64,000 nucleotides of DNA from Bradyrhizobium sp. CB1717. GTDB lineage: Bacteria > Pseudomonadota > Alphaproteobacteria > Rhizobiales > Xanthobacteraceae. The notes beneath the pieces were generated by a model that was not told the DNA's origin, made no database searches, and saw only the letters and a program-made list of their open reading frames with translations. The position numbers and the translations under genes were made by a program. Shown in pieces: positions 1 through 64,000 of the stretch. Within the stretch, counting starts at the first letter, position 1; the number at the start of each line of letters is the position of its first letter. The DNA is taken from contig NZ_CP121666.1 in the NCBI RefSeq assembly GCF_029714325.1, forward strand, positions 2,852,001 to 2,916,000, read 5' to 3'.

Positions 1-2048
1 ACCTGCATCGAGAAGCCGGCGGCGTTGCCGATGCCCTGGATCGGCGGCGGCGGCAGCACGATGGTGCGCGCCTCCATGATCACGGCGAGCTTGTCGTTGA
101 GGCCAAAGACCAGCGAGCGCAGATCCTCGCCGGGGCCTTTGCGTGCATCCCAATCCTTCAGGATGATGTAGGCGACGCCGGCATTGGCAAGGCTCGCGCT
201 GCTGTCCAGCGCGGAGATGCCGGCGATGGTGATGACCTGCGCCACGCCCGGCGCATCCTTGATGATATCGCTGGCACGATCGAGCACCTTCTGGGTCCGC
301 TCCAGCGAGGCGCCGTCGGGGAGCTGGATGGCGGCGATCAGATAGCCCTGGTCCTCGATCGGCAGGAAGCCGGTCGGCACTCGCGACAGGCCGTAGCCGC
401 CGACCCCGATCAGCACCAAGGCGACCGCGACCGACACCGTGGCGTGCCGGACCAGGAAGGTGATCAGCCGCGTATAGCCGCGCTCGACCCGGTCATAGAC
501 GTTGTTGAAGCCGCGATAGAAGAAGTTGCGCTGCTCCGGCGGCACCGTCGGCCGCAGCCATAATGCGCATTGCGTCGGCTTCAAGGTCGCCGCGTTGATG
601 GCGGACAAGAGCGCGGTCGCCGCGATCACCAGCGCGAATTGCGAGTAGATGCGGCCTGTCAGGCCCGCGAGGAACGAGGCAGGCAAGAACACCGAGATCA
701 GCACCAAGGTGATGCCGACGATTGGCGCGAACAGCTGGTCCATCGCCCGGATCGCGGCGTCGTGGCCGTTCATGCCTTGCTCGATGTTGTGCGCGGCGCC
801 TTCCACCACCACGATGGCGTCGTCGACGACGATGCCGATCGCGAGCACGATCGCAAACAGCGTCGACATGTTGATGGTGAAGCCGAGCGCGGCCATCGCG
901 GCGAACGCGCCGATGATGGTGACGGGCACGGTCGTCGCCGGCACCAGCATCGCGCGCCAGTCCTGCAGGAAGACCAGGATCACGACCAGCACCAGCAGGC
1001 CGGCCTCGATCAGCGTCATGTAGACCTCGTGCACCGAGGCCTGCACGAATTTGGTGGTGTCGAACGGCGTGTCGTATTTGATGCCTTCCGGGAAGCGCTT
1101 GGAGAGCTCGGCCATCTTCTTCTCGACCGCCTGCTCGACCTGGAGCGCGTTGGCGCCGGGCGACTGGAACACGCCGATGCCGGTGGCGGGCTGCTTGTTG
1201 AGCGAGAAGATCTGGCTGTAGGTCTGCGCGCCGAGCTCGACCCAGCCGACGTCGCGCACCCGCGTGACGTCGCCGCTGGTGCCCGTCTTGACGATGATGT
1301 TCTCGAACTGGGTGGTGTCGTCGAGCCGTCCGTTGACGTTGAGCGTGTACTGGAACGCCTGGCCCGGCGGCGTCGGCGGTGCGCCGACCTGGCCGGCGGA
1401 GACCTGCTGGCTCTGCTGCTGGATTGCGTTGATGACGTCCTGCGGCACCAGGCCACGGACTTGCAGCTTGTTCGGATCGAGCCACACCCGCATCGAATAT
1501 TGGCCGGCACCGAACACCGTGACGTTGCCGACGCCGGGCAGGCGGGAGAGCTCGTCGCGGATGTTGATGGTGGCGTAGTTGCTCAAATAGAGGCTGTCAT
1601 ACTTCGCCTCGGGCGAGGTCAGCGTCACGAACAGCAGGATCGCGGTCGATTTCTTCTGGACGGTGACGCCCTGGTTCTGCACCGCCTGCGGCAGCTGCGC
1701 CAGCGCGCTGGAGACACGGTTCTGCACCAGCACCTGCGCGAAGTTCAGGTCGGTGCCGATCTTGAAGGTGACGGTCAGCGTGTAGGTGCCGTCGGAGCCG
1801 CTGTAGGACTGCATGTAGAGCATGTCCTCGACGCCGTTGACCTGCTGCTCGATCGGCAAGGCGACCGTGTCGATCACGGTCTTGGCGCTGGCGCCGGGAT
1901 AGCGCGTGGTGACCTGCACCGTCGGCGGCACCACGTCGGGATATTGCGCGATGGCGAGGTTGAACAGCGCGACGCCGCCGATCAGGATCATCAGGAGCGC
2001 GATGACGTTCGAGAGGACCGGCCGCTCGATGAAGAACTTTGAGATCAT
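1..2048 (-). CDS. RND multidrug efflux transporter, HAE1/AcrB type (partial, C-terminus off window)
   Basis: Inner-membrane proton-driven pump subunit of a tripartite RND exporter. About 682 N-terminal codons are inside the window and the frame runs open through base 1. Translation from the ATG at 2048 begins MISKFFIERPVLSNVIALLM, the usual first transmembrane helix of AcrB-like proteins. It continues with porter-domain signatures (IAQYPDVVPP, YPGASAKTV, GVEDMLYMQS) and the TM4 motif GIVVDDAIVVVE, whose two adjacent aspartates are the proton-relay residues of the family. The start lies 12 bp downstream of the membrane-fusion gene stop, so the two form an operon with the fusion protein first. 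Substrate cannot be told from sequence; BepE/MexF-like pumps are the nearest general type. The outer-membrane component is not in the window. Confidence 0.95.
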   Translation of the reverse strand, partial: MISKFFIERPVLSNVIALLMILIGGVALFNLAIAQYPDVVPPTVQVTTRYPGASAKTVIDTVALPIEQQVNGVEDMLYMQSYSGSDGTYTLTVTFKIGTDLNFAQVLVQNRVSSALAQLPQAVQNQGVTVQKKSTAILLFVTLTSPEAKYDSLYLSNYATINIRDELSRLPGVGNVTVFGAGQYSMRVWLDPNKLQVRGLVPQDVINAIQQQSQQVSAGQVGAPPTPPGQAFQYTLNVNGRLDDTTQFENIIVKTGTSGDVTRVRDVGWVELGAQTYSQIFSLNKQPATGIGVFQSPGANALQVEQAVEKKMAELSKRFPEGIKYDTPFDTTKFVQASVHEVYMTLIEAGLLVLVVILVFLQDWRAMLVPATTVPVTIIGAFAAMAALGFTINMSTLFAIVLAIGIVVDDAIVVVEGAAHNIEQGMNGHDAAIRAMDQLFAPIVGITLVLISVFLPASFLAGLTGRIYSQFALVIAATALLSAINAATLKPTQCALWLRPTVPPEQRNFFYRGFNNVYDRVERGYTRLITFLVRHATVSVAVALVLIGVGGYGLSRVPTGFLPIEDQGYLIAAIQLPDGASLERTQKVLDRASDIIKDAPGVAQVITIAGISALDSSASLANAGVAYIILKDWDARKGPGEDLRSLVFGLNDKLAVIMEARTIVLPPPPIQGIGNAAGFSMQ

Positions 2049-2060
2049 GGCCGGCGGCTC

Positions 2061-3254
2061 CTACTTGGTGGACGCCTGGGACTGGTCGATCTTCGTCACC
2101 TGCGGGTCGATCTTCTGGCCCGGGATCACGCGCAGCAGCCCCGCGATCACGACGCGGTCGTCCGGCTTGAGGCCGCTTTCGACCACGCGCAGGCCGTTGT
2201 CGGTCGGCCCGATCTGCACCTTGCGCTGCTCGACGACATTGTCGTTGTTGACGACGAGGAGATAGCGGCCGCCCTGGTCGCTGCCGAGCGCGGTGTCGGG
2301 GACGAGGAGGGCGCTCTTCTCCTGGTCGAAGGGCACGCGGACGCGGACGAAATAGCCGGGCAGCAGCGCCCGCTTGTCGTTGGGTATGACGCCGCGCACC
2401 GCGAGCGTGCCTGTCGATGTGTTGAGGGTCGGCGAGACGTAGTCGAGGTGGCCTTCATGCGGATAGCCAGTCTCGGTCTGCAGGCCCACCTGGACCGGCA
2501 ACTGTTTGAGGTCGGCGACGGTCAGCCCGCGGCGGGTCGCTTCGGCGCGAATGCGAAGGACGTCCTGCTCGTTGACGGTGAAGTTCACCCAGATCGGGTC
2601 CATGGCGACGATGGTCGCGAGCTGGGTCGGGGAGGAGACGCCGACGAGCTCGCCCACCGAAACCAGGTGCGCGCTGACGATACCGTCGAACGGCGCGGTC
2701 ACGTTGGTGTAGCCGTAATTGACCTCGGCGAGCCTGGTATTGACCTGGGCCTGCTGGAGGCTGGCCTGAGCGTTGTCGCGGGTCGATGTCGAGGTGTCCA
2801 GGGTGGACTGCGAGACCGCCTGGCGCTGCACCAGCTCGACCTGCCGCTTGTAATCGGCTTCCGCCTGCTTGACCGTGGCCTGCGCGCCGACCTCTGCGGC
2901 CTTCGCCTGCTCGACCTTGAGCTTGTACGTTTCCGGCTCGATCGTGAACAGCTGGGTGCCCTGCTTGACGAAGCTGCCGTCCTGATAGTCGATCGATTGT
3001 AGGAAGCCCTGCACGCGTGCGACGAGATCGACGCTCTTGATCGGCGCGGTGTTGCCGGTGGCCTCGACATAGCGCGTCACCGGCCGCTGCACCGGTGTAG
3101 CCACATCCACCTTCGGCGGTGGCGGGGCCACGAAGGTGTTCTTGTCCTCGCAGCCGGCGAGCGCGATCACGGCGCTCGCGGCGGCCAGCGCCCGTCCGAC
3201 ATGTCTCCACGCGCCATTGCGATGGGCGAGCGATGTGGGATTCGCGCAGGTCAT
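2061..3254 (-). CDS. RND efflux periplasmic adaptor (membrane fusion) lipoprotein
   Basis: Adaptor linking the RND pump just downstream to an outer-membrane channel. I chose the ATG at 3254 rather than an upstream in-frame start at 3329 because the protein then opens with a short basic segment, a hydrophobic stretch and the lipobox LAGC (cleavage before Cys), giving a standard lipoprotein signal. It also has a G-rich ribosome site. The body shows the biotinyl-lipoyl half motif (VARVQGFLQSIDYQDGSFVK), an alpha-helical hairpin rich in Gln and Ala (about residues 100-175), the second lipoyl half (NYGYTNVTAPFDGIVS) and a C-terminal beta-barrel/membrane-proximal domain. Length, 397 residues, is normal for AcrA/MexE homologues. 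No local TetR-type repressor gene is visible. Confidence 0.93.
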   Translation of the reverse strand: MTCANPTSLAHRNGAWRHVGRALAAASAVIALAGCEDKNTFVAPPPPKVDVATPVQRPVTRYVEATGNTAPIKSVDLVARVQGFLQSIDYQDGSFVKQGTQLFTIEPETYKLKVEQAKAAEVGAQATVKQAEADYKRQVELVQRQAVSQSTLDTSTSTRDNAQASLQQAQVNTRLAEVNYGYTNVTAPFDGIVSAHLVSVGELVGVSSPTQLATIVAMDPIWVNFTVNEQDVLRIRAEATRRGLTVADLKQLPVQVGLQTETGYPHEGHLDYVSPTLNTSTGTLAVRGVIPNDKRALLPGYFVRVRVPFDQEKSALLVPDTALGSDQGGRYLLVVNNDNVVEQRKVQIGPTDNGLRVVESGLKPDDRVVIAGLLRVIPGQKIDPQVTKIDQSQASTK

Positions 3255-3488
3255 TCGGTGGCCCCCGATTTCTGTCTGTCGGTGCCGCAGGCTACCAATA
3301 AACGCCCGGCCGTGGAACACCATAGCCATGGCAGTCGCCGGCCTTGCACAGCAACCCGCGCCGTGGCCTTTGGCAGGTTTGTCATGAGAAACCGCTTTTC
3401 ACCGCGCGCACGATCGACCAGAATTGTGTCGGGCGGTGTGCCGGAGACGGAGCAGTTGAAAGAAGAAAAAAGGTGAGGAGCACATGAC

Positions 3489-4280
3489 ATGCCCACGATC
3501 CTCCACTCGGCCCTTGCCGGCCTCGTTCTCGCAGCGACCCTCGCCATGCCCGCGCTAGCCGATGGCGTGAAGGACGAGGTCGCGCCGACCGGCAAGCTCC
3601 GGGTTGCGATCGCGATCAGCCCGGCGGGCGGCGCGTTCTGGTCGACCAAGACGGAAGCAGGCTACGCCGGCGTGCCCGTCGATCTCGGCAAGGAGATGGC
3701 CGCGCAGCTCGGTGTACCCGTCGAATATGTCGTGCACCAGAATTCCGGGCAGATCACTGACGCCGCCTCAAAGGGCACCTGGGACGTCACATGGCTGCCC
3801 AAGGATCCCGAGCGCGAGACCAAGATGCTGTTCGGCCCGATCTACGAGGTCGCTGACGCCACCTACATCGTCAAGCCGGGTTCGAGCATCACCAATTTCG
3901 CCACGCTCGACCAGGCGGGCATCAAGGTTGCGGCCGTCAACGCCACGACCACCATGCGCGGCGCCATTGCGCATCTGAAGAACGCGACGGTGACGGGCTA
4001 TCAGACATACGATGAAATCTTCGGCCTGCTGAAGAGCGGCGAGATCGACGCCTTCGCGTTGTCACGCGACCAGCTCAACAAGATGGCGCAGAAGATTCCG
4101 GGGACACGCGTGCTCGACGAGACCTTCAAGAAGACGGTGACCGCCGTCGCCGTCCCGCTCGGCCATAGCCAGGCGCTGGCTTTCGTCACCAAATTCATGA
4201 ACGAAGCGGTGACGAACGGCACGTTGCGGAAGGCCTATGACAATAACGGGCTGAAGGACACGCCGATCCGCACCGAATAG
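3489..4280 (+). CDS. Amino-acid-type ABC transporter substrate-binding protein
   Basis: Periplasmic type-2 solute-binding protein (SBP_bac_3 family), 263 residues. It has a classic Sec signal peptide ending near PALADG and then the family's opening segment GKLRVAIAISPAG. Later segments match the two-lobe fold: VPVDLGKEMAAQLGVPVEYV, the hinge-region TWDVTWLPKDPERE, and a C-terminal lobe with GEIDAFALSRDQL. A ribosome site (AGGAG) lies about 9 bases upstream. No permease or ATPase gene is adjacent, so it is an orphan binding protein, which is common in rhizobia. The ligand is unknown; polar amino acids are the family default. It could also serve as a sensor rather than a transporter subunit. 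Confidence 0.88.
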   Translation: MPTILHSALAGLVLAATLAMPALADGVKDEVAPTGKLRVAIAISPAGGAFWSTKTEAGYAGVPVDLGKEMAAQLGVPVEYVVHQNSGQITDAASKGTWDVTWLPKDPERETKMLFGPIYEVADATYIVKPGSSITNFATLDQAGIKVAAVNATTTMRGAIAHLKNATVTGYQTYDEIFGLLKSGEIDAFALSRDQLNKMAQKIPGTRVLDETFKKTVTAVAVPLGHSQALAFVTKFMNEAVTNGTLRKAYDNNGLKDTPIRTE

Positions 4281-4292
4281 GCGGGTGGCGCA

Positions 4293-4811
4293 GTGGCAAG
4301 CGAGCTCCAGATCCGCGCTTTCTCGCCGGCCGATGCAGCCGCTGTGCGGGAGCTGTTCATACAGGTGAATCGTCTGCTGGCGCCTGCACATCTGGCGGAG
4401 GCGTTTGAGGGATACATCACCCGCTCCCTCGCGGAGGAGATCGATCGTCTCTCCGATTACTATGCGAGCAGGAACGGCGGTTTCTGGGTCGTCGTCGATG
4501 ACGGCGAAATGGTCGGCATGTTTGGACTGGAGGCCCAGGGCGAGCACGCGATGGAATTGCGCCGCATGTACGTTGCTCCCGGCGCGCGGCGCCGGGGTAT
4601 CGCGCGACGGATGATGGCGTTTGCGGAGCAGGAGTGCCGTCGCCGCAATCGGCTGCAATTGCAGTTGAGTACGTCCGAGCTTCAGCAGGACGCGCTGGCG
4701 CTGTATCGAAACGCCGGATACGAGAACGTGCGCGAAGAAATTGCCGATGCCGCCAGCAACAAGACACTGGGCGGCGGCATTCGTCGCTATCATTTCACAA
4801 AGCGGCTCTGA
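4293..4811 (+). CDS. GNAT family N-acetyltransferase
   Basis: Acyl-CoA dependent acetyltransferase of 172 residues starting at GTG, 12 bp after the binding-protein stop, so probably cotranscribed. The acetyl-CoA binding motif A is clear: MYVAPGARRRGIARRMM (consensus V.P..RG.GIG..L), followed by the family's late segment ALALYRNAGYENV. Sequence before this carries the usual beta-strand pattern GFWVVVDDGEMVGMFGL. The acceptor substrate (amino group of a small molecule or protein) is not deducible. Confidence 0.87.
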   Translation: MASELQIRAFSPADAAAVRELFIQVNRLLAPAHLAEAFEGYITRSLAEEIDRLSDYYASRNGGFWVVVDDGEMVGMFGLEAQGEHAMELRRMYVAPGARRRGIARRMMAFAEQECRRRNRLQLQLSTSELQQDALALYRNAGYENVREEIADAASNKTLGGGIRRYHFTKRL

Positions 4812-4849
4812 CGGCCTTTGCAGGCTTCTCGTTTGCTATTACGGCCGCC

Positions 4850-6016
4850 TCAGGGCTCCGCGGTGCGAATGCCCGCGGGGCTCACCTGCAGCTTGAGCGT
4901 GGACGTCCTGGTCAGCGCCTTGCCGTCGAACGCGAACGCGATCAGCTCGTTTTCGACCATGCACTGCGCAACGACATGCTTGGAGTCCTTCGACCAAACC
5001 ATGCCCTGGCACCAATGGCCGATCTTGGCTTCCGCCACTGGCGTGAGTTCGGTCCCCGAAATCCTGTAGACCTTGAGCAGGCCGAAATCGTTGAAGAAGG
5101 GCGAGGCCGACGGCTTGTTCGAGCCGTTCATGACGGTCACTGCGACATGGCTGCCGTCCGGTGACATCTTCACCGCCTCAGGCGTCTGCCCGACGGTGAC
5201 GGTCGAGACGACGCGGATCGGCTTGGCGGTCATGTCGATCAGGCTGATCGTGTCGTTGTCGCCGCTGCCGGCGCCGACATTGCCGACGACGGCCGCAGCG
5301 CTGCCGGTGAGGTCGATGTCGTAGGGGCGGATGCCCGCGGAGAGGTCGCGCTTGGCGTACTCGACCTTGGTCCCGTCCACGGTGAGCAGCGAGATCTTGC
5401 TGTCGCCGTCGCGGGTGACCAGCGCGGTCGCGCCGTCGCGCGAGAACACGGCGTGGCTCGGGCCCGACTTGGCATCACCAAGCTGGATCTTGCCGGCCGG
5501 CGTCAGCGTGCTCCCGCTGATCGCAAAGACCGAGACCGTGCCCTCGCTGCGGTTCGCAACGAGCGCCAGCGTGCCCGCGCGATTGATCGAGACGCCGGCC
5601 GCGCCCGCGCCGGCCTGGTGGGTCGCGAGCACTTTAGGCGGGGAGGACTTCAGGTCGATGACCGAGAGCTTGTCGTCAGGCACCGCCTTGGTCGGATCCG
5701 CCGGATCGATCTTCATCGCGCCAGTCACCAGCGCAAAGGCACCGTCCGGCGCAATTGCCACGCTCGGCGGCGGGCCGACCACGCTGGCAGGCGCCGGCAC
5801 CTCGCCCAGCAGTTTCAACGCGCCGTCGGTGAAGTCGATGACGCTGACCGTATCCGGCAGCGGCTGCTTGCGTACCACGGCAGTGCCGTTCTCCAGCACC
5901 ATCTTGCCGTCATTGGCGCTGACGACGATCTCGGCGTGGGCGAAATTGGCAAGGCCGGCCAGAGACGTGGCGACCAGAGCGGCACGGCGCCTGCGCCTGT
6001 GAAGAGCGGTTGTCAT
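4850..6016 (-). CDS. Secreted YncE/lactonase-like beta-propeller protein
   Basis: 388-residue extracytoplasmic protein. The start at 6016 was chosen because it is preceded by a strong site (AGGGGGA) and gives an Arg-rich n-region and signal peptide ending FAHA. An upstream in-frame start at 6208 would add 64 residues without a signal. The mature part consists of repeated propeller blades with the pattern VSVIDFTDG, LSVIDLKSS, VSVFAISGS, ISLLTVDGT and ISLIDMTAK, each followed by a segment like APDGAFALV or SPDGSHVAV. This is typical of YVTN/YncE and 6-phosphogluconolactonase-fold families. No catalytic residues can be assigned. It is transcribed divergently from the phosphatase/peroxidase genes across a 265-bp gap, so shared regulation is possible but unproven. 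Confidence 0.8.
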   Translation of the reverse strand: MTTALHRRRRRAALVATSLAGLANFAHAEIVVSANDGKMVLENGTAVVRKQPLPDTVSVIDFTDGALKLLGEVPAPASVVGPPPSVAIAPDGAFALVTGAMKIDPADPTKAVPDDKLSVIDLKSSPPKVLATHQAGAGAAGVSINRAGTLALVANRSEGTVSVFAISGSTLTPAGKIQLGDAKSGPSHAVFSRDGATALVTRDGDSKISLLTVDGTKVEYAKRDLSAGIRPYDIDLTGSAAAVVGNVGAGSGDNDTISLIDMTAKPIRVVSTVTVGQTPEAVKMSPDGSHVAVTVMNGSNKPSASPFFNDFGLLKVYRISGTELTPVAEAKIGHWCQGMVWSKDSKHVVAQCMVENELIAFAFDGKALTRTSTLKLQVSPAGIRTAEP

Positions 6017-6281
6017 GCTTCCCCCTGAGACTTTGTTCTTGTCCGGCAAAGCTAAATGCAACCGGGCGCATGGCGCAACAATCCGGGCGCGATCATTTTT
6101 GCCGTCGCCCACGGAATAAACCTGCATGCCTCGGTAAGGACGGCGCGAAGCAGGCGGCTGCGTGAAAAATCTCGTCTCGGCTACTGCGCAAAGTGTCTCG
6201 TGCGTCAAACTGACACAGCGCTGTCATCCGCCGCCATTACGTTCCCGAGCGTCGGCGTCAATCCTTCGGGGCAACACAACA

Positions 6282-7976
6282 ATGAAAACCAGATTTCTGA
6301 CGACGGTCGCGTTCTTCGCGGCCGCGACGGCACTCGCGTGCAGCATTCCCGTCCTCGCAGACGATTTCGGTCGGGACCGGGATCATCACCGTCATCCGCA
6401 CGACATTCATACGGAAACGCCGATCAAGCATCTCGTGATCATCTTCAACGAGAACCGCTCGTTCGACCATTATTTCGCGACCTATCCGAACGCGGCCAAT
6501 CCGTCCGGCTCGATTCCCTTCGTGCCGAAGCCGCATACGCCGAAGGTGAACAACCTCGTCACGGCCAATCTGCTGGTGAACAATCCGAACGACAGCCCGG
6601 CCAACGGCACTGGCGCGACCGACCCGTTCCGTCTCGACCGCACCCAGGCCAACACCCGCTCGCAGAACCATGCCTACACGCCCGAGCAGCAGGCCGTGGA
6701 CAACGGCAAGGCAGACCTGTTCCCGAAATTCACTGGGCGCGGCACCGCCGGCGGCGCCGGCGCGTTCGGCACGAACGGGCAGGTGATGGGCTATTTCGAC
6801 GGCAACACCGTCACCGCCTTCTGGAACTACGCCCAGCACTTCGCCATGAGCGACAACAACTGGACCGACACGTTCGGCCCGTCGACGCCCGGCATGCTCG
6901 AAGTGGTCGCCGCACAAACCAACGGCGTGCAGCCGGTCATCGGCACGTCATCGTCGATCGCCGACGGTCAGGGCGGCCTGACACTGACCGGCGACACCGA
7001 CCCCGGCAACGACGTCTGCTCGAGCACGACGAGCACGATGCTGATGGGCGGCAAGAATATCGGCGACCTGCTCAACGCCGAGCACATCAGCTGGGGCAGC
7101 TTCATGGGCGGCTTCGACCTCACGCTCAAGAATGCCAACGGGACGACGGGCTGCGCCCGCAGCACCTTCTCCAGCAACGTCAACGGCACGATCGTGGACT
7201 ACACCCCGCATCACGCCTTCTTCCAGTATCACGAGTCGACGGCGAACCCGACCCATGCGCGGCCGAGCTCGGTCCGTGCGATCGGCCATACCCATGACCT
7301 CAACGGCAAGGTCGATCCGGCCAATCACAATTACGATCTCGAGGACTTCTATGCCGCGGTGAAGGCCGGCAATTTCCCGGCCGTCTCCTACATCAAGATG
7401 CCGGCCTTCCAGGACGGTCATGCCGGCAACTCCGATCCGCTCGACGAGCAGGTCGGCAATGTCGAGCTGATCAACTTCCTACAGAAGCAGCCGGAGTGGC
7501 GCGAGACCGCGGTCATCATCACCTATGACGACTCCGACGGCTGGTACGACCACCAGTACGTCGCGCCGAAGAGCGCCTCGTATGATCCGACCGCCGATCA
7601 GGTCAACGGCCCCGGCCTCTGCGGCCTCGGCGCCGGCAAGCAGCCAGCGCCGAAGGGGCTCGGAGGCCAGCCGGTCAACGGCCGCTGCGGCCCCGGCACG
7701 CGCGTTCCCCTGATCGTGGTCTCGCCCTACGCCAGGACGAACTATGTCAGCCACACCTATACGACGCAGGCTTCGGTGGTTCGCTTCATCGAGGACAATT
7801 GGCTGCACGGCCAGCGGCTCGGCGGCGGCGCATTCGACGCCACCACGGGATCGATCATGGACCTGTTCGACTTCGACCATGATCACAGCCACGATCTCCG
7901 GGCCGATGCCCTTTTCCTCGATCCGACCTCCGGCACCGTCATCACGAGCCCGCCGGACGAGCACCACCACCACTAG
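6282..7976 (+). CDS. Secreted alkaline-phosphatase-superfamily phosphoesterase (phospholipase C / acid phosphatase AcpA-like)
   Basis: 564-residue exported phosphoesterase (PF04185-type). The ATG at 6282 gives a signal peptide ending VLADDF; the frame is open further upstream but without a signal. The family signature NENRSFDHYF is at residues 56-65. The second metal-site segment is near ITYDDSDGWYDHQY, and VPLIVVSPYAR precedes the C-terminal catalytic part. These motifs are shared by bacterial phospholipases C and acid phosphatases that hydrolyse phosphomonoesters or phospholipid head groups. Unusual features are a His-rich segment directly after the signal (DRDHHRHPHDIH) and a C-terminus ending EHHHH, which could bind metal. 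It lies 18 bp upstream of a di-haem peroxidase gene, suggesting cotranscription. Substrate unknown. Confidence 0.87.
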   Translation: MKTRFLTTVAFFAAATALACSIPVLADDFGRDRDHHRHPHDIHTETPIKHLVIIFNENRSFDHYFATYPNAANPSGSIPFVPKPHTPKVNNLVTANLLVNNPNDSPANGTGATDPFRLDRTQANTRSQNHAYTPEQQAVDNGKADLFPKFTGRGTAGGAGAFGTNGQVMGYFDGNTVTAFWNYAQHFAMSDNNWTDTFGPSTPGMLEVVAAQTNGVQPVIGTSSSIADGQGGLTLTGDTDPGNDVCSSTTSTMLMGGKNIGDLLNAEHISWGSFMGGFDLTLKNANGTTGCARSTFSSNVNGTIVDYTPHHAFFQYHESTANPTHARPSSVRAIGHTHDLNGKVDPANHNYDLEDFYAAVKAGNFPAVSYIKMPAFQDGHAGNSDPLDEQVGNVELINFLQKQPEWRETAVIITYDDSDGWYDHQYVAPKSASYDPTADQVNGPGLCGLGAGKQPAPKGLGGQPVNGRCGPGTRVPLIVVSPYARTNYVSHTYTTQASVVRFIEDNWLHGQRLGGGAFDATTGSIMDLFDFDHDHSHDLRADALFLDPTSGTVITSPPDEHHHH

Positions 7977-7994
7977 TCCAACGGTACTCTTCTA

Positions 7995-9338
7995 ATGAAC
8001 AGCCGCACCATGTGGCTCCTCGGCGCCGGCTTGCTTTGTCTGGCCGGCGCCGTCTTTGCTGCCGGAACGAAAGGATTTGCAGAGACGAATAAAGTGGGTG
8101 TGAACCCGAACCCGGTCCGTCTCATGCGTCCGCCCGTCGCTCCTCTGTCGGCGATGGCACAGCTCGGCAAGGAGATCTTTTACGACGCCTCGCTCTCTTC
8201 GTCCGGAGCGCTGTCATGCGCCTCCTGCCACAGCCCGGATCACGCCTATGGGCCGCCCAATGACGGACCGGTGATGCTTGGCGGCGCCACCCTGTCGCGG
8301 CAGGGCGCACGCGCGGTGCCGTCGCTGACCTATCTCGACCGCCATCCGAATTTCAGCATCGGCCCCGACAAGGGCGACGACGACAACATCATCGACCTCG
8401 CGCAGATGGCCGCAATCGGCCAGCAGTCGGCGCGCACGACGAAGACCGCGGGCGGCACCGGCGCATCGACGAACATCGTGCCGCAGGGCGGCCTGTTCTG
8501 GGACGGCCGCGCCGACACGTTGCAGGACCAGGCGCTGTTTCCGCTGCTCGATCCCAACGAGATGGACGGCGGCAGTGCCAAGATCGTCGCGGACAAGCTG
8601 CGACGCGCGTCCTATGCCAACCGCTTCGTCGAACTGTTCGGCGCCGGCGTGCTGAGAAATCAGCGGCTCCTGATTGCGGAAGCGATGTTCGCGGTCGCGC
8701 GCTATCAGGTGGAGGAGCCGAGCTTCCATCCCTACACCAGCAAGTACGACTACTGGCTCGAAGGCAAGGCCCGGCTTTCCGAGAGCGAGCTGCGCGGACT
8801 GCAATTGTTCAACGACCCCGACAAGGCCAATTGCGCGGGATGCCACACCTCGGCCCCGACCCGCGACGGCCTGCCGCCGCTGTTCACCGATCATCAATAC
8901 GAGGCGCTCGGCGCGCCACGCAATACCGTGCTCACCAATAATCGCGATCCCGATTATTTCGACCTCGGCGTCTGCGGTCCGCAGCGCACCGACATCCTCG
9001 AGCAGACGCAATATTGCGGCATGTTCCTGACGCCGACGCTGCGCAATACGGCGACGCGTCACGCCTTCTTCCACAATGGCGTCTTCAGCACCCTTCAGCA
9101 GGTGATGGACTTCTACAATTTCCGCGACACCAATCCGGAAAAGGTGTTTCCGCGCGCCGCTGACGGCACGGTGCTGAAGTACGACGACCTGCCGCCGAAA
9201 TATCACGCCAATGTGGATGTCACCGATCCGCCGTTCGATCGCCATCCCGGCGACAAGCCGGCGATGACGGAGCAGGACGAGGCCGACATCATCGCCTTCC
9301 TGAAGACGCTGACGGACGGTTACAAAGTGGAGAACTAG
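7995..9338 (+). CDS. Di-haem cytochrome c peroxidase / MauG family protein
   Basis: 447 residues with a signal peptide (cleavage near VFAAG) and two haem c motifs, CASCH at residues 75-79 and CAGCH at 280-284, the standard two-domain layout of bacterial cytochrome c peroxidases and MauG-like enzymes. Other family landmarks are the early GKEIFYDASLS, the WDGRADTLQDQALFPL segment and the late TPTLRNTATRHAFFHNGVF...L block. It acts in the periplasm, reducing peroxide or oxidising a protein partner; which of these cannot be settled from sequence. It follows the phosphoesterase gene by 18 bp, and its stop overlaps that of the convergent epimerase gene by 3 bases. Confidence 0.9.
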   Translation: MNSRTMWLLGAGLLCLAGAVFAAGTKGFAETNKVGVNPNPVRLMRPPVAPLSAMAQLGKEIFYDASLSSSGALSCASCHSPDHAYGPPNDGPVMLGGATLSRQGARAVPSLTYLDRHPNFSIGPDKGDDDNIIDLAQMAAIGQQSARTTKTAGGTGASTNIVPQGGLFWDGRADTLQDQALFPLLDPNEMDGGSAKIVADKLRRASYANRFVELFGAGVLRNQRLLIAEAMFAVARYQVEEPSFHPYTSKYDYWLEGKARLSESELRGLQLFNDPDKANCAGCHTSAPTRDGLPPLFTDHQYEALGAPRNTVLTNNRDPDYFDLGVCGPQRTDILEQTQYCGMFLTPTLRNTATRHAFFHNGVFSTLQQVMDFYNFRDTNPEKVFPRAADGTVLKYDDLPPKYHANVDVTDPPFDRHPGDKPAMTEQDEADIIAFLKTLTDGYKVEN

Positions 9339-10318
9339 CTCGCCTTGCCCGCATGCCATGCGGCGAGCACGGCCTTCTCCTCATCCTCTGTCAGTCCGAC
9401 GACAGGTCCGTTGCTGCGGCGGAGCCAGGCGCGCGTATCGCGCGCGGTGACGGCTGGTGGGCGTGAGGTCAGCCCGGCCCCGCGCGCCGGCGAGGTATCG
9501 CGCGTCATGAAGCCCGCGAAGTCGGGCAGGGGCAGCCACATCGGCAGCGACCGCGGGCCGACCCAGCGCCGGACGTCATGCGCCTCAAGGAAGGTGCGAT
9601 CGATCCAGGTGAATTTGCAGGACGGGTTCAGCGCGGATGCGCACTCGGCCAGAACTTCGCCGCGCGTGCGAACCGGCCCAATGCCGTCATAGATGCCGGT
9701 CAGGCCGACCTCTGCCGCATGCACGATCCATTGCGCGAGATCGCGCACGTCGATGAACTGGACGGCGTCATCAGGCGATCCCGGTGCCAGCACCTCGCCG
9801 CCGCGGACCAGTCGCGCCGGCCAGTACGAAAACCGTCCCGTCGGATCCTCCGGCCCGACGATCAGGCCGGCCCGGCAGATGAAGGCGTCGCTGCCGACCG
9901 CCTGTTCGCAGGCGACCTTGGCGGCGCCATAGATGGCGTCGGTGGTGTGCTCGATATCCACTGTTACGGGCTCGCGGAGCGATGCCGTGTCGGCGCGCTG
10001 CCCGGGCGTGCGATTGTCCGCATAGACGCTGACGGTCGAGACGAAGCTCCAGTGCACGCCCGGCCGCTTCAGCGCCGCCACCGCGCGGCGAACCTGACCG
10101 GGATGGCGCGAGACATCGACCACGGCATCGAACGTCCCGCCCGCGAGCGGCGCAAGCCCGTCAACGCTGTCGCGGTCGATCATCACGAAGCGGGCGCCCG
10201 CCGCGATCGGTCCCGCGAGGCCGCGGGCCGCGCAAGTCACGTCGTGCCCGGCCGCGCAGGCATGGGTGGCGATCGCGCGCCCGAGAAACTGGCTGCCGCC
10301 GAGGACTAGCAGGCGCAT
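9335..10318 (-). CDS. NAD-dependent epimerase/dehydratase family protein (extended SDR)
   Basis: 327 residues. The N-terminus MRLLVLGGSQFLGRAIATHA is a Rossmann dinucleotide site (GGxxFLG variant of GxxGxxG). Further family features are DAVVDVSRHPGQV, a central VHWSFVSTVSVYADN strand with the catalytic Ser region, an YGAAKVACE segment in place of the usual YxxxK, and the substrate-side GRFSYWPARL and VQFIDVRDLAQWIV. It resembles the reductase/epimerase group that acts on nucleotide sugars or secondary metabolites. It converges on the di-haem peroxidase gene with overlapping stop codons. The reaction is not predictable. Confidence 0.85.
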   Translation of the reverse strand: MRLLVLGGSQFLGRAIATHACAAGHDVTCAARGLAGPIAAGARFVMIDRDSVDGLAPLAGGTFDAVVDVSRHPGQVRRAVAALKRPGVHWSFVSTVSVYADNRTPGQRADTASLREPVTVDIEHTTDAIYGAAKVACEQAVGSDAFICRAGLIVGPEDPTGRFSYWPARLVRGGEVLAPGSPDDAVQFIDVRDLAQWIVHAAEVGLTGIYDGIGPVRTRGEVLAECASALNPSCKFTWIDRTFLEAHDVRRWVGPRSLPMWLPLPDFAGFMTRDTSPARGAGLTSRPPAVTARDTRAWLRRSNGPVVGLTEDEEKAVLAAWHAGKAS

Positions 10319-10408
10319 GAGATGGCCGATGACATCGTGGCGCTTCCTTCCCGATCACGAGTGGGAGAGGAAACCTACGACGTCCGGTAGCAGTTGCAAA
10401 CCGCTTCC

Positions 10409-11482
10409 TCAGCGCGGCTTGATCTCCGCATATTTCGCCATTGCCTTCTCGAACTTCCGGTTGAACAGCCACATCGCGGCTAGGATCTCGCGGAAGCTCG
10501 CCGAGGTCCTTGCCCGGTCAGCCTGTCCGAACGCGAAAATGCTGTTGTTGCGCAGATGCTTCATGATGGTGGGGCTGGACACCCTGTAATTCAGCAGATC
10601 GCCCGATTTGAGCGCGGACCTTGTCGGGGTCGGGACGATCTGGATCAGCTCGAACAGCTTCATCTGGTCGATCGGGTCGGGCAGCGTCTTCACGATTGCC
10701 GGGATCTCCCGGAAGATATCCGCATGCGCGTTCATCAGGCCGTCGCGCACATTGGTCCAGTGGTTGAAGCGATGATCGGTGCCGCGGGCGCGCGCTTCCT
10801 CCCTGTCGTCGCGCGCGCTGAGGTCCGGATCGATCGCTGCGATCTCGCCCTTGATGGCCTCCCATTTCCTGCGGCCGTTGCGGTCCTCGGACGGACCAGT
10901 CTGGAAGCTGCCCATATAGGTGTTCGAACGTCCGTTGCGGACATTCTGCTTGCCGTTGGTCTCGGCAAAGAACAGTCCCAGGCTGATGCGCCCTGCGGCT
11001 TCGGCGTGACCAGGTGAAAGCCCCTTGGCGCGCGCGATCGCGGCCGCGAGATCGACGACGTCCCTGAACGGCGTCTCCGAGTTCTGTGCATTAGCCGGCG
11101 GCGCCTCCATGATATCGAACAGCCGCGCATATTCGTCGATCAGGGGTTCGATGGCGACATCGAAATAGGCCGGAGGAATCTCAAACTTGTTGGGCTTGCC
11201 GATCCGAGACGGCATGGCGTCCGTGAGATCCTTGTAGCTGCTGATGACGGCGACGCGTGCGAGATAGAGCGCCTGTCCCGGCAGGTTCGGCAGCGGCTCC
11301 TTCGCCTCGATCTGGCGCCGCCGCTCGGCGAGGATCGATTTGAAATCGCCAAGCGCGCGCTCGTAGGTGGCAAGCGCTTCCGATTGCTTTGGCGTCGGCG
11401 CGCCGCTCTGTGCAACGGCGGGCGTCGCGACGAAGAAGGCAACAGCCGCAAAGGCCGCGGCGGCAAGTCGTCTCGATCCCAT
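10409..11482 (-). CDS. Secreted protein of unknown function
   Basis: 357 residues with a clear Sec signal peptide ending TPAVAQS and a GGGGAA ribosome site before the ATG. I do not recognise the family with confidence. The mature part is mostly alpha-helical. It contains AGRISLGLFFAETNGKQN followed by YMGSFQTG, which loosely recalls the Glu plus G-x-Q arrangement of lysozyme-like transglycosylases, but the rest of that fold is not evident. The C-terminus is Lys-rich. It reads in the same direction as the epimerase gene, 90 bp upstream of it. A structure prediction would be the quickest route to a function. Confidence 0.75.
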   Translation of the reverse strand: MGSRRLAAAAFAAVAFFVATPAVAQSGAPTPKQSEALATYERALGDFKSILAERRRQIEAKEPLPNLPGQALYLARVAVISSYKDLTDAMPSRIGKPNKFEIPPAYFDVAIEPLIDEYARLFDIMEAPPANAQNSETPFRDVVDLAAAIARAKGLSPGHAEAAGRISLGLFFAETNGKQNVRNGRSNTYMGSFQTGPSEDRNGRRKWEAIKGEIAAIDPDLSARDDREEARARGTDHRFNHWTNVRDGLMNAHADIFREIPAIVKTLPDPIDQMKLFELIQIVPTPTRSALKSGDLLNYRVSSPTIMKHLRNNSIFAFGQADRARTSASFREILAAMWLFNRKFEKAMAKYAEIKPR

Positions 11483-11552
11483 GGCGGTTCCCCGTCGATT
11501 CGATGGCCAGGGAGATCGTAAGCATCAGACGCGCGCAGCCGCAATTCTCCTC

Positions 11553-13040
11553 TCACGCCGCCCGGTAATCCGGCGCCGTCGCCAGGAACTTGGCATAGGC
11601 ATCAGCGTCCGGCGGCTGGAAGCGTCCTTTGAGCCCGCCGCGCTTCTGCTCCTTCGCGCCGATATCGGCCATCAGCTCGTCGAAATGGCGGTAGTGATAG
11701 GGCGCGACGCAGAGGCCACCATAGACGCCCGCCGCCGGCCGCTCGATGCGCTTGAAGTGCAGCATCATCTCGATGTTGTCGCGCATCGCCTGCGCCGTCG
11801 GCTGGTTCGCGAGCTGGCCGTCGGCGTAGCGCACCAGCCAGTTGGCGGCGAGGTCGGCGCAGAGCACGGTGCAGAACGACGAGTTGAAGCCGACGAAGCC
11901 GAGCTCCGGCAGATCGGGATTGGCGATCAGGCGATAGAGCCGGTATTGCCCGTCGGCATCGACCAATTTCTGCCGATAGGCCTCGGGCAGGAACGGCACG
12001 CCGAGCTTGTAGCCGATCGCGAGCACCGCGACATCGGCACCGACGCGCTCACCGCCGCTCATCACGATGCTGTCGCCCTCGTAATGATCGAACGTGCCGA
12101 ACACCGCCTTGATGCGGCCATCTGCGACCATCGGGTAGAAGCCCGGCGTTGCGATCGGCACCGAGCAGTTGACGCCGTCCTCGATCCGCTCCGCCGGCAC
12201 CATCTTGCACTGCTTGAGCTTGAGCTGCGCCTTCAACAGGCTCTCCAACCCGCGCCAGTTGGCCCAGACCAGCGGCGCGGCGATGCGATGGGCAAGCCTT
12301 GCCATCGCGCTGGCGCCCCAGCCCGGAAACATCTCCTCCTGCGCGCGGATGTAGAGGATGCGTTTGAAGTTCACGAGCCCGCCGATGAAATAGGGGATGC
12401 GCCAGACCGGCTCGCGCATCACGATGGTGACCTCGCGGGCGCCAGATTTCACAGCGTTCACGGCGATGTCGGTCGCTGATTTCGAGCCACCGAGCACGAC
12501 GACGCGGCGGCCTTTCGCCAGCGCCGGATCGCCGTATTTCGACGAGTGCAGGATCTGGCCGCCGTACGCCAGGAAACCGTCCTCGCCCGGACAATGCAGC
12601 TCGCGCGGCTCGTTGAATTGGCCGGTGCAGACCGCGACGAAATCGAAATCTTCGTTCGTCGTGCCGTCCTTGCTCGTCAGGGTGAGGCTCCAGCCCGGTC
12701 TGCCGTCGGCGCGGCGTGCCATGCCGGCGACCTCCGTGTTGAGGCGCAACATGCGGTCGAGGCCAAAACTCCTCGCGTAGTCGGAGAGATAGGTGTGGAC
12801 CTGCGGCCCGGTCGGCCATTCCGGATAGGCGTCCGGCATAGCGCGATCGGTGTAGCGGTAGAGATCCTTCGGGCTCTGGGTCTGCACCTCAGGATAGGAG
12901 CGCGCCGGCTCCCAGACGCCACCGAGATCGCCGCTACGCTCGACGATGGTGACGCGGTGGCCGCGGGCGGCGAACGCCTTTGCGGCGGCAAGGCCGGAGA
13001 CGCCGGCGCCGATCACGCAGACATGCTTGGGACTGATCAT
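11553..13040 (-). CDS. Flavin-containing monooxygenase (FAD/NADPH)
   Basis: 495 residues, class B flavoprotein monooxygenase or related NAD(P)-binding oxidoreductase. The FAD site is CVIGAGVSGLAAAKAFAARG at the N-terminus, and the NADPH site is VVVLGGSKSATDIAVNAV near residue 185. The intermediate segment GGVWEPARSYPEVQTQSPKD is typical of FMOs that oxidise ketones or heteroatoms. The ATG at 13040 (MISPKHVCVIGAG) was preferred to one at 13088 because it puts the FAD motif at the usual distance from the terminus. It lies about 100 bp downstream of the cupin gene on the same strand, and both are divergent from an AraC regulator. Confidence 0.88.
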   Translation of the reverse strand: MISPKHVCVIGAGVSGLAAAKAFAARGHRVTIVERSGDLGGVWEPARSYPEVQTQSPKDLYRYTDRAMPDAYPEWPTGPQVHTYLSDYARSFGLDRMLRLNTEVAGMARRADGRPGWSLTLTSKDGTTNEDFDFVAVCTGQFNEPRELHCPGEDGFLAYGGQILHSSKYGDPALAKGRRVVVLGGSKSATDIAVNAVKSGAREVTIVMREPVWRIPYFIGGLVNFKRILYIRAQEEMFPGWGASAMARLAHRIAAPLVWANWRGLESLLKAQLKLKQCKMVPAERIEDGVNCSVPIATPGFYPMVADGRIKAVFGTFDHYEGDSIVMSGGERVGADVAVLAIGYKLGVPFLPEAYRQKLVDADGQYRLYRLIANPDLPELGFVGFNSSFCTVLCADLAANWLVRYADGQLANQPTAQAMRDNIEMMLHFKRIERPAAGVYGGLCVAPYHYRHFDELMADIGAKEQKRGGLKGRFQPPDADAYAKFLATAPDYRAA

Positions 13041-13140
13041 GAGATTGCTCGATGTGTTTCGTGCGCAAGCGGCCGCGTTCAGCCGCAAGGCGCGGCCGGC
13101 AAGACCTGCAAGCAGATGAAAGTGGACGATACGGCGACGG

Positions 13141-13590
13141 CTAGTCGTTGGCCTCGGGCGGCAGGAAATCGACCTCGTGCAGCGCCGAGATGCGCACGAC
13201 TTCGGCCGGGTCGGTCAGATTGTGGAGCTGGTTGAACAGCGCCTCCAGCTTCTGCATCGGCGAGACCCAGAACAGCGCGCGGCACGGCTTGTCGGATTTG
13301 TTGAAATAGCCGTGCGGGATGCCGCGCGGCATGCGCACGAGGTCGCCGGCATGGGCCTTGACCCACTGGCCGTCGAGCTTGAGGTCGAGCGTGCCTTCCT
13401 GCACCAGGATGAACTCGTCCTGGGTCGGGTGGATGTGCACCGGCACGAACTGGCCGGGATCGCTGTTGGTCTCGAACGCGAAGGTAGAATCGGTGACGGC
13501 CTTGGGGAAGTAGACCTGGCCAAGGATGTTCCAGCTCTTGCCGCCATAGCCCGTGCCGTTCGTGGTAATGCCCTTTTCGAGTGCAGTCAT
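13141..13590 (-). CDS. Cupin-domain protein (quercetinase/isomerase-like fold)
   Basis: 149-residue single-domain cupin. Cupin motif 1 is visible as HIHPTQDEFILVQEG (G-x5-HxH-x-E pattern with His, His and Glu metal ligands), and motif 2 as GDLVRMPRGIPHGYFN with the fourth ligand His. A strong AGGAG site precedes the ATG at 13590. The gene is first in an apparent two-gene unit with the downstream monooxygenase. Function could be a small-molecule dioxygenase or isomerase, or a binding protein; sequence alone does not decide. Confidence 0.88.
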   Translation of the reverse strand: MTALEKGITTNGTGYGGKSWNILGQVYFPKAVTDSTFAFETNSDPGQFVPVHIHPTQDEFILVQEGTLDLKLDGQWVKAHAGDLVRMPRGIPHGYFNKSDKPCRALFWVSPMQKLEALFNQLHNLTDPAEVVRISALHEVDFLPPEAND

Positions 13591-13777
13591 GGCTTGCTCC
13601 TCATGGATTCCGGCGGGGAGGGAGCTTCGGCCAGCCATGGGTCGCCTGTCTATCCGCTAAACGAATCCGGATGCGGCTATTGCCGTGCAGCACGACAATT
13701 TTGTGGGGGCGGCCCTTTTCGCGTTGGGTGGACTATTATAGGCTTAAAACATTCCGTGACGCGAAGCGTGGTCCACG

Positions 13778-14803
13778 ATGTCCGCAGCCGTGCAGGAGGT
13801 GAGCGCAAGGGCGTCCGCAGCCGAACGGCTTGCGGCTTTCGCCCGCGTCACCACTGACGATGTCGACGAAGCGGCCGAGCAGATCGGGCGCATCTTCTGC
13901 CCGCACGATCTCACACCGTCACGGCCACGCGCGGCTGGCTTCTCCGCCCGGCACAATTGCGCGGCCTTCGACGGATTTTCCATCAACTACGTCGCCTATG
14001 GCGGATCGGTCAGCATCGATCCCGGCTGCCTCGAGCGCTTCTTCCTGGTGCAGGTCCCGCTCACGGGCTCGGCCCGCATACGTGCCGGCGCCGGCGAGCT
14101 CGATGCCAGTCCGGGCCGGACGGCATCGCTACTGTCGCCGACTATTCCGACCCGGATGATGTGGAGCGATTGCGCGCAGGCGATCCTGCTGCTCGACCGC
14201 CGTCTGGTCGAGCAGCGCGCCGCAGCGCTGTCGGGCAGGGCGACTGGTGCGGTTGAGTTCGATCCTGCGATCGACCTGGACACACCGTCCGGACGCCGCC
14301 TGCAATCCAGTCTTGCCGAGCTGACGCTGATTGCCGAGCGCCTCGGACCGTCCGGCAGGCTGTCGCCGGTCGCGATGGCCGATTGGCACGAGGCGATGCT
14401 CGATCACCTCCTCAACGGGCAGCGGCATGGCTTGTCGGATGCGATCCGGACGTTCTCGGGCCAAGCCGAGCGACTGCCGCGCGCACTGCGCGCAGCGCGC
14501 GACCATCTTGCGGACAATGCCGGCGAGCCGCTCGACCTCGTGCAGCTTGCCCGCGCCTCCGGCATCGGCATCCGCGCGCTCCAGCTCGGCTTCCGCCGTC
14601 ACTTTGGCGTCTCGATCTCACAGATGCTGCTCGACATGCGCCTTGCCGGCCTGCACGCGCGTCTCGCGCAGGCCGCGCCTGATGCCTCCATCACCGGGAT
14701 CGCCTTCGACCTCGGCTTCACCCATCTCGGTCGCATGGCCGGCGCCTACCGCGAAAAATTCGGCGAGACGCCGTCGGCGACGCTGCGGCGAAGGATGAGC
14801 TAG
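13778..14803 (+). CDS. AraC/XylS family transcriptional activator
   Basis: 341 residues. The C-terminal quarter has the double helix-turn-helix of the AraC family (LDLVQLARASGIGIRALQLG and the second helix ITGIAFDLGFTHLGRMAGAY, ending REKFGETPSATLRR). The N-terminal 200 residues match the AraC-binding-like effector domain found in XylS/FeaR-type activators (GCLERFFLVQVPLTGSA). It is divergent from the cupin and monooxygenase genes across 187 bp, which argues for control of those genes in response to an aromatic or other small effector. A TATTAT hexamer at 13734-13739 could be its -10 element. Confidence 0.9.
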   Translation: MSAAVQEVSARASAAERLAAFARVTTDDVDEAAEQIGRIFCPHDLTPSRPRAAGFSARHNCAAFDGFSINYVAYGGSVSIDPGCLERFFLVQVPLTGSARIRAGAGELDASPGRTASLLSPTIPTRMMWSDCAQAILLLDRRLVEQRAAALSGRATGAVEFDPAIDLDTPSGRRLQSSLAELTLIAERLGPSGRLSPVAMADWHEAMLDHLLNGQRHGLSDAIRTFSGQAERLPRALRAARDHLADNAGEPLDLVQLARASGIGIRALQLGFRRHFGVSISQMLLDMRLAGLHARLAQAAPDASITGIAFDLGFTHLGRMAGAYREKFGETPSATLRRRMS

Positions 14804-14814
14804 GCCCGAGGCGG

Positions 14815-16683
14815 CTACTTTCGCGATCGCGTGGTGCCGCCGTCTTCAGCCGCCTGCCTGCGCAGGAAGCCGTCGACGTCCGCCTGCACCGAGTAGGGCG
14901 TCGGGATCGCATCGCCCGCGGAATCGACGGCGGTGTCGAGCGAGCGGCGCAGCATGCGTGCGAGCTCGGCCTTGCGGTATGGCTTCGTCAGCAGCGGTGC
15001 GCTCATCGTGGCGCGGCCCAGAGCTTGCGAGTCATACGCGTAGCCCGAGGTGAACAGCACCCTGAGCGAGGGCCGCGCGGCCACCATCTGCTCGGCGAGC
15101 TCGCGTCCGTTGATGCCGCCGGCCATGACGATGTCGGTGAACAGCAGGTCGAACGCCTTGCCTTCCGCCGCGATGGTGAGCGCTTCGGTGGCGTTGGCGG
15201 CCGGGATGACCTTGTAGCCGAGGCTCTCGAGCTGCACCGTGACGTATTGGCGGACGTCGCGGTCGTCCTCGACGCACAGGATGGTTTCCTTGCCGCCCAC
15301 GACCTTTCGCTCGTCATAGCCGGCGGGGCGAAGCGTGCTGGTCTCGGCCTTCGGCAGATACATCGTGAATGTCGTGCCGCGTCCTTCGGTGGAGGCGACC
15401 TTGATGCCGCCGCCGGACTGCTTGACGAAGCCGAACACCATGCTGAGCCCGAGCCCGGTGCCCTTGCCGACTTCCTTGGTCGAGAAGAACGGATCGAAGA
15501 TGCGTTCGAGAATGGCCCGGGCAATGCCGGTGCCGGTGTCGGCGATCTCGATCTCGACATAGTCGCCGGCATAGCCGGCGCCGACCGCCACGGCCTCGCG
15601 GACGCCGAACACCACGTTGCGCGTCGTCAGCGTGAGCTTGCCGCCGCCCAGCATGGCATCGCGGGCGTTGATGGCGAGGTTGAGCAGCGCCGAGCTCAGT
15701 TGACCGCGATCGGCGAAAGCCAGCCAGACATTGGTGTCCAGCTTGGTCACGATCTCGATCTTCTTGTCGAAGGTCGCCAGCAACAGCTTGGCCAGTTCCT
15801 CGAGCAGCTCGTTGACGTCGATCTCGGCCGGCTGGAGTGCCTGCTTGCGGGCAAAGGACAGCAGGCTCGATGTCAGCGCGGCGCCGCGATCGGCGGCCTC
15901 GCTGATCAGCTTGGTGATGGTCGCAAGCGGCGGATTGTCCTTCACGGCGTCGGCGAGGATCTCGATCGTGCCGGTGATCACGGTGAGCATGTTGTTGAAT
16001 TCGTGCGCGATGCCGCCGGTGAGCTGTCCGACCGCCTCCATCTTCTGCGCCTGGATCAGCTGCTCCTCGGCGGCCCGTTTCTGCGTGACGTCCTTGACGA
16101 AGGTGTTGATGATCTGGCGTCCCCCGAGACGCAGCGCCGTGCTGGATGCCTCGATCAGGATCGCGTCACTGTTCCTGTGCAGCAGGCTCGCCTCGAAGCG
16201 GATGCCGATCGGCGCATGCGCCAGTTCCGGCAGCAGCCGCATCATGCGTTGCCGGAAGCCGTCGCGGAGCGGCGCGGCGATGAGGAGCTCGACGACGTCG
16301 GCGCCGAGCGCTTCCTGTCGCGACCACCCGGTCAGGGCCTCGGCCTGGAAGCTCCACTCCAGGACGATGCCGCGCTCATCGGTCTGAACGAAGGCGTCGA
16401 GCGCGGTCTTGATGATGGCTTGCGTGATCTGCGCGCTCTCGGCGACGGCCTTCGCCTGATTCGCCAGGGCTGCGGCGGCCTGATCGTGCTGCGTCGTCTC
16501 GATCGCACGCGTGCACAGACGCGCGATCAGCGCCGCAATGACGGCGCTTGCGAGCAGGGCAATGATCTGGGGCGTGCCGAAGCCGCCGGCAGCTCCGGTC
16601 ACGGCATAGGAGGCGAGGAGGGCTGCGGCGGTCACGACGACCTGCACGGTCATCGCGAGTGTCAGAAGCCCCCTGAGTTTCAT
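14815..16683 (-). CDS. Hybrid histidine kinase: two TM helices, PAS, kinase, receiver
   Basis: 622 residues. Two hydrophobic helices (about 7-30 and 38-57) with almost no periplasmic loop suggest sensing inside the membrane or cytoplasm. A PAS domain spans about residues 85-205. The dimerisation/phosphoacceptor motif GGIAHEFNNML has His227, and the HATPase_c boxes follow: NLAINARDAM (N box), ADTGTGI (G1), FDPFFSTK (F), and GTGLGLSMVFG (G2). The C-terminal receiver has the acidic pair EDD at 472-474 and phosphoacceptor Asp517 in LLFTDIVMAGG. This architecture is common in rhizobia, where the terminal receiver acts in an internal relay or as a sink. No partner regulator is adjacent; it converges on the AraC gene. 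Confidence 0.92.
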   Translation of the reverse strand: MKLRGLLTLAMTVQVVVTAAALLASYAVTGAAGGFGTPQIIALLASAVIAALIARLCTRAIETTQHDQAAAALANQAKAVAESAQITQAIIKTALDAFVQTDERGIVLEWSFQAEALTGWSRQEALGADVVELLIAAPLRDGFRQRMMRLLPELAHAPIGIRFEASLLHRNSDAILIEASSTALRLGGRQIINTFVKDVTQKRAAEEQLIQAQKMEAVGQLTGGIAHEFNNMLTVITGTIEILADAVKDNPPLATITKLISEAADRGAALTSSLLSFARKQALQPAEIDVNELLEELAKLLLATFDKKIEIVTKLDTNVWLAFADRGQLSSALLNLAINARDAMLGGGKLTLTTRNVVFGVREAVAVGAGYAGDYVEIEIADTGTGIARAILERIFDPFFSTKEVGKGTGLGLSMVFGFVKQSGGGIKVASTEGRGTTFTMYLPKAETSTLRPAGYDERKVVGGKETILCVEDDRDVRQYVTVQLESLGYKVIPAANATEALTIAAEGKAFDLLFTDIVMAGGINGRELAEQMVAARPSLRVLFTSGYAYDSQALGRATMSAPLLTKPYRKAELARMLRRSLDTAVDSAGDAIPTPYSVQADVDGFLRRQAAEDGGTTRSRK

Positions 16684-16809
16684 GTCTCACACCAAAGACG
16701 TCAGCCGCGCATGTCGACGAGCCCGGCATCATGTGAGCTACAGACTGCCCGGCTCTCCGTCGAGGGTCAATTTGCATCCCCGGAGGCCGCCGGGAACAGG
16801 GAACATGCT

Positions 16810-17442
16810 TCAACCTGGCGGCGAATCGGTCTTGAGCAGCGTCGTCACCCAGATTGCGCGCGCGACCTGCTGAGTCGGGTTGTCGAACATGTGCGGCACG
16901 ATACTCGGGAAGCGGAAGCTGTCGCCGGCCTCGAGCAGATGGGCCTGGTTGTCCAGCCACAGCCGCAGGCCGCCCGACAGGATGTAGCCGGCCTTCTCAC
17001 CGGTGTGCTGGAGGAAGTCGGTGCCGGAGGACGCCCCGGGATTGAGCGTGAGCTCGTAGAGCTCGAGCTGGCCCTTGCCGTCGGGGGTGAGGGCTTCCTT
17101 GACGACGCCGCTGGCAGTGAGCCGCAGCAGGCGCCTGGCGTTCTTGCGCACGATGTAGCGCTGCACGTTGTCGGGATCGCTGGTCTCGAAGAAGTAGGAG
17201 ATCGGCACGTCGAGCGCGATGCTGAGCAGGCGCAGCGTGCGGATCGACGGCATGGCGCGCGCGCGTTCGAGCTGGCTGATCATGCCGTTGGAGAGGCCGG
17301 TCTTGTTGGCGACGTCCTGGATCGAGAGCCCGGCGCGCTGGCGCAGCAGCCGCACGGTCTCGCCGAGACGCTGGTCGACCGCATCGTCGGCCTCGACCGC
17401 CGGGACGTCCTTGGTGCCGTTCGTATCGCCGCGACCATCCAT
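16810..17442 (-). CDS. XRE-family regulator with C-terminal cupin domain
   Basis: 210 residues. An HTH_3 domain occupies about residues 25-85 (LRQRAGLSIQDVANKTGLSN, then MISQLERARAMPSIRTL), followed by a cupin_2 domain (about 115-205: TLNPGASSGTDFLQHTGEKAG, GGLRLWL, AGDSFRFPSIVPHMFDN). This is the PuuR/SutR-like architecture, in which the cupin senses a metabolite and the HTH represses a neighbouring catabolic operon. It is divergent from the ABC importer operon across 219 bp that contain an inverted repeat, so it is the likely local repressor of that operon. The effector is probably the transported compound or a product of it (inference). Confidence 0.92.
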   Translation of the reverse strand: MDGRGDTNGTKDVPAVEADDAVDQRLGETVRLLRQRAGLSIQDVANKTGLSNGMISQLERARAMPSIRTLRLLSIALDVPISYFFETSDPDNVQRYIVRKNARRLLRLTASGVVKEALTPDGKGQLELYELTLNPGASSGTDFLQHTGEKAGYILSGGLRLWLDNQAHLLEAGDSFRFPSIVPHMFDNPTQQVARAIWVTTLLKTDSPPG

Positions 17443-17573
17443 GTCGCTCTCCCATGCATCGTCTTACCCCGCGACCGCATCGGGTCCGAGGTTCGGTCAC
17501 AGTGAAAAGGTCGCGCATCCTAGCAATGTGATTGACAGCTGTATTTAGTCATGATGAACTTTTGATCGAAAAA

Positions 17574-17588
17574 TTTAGAAGCACTAAA
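17574..17588. promoter_or_regulatory. Candidate operator: TTTAG-N5-CTAAA inverted repeat
   Basis: A perfect 5-bp inverted repeat with a 5-base centre lies between the XRE-cupin regulator and the ABC importer operon, 74 bp before the start codon of the binding-protein gene. It sits in a locally AT-rich stretch, which stands out against the high-GC surroundings and fits a promoter/operator. A TTGACA hexamer at 17532-17537 nearby could be a -35 element for the importer operon, though no convincing -10 follows. Binding by the XRE protein is inference. Confidence 0.35.
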
Positions 17589-17661
17589 GCCCACTCCTTG
17601 TCCCTTGCCGGGGTCTCGGGGGCGCGGGAGACGGTGCCGCGTGCGACAAGGAGAGTGGGTC

Positions 17662-19353
17662 ATGGCAGACGACACCGGCAGGTTCGGCGTTGGGGCAGTG
17701 CATCTCGGAGTTCCGAATCGCCGTCAATTCTTCCAGCTTGGCGTCGGCGCCGCGGCGGGATGGAGTCTCGCGGGCAGCGCCTTTGCGCAGACCGAGCGCC
17801 CGACCAGTCCGCCGGACAAGCCGCGCGGCCAGGTGATCGCGGCGCTCTCGCAGGAGCCGACCGTCTTCCATCCGCTGATGCCCGGCATCGAGGTCGATCA
17901 GGGCATCTGGTGGCAGGTGTTTTCGCCGCTCTGGTACATCGATCCCGACGGGAATTTCGTTCCCGACCTCGCCCGCGAAGTCCCGACCCTCGAGAATGGC
18001 GGCCTGTCGGCCGACGGGTTGACCTGGAAGATCAAGCTCCGCAGCGACGTGAAATGGCACGACGGCACGCCGTTCACGGCGGAGGACGTCAAATTCTCCA
18101 TCGAGCTGATCAACAACCCCGGTTTCCGCGCGCGCAGCCGGGTCGGCCATAGCCTCGTCAAGGACATCACCGTCGTCGCGCCCGACGAGATTCATTGGCG
18201 GATGGAAGCGCCCTATTCGCCGTACATGTCGATCCTGGCGTCGTTCACCTTCATCGTGCCCAAGCACATCCTGGAGAAGGTGTCCGATCCGAACGCCTCG
18301 CCGTTCCACAATGCGCCGGTCGGGACCGGTCCATTCCGCTGGGGCGAGCGCGTGCCTGGCGATCATATCCAGTTGAATGCCCACACCGGCTATCACGGCA
18401 AGGGGCCGTACGTCGAACGCGTGGTCTTCAAATACATCCCCGATCTCACCGTGCTCTACACCCAATTCCGCACCGGACAGGTCGACTACACCGGCCTTGC
18501 GGGCATCCTGCCGAACTTCGTGCAGGAGGCGAAGACGCTGAAGGGCCGCAAGATCTTCGTCTCTTCGACGTCTTCGGTAGAGCATATCGCGCCCAACCTC
18601 GACTTCGGTCCCTTCACCGACCGCGCCGTGCGCGAGGCGCTCTATCTCGGCATCAACAAGCAGGCGATCATCGATGCGCTCTATTACGGCCTGCCGACGC
18701 AGACCGAGAGCTTCGTGCCGCAGCAGGCCTGGTCGTTCCAGCAGGGGCTGCCGCAGCACAAATACGATCCTGCCAAGGCCAATGCGCTGCTCGACGCTGC
18801 GGGCTGGGTTCGCGGCTCCAGCGGCATTCGCGAAAAGGGCGGCGTCAAGCTCGAGTTCACCAACTCGACGACGGCGGGCAGTGCCGTGCGCGAGCAGTGC
18901 CAGCAGCTCCTGATCCAGGACTGGCGAGCCATTGGCGCAACGATGCGCGTCAACAACATGCCGGCGGCCGTGATCTGGGGTGACTTCTGGCAGCAATCGA
19001 AGTTCAATTCGGTGATCGTCGGCGTGAACTTCATGCTGGGCAGCGACCCCGACGTGACCCCGCGCTTCGGCTCCGGCGCTATTCCCGCCAAGGGCGGCCG
19101 CGGCTACAACACCTATCAATACCAGAACGCGGAGGCCGACCGGCTGCTGTCCCAGGGCGCCAAGCAATTCGACCTGGCGCAGCGCAAGGCGACCTATGGC
19201 GAGCTGCAAAAGCTCATCCGCAACGACCTCGCCATCCTGCCGCTGTTTCAGAGCTTCATCGCCGAGGGCATCAAGGAGGGGCTGCAAGGCTTCCGTCCCA
19301 ACATCAACATGTCGATCAACAGCTGGAACATGCGCGAATGGTATTGGGCCTGA
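17662..19353 (+). CDS. Peptide/opine-type ABC transporter substrate-binding protein
   Basis: 563 residues, family 5 solute-binding protein (DppA/OppA-like). The ATG at 17662 follows AAGGAG at good spacing; an in-frame start 57 bp upstream lacks this. The N-terminus carries NRRQFFQLGVGAAAGWSLAG, a twin-arginine-like signal, ending SAFAQ. Family segments include LTWKIKLRSDVKWHDGTPF, APVGTGPFRWGERVPGDHIQL, VREALYLGINKQAIIDALYYG and YDPAKANALLDAAGW. First gene of a tightly packed operon with two permeases, two enzymes and a double ATPase. The ligand is unknown; the enzymes downstream suggest an amine- or amino-acid-containing compound rather than plain dipeptides. Confidence 0.92.
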   Translation: MADDTGRFGVGAVHLGVPNRRQFFQLGVGAAAGWSLAGSAFAQTERPTSPPDKPRGQVIAALSQEPTVFHPLMPGIEVDQGIWWQVFSPLWYIDPDGNFVPDLAREVPTLENGGLSADGLTWKIKLRSDVKWHDGTPFTAEDVKFSIELINNPGFRARSRVGHSLVKDITVVAPDEIHWRMEAPYSPYMSILASFTFIVPKHILEKVSDPNASPFHNAPVGTGPFRWGERVPGDHIQLNAHTGYHGKGPYVERVVFKYIPDLTVLYTQFRTGQVDYTGLAGILPNFVQEAKTLKGRKIFVSSTSSVEHIAPNLDFGPFTDRAVREALYLGINKQAIIDALYYGLPTQTESFVPQQAWSFQQGLPQHKYDPAKANALLDAAGWVRGSSGIREKGGVKLEFTNSTTAGSAVREQCQQLLIQDWRAIGATMRVNNMPAAVIWGDFWQQSKFNSVIVGVNFMLGSDPDVTPRFGSGAIPAKGGRGYNTYQYQNAEADRLLSQGAKQFDLAQRKATYGELQKLIRNDLAILPLFQSFIAEGIKEGLQGFRPNINMSINSWNMREWYWA

Positions 19354-19380
19354 TGTCTCAGGCCGGCTGGATCGCCTGAG

Positions 19381-20331
19381 ATGGCCCGCTACGTCGCCAA
19401 TCGCCTGGCACAGGCGATCATGCTGCTCGTGATCGTTTCGGCGATCGGTTTTGCCATTCTGCACCTGGCGCCGGGCGGCCCACTCTCGCAGTTTGCCGTC
19501 TCCGGCCAGATGACGCAGGAGGATCTCGACCGCGTCACCAGGCAGCTCGGCCTCGATCGGCCGCTGCCGATCCAGTACCTCGACTGGTTCGGCCGCATGT
19601 TGAAAGGCGATTGGGGCAAGTCCTATCGCGACGGCGAGGCGGTGCTGTCGGTGATCTCCTCGCATCTCGGCGCGACGCTGGAGCTGATGGCGACGGCGAC
19701 CATCATCGCGGTGCTGCTCGGCTGCTGGATCGGCATCCTTGGCGCGCTGCGCCGCTATTCGGTGTTCGATACGCTCGCCACTGTAGGGGCCATGATCGCG
19801 CTGTCGATCCCGACCTTCTGGTTCGGCCTCGTCACCATCTACGTGTTCTCGGTCAAGCTCGGCTGGCTCCCGGCCGGCAATCGCCAGACCATCGGCGACG
19901 GCTCCTTCCTCGATCTGCTGCATCATCTGATCGCGCCGGCGATGGTGCTCGCGCTGGTCGAGACTGCGATGTGGGGGCGCTTCATGCGCTCCTCGATGCT
20001 GGAGGTGATCAACCAGGACTACATCCGCACCGCGCGCGCCAAGGGCATGCCGGAATGGCGCATCCTCACCGTGCACGGCTTGCGCAACGCGCTGCTGCCG
20101 ATGATCACGGTGGCCGGCCTGCAGTTTCCGACGCTGCTTGGCGGCGCGCTGGTGGCGGAAACCGTGTTCACCTGGCCCGGCATGGGCCGTCTGTTCCTGG
20201 ATTCCATCGGCTACCGCGACTATCCCGTGGTGATGGGCATCCTGATGTTTTCGGCGACGATGGTGCTGATCGGCTCGCTGCTCGCCGACATCCTCTATGC
20301 CGTCGTCGATCCGCGCATCCGGGTGGGCTAG
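19381..20331 (+). CDS. ABC transporter permease, DppB type
   Basis: 316-residue inner-membrane permease of the peptide/nickel family. The N-terminus YVANRLAQAIMLLVIVSAIG is the typical first helix. LGLDRPLPIQYLDWFGRML is the periplasmic N-terminal feature of DppB proteins, and the EAA loop is seen as DYIRTARAKGMPEWRILTVH followed by GLRNALLPMI. About six transmembrane helices. It starts 27 bp after the binding-protein stop, and the second permease starts 3 bp after it, so translation is probably coupled. Confidence 0.93.
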   Translation: MARYVANRLAQAIMLLVIVSAIGFAILHLAPGGPLSQFAVSGQMTQEDLDRVTRQLGLDRPLPIQYLDWFGRMLKGDWGKSYRDGEAVLSVISSHLGATLELMATATIIAVLLGCWIGILGALRRYSVFDTLATVGAMIALSIPTFWFGLVTIYVFSVKLGWLPAGNRQTIGDGSFLDLLHHLIAPAMVLALVETAMWGRFMRSSMLEVINQDYIRTARAKGMPEWRILTVHGLRNALLPMITVAGLQFPTLLGGALVAETVFTWPGMGRLFLDSIGYRDYPVVMGILMFSATMVLIGSLLADILYAVVDPRIRVG

Positions 20332-20334
20332 GCG

Positions 20335-21210
20335 ATGGCGACTGCGGCCCTCTCCACTGTCCAGCGCACGCCCGGCCAGGCCGCGTGGCGGCGCTTTTGC
20401 CGTCATCGTCTTGCGCTTGCGGGTGCGATGATCATTCTCGTCCTCGTGCTCGGCTCGGCATTGGGCCCCTATCTGCTGCCGTTCGACGACACCTATATCG
20501 ACATCATGAAGCGGTTCGCGCCGCCGCTGTCGGGCGCGCATATCCTCGGCACCGACGAGCTCGGCCGCGACGTGCTGGCGCGCCTGATGATGGGCGGACG
20601 CGTCTCGCTCTCGATCGGCATCGTCGCGATGGTGATGGCGATGGCAGTCGGTATCGTGGTCGGCGCGTTCGCCGGCTTTTATGGCGGCGCCGTCGGTGCG
20701 GTCCTGATGCGGCTCGTCGACGCCGTGCTGTGCTTTCCGACCATCTTCCTGCTGCTCGCGCTCGCGGCGCTCACCGAGCCCGGCCTCGTCACCACCACCG
20801 TGCTGATCGCAGCCACCGCCTGGATGGCGGTTGCCCGTGTCGTCGAAGCCCAGGTGCGGTCGCTGCGCGAGCGCGAGTTTGCCGTGGCGGCGCTCGCGTT
20901 CGGGTCGTCGAACCTGCGCATCATGTTCCGCGAGCTCGTGCCCAATGCGATCGCGCCGATCGTGGTGGCGGCGACGCTGAACGTCGCCAAGGCGATCCTG
21001 CTCGAATCCTATGTCAGCTATCTCGGCTTCGGCATCCAGCCGCCGGCCGCGAGCTGGGGCAACATGCTCAACAACGCGCAGATCTATCTCACCAGCGCGC
21101 CGTGGCTCGCGATTGTGCCTGGCGTCGCCATCACGCTCGCGGTGACCAGCTTCAACTTTCTCGGTGACGGCCTGCGCGATGCGCTGGATCCGCGAATGAA
21201 CATCCCATGA
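20335..21210 (+). CDS. ABC transporter permease, DppC type
   Basis: 291-residue second permease of the importer. The segment ILGTDELGRDVLARLMMGGR is the characteristic DppC signature, and the EAA loop is seen as EFAVAALAFGSSNLRIMFRE. The C-terminal SFNFLGDGLRDALDPRMN is typical. It sits 3 bp after the first permease, and 40 bp separate it from the FAD oxidoreductase gene. It pairs with the DppB-type subunit to form the transmembrane channel. Confidence 0.93.
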   Translation: MATAALSTVQRTPGQAAWRRFCRHRLALAGAMIILVLVLGSALGPYLLPFDDTYIDIMKRFAPPLSGAHILGTDELGRDVLARLMMGGRVSLSIGIVAMVMAMAVGIVVGAFAGFYGGAVGAVLMRLVDAVLCFPTIFLLLALAALTEPGLVTTTVLIAATAWMAVARVVEAQVRSLREREFAVAALAFGSSNLRIMFRELVPNAIAPIVVAATLNVAKAILLESYVSYLGFGIQPPAASWGNMLNNAQIYLTSAPWLAIVPGVAITLAVTSFNFLGDGLRDALDPRMNIP

Positions 21211-21250
21211 CGAGCAAGAGCTCGACCGAACTGAATGCCAGGAGTGCCCC

Positions 21251-22579
21251 ATGTCCCCGCCGCTCAACCGTATAAATAGCGACGAACGCCTGCCGGCGCA
21301 GGTGGATGTCGTCGTCATCGGCGGTGGCGTGATCGGCGTCTCCGCGGCCTATCATCTCGCGAAGAAGGGCCATTCCGTCGCCCTCGTCGAGAAAGGTCAT
21401 GTCGGCGGCGAGCAGTCGAGCCGCAATTGGGGCTGGTGCCGCCAGCAGGGCCGCGCGCGCGAGGAAATCCCGCTCGCGCGCGAGGCGCTGCGGCTGTGGG
21501 AGGACATGCAGAACGACGCCGGCGTCGATGCCGGCTTTCGCCGCACCGGCGTCCTGTTCCTCACCAAGAGCAAGGACGAGCTCGCCGGCTGGGAGCGTTG
21601 GGCCGCGATCGCGCGCGAGCAGCAGGTCCACTCCACCGTGCTGACGCCGGCCGAGGTCGCCGAGCGCTTGCCTGATAATGCCGACAAATGGGTCGGCGGC
21701 CTGCACACGCCGAGCGATGGCCGCGCCGAGCCGTCGATGGCCGTGCCGGCTCTCGCCACTGCTGCGCGAAAACACGGCGTCACCATCCATCAGGGCTGCG
21801 CCGCGCGCGGACTGGAGACGACCGGCGGGCGGGTCAGCGCCGTCGTCACCGAGAAGGGCACCATTCGCACCCAATCCGTGCTGCTGTCGGGCGGCGCATG
21901 GTCGTCGCTGTTCTGCCGCCGTCACGGCATCGAGCTGCCGATCGGCCTCGTCAATGCCACCGCATGCCGGACCACGCCGGGGCCGGAGATCACCTTGGGC
22001 GCGCTCGGCACCGACTTCTACTGCATCCGCCGCCGCCTCGACGGCGGCTTCACGCTGGCGCTGCGCAACCGCGGCACGGTCGAGCTGTCGCCCGATCTGT
22101 TCCGTTACGCGCGCACCTTCTGGCCGACCTATCTGCATCGCAAGAATGGACTGAAACTGTCGTTCGGCAAGTCGTTCTTCGACCAGCTCATGCGCGGCAC
22201 GAGCTGGAGTTTTGACAAGCCGTCGCCGTTCGAGGCCGAGCGCGTGCGCGACCCGGCGCCGGACATGTCGCTGGTCACCGCCGCGCTCGCGGCGCTGATC
22301 AAGTCGAATCCCGAGTTAAAGGACATCGAGATCGCGGAAGCCTGGGGCGGCACGATCGACTGCACCCCGGACACCATTCCCGTGATCTCGCCGGTCGATG
22401 CACTGCCGGGCTTCTTCCTCGCGACCGGCTTCTCCGGCCACGGCTTTGGCATCGGCCCGGCGGCCGGCAAGCTCGCCGCCGATATCGTGACCGGATCGAC
22501 GCCGCTGGTCGATCCCGCCGCCTACAGTCACAAGCGCATGATCGACGGCCGCCGGCTCGCGCCGGTCAGCCCGTTCTGA
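21251..22579 (+). CDS. FAD-dependent amine/D-amino-acid oxidoreductase (DAO family)
   Basis: 442 residues. The N-terminal ADP-binding motif VDVVVIGGGVIGVSAAYHLA is followed by SSRNWGWCRQQGR, a segment seen in DAO-family enzymes related to opine and D-amino-acid oxidases and HcnC. The C-terminal FAD contact EAWGGTIDCTPDTIPVIS and the closing GFFLATGFSGHGFGIGPAAG are canonical. It would oxidise a C-N bond of an imported substrate to an imino product. The gene lies inside the importer operon, 13 bp ahead of a 2-hydroxyacid dehydrogenase gene, which could reduce the resulting keto acid (inference). Confidence 0.9.
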   Translation: MSPPLNRINSDERLPAQVDVVVIGGGVIGVSAAYHLAKKGHSVALVEKGHVGGEQSSRNWGWCRQQGRAREEIPLAREALRLWEDMQNDAGVDAGFRRTGVLFLTKSKDELAGWERWAAIAREQQVHSTVLTPAEVAERLPDNADKWVGGLHTPSDGRAEPSMAVPALATAARKHGVTIHQGCAARGLETTGGRVSAVVTEKGTIRTQSVLLSGGAWSSLFCRRHGIELPIGLVNATACRTTPGPEITLGALGTDFYCIRRRLDGGFTLALRNRGTVELSPDLFRYARTFWPTYLHRKNGLKLSFGKSFFDQLMRGTSWSFDKPSPFEAERVRDPAPDMSLVTAALAALIKSNPELKDIEIAEAWGGTIDCTPDTIPVISPVDALPGFFLATGFSGHGFGIGPAAGKLAADIVTGSTPLVDPAAYSHKRMIDGRRLAPVSPF

Positions 22580-22592
22580 GGATGCCTGTGAC

Positions 22593-23519
22593 ATGACGGT
22601 TCTCTACAAGGCCAACACGGTGCGCGGCGCGGAGTGGGCGCGTTTCTTCGCGGAGCGCGCGCCCGACATGCCGTTCCGGCTCTGGCCCGACATCGGCGAT
22701 CCCGCGGAGGTGCGCTATCTCGTGACCTGGGTACCGCCGGACGACATCGCGACGACGTTCCCCAATCTCGAGTTGGTCTTCTCGGTCGGTGCCGGCGTCG
22801 ACCAGTTCGACATCACCAAGCTGCCGCCGCATGTTCCGCTGGTCCGCATGATGGAGCCCGGTATCACCGATCGCATGGTCGAATATGCCTGCATGTCGGT
22901 GCTGGCGCTGCATCGCGATCTCGTGCAGTTCATCGCCCAGCAGCGCGATCAGGTTTGGCGCGAGCTTCCGGCGACGTACACGAGCGAGCGGCGTGTCGGC
23001 GTGATGGGGCTCGGCCTGCTCGGTCAGGCGGTGCTCGAACGGCTCAAATCGTTCGGCTTCTCGCTTTCCGGCTGGAACCGTTCGCCGCGCGAGATCGACG
23101 GCGTCACCTGTTATGCGGGCGCGGACGCCTTGCCGGATTTCCTGGGGCAGGCCGACATTCTGGTCTGTCTGCTGCCGCTGACCTCGGAAACGCGCGGTAT
23201 CCTCAACGCAAAGCTGTTCGCGCGCCTGCCGCGCGGTGCGCGGCTGCTCAATGTCGGGCGGGGCGGGCATCTGGTCGAGGCGGACCTCATCGCGGCGCTG
23301 GACAGCGGTGTGCTGTCGGCTGCCGTGCTCGACGTCGCCGAGCCCGAGCCGCTGCCTGCGGGGCATCCGTTCTGGACTCATCCGCGCATTCTCCTGACGC
23401 CGCACATCGCCAGCACGACAAAGCCGGAAACGGCGGTCGATTATGTGCTTGATACCATCGCGCGACACCGCCGCGGCGAGGCCTTGCCGGGACGTGTCGA
23501 CCGCATGCGTGGTTACTGA
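22593..23519 (+). CDS. D-2-hydroxyacid dehydrogenase, glyoxylate/hydroxypyruvate reductase A-like
   Basis: 308 residues. The NAD(P) fold is seen in RVGVMGLGLLGQAVLERLKS followed by SGWNRSPREI, where the Arg after the strand suggests NADPH preference. Catalytic residues are in the usual blocks: Arg in LLNVGRGGHLVE, Glu in LDVAEPEPLPAGHPFW, and His in ILLTPHIASTTKP. The HPFW segment is characteristic of GhrA-type enzymes, which reduce glyoxylate or hydroxypyruvate. Located in the importer operon between the oxidase and the ATPase genes, it probably removes a small keto acid made from the imported compound (inference). Confidence 0.9.
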   Translation: MTVLYKANTVRGAEWARFFAERAPDMPFRLWPDIGDPAEVRYLVTWVPPDDIATTFPNLELVFSVGAGVDQFDITKLPPHVPLVRMMEPGITDRMVEYACMSVLALHRDLVQFIAQQRDQVWRELPATYTSERRVGVMGLGLLGQAVLERLKSFGFSLSGWNRSPREIDGVTCYAGADALPDFLGQADILVCLLPLTSETRGILNAKLFARLPRGARLLNVGRGGHLVEADLIAALDSGVLSAAVLDVAEPEPLPAGHPFWTHPRILLTPHIASTTKPETAVDYVLDTIARHRRGEALPGRVDRMRGY

Positions 23520-23564
23520 GGGCTCGATGGTGATGAGAGCATCGGTGCAGCCACGCGTTCAATT

Positions 23565-23580
23565 CCCCCGCAAGCGGGGG
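23565..23580 (+). promoter_or_regulatory. GC-rich stem-loop inside the importer operon
   Basis: CCCCCGC-AA-GCGGGGG forms a perfect 7-bp stem with a tiny loop in the 102-bp gap between the hydroxyacid dehydrogenase and ATPase genes. There is no T-run after it, so it is not a standard intrinsic terminator. It may stabilise mRNA ends or tune expression of the distal ATPase gene, or be part of a short dispersed repeat. Confidence 0.45.
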
Positions 23581-23621
23581 AGGGAGCACACCTTCTTCGC
23601 GGCAGGCTCCAGGGGCATCGC

Positions 23622-25490
<1,869 letters not shown>

Positions 25491-25828
25491 CTGCGAGCTT
25501 CACGCGTCCTCCGGAAATCGTGACCGGATGGAGCGACAGGAAACAGCGGTATGTGAACCGCTTCATAGTCCATCACTCTCTTTCTGAACTAACACTCCTG
25601 TAAGAAATTGCCGCACCCGGACCTGATTGACCAACGCGGGTGAGATGCAATGCCTGCGCAGCCGCGTGCTCGCAGCTTTGGGCTCCTCTCTTGCTCACGA
25701 GCAAGCCAGCCCCATCACTCAGCACAGATTTTTCAGAAATTGGAATCGAGGGCATCGAGAAACTCGTCCAGGCAGATTCTATTTGGGGTCAGCCAGTAGG
25801 CTGCCAATTACTCAGAAGGAGCCCCCCA
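25491..25828. other. Non-coding gap after importer operon
   Basis: 338 bp with lower GC than the surroundings and no convincing gene. A short hairpin, CTTGCTC-AC-GAGCAAG, is present at 25691-25706 without a T-run. The last 20 bases hold the ribosome site (AGAAGGAG) of the next gene. I see no terminator, tRNA or repeat here. Confidence 0.5.
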
Positions 25829-26344
25829 ATGAAGATAAACAGCGCAATTTCCAGCGCATTCTCCCTCAGAAGGCACGTCGGCAGTCTTCGGATCGCCCGT
25901 TCCAGCCTGATCAAGTCGGCCCATATCCTTGAAAGAATCGGGCTGGCGGCCGTTGGGGCCTCTTGCGGCCTCTATGTCGGTGCAACCCTGTTGCGTCAGA
26001 AAGGCGGACTGTTTGAAAGCGGCTGGATTGTGCTCCTGACTATGCTCTACGGAGCTGTCAGCTATTATGTCGGAATTGATTTGTCCGGCAATGTCGCACA
26101 CAAGCCGACATCGAGCATCTCGGAGGAATGGACCGGCTCCGAGCCGGCTGAGATCATGAGTGCGGCCGGAACGTTCGGCGCGGCGATTGCCGCAACTCTG
26201 TCCGTCAGCATCCTTGTCCTTGATCAAAATCTGCCCAACGGCCTGATAGGCTTTGTTGCCGGCTGTTGGGTGGTCGGTTCTTCGCTTCAGGTTGCGGCGG
26301 GCACGATGGCTCGTAGCCGCGATGCGTCCGCGAACGAGCGATGA
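25829..26344 (+). CDS. Small membrane protein of unknown function
   Basis: 171 residues starting at an ATG with a good AGAAGGAG site. Three or four hydrophobic segments are visible (IGLAAVGASCGLYVGATLL, GWIVLLTMLYGAVSYYVGI, AAGTFGAAIAATLSVSILVL, LIGFVAGCWVVGSSLQVAAG), separated by a polar loop TSSISEEWTGSEPAE. The N-terminus is basic and Ser-rich. No family recognised. Base composition is less GC-rich than its neighbours, which could reflect transfer or simply a membrane protein in an accessory position. Confidence 0.65.
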   Translation: MKINSAISSAFSLRRHVGSLRIARSSLIKSAHILERIGLAAVGASCGLYVGATLLRQKGGLFESGWIVLLTMLYGAVSYYVGIDLSGNVAHKPTSSISEEWTGSEPAEIMSAAGTFGAAIAATLSVSILVLDQNLPNGLIGFVAGCWVVGSSLQVAAGTMARSRDASANER

Positions 26345-26659
26345 AGCAAGTGTGCTCACGGAAGAACGTCGGTTTGGTATCGTACGTGAGTGAAAGCCGC
26401 GGTGTTGGCTCGGCTTCTGGTCTGGATTGAGTCTTGACGACTCATCGCAACCTCTGCCGTCCAACGCTGCGTGCCAGCGATGTTTGGTAGCGCGGCCGTC
26501 TGCTTCGAGCAGTGTCCCGGCCGAAATCCTATCGGTATCGAGTAACCGAAATTTTCGCACAGCAAACAAGACGTGCCATCATGGTGGCGTTGGGATATTG
26601 TTTCTGCGCGGCCGTGGTCCAAAATTCTGCTAACTGCCAGCCACAACATCGGTGGAGCC
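26345..26659. other. Intergenic region upstream of the cyclase gene
   Basis: 315 bp with no convincing gene. Composition is mixed and no repeat or stem-loop stands out. The only feature I can support is the GGTGGAG ribosome site just before the cyclase start at 26660. Confidence 0.45.
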
Positions 26660-29600
26660 ATGCAGATTGCGGAGTGGCTCGAGAAGCTGGGGCTTGGGCA
26701 ATACGCCGAGCGTTTTGCCCAGAATGGGATCGACGTGGGCATCCTCCCCGAGCTGATGGACGAGGACTTTGACAAGCTCGGAGTCCTGCTCGGTCATCGC
26801 CGCAAGATGCTGCGTGCCATTGCCGACCTCGATCCAGCCGCGTTGATCGCATCGCCGGCTCCTCCTCATGACGCCGAGCGGCGCCACCTCACCGTCATGT
26901 TTTGCGATCTGGTCGGCTCGACTGCGCTCTCGGCGCGTCTCGATCCCGAGGATATGTGGGAAGTGATCCGAGCCTACCGCGCCGCATGCGCGCGCGTCAT
27001 TGCCGCTTATGACGGCAGGATAGCCAGGTTCGTCGGTGACGGGATACTGGTCTATTTTGGCTATCCGCGCGCCCACGAAGATGATGCGGAGCGCGCAGTG
27101 CGAGCGGGCCTCGACATCATCTCCGCAATTCGCCAGCTCAAGACAGGCGCCGGCGAAAAGGTTGAGCTGCGGATCGCGATTGCGACCGGGCTCGTCGTGG
27201 TCGGCGACCTCATCAGCGGAGACGCGTCGGAGGAGCACGCCACCGTCGGCGATACGCCAAACCTCGCCGCTCGGCTCCAAAGCCTGGCCGAACCGGGAGT
27301 GGTCGTCGTTGCGTCGTCGACGCGCCGGCTGCTTGGCGATCTCTTCACCTTTCGCAATCTCGGCCGCCGCGAAGTCAGGGGGATAGGCGAACCCATCGCG
27401 GTGTGGGCGGTGGAAGGAGCGACCGCGTCCGAGAGCCGCTTCGAGGCGGTCCGCGCCGCGCGCTCGATCGGCTTTGTCGGCCGCAAGGACGAGATCGAGT
27501 TCATTCTCTCGCGCCAGCGTGAGGCATGGCAGGGCCAGGGCCAGATCGTATTGATTTCCGGCGAAGCGGGCATCGGCAAGTCGCGCATTGTCGCAACGCT
27601 GTCCGAGAGCCCCTTGCTGGGGACGCACCGTCGGGTGCGATATCAGTGTTCGCCTTACCACACCAACAGCGCACTTCATCCCTTTGTCGCGCAGCTCGAG
27701 CGTGCCGCCGGAATCCGTTCGGACGACACGCCGGAACAAAAGCTCGATAAGCTCGAGACGATGCTGGCGCTGGGAACCCGGCAGGCCGCCCGAGCAACAC
27801 CGCTCATTGCGGCTCTGCTCTCGATTCCGACCGGCGACCGTTGCCCGGTCCTCGGCTTGAGCTCGGCGCAGCAGCGGCGACAGACATTCGCCGCCCTTCT
27901 CGATCAACTCGAAGGATTGGCGCGAGACCAGCCTCTGCTGATCATCTGCGAGGACCTGCATTGGGCCGATGCCACGACACTTGAACTGTTCGATCTCGCG
28001 GTCGATCGGATCAGGGCATTGCCGATACTCGTGCTCATGACATCCCGGCCGGAGTTCGAGCCGTCCTGGTCGGGCCTTGCCAACGTCAGCCTGTTGCGGC
28101 TCGACCGGCTCGATCGGCAGGACACGCGCGCGCTCGTCGAGCAGCTGGTCGTGGGTCGCCAGCTGCCACGCGAGATGATGAAGCAGATCATCGACAAGAC
28201 CGATGGCATCCCGCTATTCGTCGAGGAATTGACCAAGATGGTGCTGGAGTCCGGCCTGCTCGTCGAAGATGCCGGGCGCTATCGCCTGAGTAGTCCGCTC
28301 CCGCCGCTCGCCATTCCCGCCACGCTGCAGGATTCGCTGATGGCGCGGCTCGACCGGCTCGCTCCAGTCAAGGAGGTGGCGCAGATCGGCGCCGCCATCG
28401 GGCGCGACTTCTCATACGCGCTGCTGAAAACCGTGGCGGGACGCGATGATCTGACGCTGAGCGCTGCGCTGGGGCAACTTGAAGAGGCCGAACTTTTGTT
28501 GCGTCGTGGGACTCCGCCCGAAGCAAACTACAGCTTCAAGCACGCCCTCGTTCAGGAAGCGGCCTACGAGAGTTTGCTCAAGAGCAAGCGGCAGGTGCTT
28601 CACACGCGGATTGGCGAGGTTCTGCGCGAGAAGTTTCCAGCCGTCGCCGCGACCGAGCCGGAAGTTCTGGCGCACCACTTCACTGAGGCGGGGCTGAGCG
28701 AGGTCGCCCTCGAATGGTGGCGCAAGGCGGGCCAGCAGGCGCTGAAGCGCTCTGCCTATTCCGAGGCGATCGCGCATCTCGGCAAGGCCATTGCGACCGC
28801 CGACGAGCTGCCTGACGATCCTCGCCGGATGATCGGCAGGCTGCATCTTCAAATCTCATATGGCCGTGCCTTGCGGGGCAGCCTCGGACACAGCGCTCCC
28901 GAAACCGTCGCGGCGTGGACGCGTGCGCGCCAGTTCGCGGCCGACATCGATGATCCCGTTGAACTTGCGCCGATCCATTCGGGGCTCTTCAATGCCTGCC
29001 TGACGCACGGCGAGCTCGCTCCGATGCGCGAGCTGGCGGATGCCATCGGGAGTGCCGCTGACCGACGACCGGACTCGCCGGTGGCCGCCGTCGTCGCCCA
29101 TTGGACGGGCGGCGTCACCTGCTGGTTCGCCGGCGACTACCTGAGCGCGCGAACGCATCTCGAGCGGGCGCTCGCGATCTATGGCGCCGAACCGGATCCC
29201 GCGACATTCAGGGCTTCGGCGCTGGATCTGCCGTTCGTGATCATGAGATTCCTTGCTCTGGTGCTCTGGCCGCTCGGCATCATCGCGCGCGCACGCAAGC
29301 TCGCTGCCGAAGCGGTGGGTGCTTCGGCAGAAAAGCGGGCGCTGTCCCAGGCCAACGCGCTGGTTCATCGCGCCGTGTTCGACGGGGTATGCGGGGGCAT
29401 GTTGCAGCAAACAGAGACGATCCTGGCGCTCGGTCTCGCGCGCGACCACACCATGCCGTTGTACGTGGCCGCGGGCACCTACCTGAATGGCCTCGCCAAG
29501 TGGCGGGCCGGCGACCGAATGGCCGGACTGGCGGACATGCGTCAGGGCTGGAGCTTGCTGCACGAGAACGATTGCTACCTGTGCGAGCCGTTTTGGGGGA

Positions 29601-29989
29601 TGCATGTCGCCGTGGCGCATGCAGAGGTCGGCCAACTCGAGACCGGGCTGGAAATCCTGAACGAACTGATCGCCCGGACCGGACAGTCCGGCCAGCATTG
29701 GCTTGATGCCGAGCTGCATCGTGTCCGCGGTAAACTTTTGTCGCGCCATGGTTCGTCGAACCAATCCAGCGCCGAAGACGACCTCAGACGAGCGCTGGAC
29801 ATCGCGCGACACCAGCAGACCAAGACCTTCGAGCTGCGCAGCATCCTTGGGCTTGCCCGCCTGCACAAGACAAATGGCCGAGCAGCTGTGATATCCGAAC
29901 TGCTCGCTCCCGTGCTCGCTGAATTCGAGACGGAGCGAGATCTTCCCGAGCTCGTGGAAGCGAAAGAGTTGCTCGCGCAAGCGCATTAG
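26660..29989 (+). CDS. SAM domain - class III adenylate/guanylate cyclase - AAA ATPase - TPR signalling protein
   Basis: 1109 residues from the ATG at 26660 (site GGTGGAG). Order: a SAM domain (1-60, MQIAEWLEKLGLGQYAERFA); a class III cyclase homology domain (about 72-255) with metal-binding Asp83 in FCDLVGSTAL and Asp127 in RFVGDGILVYFGYP; a P-loop ATPase with Walker A GEAGIGKS at 301-308 and Walker B-like LLIICEDLHWAD near 426-436; then a long helical TPR-like C-terminus. Both cyclase metal Asp are present, so the domain looks active. Such multidomain cyclases are numerous in rhizobia and their signals are mostly unknown. The gene is alone; the next gene is on the opposite strand. Confidence 0.9.
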   Translation: MQIAEWLEKLGLGQYAERFAQNGIDVGILPELMDEDFDKLGVLLGHRRKMLRAIADLDPAALIASPAPPHDAERRHLTVMFCDLVGSTALSARLDPEDMWEVIRAYRAACARVIAAYDGRIARFVGDGILVYFGYPRAHEDDAERAVRAGLDIISAIRQLKTGAGEKVELRIAIATGLVVVGDLISGDASEEHATVGDTPNLAARLQSLAEPGVVVVASSTRRLLGDLFTFRNLGRREVRGIGEPIAVWAVEGATASESRFEAVRAARSIGFVGRKDEIEFILSRQREAWQGQGQIVLISGEAGIGKSRIVATLSESPLLGTHRRVRYQCSPYHTNSALHPFVAQLERAAGIRSDDTPEQKLDKLETMLALGTRQAARATPLIAALLSIPTGDRCPVLGLSSAQQRRQTFAALLDQLEGLARDQPLLIICEDLHWADATTLELFDLAVDRIRALPILVLMTSRPEFEPSWSGLANVSLLRLDRLDRQDTRALVEQLVVGRQLPREMMKQIIDKTDGIPLFVEELTKMVLESGLLVEDAGRYRLSSPLPPLAIPATLQDSLMARLDRLAPVKEVAQIGAAIGRDFSYALLKTVAGRDDLTLSAALGQLEEAELLLRRGTPPEANYSFKHALVQEAAYESLLKSKRQVLHTRIGEVLREKFPAVAATEPEVLAHHFTEAGLSEVALEWWRKAGQQALKRSAYSEAIAHLGKAIATADELPDDPRRMIGRLHLQISYGRALRGSLGHSAPETVAAWTRARQFAADIDDPVELAPIHSGLFNACLTHGELAPMRELADAIGSAADRRPDSPVAAVVAHWTGGVTCWFAGDYLSARTHLERALAIYGAEPDPATFRASALDLPFVIMRFLALVLWPLGIIARARKLAAEAVGASAEKRALSQANALVHRAVFDGVCGGMLQQTETILALGLARDHTMPLYVAAGTYLNGLAKWRAGDRMAGLADMRQGWSLLHENDCYLCEPFWGMHVAVAHAEVGQLETGLEILNELIARTGQSGQHWLDAELHRVRGKLLSRHGSSNQSSAEDDLRRALDIARHQQTKTFELRSILGLARLHKTNGRAAVISELLAPVLAEFETERDLPELVEAKELLAQAH

Positions 29990-30038
29990 GCCCGTGCCGC
30001 TTGCCCTGGCTGGCCGTCTTGGCGGCAGCGGATGACGG

Positions 30039-31262
30039 TTACGAATTTACGTGCACGAAATCCCGCAGCAGCGGATAGATCTCGTTGTTCCAGCGTTTTC
30101 CCGAGAACACGCCGTAATGGCCGACGCCGGCCTGCATGTGGTGGACGCGGCGATAGGCGCGCACGCCGGTGCAGAGATCCTGCGCTGCGAGCGTCTGGCC
30201 GATCGAGCAGATGTCGTCCTTCTCGCCCTCGACCGTCATCAGCCCCATGCGGCTGACGGCCCTGGTGTTCACGGGGCGGCCGCGGTGCATCAGCTTGCCC
30301 TGCGGCAGGAGGTGCTCCTGGAACACGTCGCGCACGGTCTCGATGTAGAACTCCGCAGGCAGATCCATCACGGCGAAATATTCGTCGTAGAAGGTCTTGA
30401 TCGTCGCCGCCTTGTCCTTCTCGCCCTTGGCGATGTGGTTGGCGAGATCCATGTGCTGCTTGATGTGGCGCTCGAGATTCATCGAGACGAACGCGGTGAG
30501 CTGCACGAAGCCGGGATAGACCTTGCGCAGCGCGCCGCGGCACTGCACCGGCACGTAGTTGATCAGGTTGCGCTCGAACCACTCGATCGGCCTGCTCTTG
30601 GCGAATTCGTTGACCCTGGTCGGCTGGATCCGCGTGTCGATGGGACCTGCCATCAGCGTCAGCGTCGCCGGCCGTGACGGATGATTGCCCTCGCACATGA
30701 CCGCAGCGGCCGCGAGCGCGGAGACCGACGGCTGGCAGATCGCGACCATGTGCGGGCGCGGGCCGAGCTGGCCGAGGAAGTCGATGAGATGCTCGGTGTA
30801 GTCGTCGAGGCCGAAGCGGCCTTCGCTGCGCGGGATGTCGCGCGGATTGTGCCAGTCGGTGATGTAGACGTCGTGGTCCTGCAGCAGCGTCTTCACGGTG
30901 CCGCGCAAGAGCGTTGCGAAATGGCCGGACATCGGCGCTACCAGCAGCATGCGCGGCTGGTCCGGCGCGCCATCCTTCTTGAAATGCAGCAGCGAACCGA
31001 ACGGCGTCGCGTAGGCGATTTCCTCGCGCACGGCGACTTCGCGGTTTCCGACCATCACGCTGTCGATGCCATAGGCCGGGCGGTCATAGGTGAGGGTGGA
31101 GCGCGAGATCAGCTCCAGCGCCGCCGAGAGTCGGCCGACCACCTGGTGCGACATGCCCTGTGGCGCCAGATTGAGGAATTTCAGCGCGGACGAGGCGCCC
31201 GCCCGCCACGGCGCCGTCAGATCCATATGGTTCTGAAAGGCCTGATAATACATCGACATCAT
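30039..31262 (-). CDS. phaZ: Intracellular poly(3-hydroxybutyrate) depolymerase
   Basis: 407 residues. Degrades stored PHB granules in the cytoplasm. The lipase-box position carries Cys instead of Ser (AICQPSVSALAAA), as in PhaZ1-type intracellular depolymerases, where Cys is the nucleophile. The catalytic His is in AGVGHYGVFSGKRW, close to the C-terminus, and the N-terminal MYYQAFQNHMDLTAPWR is typical. Starts at 31262, 31259 or 31253 are all possible; a start at 31460 would add a Cys-rich segment atypical of the family. No signal peptide, in keeping with intracellular function. Divergent from the GST gene. Confidence 0.92.
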   Translation of the reverse strand: MMSMYYQAFQNHMDLTAPWRAGASSALKFLNLAPQGMSHQVVGRLSAALELISRSTLTYDRPAYGIDSVMVGNREVAVREEIAYATPFGSLLHFKKDGAPDQPRMLLVAPMSGHFATLLRGTVKTLLQDHDVYITDWHNPRDIPRSEGRFGLDDYTEHLIDFLGQLGPRPHMVAICQPSVSALAAAAVMCEGNHPSRPATLTLMAGPIDTRIQPTRVNEFAKSRPIEWFERNLINYVPVQCRGALRKVYPGFVQLTAFVSMNLERHIKQHMDLANHIAKGEKDKAATIKTFYDEYFAVMDLPAEFYIETVRDVFQEHLLPQGKLMHRGRPVNTRAVSRMGLMTVEGEKDDICSIGQTLAAQDLCTGVRAYRRVHHMQAGVGHYGVFSGKRWNNEIYPLLRDFVHVNS

Positions 31263-31444
31263 ACCGAAGTGCCCACCCTGTTCCCTGCCGTCATGCAATA
31301 TCGAAGCCAGACGGGAGCAGGATCGCCCGCAAAATTGGCACATCGCTTGCTCCGGAAGCGGGGTGAGGACACCGGGAAGCTCAGCGAATGAGCAAATCCG
31401 CGGCCGGGCGGGGTGCGGGTCACAGGCGTGAGGGAAGGGGCCAT

Positions 31445-32101
31445 ATGGCGAAAGCGACACTGACCATCAGCAGCAAGAACTACTCGTCCTGGTCGCTGCG
31501 TGGCTGGCTGCTGACGAAGTTTTCCGGGCTCGATTTCGATGAGATCGTGACCGCGCCGGACGACGCGTCGGCGCGTGCGGAGATCCTGCTGCTGTCGTCG
31601 TCGATCCTGGTGCCGTGCCTGCGGCACGAGGGCGCCGTGGTCTGGGATACGCTGGCGATCGCCGAATATCTCAACGAGGTGATGCCGTCAGCCGGGCTGC
31701 TGCCCGATGACCGCCTCCAGCGCGCCCATTGCCGCTCCATTTGCGGTGAAATCCATTCCGGCTTCACCACGCTGCGCGCTTCGCTGCCGGTCAATCTCAA
31801 GGGCCACTTCCCCGGCTTCAAGATCTGGTCGCGCGCGCAGGCGGACATCGACCGCGTCTGGTTCATCTGGCGCGACTGTCTGGAGAAATCCGGCGGTCCG
31901 TTCCTGTTCGGCGAGCGGCGCACCATGGCGGATGCGATGTACGCCCCCGTGGTGACGCGCTTCGTCACCTATGACGTCAAGCTCGAGCCACGCCTCAAGG
32001 CCTATGCCGATACCATCATGGCCATGCCCGAGATGAGGGAGTGGATCGCGGCGGCGAAGGAAGAGCCGGCCGAGATCGAGGAGCTCGAGGTCGAATATTA
32101 G
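31445..32101 (+). CDS. Glutathione S-transferase family protein
   Basis: 218 residues. The N-terminal thioredoxin-like domain begins ATLTISSKNYSSWSLRGWLL, with the Ser-rich active-site region of this bacterial GST group, and shows the cis-Pro/glutathione-binding strand LVPCLRHEGAVVWDTLAIAE. The C-terminal helical domain follows (PFLFGERRTMADAMYAPVV, with the N-capping/hydrophobic-staple region). The ATG at 31445 has GGAAGGGG upstream. Substrate unknown. A role in detoxification or thiol redox is the family default. Confidence 0.88.
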   Translation: MAKATLTISSKNYSSWSLRGWLLTKFSGLDFDEIVTAPDDASARAEILLLSSSILVPCLRHEGAVVWDTLAIAEYLNEVMPSAGLLPDDRLQRAHCRSICGEIHSGFTTLRASLPVNLKGHFPGFKIWSRAQADIDRVWFIWRDCLEKSGGPFLFGERRTMADAMYAPVVTRFVTYDVKLEPRLKAYADTIMAMPEMREWIAAAKEEPAEIEELEVEY

Positions 32102-32381
32102 GCAGGGGAGGCGTCGCCCTGCCTGTTTTGGGAGCGAGGCCGGCCGCCGCCGCCCTCGGTAGCCATGTCATTGAAGCCGTTAACTTTCGGCGCTCGTCCT
32201 CGGACGGGGCAGCCCCTCACGGTACGCAGATATTGTGGGGGTCCCTAGGCTGGTTGCGACATCTAGCCGTGAACAGCTGTGTACGGGGCCGCTCCGCTGA
32301 TTCGGACGTGATTCGTTCGGGCCGCGTTCCGTTGGTTAAGGCGGAGCGCGGCTCCGTCGCATTTTGGAACACAAGTCGCGG

Positions 32382-32606
32382 TCAGGCGACGCCCGAGTGT
32401 TTCACCCGCGGCAGGCGCCAGCCGATGACGGTCGCTTCGACCGCGATGCCGGCCTCGTGGTTCTGCCAGCGTCCCCCGACATAACGGCAGGCGAACGGCA
32501 GCTGATATGTTCCGCTGTGATCCTCGCACAGCACTTCGACCGGCAGGCCAGGTGGCGGTTCTCCAGCGCCATCGAACTCCGCCAGACGTCTATCGCGCGT
32601 TGCCAT
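32382..32606 (-). CDS. Small hypothetical protein
   Basis: 74 residues, preceded by a strong GGGGAG ribosome site at the ATG at 32606. The frame continues upstream but without a better start. The sequence is acidic near the N-terminus and contains CEDHSGTYQLPFACRY and a single Cys pair. No signal peptide, no recognised domain. Translation seems likely from the site and codon use, but function is unknown. Confidence 0.6.
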   Translation of the reverse strand: MATRDRRLAEFDGAGEPPPGLPVEVLCEDHSGTYQLPFACRYVGGRWQNHEAGIAVEATVIGWRLPRVKHSGVA

Positions 32607-32788
32607 TGTAAAAATCTCCCCTAAACAAAGCCGCGAAAGAGCGCCCACTTCCTTCGCGCGCGGTTCAATGCTCCCCGTCCCAGGGAACAAGCCAAGCTCA
32701 ACGCGAGAATGCGGTACGAGTGTGGTAGCGTCCGGCCGCTGTGCGCAATCGGCGCACATTGCTGTGATCATTTGGCGAGGAACCCCGC

Positions 32789-33145
32789 ATGCCGCTTCGA
32801 CGCACCGGCATTTTTTTCCCGATGTTGCTGCTCGCGACGCTGGCGGTTGCGCCGCTCCGCGCGCAGGACGTGCCGGGCATCGAGATCTGCACGGTCGAGA
32901 AGACCATGGAGCGCCGCACCAGCTGCCTCCAAAGCAATATCGATTTCCTCCAGAAGACGATCACCAAGCTCAACCTCGACCACCAGCAGAAGCTGGATGC
33001 GGCGGGTCGCCAGATCGACGCGCTGAAGACAGGCGTCGCCGGCCTGCAGAAGACGATCAGTGATCTCCAGGCCGCGCAGGCGAAGACCGCCGAGGATATG
33101 AAGAAGAAGCAGGACGCGCCGCCGCCGAAGGACGCGGCGAAATAG
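32789..33145 (+). CDS. Secreted coiled-coil protein of unknown function
   Basis: 118 residues with a Sec signal peptide (cleavage after PLRAQ) followed by two Cys (IEICTVEK and TSCLQSN), probably a disulfide pair. A long heptad-rich helix comes next (IDFLQKTITKLNLDHQQ, IDALKTGVAGLQKTISDL, AEDMKKKQ), ending in a Pro/Lys tail. It is likely periplasmic. It stands alone between a small minus-strand gene and the enolase-superfamily gene. Confidence 0.72.
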   Translation: MPLRRTGIFFPMLLLATLAVAPLRAQDVPGIEICTVEKTMERRTSCLQSNIDFLQKTITKLNLDHQQKLDAAGRQIDALKTGVAGLQKTISDLQAAQAKTAEDMKKKQDAPPPKDAAK

Positions 33146-33154
33146 GCGCGTCGA

Positions 33155-34258
33155 TCACGCCACGCGATAGCGCTCCATCACGTCGCGATCGGGTTCATAG
33201 CCGAGCCCCGGTCCTGAGGGCACCGCGACATGGCCGGTGGCATCGGCGTCGGCGCGGCCGCCCCACAGGCAGGCTTCGCGCTTGAGGTAGAACATCTCGA
33301 CCAGCCCGTCGTCGCGCGTCGCCAGAAGGTGCAGCGTCGCCAGCAAGCCGGGACCGAAATACGGAGAGTGCGGGACGATCTTGACGCCGCGTTGATCGGC
33401 CAGCGCCGCGATCTTCAGGAATTCCGTGATGCCGCCGACCTTGATCACCGACGGCTGGGCGTGGCTCACTGCGCCCGCATCCATCATCTGGCGGAATTGA
33501 TATTCGGTGCAGGCATTCTCGCCGGCGGCGATGCCGAGCCCGCCCTTGCTGCGTACGTCGGCGAGCGTGGCAAAATCCTCGGGCGGCCAGACCGGCTCCT
33601 CCAGGAACATCGGCTGCGCCTCGCCGCATGCTTTCGCGAATGCGATCGCCTGCTCGCCTGACAGCGGGCAGTTCATGTCGACCATCAGCGGAATGCCGGG
33701 CCCGATCGCCTCGCGCGCGGCGAACACCGCCGGCAGCGTGGTCTCGTGCAGCTTGATCGCGCCATAGCCGAGCGCCAGCGCCTTCCGGCATTCGCCGGCG
33801 ATGTTGCCGGGCGATCCGATCCGCAGCAGGCTCGCATAGGCGGGAATGGCCGGGCGCTTCGTCTCGCCGAGCAGGCGGTGCAGCGGCACGCCCTTGATCT
33901 TCGCGGCGAGGTCCCACAGCGCGATGTCGAGGCCGGAGATTGCGAACATGGTGATGCCGTAGCGGCCGAACAGATGCAGATTGCGCTGGATCTGCTCCAT
34001 CGCCGCGGGAATGCCGGCGGCGTCAGGAACCTCGAGGCCGATGGCCTGCGGCGCGATCATCTCCTCGACGGCGCTGCGCGTGGTGCGCGGGCTGACATAG
34101 GCGAAGGCATCGCCCCAGCCGGTCAGCCCGGCATCGGTCGTGACCTCGACCAGCACCATGTCGAGGGCGGTGATGGCGGAAGCGCCCTGGCGGAAGCTCG
34201 CAACACCGGCGTCATAGGGGATGCGGATATGGTGCGCCCGCACATCGGTGATCTTCAT
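33155..34258 (-). CDS. Mandelate racemase/muconate-lactonizing enzyme family protein (enolase superfamily)
   Basis: 367 residues with a strong AGGAGG site before the ATG at 34258. Capping domain at the N-terminus (MKITDVRAHHIRIPY), then a barrel with the three metal ligands in the expected blocks: Asp in LMVDMNCPLS, Glu in MFLEEPVWPPED, and Glu in AAGENACTEYQFR. The general-base site on the second strand reads GAIKLHET, i.e. Lys-x-His where many members have Lys-x-Lys. The His of the other base side is in KIVPHSPYFGPG. This places it in the mandelate racemase-like dehydratase/racemase group acting on sugar acids or hydroxy acids, but the substrate is not known. It is divergent from an AraC/GyrI regulator, and a gluconolactonase-like gene lies just beyond. 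Confidence 0.88.
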   Translation of the reverse strand: MKITDVRAHHIRIPYDAGVASFRQGASAITALDMVLVEVTTDAGLTGWGDAFAYVSPRTTRSAVEEMIAPQAIGLEVPDAAGIPAAMEQIQRNLHLFGRYGITMFAISGLDIALWDLAAKIKGVPLHRLLGETKRPAIPAYASLLRIGSPGNIAGECRKALALGYGAIKLHETTLPAVFAAREAIGPGIPLMVDMNCPLSGEQAIAFAKACGEAQPMFLEEPVWPPEDFATLADVRSKGGLGIAAGENACTEYQFRQMMDAGAVSHAQPSVIKVGGITEFLKIAALADQRGVKIVPHSPYFGPGLLATLHLLATRDDGLVEMFYLKREACLWGGRADADATGHVAVPSGPGLGYEPDRDVMERYRVA

Positions 34259-34436
34259 GTGGCGGTTCCTCCTGCTTTCTTGTGAGCGGTTTTGAGTTGT
34301 CGAATGTAGCCACGAACGCCCGGACGTTGCCAGTGGCAGTTCCGGCGCTATCCTCCTAAAGGGCCGCAACGCCGATCAAGCGAGGCCGGCGGCCTTCGGT
34401 GCATCATGGCCTTGCTTCGAACGAGGGCCGACCGTC

Positions 34437-35270
34437 ATGAACCCAGCCCAGCGCGCGCTCTGGTACATCGAGAGCCATCTGGCCGAGCCGATGACGCTCG
34501 ACGAGATCGCCGCGGTCGCCGGCGTGTCGCGGTTCCACCTGGTGCGGGCGTTTGCCGCAGCCACCGGCCTGCCGGCGATGCGCTACGTGCGCGCACGGCG
34601 GCTGAGTGAGGCCGCGCGCAGCCTTGCGAACGGCGCGCCGGACATTCTGTCGCTGGCGCTGGAGGCGGATTACGGCTCGCACGAGGCATTCACCCGCGCG
34701 TTCCGCGACCAGTTCGGCACCACGCCCGAAGCTGTCAGGACCGCGACATGCGTCAGCCATCTCAAGCTTCAGGAGCCGATCCTCATGGACTCCACCATGC
34801 TAGACAACCTTGCTGCACCGCGTTTCGAAACCGCAAAGGCTTTCCTCGTCGCCGGCCCCACTGAGCGCATCTCCTGCGACAACGGCGCCATGATCCCCGG
34901 ATTGTGGCACCGCTTCCATCAGGAGGTGGCCGACATTCCCGCGCGCATCGGCCCTGTCGCCTATGGCGTCTGCTGCAACGGCGATGATGCCGGCAATTTC
35001 GACTACATCGCCGGCGTCGAGGTCGCCGACTTCTCCGACCTGCCGCGCCGCTTCGGTCGCATCCGCATCGGAGAGCAGCGCTATGCCGTGTTCACCCACA
35101 CCGAGCACGTCGCCTCGATCCGCCGCACGGTGAATACGATCTGGAATCAATGGCTGCCGGCCTCCGGGCTGAAGGCCGCGGACGCGCCGAATTTCGAGCG
35201 CTATGACGAAAAGTTCGATCCCGCGACCGGCAATGGCGGCTTCGAAATCTGGGTGCCCGTGCGGGAGTAA
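34437..35270 (+). CDS. AraC-type regulator with C-terminal GyrI-like effector-binding domain
   Basis: 277 residues in the Rob/SoxS-like order: AraC double helix-turn-helix at the N-terminus (about 8-105; EPMTLDEIAAVAGVSRFHLVR, then SLALEADYGSHEAFTRAFRD ending FGTTPEAVR) and a GyrI/AraC-E-bind domain from about 125 (FLVAGPTERISC...YDEKFDPATGNGGFEIWVPV). Such proteins respond to small amphipathic ligands or drugs bound in the C-terminal domain. It is divergent from the mandelate-racemase-family gene (178 bp between) and codirectional with the SMP-30 gene 135 bp downstream, so it may control one or both. Confidence 0.9.
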   Translation: MNPAQRALWYIESHLAEPMTLDEIAAVAGVSRFHLVRAFAAATGLPAMRYVRARRLSEAARSLANGAPDILSLALEADYGSHEAFTRAFRDQFGTTPEAVRTATCVSHLKLQEPILMDSTMLDNLAAPRFETAKAFLVAGPTERISCDNGAMIPGLWHRFHQEVADIPARIGPVAYGVCCNGDDAGNFDYIAGVEVADFSDLPRRFGRIRIGEQRYAVFTHTEHVASIRRTVNTIWNQWLPASGLKAADAPNFERYDEKFDPATGNGGFEIWVPVRE

Positions 35271-35405
35271 GCTGCAGGGCTGGCATACCATCCCGCTTGC
35301 TTGGCAAGCCCGGATGACTTTGCCATAACCGCAGGCAAATCTTGCGTGTGGGGCCCGTGCCGGACATCCCGTGCAAGCCATAACAAGCAGCCGGGAGGGT
35401 CCCAC

Positions 35406-36332
35406 ATGTCCAACGTCCGCGTTCTCGCCACCGACCTCGAATTTCCCGAAGGGCCGGTCGTGATGCCGGACGGCTCGGTGGTGCTGGTGGAGATCCGCGG
35501 CCAGCGTCTGACCCGCGTCTATCCCGACGGCCGCAAGGAGATCGTGGCGAAAGTGCCGGGCGGCCCGAACGGCGCCGCGCTCGGCCCTGACGGCAAGATC
35601 TACATCTGCAACAATGGCGGCTTCTCCTGGATCCCGACCCGCAACATGATCATGCCGGGTCCGCAGCCGGACGACTATCTCGGCGGCTCGATCCAGCGCG
35701 TCGACCTGCAATCCGGCAAGGTCGAGACGGTCGTGACGAAATGCGGCGAGCACGATCTGCGCGGACCGAACGATCTGGTGTTCGACAGGCAGGGTGGCCT
35801 CTGGTTCTCCGATCTCGGCAAGCGCCGCTCGCGAGAGATGGATGTCGGCGGCATGTATTACCTCAAGCCCGGCATGACCGAGATCGTCGAAATCGTGCAT
35901 GGCGTGCTGCCGGCCAACGGCATCGGGTTGTCGCCGGACGAGAGCACCGTCTACATCGCGGAGACGCCGACGGGCCGGCTCTGGGCCTATGAACTCTCCG
36001 CGCCGGGTACGCTGAAGCCGCGCGACGCGATCTATCGCGGTGAGCGGGGCAAGCCGATCTGCGGCCTCGGCGGCTACCAGATGTTCGACTCGCTTGCGGT
36101 GGAAGCAAACGGTAACATCTGCGTCGCCACCCTCGTCTCCGGCTGCATCTCGGTGATCGCGCCTGATGGCACCCTGGTCGAGCAGGTCCCGACCGGCGAC
36201 CGCGTCACCACCAACATCGCCTTCGGCGGCCCCGAGCTGAAGACCGCCTACATCACGCTGTCGGGCAAGGGCGAACTGATCGCCATGGACTGGCCGCGCG
36301 GCGGTTTGCCTCTCAATTTCCTAAACAAGTAA
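35406..36332 (+). CDS. SMP-30/gluconolactonase-like beta-propeller enzyme
   Basis: 308 residues, six-bladed propeller hydrolase of the SMP-30/LRE family, with GGGAGG upstream. A metal-binding Glu is near the N-terminus (LEFPEGPVVMPDGSVVLVEI), and the central loops hold Asn and Asp ligands (GPNDLVFDRQGGLWFSDLG and ANGIGLSPDESTVYIAET). Family members hydrolyse sugar lactones with Ca or Zn. Its position beside an AraC/GyrI gene and an enolase-superfamily gene hints at a sugar-acid pathway (inference). Confidence 0.88.
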   Translation: MSNVRVLATDLEFPEGPVVMPDGSVVLVEIRGQRLTRVYPDGRKEIVAKVPGGPNGAALGPDGKIYICNNGGFSWIPTRNMIMPGPQPDDYLGGSIQRVDLQSGKVETVVTKCGEHDLRGPNDLVFDRQGGLWFSDLGKRRSREMDVGGMYYLKPGMTEIVEIVHGVLPANGIGLSPDESTVYIAETPTGRLWAYELSAPGTLKPRDAIYRGERGKPICGLGGYQMFDSLAVEANGNICVATLVSGCISVIAPDGTLVEQVPTGDRVTTNIAFGGPELKTAYITLSGKGELIAMDWPRGGLPLNFLNK

Positions 36333-36346
36333 ACGGTGCTAGTGAC

Positions 36347-36432
36347 CGTCATTGCGAGCGGAGCGAAGCAATCCAGGAATGCCCCCGCGGTGACAGTCTG
36401 GCTTGCTTCGTCGCTTCGCTCCTCGCAATGAC
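36347..36432. repeat. Palindromic repeat, GTCATTGCGAG family, copy 1
   Basis: Long imperfect inverted repeat: left arm begins CGTCATTGCGAGCGGAGCG and continues AAGCAATCCAG; right arm begins CTGGCTTGCTTC and ends CTCGCAATGAC. Further copies occur at 40137-40221 and 62400-62478. This motif is a familiar dispersed element of Bradyrhizobium and relatives. It lies between the SMP-30 and GNAT genes and would fold as a long hairpin in RNA. Confidence 0.85.
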
Positions 36433-36449
36433 AACGGAGAGAGACTTCA

Positions 36450-37043
36450 ATGCCCTGGCCTGATCCCATCACCCTGCGCGGACAGCACGCCCGTCTCGAG
36501 CCGCTGTCGCCTCAGCATCGCGAGGGGCTGGTCGAGGCCGTCAAGGACGGCGAGCTGTCAAAACTCTGGTACACTGCGATCCCGCTGCCGGAGAACATGG
36601 GCAAGGAGATCGACCGCCGCCTCGGCTTGCAGGCTGCGGGCTCGATGCTGCCCTTCACCGTGTTCGACGCCGGCGGCAACATCGTCGGCATGACGACCTA
36701 CATGAACATCGATGCCACCAACCGCCGCGTCGAGATCGGCTCGACCTGGTACGGCAAGGGCGCGCAGCGCGGGCCGCTCAACACGCAGTGCAAGCTGCTC
36801 CTGCTCCGGCACGCCTTCGAGACGCTGAACTGCATCGCGGTCGAGTTCCGCACGCACTTCTTCAACCACCAGAGCCGCCGCGCCATCGAGCGCTTAGGGG
36901 CCAAGCAGGACGGCATTTTGCGCAGCCACCAGGTCGCGCCGAACGGCACGCTGCGCGATACTGTTGTTTACAGCATCACCGCCGCCGAATGGCCGACGGT
37001 GCAGGCGCATCTGGAATTTCAACTCAACGACAAGCCGCGCTAG
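36450..37043 (+). CDS. GNAT acetyltransferase, RimJ/RimL type
   Basis: 197 residues. Family layout: ITLRGQHARLEPLSPQHREG at the start, the central strand IVGMTTYMNIDATNRRVEIG, the STWYGKGAQRGPLNT acetyl-CoA-binding segment, and late VEFRTHFFNHQSRRAIERLG plus the closing KQDGILRSH, all typical of RimL-like acetyltransferases that modify N-termini of proteins or small amines. The start has GGAGAGAG upstream, inside the tail of the palindromic repeat region. The GMC oxidoreductase gene starts 16 bp after its stop, so the two are probably cotranscribed. Confidence 0.88.
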   Translation: MPWPDPITLRGQHARLEPLSPQHREGLVEAVKDGELSKLWYTAIPLPENMGKEIDRRLGLQAAGSMLPFTVFDAGGNIVGMTTYMNIDATNRRVEIGSTWYGKGAQRGPLNTQCKLLLLRHAFETLNCIAVEFRTHFFNHQSRRAIERLGAKQDGILRSHQVAPNGTLRDTVVYSITAAEWPTVQAHLEFQLNDKPR

Positions 37044-37059
37044 GGGCGGCCGAGGGACC

Positions 37060-38706
37060 ATGGATAGATTTGATTATGTGATCGTCGGCGCGGGCTCCGC
37101 CGGTTGCGTGCTCGCCAGCCGGCTCAGCGAAGATCCTGATATCAGCGTCTGCGTGCTCGAGGCGGGCCCCAGCGACTGGCACCCCTACATCCATCTGCCG
37201 GCGGGTTTCATAAAGACCTTCCACATGAAGAGCATCAACTGGGCCTACCAGCAGGAGCCCGGACCCTACACTGGCGGGCGCAGCATCTACGCGCCGCGCG
37301 GCAAGACGCTCGGCGGCTCGTCCTCGATCAACGGCCACATCTACAACCGCGGCCAGCGCATGGACTTCGACACCTGGGCGCAGATGGGCAATCGCGGCTG
37401 GGGCTATGCCGACGTGCTGCCTTACTTCAAGCGGCTGGAGAAACGCGTCGGCGAGGGCGAGGACACCTATCGCGGCCGCGACGGCAAGCTCACCGTCACG
37501 ACGATGGACTGGCGCGATCCGCTCTGCGAAGCCTTCATGGAAGGCGCAGTCTCGCTCGGCATCCCCCGCAACCCCGATTACAACGGCAAGACCCAGGAAG
37601 GCGTCTCCTACTGCCAGCGCACCATCGACAACGGCCTGCGCGTCTCCGGTTCGACCGCGTTCCTGAAGCCCGCGATGAAGCGCCCCAACGTGCATGTGCA
37701 TACGCATGCGCACGCGACCGAGATCATCTTCGAGGGCAAGCGTGCGGTCGGCGTGCGCTACACCAAGGGCGGCCGCGGCGGCCAGCCCGTCGAAGTGCGC
37801 GCCAACAAGGAAGTGATCCTCTCCGGCGGCACCTATAATTCGCCGCAGCTCCTGCAGCTCTCCGGCGTCGGCTCGCCCGATCTGTTGCAGCAGCACGGCA
37901 TCGCGGTGCGTCACGCGCTGCCCGTCGGCGAGGGCCTTCAAGATCACTACGCCCCCCGCACGGTGGCGCGCGTAAAAGACATCAAGACCATCAACGAGCT
38001 CCGCCGCGGTTTCTCGCTGTGGATCGAGGCGCTGAAATGGGCGACCGCGCGCCGCGGCCTGCTGTCGCTGTCGCCGACCATGGTCTATTGCTTCTGGCAT
38101 TCCGGCGAGAGCGCGGAGAGCTCCGACCTTCAGCTCACCTTCACGCCGGCGTCCTACAAGGAAGGCGTGCAGGGCCAGCTCGAGGACGAGCCCGGCATGA
38201 CGGTGGCCTCCTGGCAGCAGCGCCCGGAGAGCCGCGGCTATGTCCGCATCCGCTCCAGCGATCCATTCGCGCCGCCGATCATCCAGACCAACTATCTCGA
38301 CGCCGAGCTCGATCGCCGCGTCATCGTCGGCGGCATGAAGCTCGCGCGGCGTTTGCTGAAGTCGGCGCCGCTGTCGCCGTATTACGCCTACGAGGATTTC
38401 CCCGGCCCCAACGTCAACACCGACGACGAATTTTTGCACGCCGCCACCGAGCGCGGCACCACCACCTTCCACCCCGGCTGCACCTGCCGCATGGGCCCGG
38501 CGGATTCGACCTGGGCCGTGGTCGACGACCAGCTCCGCGTCCACGGCCTCGAAGGCCTCCGCGTCATCGACGCCTCGGTGATGCCGCGCATGATCTCGGC
38601 GAATTTGAATGCGTCAACGATGATGATCGCGGATCGTGCCTCGGACCTGATCCGCGGCAAGGCGCCGATGGAAGCCGCGCGCATTCCGGACGCCGCGGTG
38701 GCGTGA
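37060..38706 (+). CDS. GMC family FAD oxidoreductase (choline/alcohol dehydrogenase-like)
   Basis: 548 residues. The N-terminal FAD site is DYVIVGAGSAGCVLASRLSE, GMC signature 1 is in PRGKTLGGSSSINGHIYNRG, and signature 2 is in GGTYNSPQLLQLSGVG. The active-site His is in TTFHPGCTCRMG, and the C-terminal FAD-side block is VIDASVMPRMISANLNASTM. Comparable proteins oxidise alcohols such as choline or polyethylene-glycol-type and other aliphatic alcohols in the cytoplasm; the substrate cannot be named. It follows the GNAT gene closely. The repeat island begins 8 bp after its stop. Confidence 0.92.
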   Translation: MDRFDYVIVGAGSAGCVLASRLSEDPDISVCVLEAGPSDWHPYIHLPAGFIKTFHMKSINWAYQQEPGPYTGGRSIYAPRGKTLGGSSSINGHIYNRGQRMDFDTWAQMGNRGWGYADVLPYFKRLEKRVGEGEDTYRGRDGKLTVTTMDWRDPLCEAFMEGAVSLGIPRNPDYNGKTQEGVSYCQRTIDNGLRVSGSTAFLKPAMKRPNVHVHTHAHATEIIFEGKRAVGVRYTKGGRGGQPVEVRANKEVILSGGTYNSPQLLQLSGVGSPDLLQQHGIAVRHALPVGEGLQDHYAPRTVARVKDIKTINELRRGFSLWIEALKWATARRGLLSLSPTMVYCFWHSGESAESSDLQLTFTPASYKEGVQGQLEDEPGMTVASWQQRPESRGYVRIRSSDPFAPPIIQTNYLDAELDRRVIVGGMKLARRLLKSAPLSPYYAYEDFPGPNVNTDDEFLHAATERGTTTFHPGCTCRMGPADSTWAVVDDQLRVHGLEGLRVIDASVMPRMISANLNASTMMIADRASDLIRGKAPMEAARIPDAAVA

Positions 38707-38713
38707 CATCTTC

Positions 38714-38799
38714 GTAGGATGGGTAGAGCGAAGCGAAACCCATCATCGTGCAGCGCGTGCTCAAGCCCGATGGGTTTCGCTGCGCTCTACCCATCCTAC
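38714..38799. repeat. RAYT-flanking palindrome, left copy (REPIN-like)
   Basis: Inverted repeat with arms of about 31 bp: GTAGGATGGGTAGAGCGAAG at the left edge and GCTGCGCTCTACCCATCCTAC at the right edge, separated by a short non-palindromic centre. A near-identical copy is at 39393-39481, and the two bracket a REP-associated tyrosine transposase gene. This is the expected layout of a REP doublet (REPIN) and its transposase. Confidence 0.85.
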
Positions 38800-38830
38800 A
38801 AGAGCGATGACGTCTATCCGAGGTTGTGCC

Positions 38831-39265
38831 ATGATGAGACGCATGACCTCCTATCGGCGCAACTTCATTCCCGGCGGAAGCTTCTTCTTCACCGTCAATC
38901 TGGCCGATCGCCGGCGGTCGCTTCTGACGGCGAATATCGATATACTGCGCGCAGCATTTCTCGAGATCCGTCGAAGGCACCCGTTCACGATCGATGCGAT
39001 TGTGGTGCTGCCGGAGCATCTTCACACCGTCTGGACGATGCCGGACGGAGATGCCGATTTTGCAACGCGCTGGCGGCAGATCAAATCAGCCTTCTCTCGC
39101 AACCTCGCGTTTGATGAACCGGTCTCGGCCAGCCGCGCCGCCAGAGGGGAGCGTGGCATCTGGCAGCGGCGCTATTGGGAGCATACCATCCGCGACGAGG
39201 AGGACTATGCTCGGCACATCGACTATGTGTATATCAACCCGGTCAAGCACGGACTCGTCGATTGA
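38831..39265 (+). CDS. REP-associated tyrosine transposase (RAYT, IS200-like TnpA_REP)
   Basis: 144 residues. Y1 HUH-type nuclease: the HUH motif is HLH at residues 63-65 (LPEHLHTVW), and the catalytic Tyr lies in the helix EDYARHIDYVYINPVKHGLV near the C-terminus. The opening YRRNFIPGGSFFFTVNLADR and the middle WQRRYWEHTIRDEEDY are characteristic of RAYTs. Family members nick and join single-stranded DNA at REP palindromes and are usually single-copy domesticated genes. It is bracketed by two copies of one palindrome (38714-38799 and 39393-39481). ATGs at 38831, 38834 and 38843 are possible; GAGG at 38819 favours the first. The frame is intact. Confidence 0.92.
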   Translation: MMRRMTSYRRNFIPGGSFFFTVNLADRRRSLLTANIDILRAAFLEIRRRHPFTIDAIVVLPEHLHTVWTMPDGDADFATRWRQIKSAFSRNLAFDEPVSASRAARGERGIWQRRYWEHTIRDEEDYARHIDYVYINPVKHGLVD

Positions 39266-39392
39266 GTTACGGATTGGGCTCCTTCTTCGTTCCATCGCCA
39301 TGTAGAACTCGGGAACTATCCATCAGACTGGGCTGGCGATCTGTCGCAATATAATGACGGTGCCAAGTTCGGAGAGCGAAGTTGACGGAGCC

Positions 39393-39481
39393 GTAGGATG
39401 GGTAGAGCGCAGCGAAACCCATCATCGTGCGGCGTTCGCGGAAGGCGCTTGATGGGTTTCGCTGCGCTCTACCCATCCTAC
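39393..39481. repeat. RAYT-flanking palindrome, right copy (REPIN-like)
   Basis: Second copy of the element at 38714-38799, with the same edges (GTAGGATGGGTAGAGCGCAG at the left, CTACCCATCCTAC at the right) and nearly the same arms but a different centre. It begins 128 bp after the transposase stop. The arms differ between copies by only a few bases. Confidence 0.85.
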
Positions 39482-39484
39482 AAC

Positions 39485-40060
39485 GCCACGCATGTCCCGT
39501 CGGGCAAAACACCCCGCCACCCCGTCAACCCCTTCCCATAAAAATATTCCACTTTACCGAAATTCGGAATTGCGGCATAGATCGCAGCAGCCCGGCCCGA
39601 CGAAGAGGGGCGGTTCGCGAGTCGTTCGAAGCGCGGGCCGGGTTGCGGTGGACGCGGCAGCGTCGGCACGAGAGGTGGCGGGCAGGGCGGGTAGTCCCTG
39701 TGAGCCCGCGGCCGCGTGTAGACGAACGGCGCTGAACGCGTACGGCAAAACCGTGTGGTCCTGGCCGTCGTTGCTACGGTCAAGCCTTTCGCGGAGATGC
39801 GCGCGAGCCCAACCGGGCAGACGGCATCGTCAATTCGCGGGGTGAGGGAGGCCAGAGGGAAAGTTCGGCTCCCGGGAGAGCGCGGCATAAGCCGGCCGAC
39901 CATCGCGCAGGGAAGGCCGAGTGATTGGCTACACCTGTATGCTGCTGTGCGGTTTCTCTGCGCTTCATTCGCGCAGCAGACCGCGGGTGCCAGCCGGCAT
40001 CCGGCCTTCCCTGCGCCCTCTTTCCTTGGGGGTGAGGAATGAAGCAAAGCTCGGGCGAGA
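39485..40060. repeat. Degenerate dispersed element (Bradyrhizobium-type), no functional gene
   Basis: About 575 bp resembling a repeat I know from Bradyrhizobium and Afipia genomes, in which peptide fragments such as GKAGCRLAPA, LPRPP and RRVLPDG-like pieces recur in different frames. Open frames on both strands (204 residues on the minus strand, others on the plus) have no start-site signal, no family and the low-complexity composition of shadow frames, so I treat the region as a non-coding mobile relic. The end near 39540-39590 shares the ATTTCGG...GAATATT and CGTCGGGCAAAAC modules with 62250-62310. Boundaries are approximate. Confidence 0.5.
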
Positions 40061-40136
40061 TGAGCCGCGAGGATGCGGACGTGTGTTTGCAATTTGAATT
40101 GTCAGTCGGAGAACGACGCCGTTGCCCCTTGCTCCG

Positions 40137-40221
40137 GTCATTGCGAGGAGCCCTTGCGACGAAGCAATCCAGAGTCTTGCCGCGGAAGGATTCTGGATTG
40201 CTTCGCTGCGCTCGCAATGAC
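40137..40221. repeat. Palindromic repeat, GTCATTGCGAG family, copy 2
   Basis: Left arm GTCATTGCGAGGAGCCCTTG then GCGACGAAGCAATCCAGA; right arm TCTGGATTGCTTCGCTGCG then CTCGCAATGAC. Same family as 36347-36432 and 62400-62478. It sits in the repeat island between the dispersed element and the next palindrome. Confidence 0.85.
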
Positions 40222-40257
40222 GAGATTGGGGAAGCTGCTTGCGACACACTCGATATC

Positions 40258-40351
40258 GTAGGGTGGGCAAAGCGAAAGCGTGCCCACGATCTTATGCGTC
40301 GTCCGCGATCGGAATGGTGGGCACGGCGCTCTGCGCCTTTGCCCACCCTAC
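40258..40351. repeat. Palindromic repeat, GTAGGGTGGGCAAAG family, copy 1
   Basis: Left arm GTAGGGTGGGCAAAGCGAAAG then CGTGCCCAC; right arm GTGGGCACGGCGCTCTGCGC then CTTTGCCCACCCTAC. A second copy is at 59948-60039. The outer sequence resembles that of the RAYT-flanking palindromes (GTAGG-TGGG--AG-GCGAA), so the two families may share an origin. Confidence 0.8.
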
Positions 40352-40403
40352 GGCACTGCGGTCGCAATGACGAGGTGGGAGAGCGCACAACTGTCTCCCC
40401 AGC

Positions 40404-40521
40404 GTCGTCCTGGCGAAAGCCAGGACCCATTACCCCAGGGAGTGGTTTGATGGGCGGTACTAGCCGCGGAGTCCTGTCGATAAACCACGCCGGTATGGGT
40501 CCTGGCTTTCGCCAGGACGAC
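40404..40521. repeat. Palindromic repeat, GTCGTCCTGGCGAAAGCC family, copy 1
   Basis: Left arm GTCGTCCTGGCGAAAGCCAG then GACCCAT; right arm ATGGGTCCTGGCTTTCGCC then AGGACGAC, with about 65 bp between arms. A diverged copy is at 53924-54061. Its right arm ends 28 bp from the stop of the MoxR gene, so it may also act as the 3' end of that transcript. Confidence 0.82.
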
Positions 40522-40548
40522 ACCGAGTGTGGGGGTGGTGCCGCCGGC

Positions 40549-41391
40549 CTACACTTCCCTTCTGCTCAAAAACGCCAGCCGCTCGAACAGGTGCACGTCC
40601 TGCTCGTTCTTGAGCAGCGCGCCGTGCAGCGGCGGGATCAGTTTTCGCGGATCCCGTTCCCTCAACTGCTCGACGCTCATGTCCTCGTTGAGCAGCAGCT
40701 TGAGCCAGTCGAGCAGCTCCGACGTGGACGGCTTCTTCTTCAGGCCGGGCACCTCGCGGACCTCGAAGAAGATGCGCAACGCTTCCTCGACGAGGCGCTT
40801 CTTGATGCCGGGGAAGTGGACGTCGACGATGCGATGCATGGTGTCGGCATCGGGGAACTTGATGTAGTGGAAGAAGCAGCGGCGCAGGAAGGCGTCCGGC
40901 AGCTCCTTCTCGTTGTTGGAGGTGATCATCATGATCGGGCGCTGCTTGGCCTTGATCGTCTCGCCGGTCTCGTAGACATGGAATTCCATGCGGTCGAGCT
41001 CGAGCAGGAGGTCGTTGGGGAATTCGATGTCGGCCTTGTCGATCTCGTCGATCAGCAGCACCGGGCGCTGCTCGGCCGTGAAGGCCTCCCACAGCTTCCC
41101 GCGCTTGATGTAGTTCCTGATGTCGGAGACGCGGGCATCGCCGAGCTGGCTGTCGCGCAGGCGCGACACCGCGTCGTATTCGTAGAGACCCTGCTGCGCC
41201 TTGGTGGTGGACTTGATGTGCCAGGTCAGAAGCGGCGCGTTCAGCGCCTTCGCCACTTCTTCCGCCAGCACCGTCTTGCCGGTGCCGGGCTCGCCCTTCA
41301 CCAGGAGCGGGCGCTCCAGCACGATCGAGGCATTGACGGCGACCTTGAGATCGTCGGTCGCAACATAGTCCTTGGTGCCGGTAAATTTCAT
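40549..41391 (-). CDS. MoxR-family AAA ATPase
   Basis: 280 residues. Walker A GEPGTGKT at 33-40, Walker B LLIDEIDK at about 112-119, and sensor 1 in MMITSNNEKELPDAFLRRC (sensor and arginine-finger region). MoxR ATPases act as chaperone-like remodelling enzymes, usually paired with a von Willebrand A-domain protein. Here the VWA gene is on the opposite strand 465 bp away, with a small membrane-protein gene between them. AAGGA lies at suitable spacing before the ATG. The target complex is unknown; maturation of metalloenzymes is one possibility (CoxD/CoxE-like pairing). Confidence 0.92.
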   Translation of the reverse strand: MKFTGTKDYVATDDLKVAVNASIVLERPLLVKGEPGTGKTVLAEEVAKALNAPLLTWHIKSTTKAQQGLYEYDAVSRLRDSQLGDARVSDIRNYIKRGKLWEAFTAEQRPVLLIDEIDKADIEFPNDLLLELDRMEFHVYETGETIKAKQRPIMMITSNNEKELPDAFLRRCFFHYIKFPDADTMHRIVDVHFPGIKKRLVEEALRIFFEVREVPGLKKKPSTSELLDWLKLLLNEDMSVEQLRERDPRKLIPPLHGALLKNEQDVHLFERLAFLSRREV

Positions 41392-41486
41392 CGCACGTCC
41401 TTGTTGGTCGTCGCCGCGAGGCTATTGCCTTGGTCACGACAAGCGAACGGCCGCTCGCGGCGGCCGTTCCTGGTTCGGTCAGGCTT

Positions 41487-41732
41487 TCAGACCCGTTTTA
41501 TCAGCGAAAGGATGACGAGCACAATCACCGCGCCGATCGTGGCGTCCACGATGGCGCCGAGCGTGCCGGTGGCGAGCGCGATATGCAGCTGCGGCAGCAC
41601 CCAGCTTGCGACCAGCGCGCCGATGATGCCGACGACGATGTTGCCGATCAGCCCAAATCCCGCCCCATGGACAATCTTGCCGGCAAGCCAGCCTGCGATC
41701 GCGCCAATGATGAGCGCTGCGAGAATTCCCAT
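41487..41732 (-). CDS. GlsB/YeaQ/YmgE family stress-response membrane protein
   Basis: 81 residues with three glycine-rich transmembrane segments (ILAALIIGAIAGWLAGKIV, GFGLIGNIVVGIIGALVASW, GAIVDATIGAVIVLVILSLI), the signature of the transglycosylase-associated protein family. Members are often stress-induced and of unknown biochemical role. It lies between the MoxR and VWA genes, on the same strand as MoxR and upstream of it, so it could be transcribed with moxR. Confidence 0.9.
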   Translation of the reverse strand: MGILAALIIGAIAGWLAGKIVHGAGFGLIGNIVVGIIGALVASWVLPQLHIALATGTLGAIVDATIGAVIVLVILSLIKRV

Positions 41733-41855
41733 TGCAAACGTCCCAAAAACAACCCCGTGAGACCGTCAATTCTAGAGCAAAAAGCCTCCCGGTCCAGCGC
41801 AGAGCGCCGGTCTCCGCCCCTTGACGTTCGTCCCCCGACGGGCAATCTGTCACCC

Positions 41856-43031
41856 ATGTTCCTGCAATTCTTCACCTCTCTGCGCGACGCGCAGGTCCCC
41901 GTGACGCTGCGCGAATACCTCTCGTTGGTGGAGGCGCTCGACGCTGACCTCGCGGACTACTCGGTCGAGAATTTCTACTATCTGTCGCGCACCGCGCTGG
42001 TGAAGGACGAACGCAATCTCGACAAGTTCGACCGTGTCTTCGGCACGGTGTTCAAGGGGCTGGAAAACCTGCTCGACGCCATGGAGAAGGCGGAGATCCC
42101 CGAGGAGTGGCTGAAGAAGCTCGCCGAAAAATACCTGACCGAAGAAGAGAAGAAGCAGATCGAGGCCATGGGCTGGGACAAGCTCATGGAGACCCTGAAG
42201 AAGCGCCTCGAGGAGCAGAAGGGCCGCCACCAGGGCGGCTCGAAGTGGATCGGCACGGCAGGCACCTCGCCGTTCGGCGCCCACGGCTACAATCCCGAGG
42301 GCGTGCGCATCGGCCAGGAGAAGAACCGCAACAACCGCGCCGTGAAGGTGTGGGACAAGCGCGAGTTCAAGGATCTCGACGGCAATGTCGAGCTCGGCAT
42401 CCGCAACATCAAGGTGGCGCTGCGGCGCCTGCGCAAGTTCGCGCGCACCGGCGCGCCCGACGAGCTCGATCTCGACACCACCATCCGCGAGACCGCCAAT
42501 CACGGCTATCTCGACGTGCACATGCGCCCTGAGCGGCGCAATGCGGTGAAGCTCCTGGTGTTCTTCGACATCGGCGGCTCGATGGACGCGCATATCGAGC
42601 AGGTCGAGGAGCTGTTCTCGGCGGCGAAGAGCGAGTTCAAGCACATGGAGTATTTCTACTTCCACAACTGCCTCTATGAAGGCGTGTGGAAGCAGAACAA
42701 GCGCCGCTTCACCGACCGCACGCCGACCTGGGACGTGCTGCACAAATACCCGCACGACTACAAGGTCGTGTTCGTCGGCGATGCCTCGATGTCGCCTTAC
42801 GAGATCATGGTGCCCGGCGGCTCGGTCGAGCACGTCAACGAGGAGCCCGGCTCGATCTGGCTCGACCGCATCATCCGCACCTATCCGCATGCGGTGTGGC
42901 TGAACCCCGTGCAGCAGAAGCACTGGGACTATTCGGAATCGACCACCATCATCAAGCGCATCTTCGCCAACCGGATGTATCCGATCACGATCGAGGGGCT
43001 GGAAGGTGCGATGAAGGAATTGACGCACTAG
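41856..43031 (+). CDS. VWA-domain protein, CoxE-like
   Basis: 391 residues from the ATG at 41856; the frame is open for 426 bp upstream but without a sensible start. The N-terminal half is helical and charged (LKKLAEKYLTEEEKKQIEAM). The VWA domain begins near 232 with the metal-ion site VKLLVFFDIGGSMDAH (Asp238-x-Gly-x-Ser242, where the canonical MIDAS is DxSxS, so a Gly substitutes). Later parts include HNCLYEGVWKQNKRR and VFVGDASMSPYEI. It is a probable partner of the MoxR ATPase on the other strand. Usual function: assembly or activation of a metalloenzyme or membrane complex, unproven here. Confidence 0.88.
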   Translation: MFLQFFTSLRDAQVPVTLREYLSLVEALDADLADYSVENFYYLSRTALVKDERNLDKFDRVFGTVFKGLENLLDAMEKAEIPEEWLKKLAEKYLTEEEKKQIEAMGWDKLMETLKKRLEEQKGRHQGGSKWIGTAGTSPFGAHGYNPEGVRIGQEKNRNNRAVKVWDKREFKDLDGNVELGIRNIKVALRRLRKFARTGAPDELDLDTTIRETANHGYLDVHMRPERRNAVKLLVFFDIGGSMDAHIEQVEELFSAAKSEFKHMEYFYFHNCLYEGVWKQNKRRFTDRTPTWDVLHKYPHDYKVVFVGDASMSPYEIMVPGGSVEHVNEEPGSIWLDRIIRTYPHAVWLNPVQQKHWDYSESTTIIKRIFANRMYPITIEGLEGAMKELTH

Positions 43032-43041
43032 CGCCATCCCC

Positions 43042-43144
43042 CGTCATTCCGGACGGCCGCAAAGCGGCCGATCCGGAATCTCGAGATGGAGCGTGACGAT
43101 CGAGATTCCGGGTTCGCTCGCTTCGCGACCGCCCCGGAACGACG
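43042..43144. repeat. Palindromic repeat, CGTCATTCCGG family, copy 1
   Basis: Left arm CGTCATTCCGGACGGCCGC, followed by GGCCGATCCGGAATCTCGAG; right arm CGAGATTCCGGGTTCGCTCG then GCGACCGCCCCGGAACGACG. A second copy, with a different centre, is at 43592-43693. The two bracket the rhodanese gene. The CGTCATTCCGG motif is a common alphaproteobacterial intergenic palindrome. Confidence 0.82.
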
Positions 43145-43166
43145 GAAGAGAAGAAGGGAGAACCAT

Positions 43167-43580
43167 ATGCCCCAGACCATCACCCGCGGCATCAAGGCGC
43201 TGATCGACGAGGCCAATGCCGAGATCGAGACGCTCAACGCCAAGGACGCCATCGAGATCTCCAAGAACGGCGACGTCGTCATCGTCGACATCCGCGATCC
43301 CCGCGAGATCGAGCGCGATGGCCGCATCCCCGGCGCGTTTGCCTGCACCCGCGGCATGCTCGAATTCTGGATCGATCCGCAGAGCCCCTACGCCAAGCCG
43401 ATCTTCCAGGAAGACAAGAAGTTCGTCTTCCACTGCGCCGGTGGCTTGCGCTCCGCGCTCGCCGCCAAGACCGCGCAGGACATGGGCCTGAAGCCCGTCG
43501 CCCACATCGCCGGCGGCTACGCCGCCTGGCGCGATGCCGGCGGCCCGACGGAGCAGTGGGAGCCGAAGAAGAAGGGCTGA
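43167..43580 (+). CDS. Rhodanese-domain sulfurtransferase
   Basis: 137 residues, single rhodanese domain. The active-site loop is HCAGGLRSALAAK with catalytic Cys90. Other landmarks are VVIVDIRDPREIERDGRIPG near the N-terminus and AHIAGGYAAWRDAGGP at the end. AAGGGAG lies upstream of the ATG. It would transfer sulfane sulfur to cyanide or a thiol acceptor, or act in sulfur trafficking. A 3-mercaptopyruvate sulfurtransferase gene follows, and palindromes flank this gene on both sides. Confidence 0.9.
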   Translation: MPQTITRGIKALIDEANAEIETLNAKDAIEISKNGDVVIVDIRDPREIERDGRIPGAFACTRGMLEFWIDPQSPYAKPIFQEDKKFVFHCAGGLRSALAAKTAQDMGLKPVAHIAGGYAAWRDAGGPTEQWEPKKKG

Positions 43581-43591
43581 ATCTCTCCCTT

Positions 43592-43693
43592 CGTCATTCC
43601 GGGGCGCGCGCAGCGCGAGCCCGGAATCCATTCATCCACCAACTCAGCCGCATGATGGATTCCGGGCTCGCCCTCCGGGCGCCCCGGAATGAC
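43592..43693. repeat. Palindromic repeat, CGTCATTCCGG family, copy 2
   Basis: Left arm CGTCATTCCGGGGCGCGCGC then AGCGCGAGCCCGGAATCCAT; right arm ATGGATTCCGGGCTCGCCCT then CCGGGCGCCCCGGAATGAC. It lies between the rhodanese stop and the mercaptopyruvate sulfurtransferase start, and mirrors the copy at 43042-43144. Confidence 0.82.
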
Positions 43694-43708
43694 CACAAGG
43701 AAACACCG

Positions 43709-44560
43709 ATGGCCACCGACCCCCTCGTCTCCACCGAATGGCTCGCCGCCCATATGGGCGACGCCAACGTCAAGATCCTCGACGCCAGCTTCAAGCTGCC
43801 GGGCGTGCTGCCGCTGCCGAAGGATGACTACCTCGCCGCGCACCTTCCGGGCGCCGTGTTCTTCGACGTCGATGCGGTGTCGGATCATTCCAACCCGCTG
43901 CCGCACATGTTTCCGAGCGCCGAGCAGTTCGGCCGCGACGTCGGCAATCTCGGCATCGGAAATGGCGATACCGTCGTGCTTTACGATGCCGGCGGCTGGG
44001 TCGCGGCCCCCCGCGCGTGGTGGATGTTCCTGTCCTATGGCCACAGCAATGTGCGCATCCTCAATGGCGGCCTGAAGAAATGGCGTGCCGAGGGCCGCGC
44101 GACCGAGAGCGGCGAGGTGAAGCCGAAGCCGCAAACCTTCAACGCGAGCTACGATCCGAAGCGCGTGCGCAGCATGCAGCAGCTGATCGCCAACGTCGAA
44201 AGCCGTGCCGAGCAGGTGATCGATGCGCGCGCCGCCGATCGTTTCGAGGGCCGCGCGCCCGAGCCGCGGCCGGGCATCCGCTCCGGCCACATCCCCGGCG
44301 CCCGCAACGTGCCCTACAATCTGCTGTTCGATGCCGCGACCGGCGAGATGAAGCCGCTCGACGATCTGCGCGCCGCCTTCACCGGCGCCGGCGTCAAGCT
44401 CGATGCGCCGATCGTGACGAGCTGCGGCTCCGGTGTGTCCGCGGGCGTGCTCACGTTCGCGCTCTATCGCCTGGGTGTCACCGACACCGCGCTCTATGAC
44501 GGCTCCTGGTCGGAATGGGGCCAGGAGAAGGGCCCGCCGATCGCGACCGGGCCGGCGTAA
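43709..44560 (+). CDS. sseA: 3-mercaptopyruvate sulfurtransferase (SseA-like)
   Basis: 283 residues with two rhodanese domains, the first inactive and the second catalytic. The active-site Cys239 sits in IVTSCGSGVSAGVLTF, matching the CGSGV(T/S) loop of mercaptopyruvate sulfurtransferases as opposed to CRKGVT of true rhodaneses. The first domain has WLAAHMGDANVKILDAS and FFDVDAVSDHSNPLPHMFPS, both characteristic. Transfers sulfur from 3-mercaptopyruvate to thiols or cyanide. Cytoplasmic, no signal peptide. Upstream lies a rhodanese gene, so the region looks like a small sulfur-transfer cluster. Confidence 0.9.
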   Translation: MATDPLVSTEWLAAHMGDANVKILDASFKLPGVLPLPKDDYLAAHLPGAVFFDVDAVSDHSNPLPHMFPSAEQFGRDVGNLGIGNGDTVVLYDAGGWVAAPRAWWMFLSYGHSNVRILNGGLKKWRAEGRATESGEVKPKPQTFNASYDPKRVRSMQQLIANVESRAEQVIDARAADRFEGRAPEPRPGIRSGHIPGARNVPYNLLFDAATGEMKPLDDLRAAFTGAGVKLDAPIVTSCGSGVSAGVLTFALYRLGVTDTALYDGSWSEWGQEKGPPIATGPA

Positions 44561-44565
44561 CCTAC

Positions 44566-45335
44566 TGCCGCGCCCTCGTGGCCGGCGTCGTCGCAAATAC
44601 CTGCGGCTGCCCGAATGGATCGAGCTGCTGCCGCAACTGCTGAGGCGGAGGACGCCGCACCTCGCGGTGCCGCTTCTTCGCCTTGGGCTTGGTCGCCTTG
44701 CTCTCCGGCTTGCTGGCGTTGGCCTTCACGTCGGCCTTGGGCTTCGCCGGCGGATCCTTCGAGGCCGTGGTGGCGGGATCGTTCAGTGCGGCCAGTTTGG
44801 CGGAGGCGACGTCGAGCGCGGAGGAGACCAGAGCAGCACTGGGATCAGCCGGCGTCGGCACGCTGGCGGTTGCGGCAGGCTTGGTCTCGGAAATTGACGC
44901 CGTGGTGTCGGCGGGCGTGAGCGTGTCTGTCGCGGCGGGCGCTGCGGCTTCCGTCGTGGTCTCGGCCTTGGACGGCTCGGTGGCCGGGATGTCAGCCGCG
45001 GGTGCGGCGACCTGCGGTGCCGCCGTTTCGGCCTCGCTTGTTACCGGGGTCGTCTGCTCAGGCTCCTGGGCCGGCAATCCGATGGTCGGCACCCGATCGC
45101 GCAGCGTTGGCGCGGGCTCGGCCGGCTCCGGCTCTGCGCGCAAGGCCGCGAGCACCGGCTGGGCCGGCTCGGAGGCTTGTGCGAACACCTGCTCCTGCGG
45201 GCCGTTCCGCCAGGAGGGATTGCTGACATACTGCTCATGGGTCGCCCGCAGCAGCGCGGCGGCCCCTAGGCCGAACACCAGGATGGAGGTTGACAGCACG
45301 ATCGCGGCAAACAGGAAGCGAAAGCCGGGAAGCAT
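44566..45335 (-). CDS. Ala/Pro/Thr-rich membrane-anchored protein
   Basis: About 256 residues from the ATG at 45335; a longer form with a TTG start at 45446 is also open. One transmembrane segment follows at once (FLFAAIVLSTSILVFGLGAAAL). The rest is low complexity, rich in Ala, Pro, Thr and Glu (PEPAEPAPT, ATEPSKAETTTEAAAPA), becoming Lys-rich and then Arg/Pro/Gln-rich near the end (RHREVRRPPPQQLRQQL). Extracytoplasmic, tail perhaps spanning the periplasm. I do not recognise a domain. The upstream neighbour on the other strand is an L,D-transpeptidase, so an envelope role is a reasonable guess only. Confidence 0.6.
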
Positions 45336-45700
45336 CGGACGGGTTACGAATTTCCGCCCCGGCGGGTGGCGACCGGGACCCAAGAGCCATCTGAACGCGG
45401 TGACGGTACTGCTTGCCGCGTTCGCCACGCGGGGATCGGAGCTCAAAGCGGCGGCGAATCAGGCTGATTCGAACATACCGCAACGATTCCGGCCCATTCC
45501 CTAAAAATCGGGGCCGAAGCTCCGGCAATTGACGGCGCGATGCGATTTCCGCCCCGTGATGCAACGGGGCAACGGTAATCTTGCGGATCACAAATCGGCA
45601 AATCCGGCGCAAACCGGCCTGATATGTCTTGAATGTGCCGCTATCTTCGGTCATCTGGCCGTTAACGGTCCTGATGGGGCCCCGGGGCTATACAAGAGCG
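45336..45700. other. Divergent intergenic region
   Basis: 365 bp between the Ala/Pro-rich protein and the L,D-transpeptidase, which are divergent. The minus-strand frame of the former stays open to 45446, so part of this stretch could be its N-terminus. No repeat, stem-loop or recognisable box was noticed. Confidence 0.4.
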
Positions 45701-46906
45701 ATGATGATCAAACATTTTCTGACGATATGCGCTGCCGCAACAGTCGCTGCGGCGGGAACCTCGCTCGTGCAGGCTCAAAGCTATCCGGTCCAGCAGGCGC
45801 CGGGCTACGGCGCCCCGTCCGAATACCGCCCCGGCGACCGCACGCCGAATTTCGACGCGCTGGACGACGAAGACGACGCGATGCCGCAGGCGTCGCTGCC
45901 GCCGCCCGGCCCGGGTGGTCCGATCACCTCGCCCAACGATCCGCGCTACGGCCGCCCCGCCGGCCCGCCGGTCTACTCCGCCGCTCCGCCGCAGGGGCCG
46001 GTGATGTCGCCGGATGATCCCCGTTATGGCCGTCCGGCCGGCGCTCCGCCGGTTTATTCGGCGGCTCCGCCGCAGGGCCCCGTGATGTCGCCCGACGATC
46101 CCCGCTACGGCCGCCCCGCCGGTCCGCCGCCGGTGATCTATGCCGACCGTCCGGCCCAGGCACCCGCGGGCGACGGCTTGCGTCCGCCGGAAGCAGTCGG
46201 TGGTCCCGCCGCGACCGGAACGGTCCAGGCCGGGCAGCCGCCCGTCGGCGCCGATGGCCGGCCGATGACGTTGGCCTCGCTGCCGCCCGAGGAGCAGCCG
46301 GATGCCGCGCCGGTGCAGCTGCCGCCGAACTTGCGCCGCCAGGAGGTCTCGTTCCAGACCAAGGAGCCGGCCGGCACGCTCGTGGTCGATACGCCCAACA
46401 CCTACCTCTATTACGTGCTCGGAGGCGGTCGCGCGATCCGCTACGGCGTCCGCGTCGGCCGCGACGGTTTCACCTGGACCGGCGTGCAGAAGATCACCCG
46501 CAAGGCGGAGTGGCCGGATTGGCATCCGCCGACCGAGATGATCGAGCGTCAGCCCTATCTGCCGCGCTTCATGGCCGGCGGCCCCGGCAATCCGCTCGGC
46601 GCCCGCGCGATGTATCTCGGCTCGACCGTCTACCGCATCCACGGCACCAATCAGCCCTCGACCATCGGCAAGTTCGTGTCGTCCGGCTGTATCGGCATGC
46701 TGAACGAGGACGTCTCGGACCTGTTCGATCGCGTCAAGGTCGGCACCCGCGTGGTCGTGATGCCGGGTGGCCCGCCGCCGGGAACGGCGACCGCGTCCGC
46801 AGCGCCCGCGCCGGCTCCGGCTCCGATGTCGGCCCAGGCCGGCCCGGTCCCCGGTACGCAGCCGACGGTGGTGCCGCCGCTGCCCGCCCCGGTCACCGTG
46901 CGCTAA
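45701..46906 (+). CDS. L,D-transpeptidase (YkuD domain) with Pro-rich tandem repeats
   Basis: 401 residues: signal peptide (cleavage near SLVQAQ), a Pro/Gly-rich region with three near-identical tandem units of about 27 residues (each containing DDPRYGRPAG and VYSAAPPQ, around residues 74-150), and a YkuD catalytic domain at about 220-350. The catalytic segment is IHGTNQPSTIGKFVSSGCIG with Cys330 in SGCIG and the upstream His. It forms 3-3 crosslinks in peptidoglycan or attaches proteins to it. The ATG at 45701 lies upstream of an MMIKHF start; the frame begins further upstream without a signal. The start region lacks a strong ribosome site. A terminator hairpin follows. Confidence 0.9.
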   Translation: MMIKHFLTICAAATVAAAGTSLVQAQSYPVQQAPGYGAPSEYRPGDRTPNFDALDDEDDAMPQASLPPPGPGGPITSPNDPRYGRPAGPPVYSAAPPQGPVMSPDDPRYGRPAGAPPVYSAAPPQGPVMSPDDPRYGRPAGPPPVIYADRPAQAPAGDGLRPPEAVGGPAATGTVQAGQPPVGADGRPMTLASLPPEEQPDAAPVQLPPNLRRQEVSFQTKEPAGTLVVDTPNTYLYYVLGGGRAIRYGVRVGRDGFTWTGVQKITRKAEWPDWHPPTEMIERQPYLPRFMAGGPGNPLGARAMYLGSTVYRIHGTNQPSTIGKFVSSGCIGMLNEDVSDLFDRVKVGTRVVVMPGGPPPGTATASAAPAPAPAPMSAQAGPVPGTQPTVVPPLPAPVTVR

Positions 46907-46932
46907 GCGCTTCGTCTATACCCAGCTTGCAG

Positions 46933-46959
46933 AAAGGGCGTGCCGTCGGCACGCCCTTT
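46933..46959. terminator. Bidirectional-type terminator hairpin
   Basis: AAAGGGCGTGCCG-T-CGGCACGCCCTTT is a perfect 13-bp stem with a one-base centre and a short T-rich stretch on the plus side. It lies between the stop of the L,D-transpeptidase gene (46906) and the stop of the convergent dehydrogenase gene (46965), so it can serve both. Confidence 0.8.
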
Positions 46960-46964
46960 TCGTT

Positions 46965-47927
46965 TCAGGCCAGCTTGCGCGGCAGCGCGCTGCCCTTGGT
47001 GAAGGCGTCGATCGCGTCGACCATCTGGCCGTAATGGATGCGCAACCCGTCCTCGGTCGCGTAGCCGAGATGCGGCGTCAGCACGAGGTTGTCCAGCTTG
47101 CGGAAGGGATGGTCGACCGGCAGCGGCTCGATTGAGAACACGTCGATGCCGGCGCCCGCGATCTTGCGCTGCTGCAAGGCTTCCAGCAGCGCCTGCTCGT
47201 CCACGATCGGCCCGCGTGCGGTGTTGACGAGGAAGGCCGTCGGCTTCATCCGCGCGAGATCGGCGCGGCCGACGAGGCCACGCGAGCGATCGCTCAGCAC
47301 CACATGGATGGTGACGATGTCGGCCTTGGCGAACAGGTCCTCCTTGGTGGCGTAGCCGACGCCGGTCGCCGCGCACTTCTCGGGCGTGAGGTTCGGGCTC
47401 CAGGCGATCACGTTCATGCCGAACGCCTTGGCAATGCCCGCCATCTTGCTGCCGAGCTTGCCGAGACCGACGATGCCGAGCGTCATCCCCTCGATCTCGA
47501 CGCCGGCAAAGGTCTGCCAGGGCTCGCCGGCATGCATCCGCGCATTCTCGCGGCCGATGCCGCGGGTCAGCTCCAGGATCAGGCCCATGGCCAGCGGTGC
47601 CGTGGGATCGCGCGAATATTGCGTGCCGCCGATCGCGACGCCCTTCGCCTTCGCAGCCTCCATGTCGATCGCGGCGTTGCGCATGCCCGATGTCAGCAGC
47701 AGCTTCAGCTTCGGCAGGTTATCGAAGAGGTTCTTGGGAAACGCCGTGCGTTCGCGCATCGCGCAGATGATCTCGAAATCGGCCAGCGCACTGGCAGCCG
47801 CCTGCTCCGAGGCGAAGGGATGGTTGAACACGGTGACGTCGACGCGATCGGACAATTTCGGCCAATCGGCGACATCGAGAGCGAGTTTGAAATAGTCGTC
47901 GAGAATTGCGCAGCGCAGCCGGCTCAT
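46965..47927 (-). CDS. D-2-hydroxyacid dehydrogenase family protein
   Basis: 320 residues. The NAD site is LGIVGLGKLGSKMAGIAKAF with the next-strand Trp/Ser start IAWSPNLTPE (NAD or NADP unclear). Catalytic Arg is in LVNTARGPIVDEQALLEALQ, Glu in GIDVFSIEPLPVDHPFRK, and His in LVLTPHLGYATEDGL. The N-terminal catalytic lobe includes FEIICAMRERTAFPKNLFDN. Phosphoglycerate dehydrogenase-like; the substrate cannot be assigned. It is unrelated in context to the similar GhrA-like gene in the importer operon. Confidence 0.88.
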   Translation of the reverse strand: MSRLRCAILDDYFKLALDVADWPKLSDRVDVTVFNHPFASEQAAASALADFEIICAMRERTAFPKNLFDNLPKLKLLLTSGMRNAAIDMEAAKAKGVAIGGTQYSRDPTAPLAMGLILELTRGIGRENARMHAGEPWQTFAGVEIEGMTLGIVGLGKLGSKMAGIAKAFGMNVIAWSPNLTPEKCAATGVGYATKEDLFAKADIVTIHVVLSDRSRGLVGRADLARMKPTAFLVNTARGPIVDEQALLEALQQRKIAGAGIDVFSIEPLPVDHPFRKLDNLVLTPHLGYATEDGLRIHYGQMVDAIDAFTKGSALPRKLA

Positions 47928-48059
47928 CAGCGTTCATCCATGGCGAGAGGTGACGGCGCTGGGCGGGTGGCGCCATCGTCGGAACCGGGCCATGGTTGCG
48001 CGCAATCAGCCTCGTGCGCAAGCAGCCTGCGTCTTCAAAAATCCGATAGGGAGGGAGCT

Positions 48060-48275
48060 TTAGAGGTCCCGGGGCTTCAGCCGGATCGGCGCATCCATGC
48101 CATGCTTGGCGCGCCAGGCAGGGCCGGGGCCGCGCATGTAGTGCAGTTCGGGCCGGTAGGGGTTGAAGGCGGTGGTGAAGAAGCGCTTCCAGAAGGCCTT
48201 GATCTCCGAGGCGAACCCGGAGACGTGCCCGGCTTCTGCCGGAACGGGAAGGGAATGGGTCTCGATCAGAGCCAT
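48060..48275 (-). CDS. Small basic protein of unknown function
   Basis: 71 residues from the ATG at 48275 (site GCGAGG-like, modest). The sequence has an acidic/hydrophobic start (MALIETHSLPVPAEAG) and a helical, aromatic middle (FASEIKAFWKRFFTTAFNPYRPELHYMRGPGPAWRA). I know short proteins of this type only as conserved hypotheticals of Bradyrhizobium. No motif. The gene is alone between the D-2-hydroxyacid dehydrogenase gene and ettA. Confidence 0.55.
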   Translation of the reverse strand: MALIETHSLPVPAEAGHVSGFASEIKAFWKRFFTTAFNPYRPELHYMRGPGPAWRAKHGMDAPIRLKPRDL

Positions 48276-48508
48276 GATGCGGCCTCGCTGTGCTCCCCGT
48301 TCGTTCTGACGGGCGGCGCTGTTTCCGCGCGAAACCGAGCTTTGGCCTGCTTTATTAAAAAATGGTTTCAATTGTCCGGATCGGTGGCCGGATGGTGTCC
48401 GTCCCGTATTCATCCGTGGTGAACGGAGGGAAAACGTTGCCCTTTGGGGGCGGGATCGTTACATCGGCGGCAAGCAAATTTCCTCAAATCGAAGGTTTCA
48501 CGGGACCG

Positions 48509-50158
<1,650 letters not shown>

Positions 50159-50165
50159 TTTCGGC

Positions 50166-51392
50166 ATGATGCGGCGGGCGCTCATCGCTGCGGTGATCCT
50201 GGTCACCTGCGGCTGGTCGTCCGCCCGCGCCGCCGACGCGGCCTTCACGCAGTTTATCGCCTCGCTCTGGCCGGAGGCGCAGGCCGCCGGCGTCTCGCGC
50301 GCGACGTTCGACGGAGAGACGCGCGGGCTCGAGCCCGACTACAAGCTGCCCGATCTGATCCTGCCGGGCCGGCCCGCAACCGGCGCGCCGTCGCAAGCCG
50401 AGTTCGTGCAGGTGCCGGCCGACTACGTCAAGGACGCTTCGATCGCGCGGCTGGCCGGCGAGGGACAGCGGCTCTTGCAAAAATATCGTCCGGCGCTGAC
50501 CGAGATCGAGAAGAGCTCCGGCGTGCCCGCGACCGTCATGCTGGCGATCTGGGGACGCGAGACCGACTATGGCCGCTATACGCTGCCTTACGATCTCGTA
50601 CGTGTGCTGGCGACGCAGGCCTATGTCGGGCGGCGCAAGGATCAGTATCGCAGCGAATTCATTCTCTCGCTAAAAATCCTCGGCGAAGGCGTGGTGACGC
50701 GCAAGGACATGCGCTCGTCCTGGGCGGGCGCCACCGGACTCACGCAGTTCCTGCCGTCGGAGTATTACAAGCACGGCGTCGACTTCGACCGCGATGGTCG
50801 CATCGACATCTGGCATTCGGTGCCGGACGCGCTGGCCTCGGCCGCGCAGCAGCTCGTCAACAAGGGCTGGCAGAGCGGCGTGCGCTGGGCCTACGAGGTG
50901 CAGGCACCGGCGAAGGTCGATTGCACGACGGGCGTGCCCGAGGTGACGAAGCCGATCGGCCAGTGGCTGCGTGAAGGCTTCGTGCCGGTGCGCGGGCAAA
51001 AGCTCAGCGCCGCAGAGCAGGCGCAGCCGGCCTCGCTGCTTCAGCCCGAAGGCATCTATGGTCCGTCCTTCCTCACGACGAAGAACTATTTCGTCATCAA
51101 GGAATACAACTTCTCAGACCTCTACGTGCTGTTCGTCGGCCATCTCAGCGATCGCATGACGAGCCCGCTGCCGTTCGCGACGCCCTGGTCGGCCTCCAAG
51201 CAGTTGCGCACCAAGGATGTCGAGACCATGCAGCGCGGGCTCACCCGCGTCGGGCTCTACAAGGACAAGATCGACGGCAAGGCCGGCATGCAGACGCGTG
51301 CCGCGCTCGGCGCCTATCAGAAGTCGGCGGGACTCAAGGTCGATTGCTGGCCGAGCGAAGAGGTGCTGCGCTCGATCCAGGCGGCGCGCTAA
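50166..51392 (+). CDS. Lytic murein transglycosylase (MltB type) with C-terminal PG-binding domain
   Basis: 408 residues, signal peptide (cleavage after RAADA). Catalytic Glu132 is in AIWGRETDYGRYTL, followed by ATGLTQFLPSEYYKHG and DFDRDGRIDIWHSVPDALAS, typical of MltB/Slt35. A peptidoglycan-binding_1 domain closes the protein (VETMQRGLTRVGLYKDKIDG...ALGAYQKSAGL). It cleaves the glycan strand with formation of 1,6-anhydro ends. It starts 7 bp after the ettA stop; this may be coincidental, as ettA and mltB are not known partners. Confidence 0.93.
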   Translation: MMRRALIAAVILVTCGWSSARAADAAFTQFIASLWPEAQAAGVSRATFDGETRGLEPDYKLPDLILPGRPATGAPSQAEFVQVPADYVKDASIARLAGEGQRLLQKYRPALTEIEKSSGVPATVMLAIWGRETDYGRYTLPYDLVRVLATQAYVGRRKDQYRSEFILSLKILGEGVVTRKDMRSSWAGATGLTQFLPSEYYKHGVDFDRDGRIDIWHSVPDALASAAQQLVNKGWQSGVRWAYEVQAPAKVDCTTGVPEVTKPIGQWLREGFVPVRGQKLSAAEQAQPASLLQPEGIYGPSFLTTKNYFVIKEYNFSDLYVLFVGHLSDRMTSPLPFATPWSASKQLRTKDVETMQRGLTRVGLYKDKIDGKAGMQTRAALGAYQKSAGLKVDCWPSEEVLRSIQAAR

Positions 51393-51499
51393 CGCACGAT
51401 CGGAAAAGTGCGAAGCGGTTTTCCGGAAAGATCATGCGTAAACAACAACCTGAAGCTTGACGATTCATCCAAATCTCATCGCGCTTTAGCGTCTCACCA

Positions 51500-51533
51500 A
51501 AGAAAAAGCCCGGCCGATGCTCTCGGCCGGGCT
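51500..51533 (-). terminator. Intrinsic terminator for the small secreted protein gene
   Basis: On the minus strand a stem AGCCCGGCCGA-N5-TCGGCCGGGCT is followed by TTTTTCTTT, a standard intrinsic terminator. It lies 36 bp after the stop of the gene at 51569-51850. Confidence 0.85.
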
Positions 51534-51568
51534 CTTGATCGCGGCGCGCATGCGCCAGGGCGATCAGA

Positions 51569-51850
51569 TCAGTAGCAGACGCGAACCGGGCGGCTGACCC
51601 AGCCGTAGCCGTCCCAATAGCGCTCACGACGCCAGTAGCAGGGCGCGGGCGGCGGGGGCTCGGCCACGTAAACGGGGCCGCCATAGGCGGGACGGCTCGA
51701 CGCGATGGCACCGCCGACGATGGCGCCGCCGATCAGGCCGGCTGCGATGCCGGCGCCGATGTTGTCACCGGCTTTGGCGGACGGAGCGGCGGTCACCAGC
51801 GAACCGGCGACCGTCGCAACCGTGAGGGCGGCAACTAAAGTCTTCTTCAT
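51569..51850 (-). CDS. Small secreted glycine-zipper-like protein, paralog A
   Basis: 93 residues: signal peptide (VTAAPSAKA), a Gly/Ala/Ile-rich helix (IGAGIAAGLIGGAIVGGAI) and a C-terminal tail with YRRERYWDGYGWVSRPVRVCY-like composition (CYWRRERYWDGYG then WVSRPVRVC). A second gene at 52087-52407 has the same layout and tail. The two share the order zipper helix, aromatic/Gly linker, Cys-x-Trp and an Arg/Val-rich end. Exported or membrane-associated; function unknown. Terminated by the hairpin at 51500-51533. Confidence 0.78.
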   Translation of the reverse strand: MKKTLVAALTVATVAGSLVTAAPSAKAGDNIGAGIAAGLIGGAIVGGAIASSRPAYGGPVYVAEPPPPAPCYWRRERYWDGYGWVSRPVRVCY

Positions 51851-52086
51851 GCTCTTGGCTCTCCTGGGAGATGGGTTCCTCTTGTTAGAGGCGCCCGGGG
51901 TTCAAAGGTTCACGCACACTCTGATGGAATTGGCCCTGCGGCTAGGAAGCGCGCAAATGGTCAATCCACGGTAAACGCACACGGAGCTGTGACGAGAAAA
52001 AGCGGTCTTTTTCGGGCTCCAAGATGAACGGCATATCCGTAGTCAACCGGTCCGGCAACTGGTGCAAACGAGCCGGCTCGAGGGTC

Positions 52087-52407
52087 TCAGCCGCAAACCC
52101 GGACGCGGCGGACGCGCCAAGCGTATCCGTCCCAGAAGCGCTGCTTCTGCCAGACGCAGCCGCCGTAATAGTCGTCGGCGACATATCCCGGGCCCGGCGC
52201 ATAGTAGCGGGGCGGGTAGTAGCCCGGTTCGTAATAGCCGGGGCCTGGTCCGTAATAATACGGAGAGGCCAGCGCGCCGCCCACGATGGCGCCGCCGATG
52301 ATTCCCGCCGCCACGCCGGCAGCGACGCCACGCTGGGCATGGGCCGGGGTTCCGGCCGTCAGGGCCAATATGGCGAGGGCAGCGACTGCCAGAAGCGACT
52401 TCTTCAT
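52087..52407 (-). CDS. Small secreted glycine-zipper-like protein, paralog B
   Basis: 106 residues: signal peptide ending PAHAQ, a zipper helix GVAAGVAAGIIGGAIVGGAL, a Tyr/Pro/Gly-rich linker (YYYGPGPGYYEPGYYPPR) and the tail CVWQKQRFWDGYAW then RVRRVRVC. It is a tandem paralog of the gene at 51569-51850, on the same strand, about 240 bp upstream. The ATG at 52407 gives the signal peptide; a longer frame up to 52488 does not. Function unknown. Confidence 0.75.
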   Translation of the reverse strand: MKKSLLAVAALAILALTAGTPAHAQRGVAAGVAAGIIGGAIVGGALASPYYYGPGPGYYEPGYYPPRYYAPGPGYVADDYYGGCVWQKQRFWDGYAWRVRRVRVCG

Positions 52408-52541
52408 CAATTGGACCTTTCGCACAAGCACGCGGGAACTCTTTGGGGCAGAGTTCCATACTTCGTTTGAATGATCAATGAACGGCACCTTTGCCGGGGG
52501 CGACCAATTGGTATGGACCGCAGGTCTGCCAGGAGACGGTG

Positions 52542-52844
52542 ATGGGCAACGCGATGATCAATGCATTGATTGCGGCCGGGGTCATCTTTGCAATCGGCTA
52601 CGGCTGGATCTCCCATCTCCAGAACCGTCAGCGCCGCTCGCGCGCAGGGGCCGGCGGTGACGGTGGGGGTGCGGGCGACAGCTATTCGGGGAGCAGCGAC
52701 GGCTTCTCGCTGGGCAGCTGGTTCTCCAGCGACAGTTCGGGCAGTTCGACGGACAGCTGCAGCTGCTCCAGCAGCGACAGCGGCAGCAGTGGCGGAGATT
52801 GCGGGGGCGGCAGCGACGGTGGGGGAGGCGGTGGCGGCGACTAA
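52542..52844 (+). CDS. Small membrane protein with Ser/Gly/Cys-rich tail
   Basis: 100 residues with CAGGAGACGGTG before the ATG at 52542. One N-terminal hydrophobic helix (INALIAAGVIFAIGYGW) is followed by a charged stretch (QNRQRRSRA) and then a low-complexity tail of Ser, Gly, Asp and three Cys (SSTDSCSCSSSDSG, GGDCGGGSDGGGGGGG). Positive-inside logic would place the tail in the cytoplasm if the helix is N-out. Function unknown. Codon pattern suggests it is real; it is alone between the paralog pair and bfd. Confidence 0.65.
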   Translation: MGNAMINALIAAGVIFAIGYGWISHLQNRQRRSRAGAGGDGGGAGDSYSGSSDGFSLGSWFSSDSSGSSTDSCSCSSSDSGSSGGDCGGGSDGGGGGGGD

Positions 52845-52876
52845 GCGTGCAACCTTGATCCACCGCAATACCTTAT

Positions 52877-52893
52877 TTTAGAGCCGTTCTAGG
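52877..52893. promoter_or_regulatory. Imperfect Irr/ICE-type box upstream of bfd
   Basis: TTTAGAGCCGTTCTAGG resembles the 17-bp palindrome TTTAGAA-N3-TTCTAAA found perfectly at 53349-53365. It is a weaker match, with substitutions in both arms. It lies 109 bp before the bfd start, in an AT-richer stretch. This fits iron-responsive regulation by Irr (family knowledge from Bradyrhizobium) but is unproven. Confidence 0.5.
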
Positions 52894-53002
52894 CTGTTTC
52901 CAGGCCAGTTTGGAATAGCTTCAAATACCGGTTTTTCCCTTTGCATCCGGCTGGCCCGTTAAATATCGATGATGGCGCATCACCGAAGGGCCTGCCGCTT
53001 CC

Positions 53003-53275
53003 ATGATCGTTTGTTCCTGTAACGTGTTGAGCGATGATGATATCCGCGCCGCCGTCGCCGAGTCCGACGACGCCGTGCGTCATGCCAAGCAGGTCTATGG
53101 ATGTCTCGGCTGTAGCGCCGAATGCGGCCGCTGCGCCCGGACCATCAAGACCATCATCGACGAAGCGCTTGGCCCCTGCGCCAAGTCCTGCTGCGCCGGC
53201 TGTCCGCATACCCACACCGTGGCTGCCAATGACGAGACGTCCGAGCTCGCCGAATTCGCCCTCGCGGCCTGCTGA
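53003..53275 (+). CDS. bfd: Bacterioferritin-associated ferredoxin (Bfd-like)
   Basis: 90 residues. Binds a [2Fe-2S] cluster through a CxC at residues 4 and 6 (VCSC) and a CxxC at 41-44 in ECGRCARTIKTIIDEAL, which aligns with the QCGKCVRAAREVMEDEL region of E. coli Bfd. It donates electrons to bacterioferritin to release iron. Compared with E. coli, two extra Cys are present (34 and 37 in YGCLGC), and the C-terminal half has a Cys-rich tail, PCAKSCCAGCPHTH. Bacterioferritin follows 133 bp downstream, and both have Irr-like boxes upstream. Confidence 0.88.
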   Translation: MIVCSCNVLSDDDIRAAVAESDDAVRHAKQVYGCLGCSAECGRCARTIKTIIDEALGPCAKSCCAGCPHTHTVAANDETSELAEFALAAC

Positions 53276-53348
53276 AAACTTCCGCAACTCCGGCTGAGCT
53301 TTTCCCCGGCTGCGTTCCCGTAGCTGGTTGCCCTCATTCGTAAAGTGA

Positions 53349-53365
53349 TTTAGAAGCGTTCTAAA
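53349..53365. promoter_or_regulatory. Perfect Irr/ICE-type iron box upstream of bfr
   Basis: TTTAGAA-GCG-TTCTAAA is a perfect palindrome with 7-bp arms, 43 bp before the bfr start codon. It matches the iron control element bound by Irr in rhizobia as I remember it. Irr accumulates under iron limitation and represses storage genes such as bfr through such elements. Confidence 0.7.
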
Positions 53366-53408
53366 TTCTGTTTAGGGCCGATTTGGACTGCAAGAGCTGG
53401 AGTGAACC

Positions 53409-53897
53409 ATGCAGGGCGACGCAAAAGTCATCGACTATCTCAACAAGGCACTGCGTCACGAGCTGACTGCGATCAACCAGTACTGGCTCCACTATCGCTT
53501 CCTCGACAATTGGGGCCTCCTCGACATGGCCAAGGTCTGGCGCAAGGAGTCCATCGAGGAGATGGAGCACGCTGACAAGCTCACAGCGCGCATCCTGTTC
53601 TTCGACGGCTTCCCGAACATGCAGGTGCTCGATCCCCTGCGCATCGGCCAGAACGTCAAGGAGATCATCGAGTGCGATCTCGCCGCCGAGATGAGCGCGC
53701 GCGCGCTCTATCAGGAAGCGGCCACCTATTGCCACGGCGTCAAGGACTACGTCACGCGCGACCTGTTCGAAAAGCTGATGAGCGATGAGGAGCATCACAT
53801 CGACTTCCTCGAAACCCAGCTCGACCTGATCGGCCGCATCGGCCTCGAGCTCTACACCCAGAAGCACGTCGGCGGGCTCGAGGGCGAGGGGCATTGA
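53409..53897 (+). CDS. bfr: Bacterioferritin
   Basis: 162 residues, complete ferritin-like four-helix bundle. Ferroxidase ligands fall at canonical positions: Glu18, Glu51, His54, Glu94, Glu127 and His130. The haem-ligand methionine is Met52. It stores iron as a mineral inside a 24-mer. GGAGTG lies upstream of the ATG. It follows bfd and is preceded by a perfect iron box. Confidence 0.95.
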   Translation: MQGDAKVIDYLNKALRHELTAINQYWLHYRFLDNWGLLDMAKVWRKESIEEMEHADKLTARILFFDGFPNMQVLDPLRIGQNVKEIIECDLAAEMSARALYQEAATYCHGVKDYVTRDLFEKLMSDEEHHIDFLETQLDLIGRIGLELYTQKHVGGLEGEGH

Positions 53898-53923
53898 GCT
53901 CCGGCGCTAGCCGCATACCCGGT

Positions 53924-54061
53924 GTCGTCCCGGCGAAGGCCGGGACCCATACCGCGTGATCTATCTGCAAGCGCCGGTGTTAGTACCGCGGGACAAGTTC
54001 ACTACCAACTTCCGCCAAACCCCTCCCTGGGGTTATGGGTCCCGGTCTTCGCCGGGACGAC
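53924..54061. repeat. Palindromic repeat, GTCGTCCTGGCGAAAGCC family, copy 2
   Basis: Left arm GTCGTCCCGGCGAAGGCCGG then GACCCAT; right arm ATGGGTCCCGGTCTTCGCC then GGGACGAC. It is a diverged relative of the element at 40404-40521 (CCTGGCGAAAGCCAGG versus CCCGGCGAAGGCCGGG), with a longer centre. It sits between bfr and the convergent flavoprotein gene. Confidence 0.78.
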
Positions 54062-54074
54062 GGCTGTAAGTCAC

Positions 54075-54677
54075 CTACAGCTGCGCCTTGTAGCGCTCTT
54101 CCGTAATCGCCTGGCTCTCCGGCTCGCCGAGGCCCGTCTGCTCGTGAATGACCTCGGTGATGCTCGGCATCACCGAGCGCTGCACCTTGTCCGCCGACCA
54201 TAGCTTCGAGCGCATCAGCGCCTTGCCGCAGTGAAAATAGACTTCGCTCACCGCAACATTCAGCACCGCGCGTGGCGGCTTGCCGAATTCCACCATGGAG
54301 GCGAGCAGGTCCGGATCGGCCGACAGCGTCCCGCGTCCGCCGACGCGCAGCGTCTCGTCGATGCCGGGGACGAAGAACAGCAGGTGCACGAAGCCCGAGC
54401 CTTCGACGACGTTGCGAAAACTGTCGATCCGGTTGTTGCCGGAGCGGTCCGGCATCAGCAATTGGTTGGGACCGGCGACGTGGACGAAGCCGATGCCGCC
54501 ACCGCGCGGCGAGGCGTCGACGCTCCCGTCAGTGTCCGACGTTGCGAGCACGCAGAACGGCGACATCTCGATGAACTTCTTCGCATGCGCATCGATCGCG
54601 GGACGTGCCTTCGCGATCACACGCGGCGTCGGTTTGGCATAGATGGTGGCGAGGTCTTCGGCGCAAAGATCGGTCAA
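54075..54677 (-). CDS. Pyridoxamine 5'-phosphate oxidase-like FMN-binding protein
   Basis: 200 residues, likely start TTG at 54677 (GGGAGG at good spacing, then MTDLCAEDLATIYAKPTPR). It has a split-barrel FMN-binding fold: SPFCVLATSDTDGSVDASPRG at the N-terminus, then LLMPDRSGNNRIDSFRNVVE and VHLLFFVPGIDETLRVGGRG. The C-terminal part YFHCGKALMRSKLW is typical of the MSMEG_1061/pyridoxamine-oxidase-like subgroup. Enzymatic function is not known. No better ATG lies nearby, so TTG is the best call. Confidence 0.82.
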   Translation of the reverse strand: MTDLCAEDLATIYAKPTPRVIAKARPAIDAHAKKFIEMSPFCVLATSDTDGSVDASPRGGGIGFVHVAGPNQLLMPDRSGNNRIDSFRNVVEGSGFVHLLFFVPGIDETLRVGGRGTLSADPDLLASMVEFGKPPRAVLNVAVSEVYFHCGKALMRSKLWSADKVQRSVMPSITEVIHEQTGLGEPESQAITEERYKAQL

Positions 54678-54754
54678 CGGCGTGCCTCCCTGTCGGCTCG
54701 GCGTCAAACTACCCGATCGATTTGCTCCCAGCCAATGAAATCCACCACGACGCG

Positions 54755-55099
54755 CTACACCGCATCGGCCGGCACAAAGCAGCTGATGATGATGGTGCCG
54801 CGATGGTGGACGTACCAGACCACGGCCTGACCCACAGGATTGCCCTGATCGCGGATGATGGCGCGTTCGGGGACCTCCATCCACTGACCCTCGATCGGCA
54901 CCCAATAGGTGCCGCCGCGTACGTCGTATTCGGTGCGATGGCCGTCGGAGATGTCGCAACAGGGCACGCCGTTCGGCGCGATCACGCTCTTGAACCAGGC
55001 GCGAATGTCGGGTGGGACGTGATCGTATTGCCCGTTGTCGAATGCGAACGCGGCGCTCGTCAGCGCGGCCAGCCAGACGCACAGTGCGAGCCTGTGCAT
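54755..55099 (-). CDS. Secreted protein of unknown function
   Basis: 114 residues: signal peptide (LTSAAFAF), then a compact domain with one Cys pair (NGVPCCDISDGHRT), a YDVRGGTYWVPIEGQW strand and the closing GTIIISCFVPADAV. The ATG at 55099 has AGGAGGAAGA upstream. The family was not recognised with certainty, but the CC-DxxDGH motif recurs in small rhizobial secreted proteins. Confidence 0.7.
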   Translation of the reverse strand: MHRLALCVWLAALTSAAFAFDNGQYDHVPPDIRAWFKSVIAPNGVPCCDISDGHRTEYDVRGGTYWVPIEGQWMEVPERAIIRDQGNPVGQAVVWYVHHRGTIIISCFVPADAV

Positions 55100-55208
55100 G
55101 CGATCTTCCTCCTCGCGCATCGTTCATTGGCGCGCGACTGTCCCGCGCGTCGATTCGTATCGTTGACGCGATTAAGCCTGAGCTGCCGCCGCATTGCATG
55201 CTCAAATA

Positions 55209-55234
55209 ATATGCGGCGCCGAGGCGCCGCATAT
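55209..55234 (-). terminator. Perfect GC-rich palindrome, likely terminator of the hydrolase gene
   Basis: ATATGCGGCGCC-GA-GGCGCCGCATAT is a perfect 12-bp stem with a two-base loop, downstream of the alpha/beta hydrolase stop (55271). On the minus strand it is followed by ATTATTTG, only moderately T-rich, so terminator function is likely but not certain. Confidence 0.55.
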
Positions 55235-55270
55235 GATGCATTGCGATATGTGGATTTGCGCCCCGTCGTC

Positions 55271-56332
55271 CTACATCGTCCGCTGCGGCGCGGTTTGCAG
55301 AAATTGTCTGATTTGCTCGCTGTAGAACTTTGCATTGCTGGTGGTGCCGTGGCCGCGCGTCTCGGTGCTGGCGGGGATCAGGTAGAGGCGGCCGTTCTTG
55401 ACGCGCTTCATCGCAGCTTCGGTGAGGCCGGTCTCGGGCGGGTTGCGCTCGTCGTCGGCGGAATTGATCAGCAGCAGCGAAGCCTCGATGGCTTCGAGCT
55501 TCTCGCCCGCATTGTAGTCGTGTGAAGATTCCCACTGGTAGACGAAGTCGTTGGTATCAGCCGTGATCGGCGTCGCCAGTCGCTCGTCGACGATCTTGTC
55601 GGCCTTGGCCGCCGTTGGCGCCTGCGATTGATAGGCCAGCGTGCCGCCGATGCTGGCGATGCCGTAGGCCGTGATGGCGTATTTCATCATGCGCGGCTGG
55701 GTGGTGTAATTGCCGCCGTTGTAGTCGGGATCGCTACGGATGGTGTCGAGCATGATCCGCCGCAGCATCCAGTTGCGCGATGCCATCTCGGTCGGCTGCG
55801 AGGCCATCGGGATCAACGCGTCCATTGCCTTCGGATATTTCTCGCCCCACAGCCAGGTGTGCATGCCGCCCATCGAATTGCCGATCACGAGCCGCAGATG
55901 CTTGACGCCGAGGCCCTCTGTCACCAGACGATATTGCGCTTCGACCATGTCGTCGTAATCGTATTTTGGAAAGTTCGTCTTCATGCCATCGGACGGTTTT
56001 GACGATTTGCCGTGGCCGATGCTGTCGGGAATGATGACGTAATATTTGGACGCGTCGAGCGGCTGCCCGGCGCCGAACAGCTCGCCTGCGAAGGACGGCG
56101 TCAGCATGCTCGTGCCCGAGCCGCCCGTTCCATGCAGCACCAATACGGGCTGGCCGGTCGGCTCGCCGATTGTGGTGTAGTGCAGCTTCAGCTCCGGCAT
56201 GGTCTCGCCGGTGTGGAACTTGAAGTCCCGGGCGATCCAGTCACCCTGTTTCGGCGCCGGATAATCAGCAGCCATCGCCCATGTCGAAAAGGACAGCAGA
56301 GCGCCTGCCAGCGCCGCGCAAGAAGCTTTCAT
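55271..56332 (-). CDS. Secreted alpha/beta hydrolase (homoserine O-acetyltransferase-like fold)
   Basis: 353 residues, signal peptide ending WAMAADY. Nucleophile elbow GNSMGG with Ser153, acid Asp in INSADDERNP, His in TRGHGTTSNAK. The pattern LVIGNSMGGMHTWLWGEKYP is typical of the MetX-like subgroup of alpha/beta hydrolases, but the signal peptide argues for an extracytoplasmic esterase or hydrolase and not an acetyltransferase. GGGGAGAGAG precedes the ATG. Substrate unknown. Confidence 0.88.
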   Translation of the reverse strand: MKASCAALAGALLSFSTWAMAADYPAPKQGDWIARDFKFHTGETMPELKLHYTTIGEPTGQPVLVLHGTGGSGTSMLTPSFAGELFGAGQPLDASKYYVIIPDSIGHGKSSKPSDGMKTNFPKYDYDDMVEAQYRLVTEGLGVKHLRLVIGNSMGGMHTWLWGEKYPKAMDALIPMASQPTEMASRNWMLRRIMLDTIRSDPDYNGGNYTTQPRMMKYAITAYGIASIGGTLAYQSQAPTAAKADKIVDERLATPITADTNDFVYQWESSHDYNAGEKLEAIEASLLLINSADDERNPPETGLTEAAMKRVKNGRLYLIPASTETRGHGTTSNAKFYSEQIRQFLQTAPQRTM

Positions 56333-56460
56333 GTCTCTCTCCCCGTGCGGCTCATGCTCAGCGGCCGCCTTGCGGCGGAACTTAGCAGAAGTGCGGGGAA
56401 GGATGTAGGATTTCGCCTCCGCCGATCGTCCTTATGGAAACCCAGGGAGAGAGACGCCGC

Positions 56461-56727
56461 ATGTGCCGCAACATCAAGACGCTGTTCAACTTCGAGCCGC
56501 CGGCGACGGAGGACGAGATCCACGCTAGCGCGCTCCAATTCGTGCGAAAGCTGTCCGGCTTCAACAAGCCGTCGCAGGCCAACGAGGCCGCCTTCGACCG
56601 CGCCGTGGCCGAGGTCTCGGACGCCGCGCGAAGGCTCCTGGTCTCGCTGCACACCCATGCCCCGGCGCGCGACCGCGAGGTCGAGGCGGAGAAGGCGAAG
56701 GAGCGTTCGCGGTTGCGGTTCGGCTAG
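56461..56727 (+). CDS. DUF2277 family protein
   Basis: 88 residues with the start CRNIKTLFNFEPPATEDEIH and QFVRKLSGFNKPSQANE, which I recognise as the DUF2277 (small conserved hypothetical) signature. GGGAGAGAG lies upstream. Soluble, no signal. The role is unknown; similar genes are widespread in actinobacteria and alphaproteobacteria. Confidence 0.85.
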   Translation: MCRNIKTLFNFEPPATEDEIHASALQFVRKLSGFNKPSQANEAAFDRAVAEVSDAARRLLVSLHTHAPARDREVEAEKAKERSRLRFG

Positions 56728-56824
56728 AGGCTCCAGAGGGCTCTTCCGTGATCTGGCTCACGGTACGGGTCGCCTCGACTTGCGATGATGCCTGCCGGGG
56801 GTTTTGACAGCCCGGAGCACGACC

Positions 56825-57046
56825 ATGAGCCGCCCCCTTCTTCCTCTCAAGGCAGGTGCCATCATCTTCACGCTGCTGTGGACCGCGTGGATGATGTGGT
56901 GGAGCGGCTCGTTCTCGAGCGCGAGCGTCGTGATCCTGGCCCTGTGCGGCGCTGCGGTCGGCTATCTCTGGTATCGCGCCATGCGCTGGCAGTTCGAGCG
57001 CATGGGCATGCTGTCGCGCCGGGATGATTCCTCCGGGGCTTCTTGA
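56825..57046 (+). CDS. Small two-TM membrane protein
   Basis: 73 residues: KAGAIIFTLLWTAWMMWWS and SSASVVILALCGAAVGYLWY form two transmembrane helices, followed by a short basic tail RRDDSSGAS. Site GGAGCAC before the ATG at 56825. No known function. Its 3' end is 51 bp from that of the collagen-like gene on the other strand. Confidence 0.65.
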   Translation: MSRPLLPLKAGAIIFTLLWTAWMMWWSGSFSSASVVILALCGAAVGYLWYRAMRWQFERMGMLSRRDDSSGAS

Positions 57047-57096
57047 TTGGCATGTATCCCAGGCGCGCTACGCTGCGTCTGGGCGCGAGCACGCCG

Positions 57097-57606
57097 TCAG
57101 CTCTTGTTGCCGTGCTTCTTCTTTTTCTTCTTTTTCCTGTGATCGTCGGCTTCGCCGTCGTCGCCCTCGTCATCGGCGATCGGCTCACCGGCCTCCTGAA
57201 CGGCGGCCTCGAGCGCCGCGCGCTCGGCGGCTTCACGTTCGCGCTGGCGGCGGCGCTCGTCCCAGGCGTCGAAGAGCTGGTCGAGCCACGGCAGCACCTG
57301 CTCGATCGACGGAAGCTGACCGGGCGGGCCTTGCTCGCCACGCGGACCTTGCGGCCCCTGCGGTCCGACCGGGCCCTGCGGGCCGGCCGCGCCACGCGGG
57401 CCGGCTTCGCCCTGCTTGCCTTGGGGACCGGCCTTGCCCTGTGGTCCCGCCTTTCCGATCGGTCCCGGCTTGCCCTGCGGCCCCGGCTTGCCGCGCGCGC
57501 CGTCCGGGCCCCGCTTGCCCGGATGACCCTGCGGTCCCGGCCGTCCCGGTTCGCCCTGCCGCCCACGCGGACCCGGAGGTCCCTGCCGTCCCTGATCGTC
57601 TGCCAC
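57097..57606 (-). CDS. Collagen-like protein with 31 uninterrupted G-x-y triplets
   Basis: 169 residues, GTG start with AAGGGAG upstream. Residues 6-98 are 31 continuous Gly-x-y triplets, rich in GPQ, GKA, GPP and GPR (for example [19 protein letters not shown]). Next come a short segment with an aromatic helix ([20 protein letters not shown]), an acidic stretch ([13 protein letters not shown]) and a Lys-rich C-terminus ([13 protein letters not shown]). There is no signal peptide, so it is cytoplasmic or exported by an unusual route. Triple-helix formation is likely from the repeat alone. The helix after the repeat could be the trimerisation foldon. Function unknown. Codon use is GC-rich like its neighbours. 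Confidence 0.85.
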
Positions 57607-57765
57607 ACCACTGCTCCCTTGACCGGAAGCAAGCTACTTAGCGGCGTTTGACGACAGCAGCAATTCCACCGGCGCATCGTGCTGCGCTTGATCAACATCA
57701 ATCGACGGAGCGAGGCGGCGTGTCATTGAGCTTTGCAGGGTCATGATCATCGCGAGGAGCGATCG

Positions 57766-58035
57766 ATGCGCGCAGCATGGAAAATCTTCTGCCTGTCCGC
57801 CGCGATCCTTGCCGCGGCCATCGTCATCGCCCAACTGCTCGTGCCTGACATCGTGCCGATTGCCTTCGCGGAGGAGCCGCAGCCGGCATGGGCTGTCATG
57901 ACGGCTTTCGCTCTTCGCGCCATCGAGCTGATGACGGCGGCGGTCGCAGTCATCGCAATTGCGATGCTGGCTGGCATGTGTGCGCAGCGCGGGCTGCGCC
58001 GTTTGTCTCGCGGCACGGCCTCGCAGGCGGATTGA
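57766..58035 (+). CDS. Small membrane protein of unknown function
   Basis: 89 residues: two hydrophobic helices (ICLSAAILAAAIVIAQLLV-like region and ELMTAAVAVIAIAMLAGMC) with an acidic/Pro loop between (FAEEPQPAWAVM) and a basic tail (RGLRRLSRG). GAGGAG lies upstream of the ATG at 57766. No recognisable domain. Confidence 0.6.
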   Translation: MRAAWKIFCLSAAILAAAIVIAQLLVPDIVPIAFAEEPQPAWAVMTAFALRAIELMTAAVAVIAIAMLAGMCAQRGLRRLSRGTASQAD

Positions 58036-58056
58036 TCGTCCGCACGCAGTTGCGCA

Positions 58057-58302
58057 CTACTCCTGACAGGTCGGCACCTCGATGCCGGAGGCGGCATAGA
58101 GCCTGATCTTGTTGCGCAACGTGCGTACCGACAGGCCGAGCACGCGCGATGCGCGTGTGCGGTTGCCGTCGCAGCGGGCGAGCGTCTGGAGCACGAGCTC
58201 GCGCTCGACCTCGTCGACGGTTGCGCCGATCAGCAGTGGAACGATCTGGTTCGGAGCGAGGAATTGTGCGTCCTGCGGCGCCGCGACATGAACAGTGGTC
58301 AT
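58057..58302 (-). CDS. Fis/NtrC-type helix-turn-helix protein, FlbD C-terminal-like
   Basis: 81 residues (a GTG at 58308 is also possible). The core EVERELVLQTLARCDGNRTR then ASRVLGLSVRTLRNKIRLY matches the Fis-type DNA-binding domain at the C-terminus of NtrC-like enhancer proteins, most closely the flagellar regulator FlbD. There is no receiver or AAA domain before it, so it is a stand-alone DNA-binding module. A perfect CtrA-type box (TTAA-N7-TTAA) lies 92 bp upstream. In alphaproteobacteria CtrA and FlbD act in the same flagellar cascade. No flagellar genes are in this window. Confidence 0.78.
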   Translation of the reverse strand: MTTVHVAAPQDAQFLAPNQIVPLLIGATVDEVERELVLQTLARCDGNRTRASRVLGLSVRTLRNKIRLYAASGIEVPTCQE

Positions 58303-58393
58303 CAACACACCCCGATCAACGCCCGCTTCCTTCGCTGGAAGCGGATCGAGAACAACGACCCCCAGGCCGTAGAACCACGGTGGGCGGGTTTGG

Positions 58394-58408
58394 TTAATGA
58401 AAGGTTAA
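58394..58408. promoter_or_regulatory. Perfect CtrA-type box TTAA-N7-TTAA
   Basis: TTAATGAAAGGTTAA fits the CtrA full consensus TTAA-N7-TTAA exactly. It lies 92 bp before the start of the FlbD-like gene, in the gap between that gene and the SDR gene. A weaker candidate, CTAA-N7-TTAA, is at 59375-59389. Confidence 0.55.
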
Positions 58409-58565
58409 TTGCGGACGATCGCACCAGATGACCTCAGGAATGCCGCGAAGCGGCCGCGTTTGGCAGAAGATGCATGGTGATGCGGACCTATCTCGATCCG
58501 CATTTTCGCCTGCCGTGCCTCGCATAGCGCGCGACGTCACTGAGCGAGTGGTGACGACAAGCCCC

Positions 58566-59333
58566 TCACACCGTCCGGTAGCCGCCATCCACCATCACGA
58601 TCGTTCCCGTGACATAGGCCGACATATCCGAGGCGAGGAAGATCGCGGGGCCCACGATGTCCTCGGGCTTGCCGGTGCGCGCCAGCGGCGTGTGATCGAC
58701 GAAGGCCTGCACCAGCGCCGGATTGGTCGCACGCACATGGGCGTTGATGTTGGTCTCGATGAATCCAGGCCCGATCGCGTTGACGCGCACGCCTTCCTTG
58801 CCGAGCTCGACCGCGAGCGCCTTGGTGAAGCCGAGCACGCCGTGTTTCGACGTCGTATACGCCGCCGAGCTCGGCGTGCGCAGATGCACGAAGGACTGGA
58901 TCGAGCCGATATTGACGATGCGGCCTTTGCTCGCGCGCAAGGGCGCGAGGAAGGCCTGCGTCATGTTGAAGACGCCGTTGAGGTTGAGCGAGATGATGTC
59001 GTTCCAGTCCTTCGCCACCGTCTCGGTCTCGGCGGTGAAGGCGTTGCGGCGGGTGATGCCGGCATTGTTGACGAGGATCGAGACCTGCCCGACCTTGCCC
59101 GCGACCTGCTTTGCGAGCGCAAAGCAATCGTCGCGTCTGGTCACGTCGAGTGCGAAGCTGTCGGCCTTGCCGCCCGATTTTCGGATCTCCTCGGCGGCCT
59201 CCGCGATGGTGTCGGCGTTGACGTCGAGCAGCACCACGTGCGCGCCCTCGCGGGCATAGCCGGCCGCGATCGCGCGGCCGATGCCGGACCCGGCGCCCGT
59301 GACGACGGCGATGTGGTTTGCGAGCAATGCCAT
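58566..59333 (-). CDS. SDR family oxidoreductase
   Basis: 255 residues. Cofactor motif TGAGSGIGRA (TGxxxGIG), NNAGI, catalytic Ser in NIGSIQSFVH, and Tyr-x3-Lys in SSAAYTTSKHG. GGGAG precedes the ATG. Typical NAD(P)-dependent short-chain dehydrogenase; the closest general group is 3-oxoacyl-ACP reductase/glucose-1-dehydrogenase-like. Substrate unknown. It stands alone. Confidence 0.92.
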   Translation of the reverse strand: MALLANHIAVVTGAGSGIGRAIAAGYAREGAHVVLLDVNADTIAEAAEEIRKSGGKADSFALDVTRRDDCFALAKQVAGKVGQVSILVNNAGITRRNAFTAETETVAKDWNDIISLNLNGVFNMTQAFLAPLRASKGRIVNIGSIQSFVHLRTPSSAAYTTSKHGVLGFTKALAVELGKEGVRVNAIGPGFIETNINAHVRATNPALVQAFVDHTPLARTGKPEDIVGPAIFLASDMSAYVTGTIVMVDGGYRTV

Positions 59334-59444
59334 GACATTTTTCTCCCGATTTCGTTTCTAAGTTTCATGAAAGGCTAACCCGAAATTAAGGGGTCTGAAA
59401 CGGCGGCCTTGGCATACTGATCCGTGTTGCTAAACGTTGCGCGC

Positions 59445-59930
59445 ATGATGGAACGGCTTGAATCCTGGAAACTCGCTCTCGAGCGCCTGCGGTCGGCACA
59501 GCCGGCCGACTGGGCCGAGGCCGGCCGGGTCGTGGCCGAGATCGTGCGGATGAGCACGGATGCGACGCTGCGGCAGGCGGCCGAGCAGGCGCTTCCGGTG
59601 CTGCGCCAGGCCGTGGTCAATGACGATCATAGCGTCACGCAGGCGGCCCAGCGCCGGCTCGGTGTGGTGCTCGAGGTCGTCCATGGCCTGACCGCGCCGC
59701 GCTTCGGCCGCCGCAACGCGATGCCGAAGAAGCTCTCCAGCGAGGATCGCGCCCGCAAGATGCTGGGCCTGCCGCTCGCAGTGCAGCTCACCTGCGACGA
59801 CATCAACCAGGCCTACCGCCGTGCCGCCAAGGGCATGCATCCCGACCACGGCGGCACCGCGCAGGCCTTCATCGACCTCGCCGCCGCGCGCGACGTCCTG
59901 ATCCATCCCGGCGCGCACAAGGACGCGTGA
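59445..59930 (+). CDS. J-domain protein with helical N-terminus
   Basis: 161 residues from the ATG at 59445 (59448 also possible). About 100 N-terminal residues are helical with repeat-like composition (DATLRQAAEQALPVLRQAV, then DHSVTQAAQRRLGVVLEVV), perhaps HEAT-like. The C-terminal J-domain has QAYRRAAKGMHPDHGGTAQ with the HPD motif that activates DnaK/Hsc70. Small J-proteins of this size act as client-specific cochaperones. Function unknown. Confidence 0.75.
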   Translation: MMERLESWKLALERLRSAQPADWAEAGRVVAEIVRMSTDATLRQAAEQALPVLRQAVVNDDHSVTQAAQRRLGVVLEVVHGLTAPRFGRRNAMPKKLSSEDRARKMLGLPLAVQLTCDDINQAYRRAAKGMHPDHGGTAQAFIDLAAARDVLIHPGAHKDA

Positions 59931-59947
59931 GGGAGCGAGCGGGATCT

Positions 59948-60039
59948 CGTAGGGTGGGCAAAGGCGCAAAGCGCCGTGCCCACGGTCTTCTTCATGATGG
60001 ATGGAATGGTGGGCACGCTTGCGCTTTGCCCGCCCTACG
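59948..60039. repeat. Palindromic repeat, GTAGGGTGGGCAAAG family, copy 2
   Basis: Left arm GTAGGGTGGGCAAAGGCGCA then AAGCGCCGTGCCCAC; right arm GTGGGCACGCTTGCGCTTTG then CCCGCCCTACG. It pairs with the copy at 40258-40351. It is located in the 130-bp gap between the J-domain gene and the secreted-protein gene. Confidence 0.8.
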
Positions 60040-60060
60040 GAGCCTGAGCTCGCGGCGCGC

Positions 60061-60699
60061 TCAGCTCTTGTTGACGCAGCTCGGATAGGGCGCGGCTTCG
60101 CCTGGCACGATCGGACAGAGGGCGATCGGGTTGAGATCGTTCAGGCGCGCCTGCCAGCGTTCGTCCCTGATCGGCGGCTCGTCGGTCTCGGGGCCGCGCT
60201 CGGCCCATTGGATGGTGTAGTAATCGGTGCTGCCTTTCAGCGTGATCAGCAGCGCGGTCTCGCTGTGACGGGTCGGGCCGCTGTCGATGCGGCCGCAACC
60301 GATCACCGCGGCGAAAGCCTCGAAGCGGCCGAATGTCATGGCGCCGAGCGGCTGCGCGGCAAAGCTGTCGGGGCAGGCCGATCTGAAGCCGCCGGCGATG
60401 GTGCCGGCGAAATTTTCGGGCGATGCATCCGGCGTCAGCGTCATGCCTTTCTCGCCCGTGACCGTGATCATCTGGGTCCACTGCTCGGGCGTCTCGCCCT
60501 TCAGCACGGCTTCACGGATGTAGTGGCCGCCTTTGGTGTTCTCGAACACCACCGCGAAATTCGACGGCATCGCGAAGCTGACGAGCTGGCCGAAGATGGG
60601 CGAGATCACGCGGAAGGATTGCGGCGCCTGTGCCGGTGCCGCGGAGACGAACGCGAGCGACAAGGCGAAGATGGCTGCCGTCGTGGTGAGCGTGCGCAT
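60061..60699 (-). CDS. Secreted protein of unknown function
   Basis: 212 residues with a signal peptide ending AAPAQA. Several beta-strand-like segments follow (FRVISPIFGQLVSFAMPSNF, IREAVLKGETPEQWTQMITV, TDYYTIQWAERG) and a disulfide-style Cys pattern (SACPDSF, VIGCGRI, LCPIVPGE, PSCVNKS). It is secreted or periplasmic. No known family. Confidence 0.72.
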   Translation of the reverse strand: MRTLTTTAAIFALSLAFVSAAPAQAPQSFRVISPIFGQLVSFAMPSNFAVVFENTKGGHYIREAVLKGETPEQWTQMITVTGEKGMTLTPDASPENFAGTIAGGFRSACPDSFAAQPLGAMTFGRFEAFAAVIGCGRIDSGPTRHSETALLITLKGSTDYYTIQWAERGPETDEPPIRDERWQARLNDLNPIALCPIVPGEAAPYPSCVNKS

Positions 60700-60817
60700 C
60701 GATTGATCCCGCCAGGTCTGAATAGAAACGCTGAATGAAACGCCGGATGGAAACGCGAACGGGCAAGGATGCTAGCATCGCATCCTTGCCCGGCCCTTGT
60801 CGTCCGCCGATCGAACC

Positions 60818-61069
60818 TTACCAGCTGCAGTGGCCGGTCTTCAGCGCATTGTCTTTCACCACGAGCGCGTCGAGGAAGGTCGGCACGGTCGCGCTGGCGC
60901 GGTGATAGCCGGCCGGCCACGGCGCAGTCGGGATGCTCTCGTCCCAGATCTGGCAGAAGCCGGTGTCCTGCCAGCGGATCAGGTGATAGCTGGCTTCGGC
61001 AGGGCTCGTGGCGACGAAGGCAGTGACGGCAAGACCCGCAGCAGCGCACAGCATGGAAAGACGACGCAT
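60818..61069 (-). CDS. Small secreted protein, paralog C
   Basis: 83 residues with GAGGAG before the ATG at 61069. Signal peptide (SPAEA), then SYHLIRWQDTGFCQIWDESI with two Cys in total (QIW and GHCSW). It matches the gene at 61309-61569 in the core pattern xxIRWxxTGxCQxWxE. The longer frame to 61414 has no signal and is not used. Function unknown; both look like small disulfide-containing envelope or secreted proteins. Confidence 0.72.
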   Translation of the reverse strand: MRRLSMLCAAAGLAVTAFVATSPAEASYHLIRWQDTGFCQIWDESIPTAPWPAGYHRASATVPTFLDALVVKDNALKTGHCSW

Positions 61070-61243
61070 GATCAGCTCCTCAAATGAAAGATGTGATGCG
61101 CCTCCCGACAATGATGGGGAGGAGTGGCGCGGGGCGCTTCTTGGCCTGCGCCCCGGACAAGAGGTGAGTAGTTCCGCATGCTGACGAGGTTCAAAGCGCA
61201 GGCGCTGGAAATGCGCGGTTTCGGCTGAAAAAGAGGGCTCCGC

Positions 61244-61285
61244 CAAAAAGAGGAAGGGCGGATCGCTTCGCGCGACCCGCCCTTC
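61244..61285 (-). terminator. Intrinsic terminator of the paralog D gene
   Basis: On the minus strand the stem GAAGGGCGG...CCGCCCTTC is followed by CTCTTTTT, a standard T-run. It lies 24 bp after the stop of the gene at 61309-61569. Confidence 0.85.
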
Positions 61286-61308
61286 GAATCCGATCTGTCG
61301 CATCAAGC

Positions 61309-61569
61309 CTAGAGCGTGCAGCGGCGCTCGGCGCGCATCTTGATCTGCAGGTCGGACGCGCCCTGGAAGGTCGGGACCGGCTTGCTGACGACCTTGTAGG
61401 TCGACACGCCCCACTGGAACGGCTTGTACTTCAGGTCCTCGTTCCAGACCTGGCAGATGCCGGTGTTGTCCCAGCGGATCACGTAATAGCCGACTGCCGC
61501 CGAGGCGGGCACGGCGAACACGGAACTAGCGATGCCGGCAACGGCACAGAGGGCGAGAACGCGACGCAT
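61309..61569 (-). CDS. Small secreted protein, paralog D
   Basis: 86 residues with AAGGAG before the ATG. Signal peptide (VPASAA), then GYYVIRWDNTGICQVWNEDL and a Lys-rich C-terminus with one more Cys (RRCTL). Paralog of the gene at 60818-61069 (same core IRW-x2-TG-x-CQ-x-W-x-E), in tandem on one strand, with its own terminator. Function unknown. Confidence 0.75.
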   Translation of the reverse strand: MRRVLALCAVAGIASSVFAVPASAAVGYYVIRWDNTGICQVWNEDLKYKPFQWGVSTYKVVSKPVPTFQGASDLQIKMRAERRCTL

Positions 61570-61725
61570 GAAATATCTCCTTGTGGGGAAGTGTGAGGCA
61601 AAAATTCGTGCGGGAAAAGCCGGCCCTTGGCAAGCCGGGGAGGTGCCGTTTCACTGACATGTCAGGCGATGCCGGGCATTTGGTTCGGCCGCGTGCCCGG
61701 CAAGCCACACGTGCCGGACCGCTTC

Positions 61726-62109
61726 TCACTTCGAAAGCGACGCGACCGCCTCGATCTCGATCAGCATCTTCGGATCGGGCAGCGCATGCACCACGCATGT
61801 GGTGCGGGCGGGGTAGGGCGGCGGGCCGAAGGCGCCGGCATAGAGCGCGTTCATGGCGGCAACGTCCGAGGCGCGGGTCAGGAGCACGTTGACCTTGGCG
61901 AGGTCACGCAAGGTGGCCCCGGCCTCGTCCAGCACGCGCTTGATATTGACGACGACATTGGCGAACTGCGCCTCGAAGCCGTCGGGCAGCGCGCCATGGG
62001 CGTCGAAGCCGGGAATGCCCGAGACGAACAGCAAGTCGCCGACGCGCGTCGCAAAGGACAGCGGCGGCGCCTTGACGTGCGGCGGGGCCGCGAAATGCTG
62101 GATCGGCAT
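61726..62109 (-). CDS. RidA family protein (imine/enamine deaminase type)
   Basis: 127 residues from the ATG at 62109 (GAGGTGAT upstream). RidA/YjgF fold: LLFVSGIPGFDAHGALPDGF, the conserved Arg in PARTTCVV and Glu in MLIEIEAVA. These residues indicate 2-aminoacrylate or imine deaminase activity in the family. Longer upstream frames are not supported. The gene stands alone. Confidence 0.85.
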   Translation of the reverse strand: MPIQHFAAPPHVKAPPLSFATRVGDLLFVSGIPGFDAHGALPDGFEAQFANVVVNIKRVLDEAGATLRDLAKVNVLLTRASDVAAMNALYAGAFGPPPYPARTTCVVHALPDPKMLIEIEAVASLSK

Positions 62110-62399
62110 GGCATCACCTCGTCGGCGTGTCGGGAGCAGGAGCGTAGCGGGATGCGGGGGAGTGTTGCAATCGGGTTGCAGAGGGGCAAAGACAAAAAAT
62201 GCGAAAACAACCCCATGCACAGTAGAGACCGGGCCGAAATCATTGGGCTTTTTCGATTTCGGGAAGAGCGAAATATTCGTTTGCGCCGTCGGGCAAAACA
62301 GGGGCATAATGGCATGGTGGCGACGGTTGTTCGCGAGCGCGGTGGTTCGCCTTTCCCCGCATGCAGCCGCCGGCAGGAGAGGCCGGAATGCATCCATCC
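62110..62399. other. Non-coding gap with relics of the dispersed element
   Basis: 290 bp before the palindrome at 62400, part of a 513-bp gene-free stretch up to 62622. It contains the modules ATTTCGGGAAGAGCGAAATATT and CGTCGGGCAAAAC, also found at the end of the dispersed element near 39485-39590. No gene and no terminator seen. Confidence 0.4.
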
Positions 62400-62478
62400 C
62401 GTCATTGCGAGCGCAGCGAAGCAATCCAGATTGGCCCCGCGGAAGGATTCTGGATTGCTTCGCTGCGCTCGCAATGAC
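62400..62478. repeat. Palindromic repeat, GTCATTGCGAG family, copy 3
   Basis: Left arm CGTCATTGCGAGCGCAGCG then AAGCAATCCAG; right arm CTGGATTGCTTCGCTGCG then CTCGCAATGAC. Same family as 36347-36432 and 40137-40221. The left arm of this copy resembles the first copy most closely. Confidence 0.85.
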
Positions 62479-62622
62479 CGAGAACGAGGGGCCTTCCGCG
62501 AGTTCAGCCGCCGCCGTGCTTGCAGAGACTCCCTCCATCATGTTGCCGCCGCGATCGATCGGATAGATTTGGCCGCGTCTGATTCGTTTCCCTCCCAAAA
62601 AAATAGCCCCCGGAGACACTCC

Positions 62623-63057
62623 ATGAAGATCGCTAGCACCCTTCGCGCCGCGCTGGTCGCCATTGCCGCGCTCGCCGGCCTCTCGACCTCGGCGCTGGCC
62701 GACGGCGGCACCGTGGTGCTGACGATCTACAAGGCGGGCTGGATCATCGGCGGCTCGGGCGGGAGCGGCGTGCTGAACTTCCGCGGCCGCTCCTATGGGC
62801 TCTCGACCGGCGGGCTCGACTACGGCCTCGTGTTCGGGGGATCCAAGACCGTGCTGCGCGGCCGCGTCTCCAACATCAACCGTCCCTCCGACGTCGCCGG
62901 CGTCTATGGCGCCGCCGGTGCGGGCCTCGCGGTCGGCCGCGGCGCCCGCGCCATCGTGCTCACCAACCAGAAGGGCGCGGTGCTGGAGCTGACCGGCACG
63001 CAGGTCGGCCTGATGGCGAATGCGGATCTCAGCGGGCTTGCGATCACGATGCGGTAG
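62623..63057 (+). CDS. Secreted glycine-rich conserved hypothetical
   Basis: 144 residues, CGGAGACACTCC before the ATG at 62623. Signal peptide (cleavage near ALADGG), then a Gly-rich beta domain: YKAGWIIGGSGGSGVLNFRG, LDYGLVFGGSKTVLRGRVSN, SDVAGVYGAAGAGLAVGRGA, GAVLELTGTQVGLMANADLSG. This block organisation is conserved in rhizobial proteins of unknown function. Extracytoplasmic. The frame is open far upstream, but without a usable start. Confidence 0.75.
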   Translation: MKIASTLRAALVAIAALAGLSTSALADGGTVVLTIYKAGWIIGGSGGSGVLNFRGRSYGLSTGGLDYGLVFGGSKTVLRGRVSNINRPSDVAGVYGAAGAGLAVGRGARAIVLTNQKGAVLELTGTQVGLMANADLSGLAITMR

Positions 63058-63095
63058 GGCGCGGCGAAACCTGCCGGCGCGTAGCTCGAACCTTG

Positions 63096-63941
63096 CTACC
63101 GTAACGGCGGCCGCAATTGCACTGGCGGCTCCCGCTGCACTCTGGCCTGCGTCGGCGGCGTCGGCGTGCGCGCGGGGGCGGTCACGGGCCGTGGCAAGGG
63201 TGTCAGCGTCGCCGCCCGCTGATGCTGTTCGGCTGCGGTGGCAACGAGACGCGCCACCTGTTCCTGATTGGCCTTGACCTGCTCGGTGATAGTCGCCTGG
63301 TCGCGGGCCAGCTGGTCCTGGCTGGCTTTGAGCTCGTCGATCTTTTGCAGCACGCTGGCGAGATCGTGCGACATCGTCTCGATCAACTGTGTCAGCTCGG
63401 CGGGTATCGCGGCCGCGGTCGGCACCATCTCTTGCGGTGTCGTCTGAGCCGCAGGTGGGGCTTGCGAAAGGGTAGCGTCAGCCGCAGCCAACCGAACGAA
63501 AGGCGCTGCCGGCTGGATGGAGGGCTGGGTTTCTTCGTTCGGCAGCACGGCAGCCGAAACCGCTTGCGGCGCCCAGCGGGAAATCATCTGCTGCGTCGCG
63601 TCGCTGGCGAACTGCGAGGCAAAGGCAGCGCTGAAGATGCACGCCGCCAACAAGAGGCCGATCAAGCCGCGCAGCGCCGACCTGTGCCGGAAGGACCGGC
63701 GGTCGAGTTGGTGGCCCGCCTCGGGCCCTAATCTGGACATCTGCTGGTTTATACGTGCGAGTTGTTCATCGGCGAGCGCGATCTGTTCATAGGCATGCGC
63801 GAGCCTTTCATCGGCGCGTGCAACCAGCTCCTTGTCCGGCGCGGACAGTCCCGATCCCTGCGTGGAGCGTCCCGGATCGACGGCGGGTGGATCGGCTGGC
63901 TTGATGTCGGGAGTGGATTGCATTTCCAGCGTGGACTGCAT
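63096..63941 (-). CDS. Single-TM protein with coiled coil and Pro-rich tail
   Basis: 281 residues with GCAGGAGG before the ATG at 63941. N-terminal cytoplasmic region with heptads (ADERLAHAYEQIALADEQ, then QLARINQQM), one transmembrane helix (LRGLIGLLLAACIFSAAFA), a periplasmic part with a second coiled coil (LTQLIETMSHDLASVLQK, then IDELKASQDQLARDQATI, EQVKANQEQVARLVAT) and a Pro-rich end (RPVTAPARTPTPPTQARV). Function unknown. I know this layout only from conserved hypothetical proteins of Bradyrhizobium. Confidence 0.72.
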   Translation of the reverse strand: MQSTLEMQSTPDIKPADPPAVDPGRSTQGSGLSAPDKELVARADERLAHAYEQIALADEQLARINQQMSRLGPEAGHQLDRRSFRHRSALRGLIGLLLAACIFSAAFASQFASDATQQMISRWAPQAVSAAVLPNEETQPSIQPAAPFVRLAAADATLSQAPPAAQTTPQEMVPTAAAIPAELTQLIETMSHDLASVLQKIDELKASQDQLARDQATITEQVKANQEQVARLVATAAEQHQRAATLTPLPRPVTAPARTPTPPTQARVQREPPVQLRPPLR

Positions 63942-64000
63942 CTGCGCCTCCTGCCCGGGTTGACGCTGAATGAGGTGGTTCGTCCGACTTCCGCATTGCG

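Follow-up and report, generated by a model that had tools for sequence, protein, structure and literature searches.

The locus examined here lies in a 64-kb stretch of Bradyrhizobium DNA (the window) and is very probably a REPtron, inherited at one site in one Bradyrhizobium clade, whose RAYT has recently been truncated and is predicted to be inactive, so that the REPINs of this genome would be fossils for now. The locus had been taken for a working REPtron when it was read from its sequence alone, and that reading is corrected here to one of a recently broken REPtron. The system itself is already known; the details of its sequence and the truncation are local.

In the mechanism that we propose, the ancestral RAYT would have been a HUH endonuclease acting on single-stranded DNA and close to the TnpAREP of E. 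coli, recognising a GTAG-tagged REP hairpin with a 7-bp stem and an internal mismatch loop, and it would have copied entire REP doublets into new sites. The local gene of this genome would lately have gained a premature stop, and the resulting 140-residue product, with its catalytic residues kept and its C-terminal helix and tail gone, is predicted to be unable to bind or cleave REPs. The fossil status of the REPINs, of which there are at least 24, would hold unless they are served by another RAYT.

The RAYT gene and its chromosomal site

The locus comprises the following features (window coordinates):

36964-38706, + strand: GMC oxidoreductase, upstream neighbour (Pfam PF00732, PF05199), syntenic anchor
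38714-38799, no strand: left REPIN, made of REP 38714-38744 (+) and REP 38769-38799 (-), GTAG start in both, spacer 24 nt
38843-39265, + strand: RAYT gene as now read, with the premature TGA at its end; an in-frame ATG lies upstream at 38831
39017-39025, + strand: HUH motif H-L-H, codons 63-65 counted from 38831 (H59 and H61, invariant in an alignment of 26 RAYTs)
39224-39226, + strand: putative catalytic Tyr codon, Y132, aligned with Y115 of TnpAREP 4ER8
39263-39265, + strand: premature in-frame TGA, codon 145, found in none of the other RAYTs compared
39266-39385, + strand: RAYT tail past the TGA, 39 codons long and closed by the normal stop codon (39383-39385)
39393-39481, no strand: right REPIN, made of REP 39393-39423 (+) and REP 39451-39481 (-)
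40549-41391, - strand: AAA ATPase, downstream neighbour (Pfam AAA_5), syntenic anchor, which we take to be MoxR-like

The open reading frame 38831-39265 scores 184.3 bits against the NCBIfam RAYT model NF047646 (cut-off 80), a model of 146 positions outside which the missing tail lies, and it aligns with PDB 4ER8, the E. coli TnpAREP, to which the 180-residue intact orthologue is matched over its residues 1-174 (E 1.7e-55). As expected of a RAYT, the sequence holds a HUH motif and what appears to be a single catalytic Tyr (the residue named Y115 for TnpAREP in the cited passages of PMC8266576), and REPs both adjoin the gene and are dispersed through the genome. An IS200/IS605 insertion sequence was considered and rejected, the score being 17.6 bits for NF033573 (cut-off 55) and 22 for Pfam Y1_Tnp (cut-off 23), and the two other RAYTs of the genome being only 64 and 55% identical to this one, which is not the picture of a multi-copy element. 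The sequence-only reading had described a RAYT of 144 residues with an HLH motif and a C-terminal Tyr; the family, the motif and the Tyr are borne out, no loss of these residues being seen, but the length is not, as the start codon of the relatives aligns with the ATG at 38843 and the product is thus probably of 140 instead of 144 amino acids.

The RAYT belongs to a clade, clade I (82-100% identity), that is found in ten genomes, this one included, and it lies at the equivalent site in the nine others. Both neighbours, the GMC oxidoreductase and the AAA ATPase, are visible in G029, G079, G056, G096, G058 and G086, and the view is partial in G071 (oxidoreductase side and part of the intergenic region), G072 (oxidoreductase side only) and G013 (ATPase side only). 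Such inheritance agrees with the passages taken from PMC8049555, in which RAYTs are vertically inherited single-copy genes. Other genomes hold both neighbours without a RAYT, for example at L203, and at L214 and L216 a lone REPIN stands at the 3′ end of the GMC oxidoreductase with no RAYT, where clade I has the order REPIN-RAYT-REPIN. The latter arrangement could have arisen by loss of the RAYT through recombination between the direct-repeat REPINs, or the REPIN could be older than the RAYT.

The premature stop and the missing tail

The frame had been described as intact in the sequence-only reading, which does not hold: a premature TGA at 39263-39265 interrupts the frame, which goes on to 39383-39385 and in translation past the TGA gives a recognisable RAYT tail, the TGA being the only lesion. 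None of the nine clade I relatives has a stop at codon 145. Eight of them reach the normal end; the alignment of the ninth (L035) goes as far as codon 152, where 25 bases of its stretch are left. The stop takes off the last 40 residues and leaves the HUH motif and the Tyr in place.

Neither a programmed stop nor a recurrent short form is indicated by the comparisons. The genus search returned 15 stop-bearing RAYT matches, and in none of the 14 others does the alignment place a stop at codon 145: eight have theirs elsewhere (that of L022 is codon 3, ahead of the conserved start), and in six the alignment spans codon 145 without a stop, the stop position lying elsewhere. Among the 120 best listed homologues in a search of 5.8 billion proteins, 118 are of 168-203 aa; the other two are short (142 and 144 aa), yet both extend past the last codon of the window copy, by 2-4 residues, and their contigs measure no more than 985 and 2366 bases.

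The part that is missing is well conserved. In the alignment of 26 RAYTs (alignment A1), 12 of the 57 invariant columns fall beyond the stop, and the predicted structure of the intact orthologue (mean pLDDT 81.6) puts a confidently predicted helix at residues 150-155, within the missing part. The truncated product would end at the position aligned with residue 127 of 4ER8, and in this it differs from E. coli TnpAREP, lacking the counterpart of residues 128-165. According to the cited passages of PMC8266576, E. coli TnpAREP shortened at its C-terminus by 34 or 21 residues, so that it ends at 131 or 144, is seriously defective, while removal of the last 13 residues raises the activity; the loss in the window product is larger than in any of these E. 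coli deletions. The same passages give the C-terminal tail as needed for REP binding, and the window copy is not a full-length group 2 RAYT with such a tail. A Gly-Glu pair near the C-terminus of the intact orthologue (G177-E178) is also invariant in alignment A1, and G160-E161 of E. coli TnpAREP are described in that source as contacting GTAG. However, we did not retain the two pairs as equivalent, since an ungapped alignment sets the E. coli pair four residues earlier; they may at most correspond. Because the tail with its invariant columns and the predicted helix are missing, to an extent beyond the defective E. coli deletions, the truncated product is probably inactive.

It could be argued that the short protein, or a read-through product, is functional and that the tail is regulatory, given the more active E. 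coli form without its last 13 residues, the catalytic residues kept here, and a tail sequence that has no amino-acid change past the stop. We regard this as very unlikely, in view of an end that falls short of both defective E. coli forms in the cited passages, of the invariant columns and helix that are lost, and of the 14 other stop-bearing matches, which give no sign of a programmed stop.

As for the age of the stop, the dN/dS ratio over codons 5-144 is 0.076 relative to the nearest relative (G029). With changes assigned by the outgroup majority, the window branch carries 13 synonymous and two amino-acid changes before the stop and five synonymous and no amino-acid changes after it. These substitutions indicate that the RAYT lineage was under purifying selection before the truncation; thus the claim of the sequence-only reading that the gene is under selection stands for the lineage and fails for the present copy, which ends 40 residues early. 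The five synonymous and zero amino-acid changes beyond the stop point to a tail that was constrained over most of the branch, and therefore to a young stop, which from the sequences compared is either recent or else a sequencing error. An error of sequencing or assembly, in which case the strain would have an intact RAYT, would account for both the unchanged tail and the stop as sole lesion, but a recent real mutation would give the identical picture, and the genome is a single contig with a completeness of 100, which speaks for a good assembly even though one wrong base is still possible. We consider an error unlikely and retain a recent, real truncation. The nearest relatives, with open genes at the equivalent site, offer a test of how long a population of REPINs persists without its enzyme.

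REPINs at the locus and across the genome

The two palindromes that flank the gene measure 86 bp (left) and 89 bp (right), and their arms of 31-32 nt are complementary at 97 and 100%. The spacers are of 24-25 nt and differ in sequence; in the right element there are 27 nt between the 31-nt units, or 25 nt if the arms are taken as 32 nt. The coordinates, the shared arms and the different centres agree with what had been noted from the sequence. As single-strand DNA both fold far more stably than shuffled sequences (z -12.5 on the left, -13.5 on the right). Each palindrome consists of two facing copies of a 31-nt unit with GTAG at its start, so that GTAG stands at both outer ends of both elements, and the two elements lie in direct repeat. 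Taken alone, a REP folds with GTAG (4 nt) ahead of a 7-bp stem, which is followed by a 3/3 internal mismatch loop and then by two GC pairs, with z values of -4.0 and -2.9 (for the latter, 2 of 200 shuffles were equal). The REPs of the locus thus have the GTAG and the stem broken by an internal loop that define group 2 REPs in the literature passages used, and two inverted REPs make one hairpin, from which each flanking palindrome is a REP doublet, that is, a REPIN as Bertels and Rainey use the term in the cited passages of PMC3116915. The edge 16-mer, with up to three mismatches, occurs six times in the window against 0.18 expected.

The genome, of 9.23 Mb, holds at least 24 REPINs, a lower bound made up of 23 distinct places from a DNA search in which 40 of 81 candidates were scored and one degenerate pair from a pattern search. 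With up to two mismatches the edge 16-mer is found 54 times, against five for the reversed control. The genome-wide count that had been proposed as a check thus came out well away from an absence of other copies. Some ends elsewhere have decayed (GTTG at one start, CTTC at one end). A stop-free frame of at least 200 aa, which is a crude proxy for genes and independent of annotation, spans 10 of the 24 REPINs, in comparison with 89% (0.889) of random 86-bp stretches of the window, and the REPINs are thus mostly extragenic. Exact A-type edge 16-mers number 37 in this genome, within the clade I range of 7-45, and by this count no decay of the REPINs after the truncation is seen.

Among 12 dispersed REPINs the arms are alike and the identity of the spacers has a median of 52% and a maximum of 72% (66 pairs). 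A cluster of five A-type REPINs in 4 kb (L188, G000:C1:7104260-7108284) includes three whose spacers are 96-100% identical and whose flanks align only to 62-63%. Because the spacers are near-identical while the flanks are unrelated, the cluster suggests that whole REP doublets were copied, at least locally; no insertion at the level of strains was seen. Several REPINs of this cluster carry an additional GCCC...GGGC edge.

The palindromes might instead be merely transcription terminators or mRNA hairpins, maintained for that role and immobile in the genome, since both window copies lie just 3′ of a gene and fold strongly. Terminators require no GTAG tag. Such a role alone would also have to explain arms that are sequence-specific and kept at 24 places with mostly unrelated spacers, entire doublets copied within unrelated flanks, and an arm sequence that tracks the RAYT clade, and we find it extremely improbable. 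Taken as a REPIN-RAYT system, the locus shares with the one described in the passages of PMC3116915 the hairpin-forming pairs of inverted REPs, which are dispersed outside genes and lie near specific RAYTs, and differs from it in the REP sequence, in the truncated RAYT and in flanking elements that are both complete doublets in direct repeat. The sequence-only proposal of a RAYT with its REP doublets, a REPtron, is supported by the family model, the match to PDB 4ER8, the at least 24 REPINs and the clade-specific REPs in the genus.

In the open literature, PMC3733652 (2013) was the sole paper found on RAYT and Bradyrhizobium. It deals with GTAG REP families and REPtrons in Bradyrhizobium and Rhodopseudomonas, and the cited passages place GTAG-3 and GTAG-14 REPs in Bradyrhizobium, describe the rhizobial GTAG-3 as having simple loops flanked by GC, and report that species with several GTAG families have repeat-specific REPtrons. 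The edge GTAGGATGGG is absent from its main text, the part compared.

RAYT clades and REP types in the genus

Of the 117 genomes in the genus search, 76 have a RAYT match with an E value of 1e-20 or lower. Flanks were read at 92 loci (L016, L017, L018-L047 and L128-L187), then at 17 (L226-L242) and then at two, L243 being a longer copy of L230; this reading left out 80 named loci (L048-L127) and some RAYT matches under about 64% identity. The REPs fall into types with A, T or G at base 12. Those of clade I are A-type (GTAGGATGGGTAGAGC); in the next closest clade, which shares about 68-76% identity, they are of T-type (TTGAGC), G-type (TGGAGC) or again A-type. Beyond these clades most RAYTs are flanked by none of the three types, or by GTAGGGTGGGCAAAGC; one RAYT with G-type REPs, L134, has an identity of just 56%. 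Placed on a tree of 48 RAYTs, the six REP labels need 8 changes, compared with 26.5 when the labels are shuffled.

Exact edges were counted in 117 genomes, and the final groups include RAYTs, mostly broken, that were typed in six further genomes. The median number of A edges is 19 in the 17 genomes that have an A-type RAYT or its relic, versus 4 in the rest (AUC 0.80, p 3e-5); that of T edges is 4.5 in the 20 genomes with a T-type, versus 1 (AUC 0.85, p 1e-7), and that of G edges is 21.5 in the 8 genomes with a G-type, versus 1 (AUC 0.93, p 1e-5). These p values overstate the evidence since the genomes are related. Mismatched combinations of RAYT and edge gave AUC values of 0.43-0.69, two of the six at p < 0.05 (0.019 and 0.034). 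An earlier grouping (14, 19 and 6 genomes) had medians of 25 vs 4 for A, 4 vs 1 for T and 21 vs 1 for G. In these comparisons the mixed loci L039 and L044 were entered under T as well as under G, broken RAYTs counted as typed (for example L128, L134, L232-L236 and L244), and the fragment L245, which has one A-type REP and lies in a genome (G039) with 18 A edges, stayed outside group A, as its flanks were read once the grouping was complete. The type of REP thus goes with the clade of the RAYT, and each type is most abundant in genomes that have the matching RAYT or its relic. This agreement of clade, REP type and abundance amounts to a comparative test of specificity across the genus, in which the switching of types provides a usable specificity panel. 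Apparently broken RAYTs, seen in several genomes as split or partial matches (L232-L236 and L244), are still flanked by their own REP type, for example in G100 with its 96 G-type edges, and are further cases of a REP population next to a damaged RAYT.

The correlation between palindrome and RAYT clade that the sequence-only reading had proposed to examine is therefore positive, although imperfect. Twelve genomes (G002, G004, G012, G019, G020, G037, G044, G066, G073, G082, G103 and G108) have at least 30 A edges and no A-type RAYT; four of them are without any RAYT match and in the other eight the flanks of every RAYT match were read. A rule that REPs need their RAYT has to be given up on these grounds, and present REP abundance does not require the gene. 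Either the RAYT was lost and the REPINs persisted in these genomes, or they are served by another RAYT.

The second of these possibilities also bears on the genome under study, which has two more RAYTs with full-length frames, L016 and L017. If either moved A-type REPINs in trans, the local gene would be dispensable, and the A-rich genomes without an A-type RAYT would be in keeping with this. However, L016 is flanked by GTAGGGTGGATTAGCC and L017 by GTAGCCCGGATGNAGC, REPs other than the A-type, and each RAYT type predicts its own REP best, which makes service in trans improbable. With up to one mismatch, the genome has 22 matches to the GTAGGGTGGATTAGCC edge and 198 to the GTAGCCCGGATGNAGC edge, where the reversed controls gave 0 and 1, and this fits one REP type per RAYT. 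Our preferred reading remains that of REPINs whose own RAYT, inherited at this site, has recently been truncated, and which would be products of that local gene.

The switches between REP types might be used to look for the residues that read base 12, the base with which the internal loop of the REP fold begins. In the cited passages of PMC8266576 the E. coli REP, which shares with that of Bradyrhizobium the GTAG tag and a stem broken at base 12, has the bulge A12A13-G26C27, whose A12 bears the same number as the variable base. A first residue scan with free residue sets was over-fitted and was discarded. Fourteen RAYT columns separate clade I from the T-type RAYTs. Of these, only columns 97 and 124 (numbered as in the window) hold for the held-out A-type and G-type clades too, each sorting 8 of 8 with the mixed loci omitted; column 70 obeys the opposite rule. 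Column 97 lies within a stretch of 13 residues that the Bradyrhizobium RAYT has in addition to those of E. coli TnpAREP, shortly after the segment with K82 (helix alpha3, as named in those passages). We tentatively suggest, with considerable doubt given that just two or three independent switches underlie this lead, that RAYTs within one genus have switched REP specificity at base 12, which may be read by the variable segment after the DNA-binding helix (residue 97) together with residue 124. If true, Bradyrhizobium would be a natural panel that could yield the REP-recognition code of RAYTs.

Other palindromes occur in the window. A different GTAG palindrome with GTAGGGTGGGCAAAGC edges lies at 40257-40352, of the type that flanks RAYTs of about 50-55% identity in other genomes; this type was absent from the roughly 220 bases on each side of L016 and L017. 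Two palindromes of CGTCATTGCGAGC type, at 36347-36432 and 40137-40222, resemble the CGTC repeats described in the cited passages of PMC3733652.
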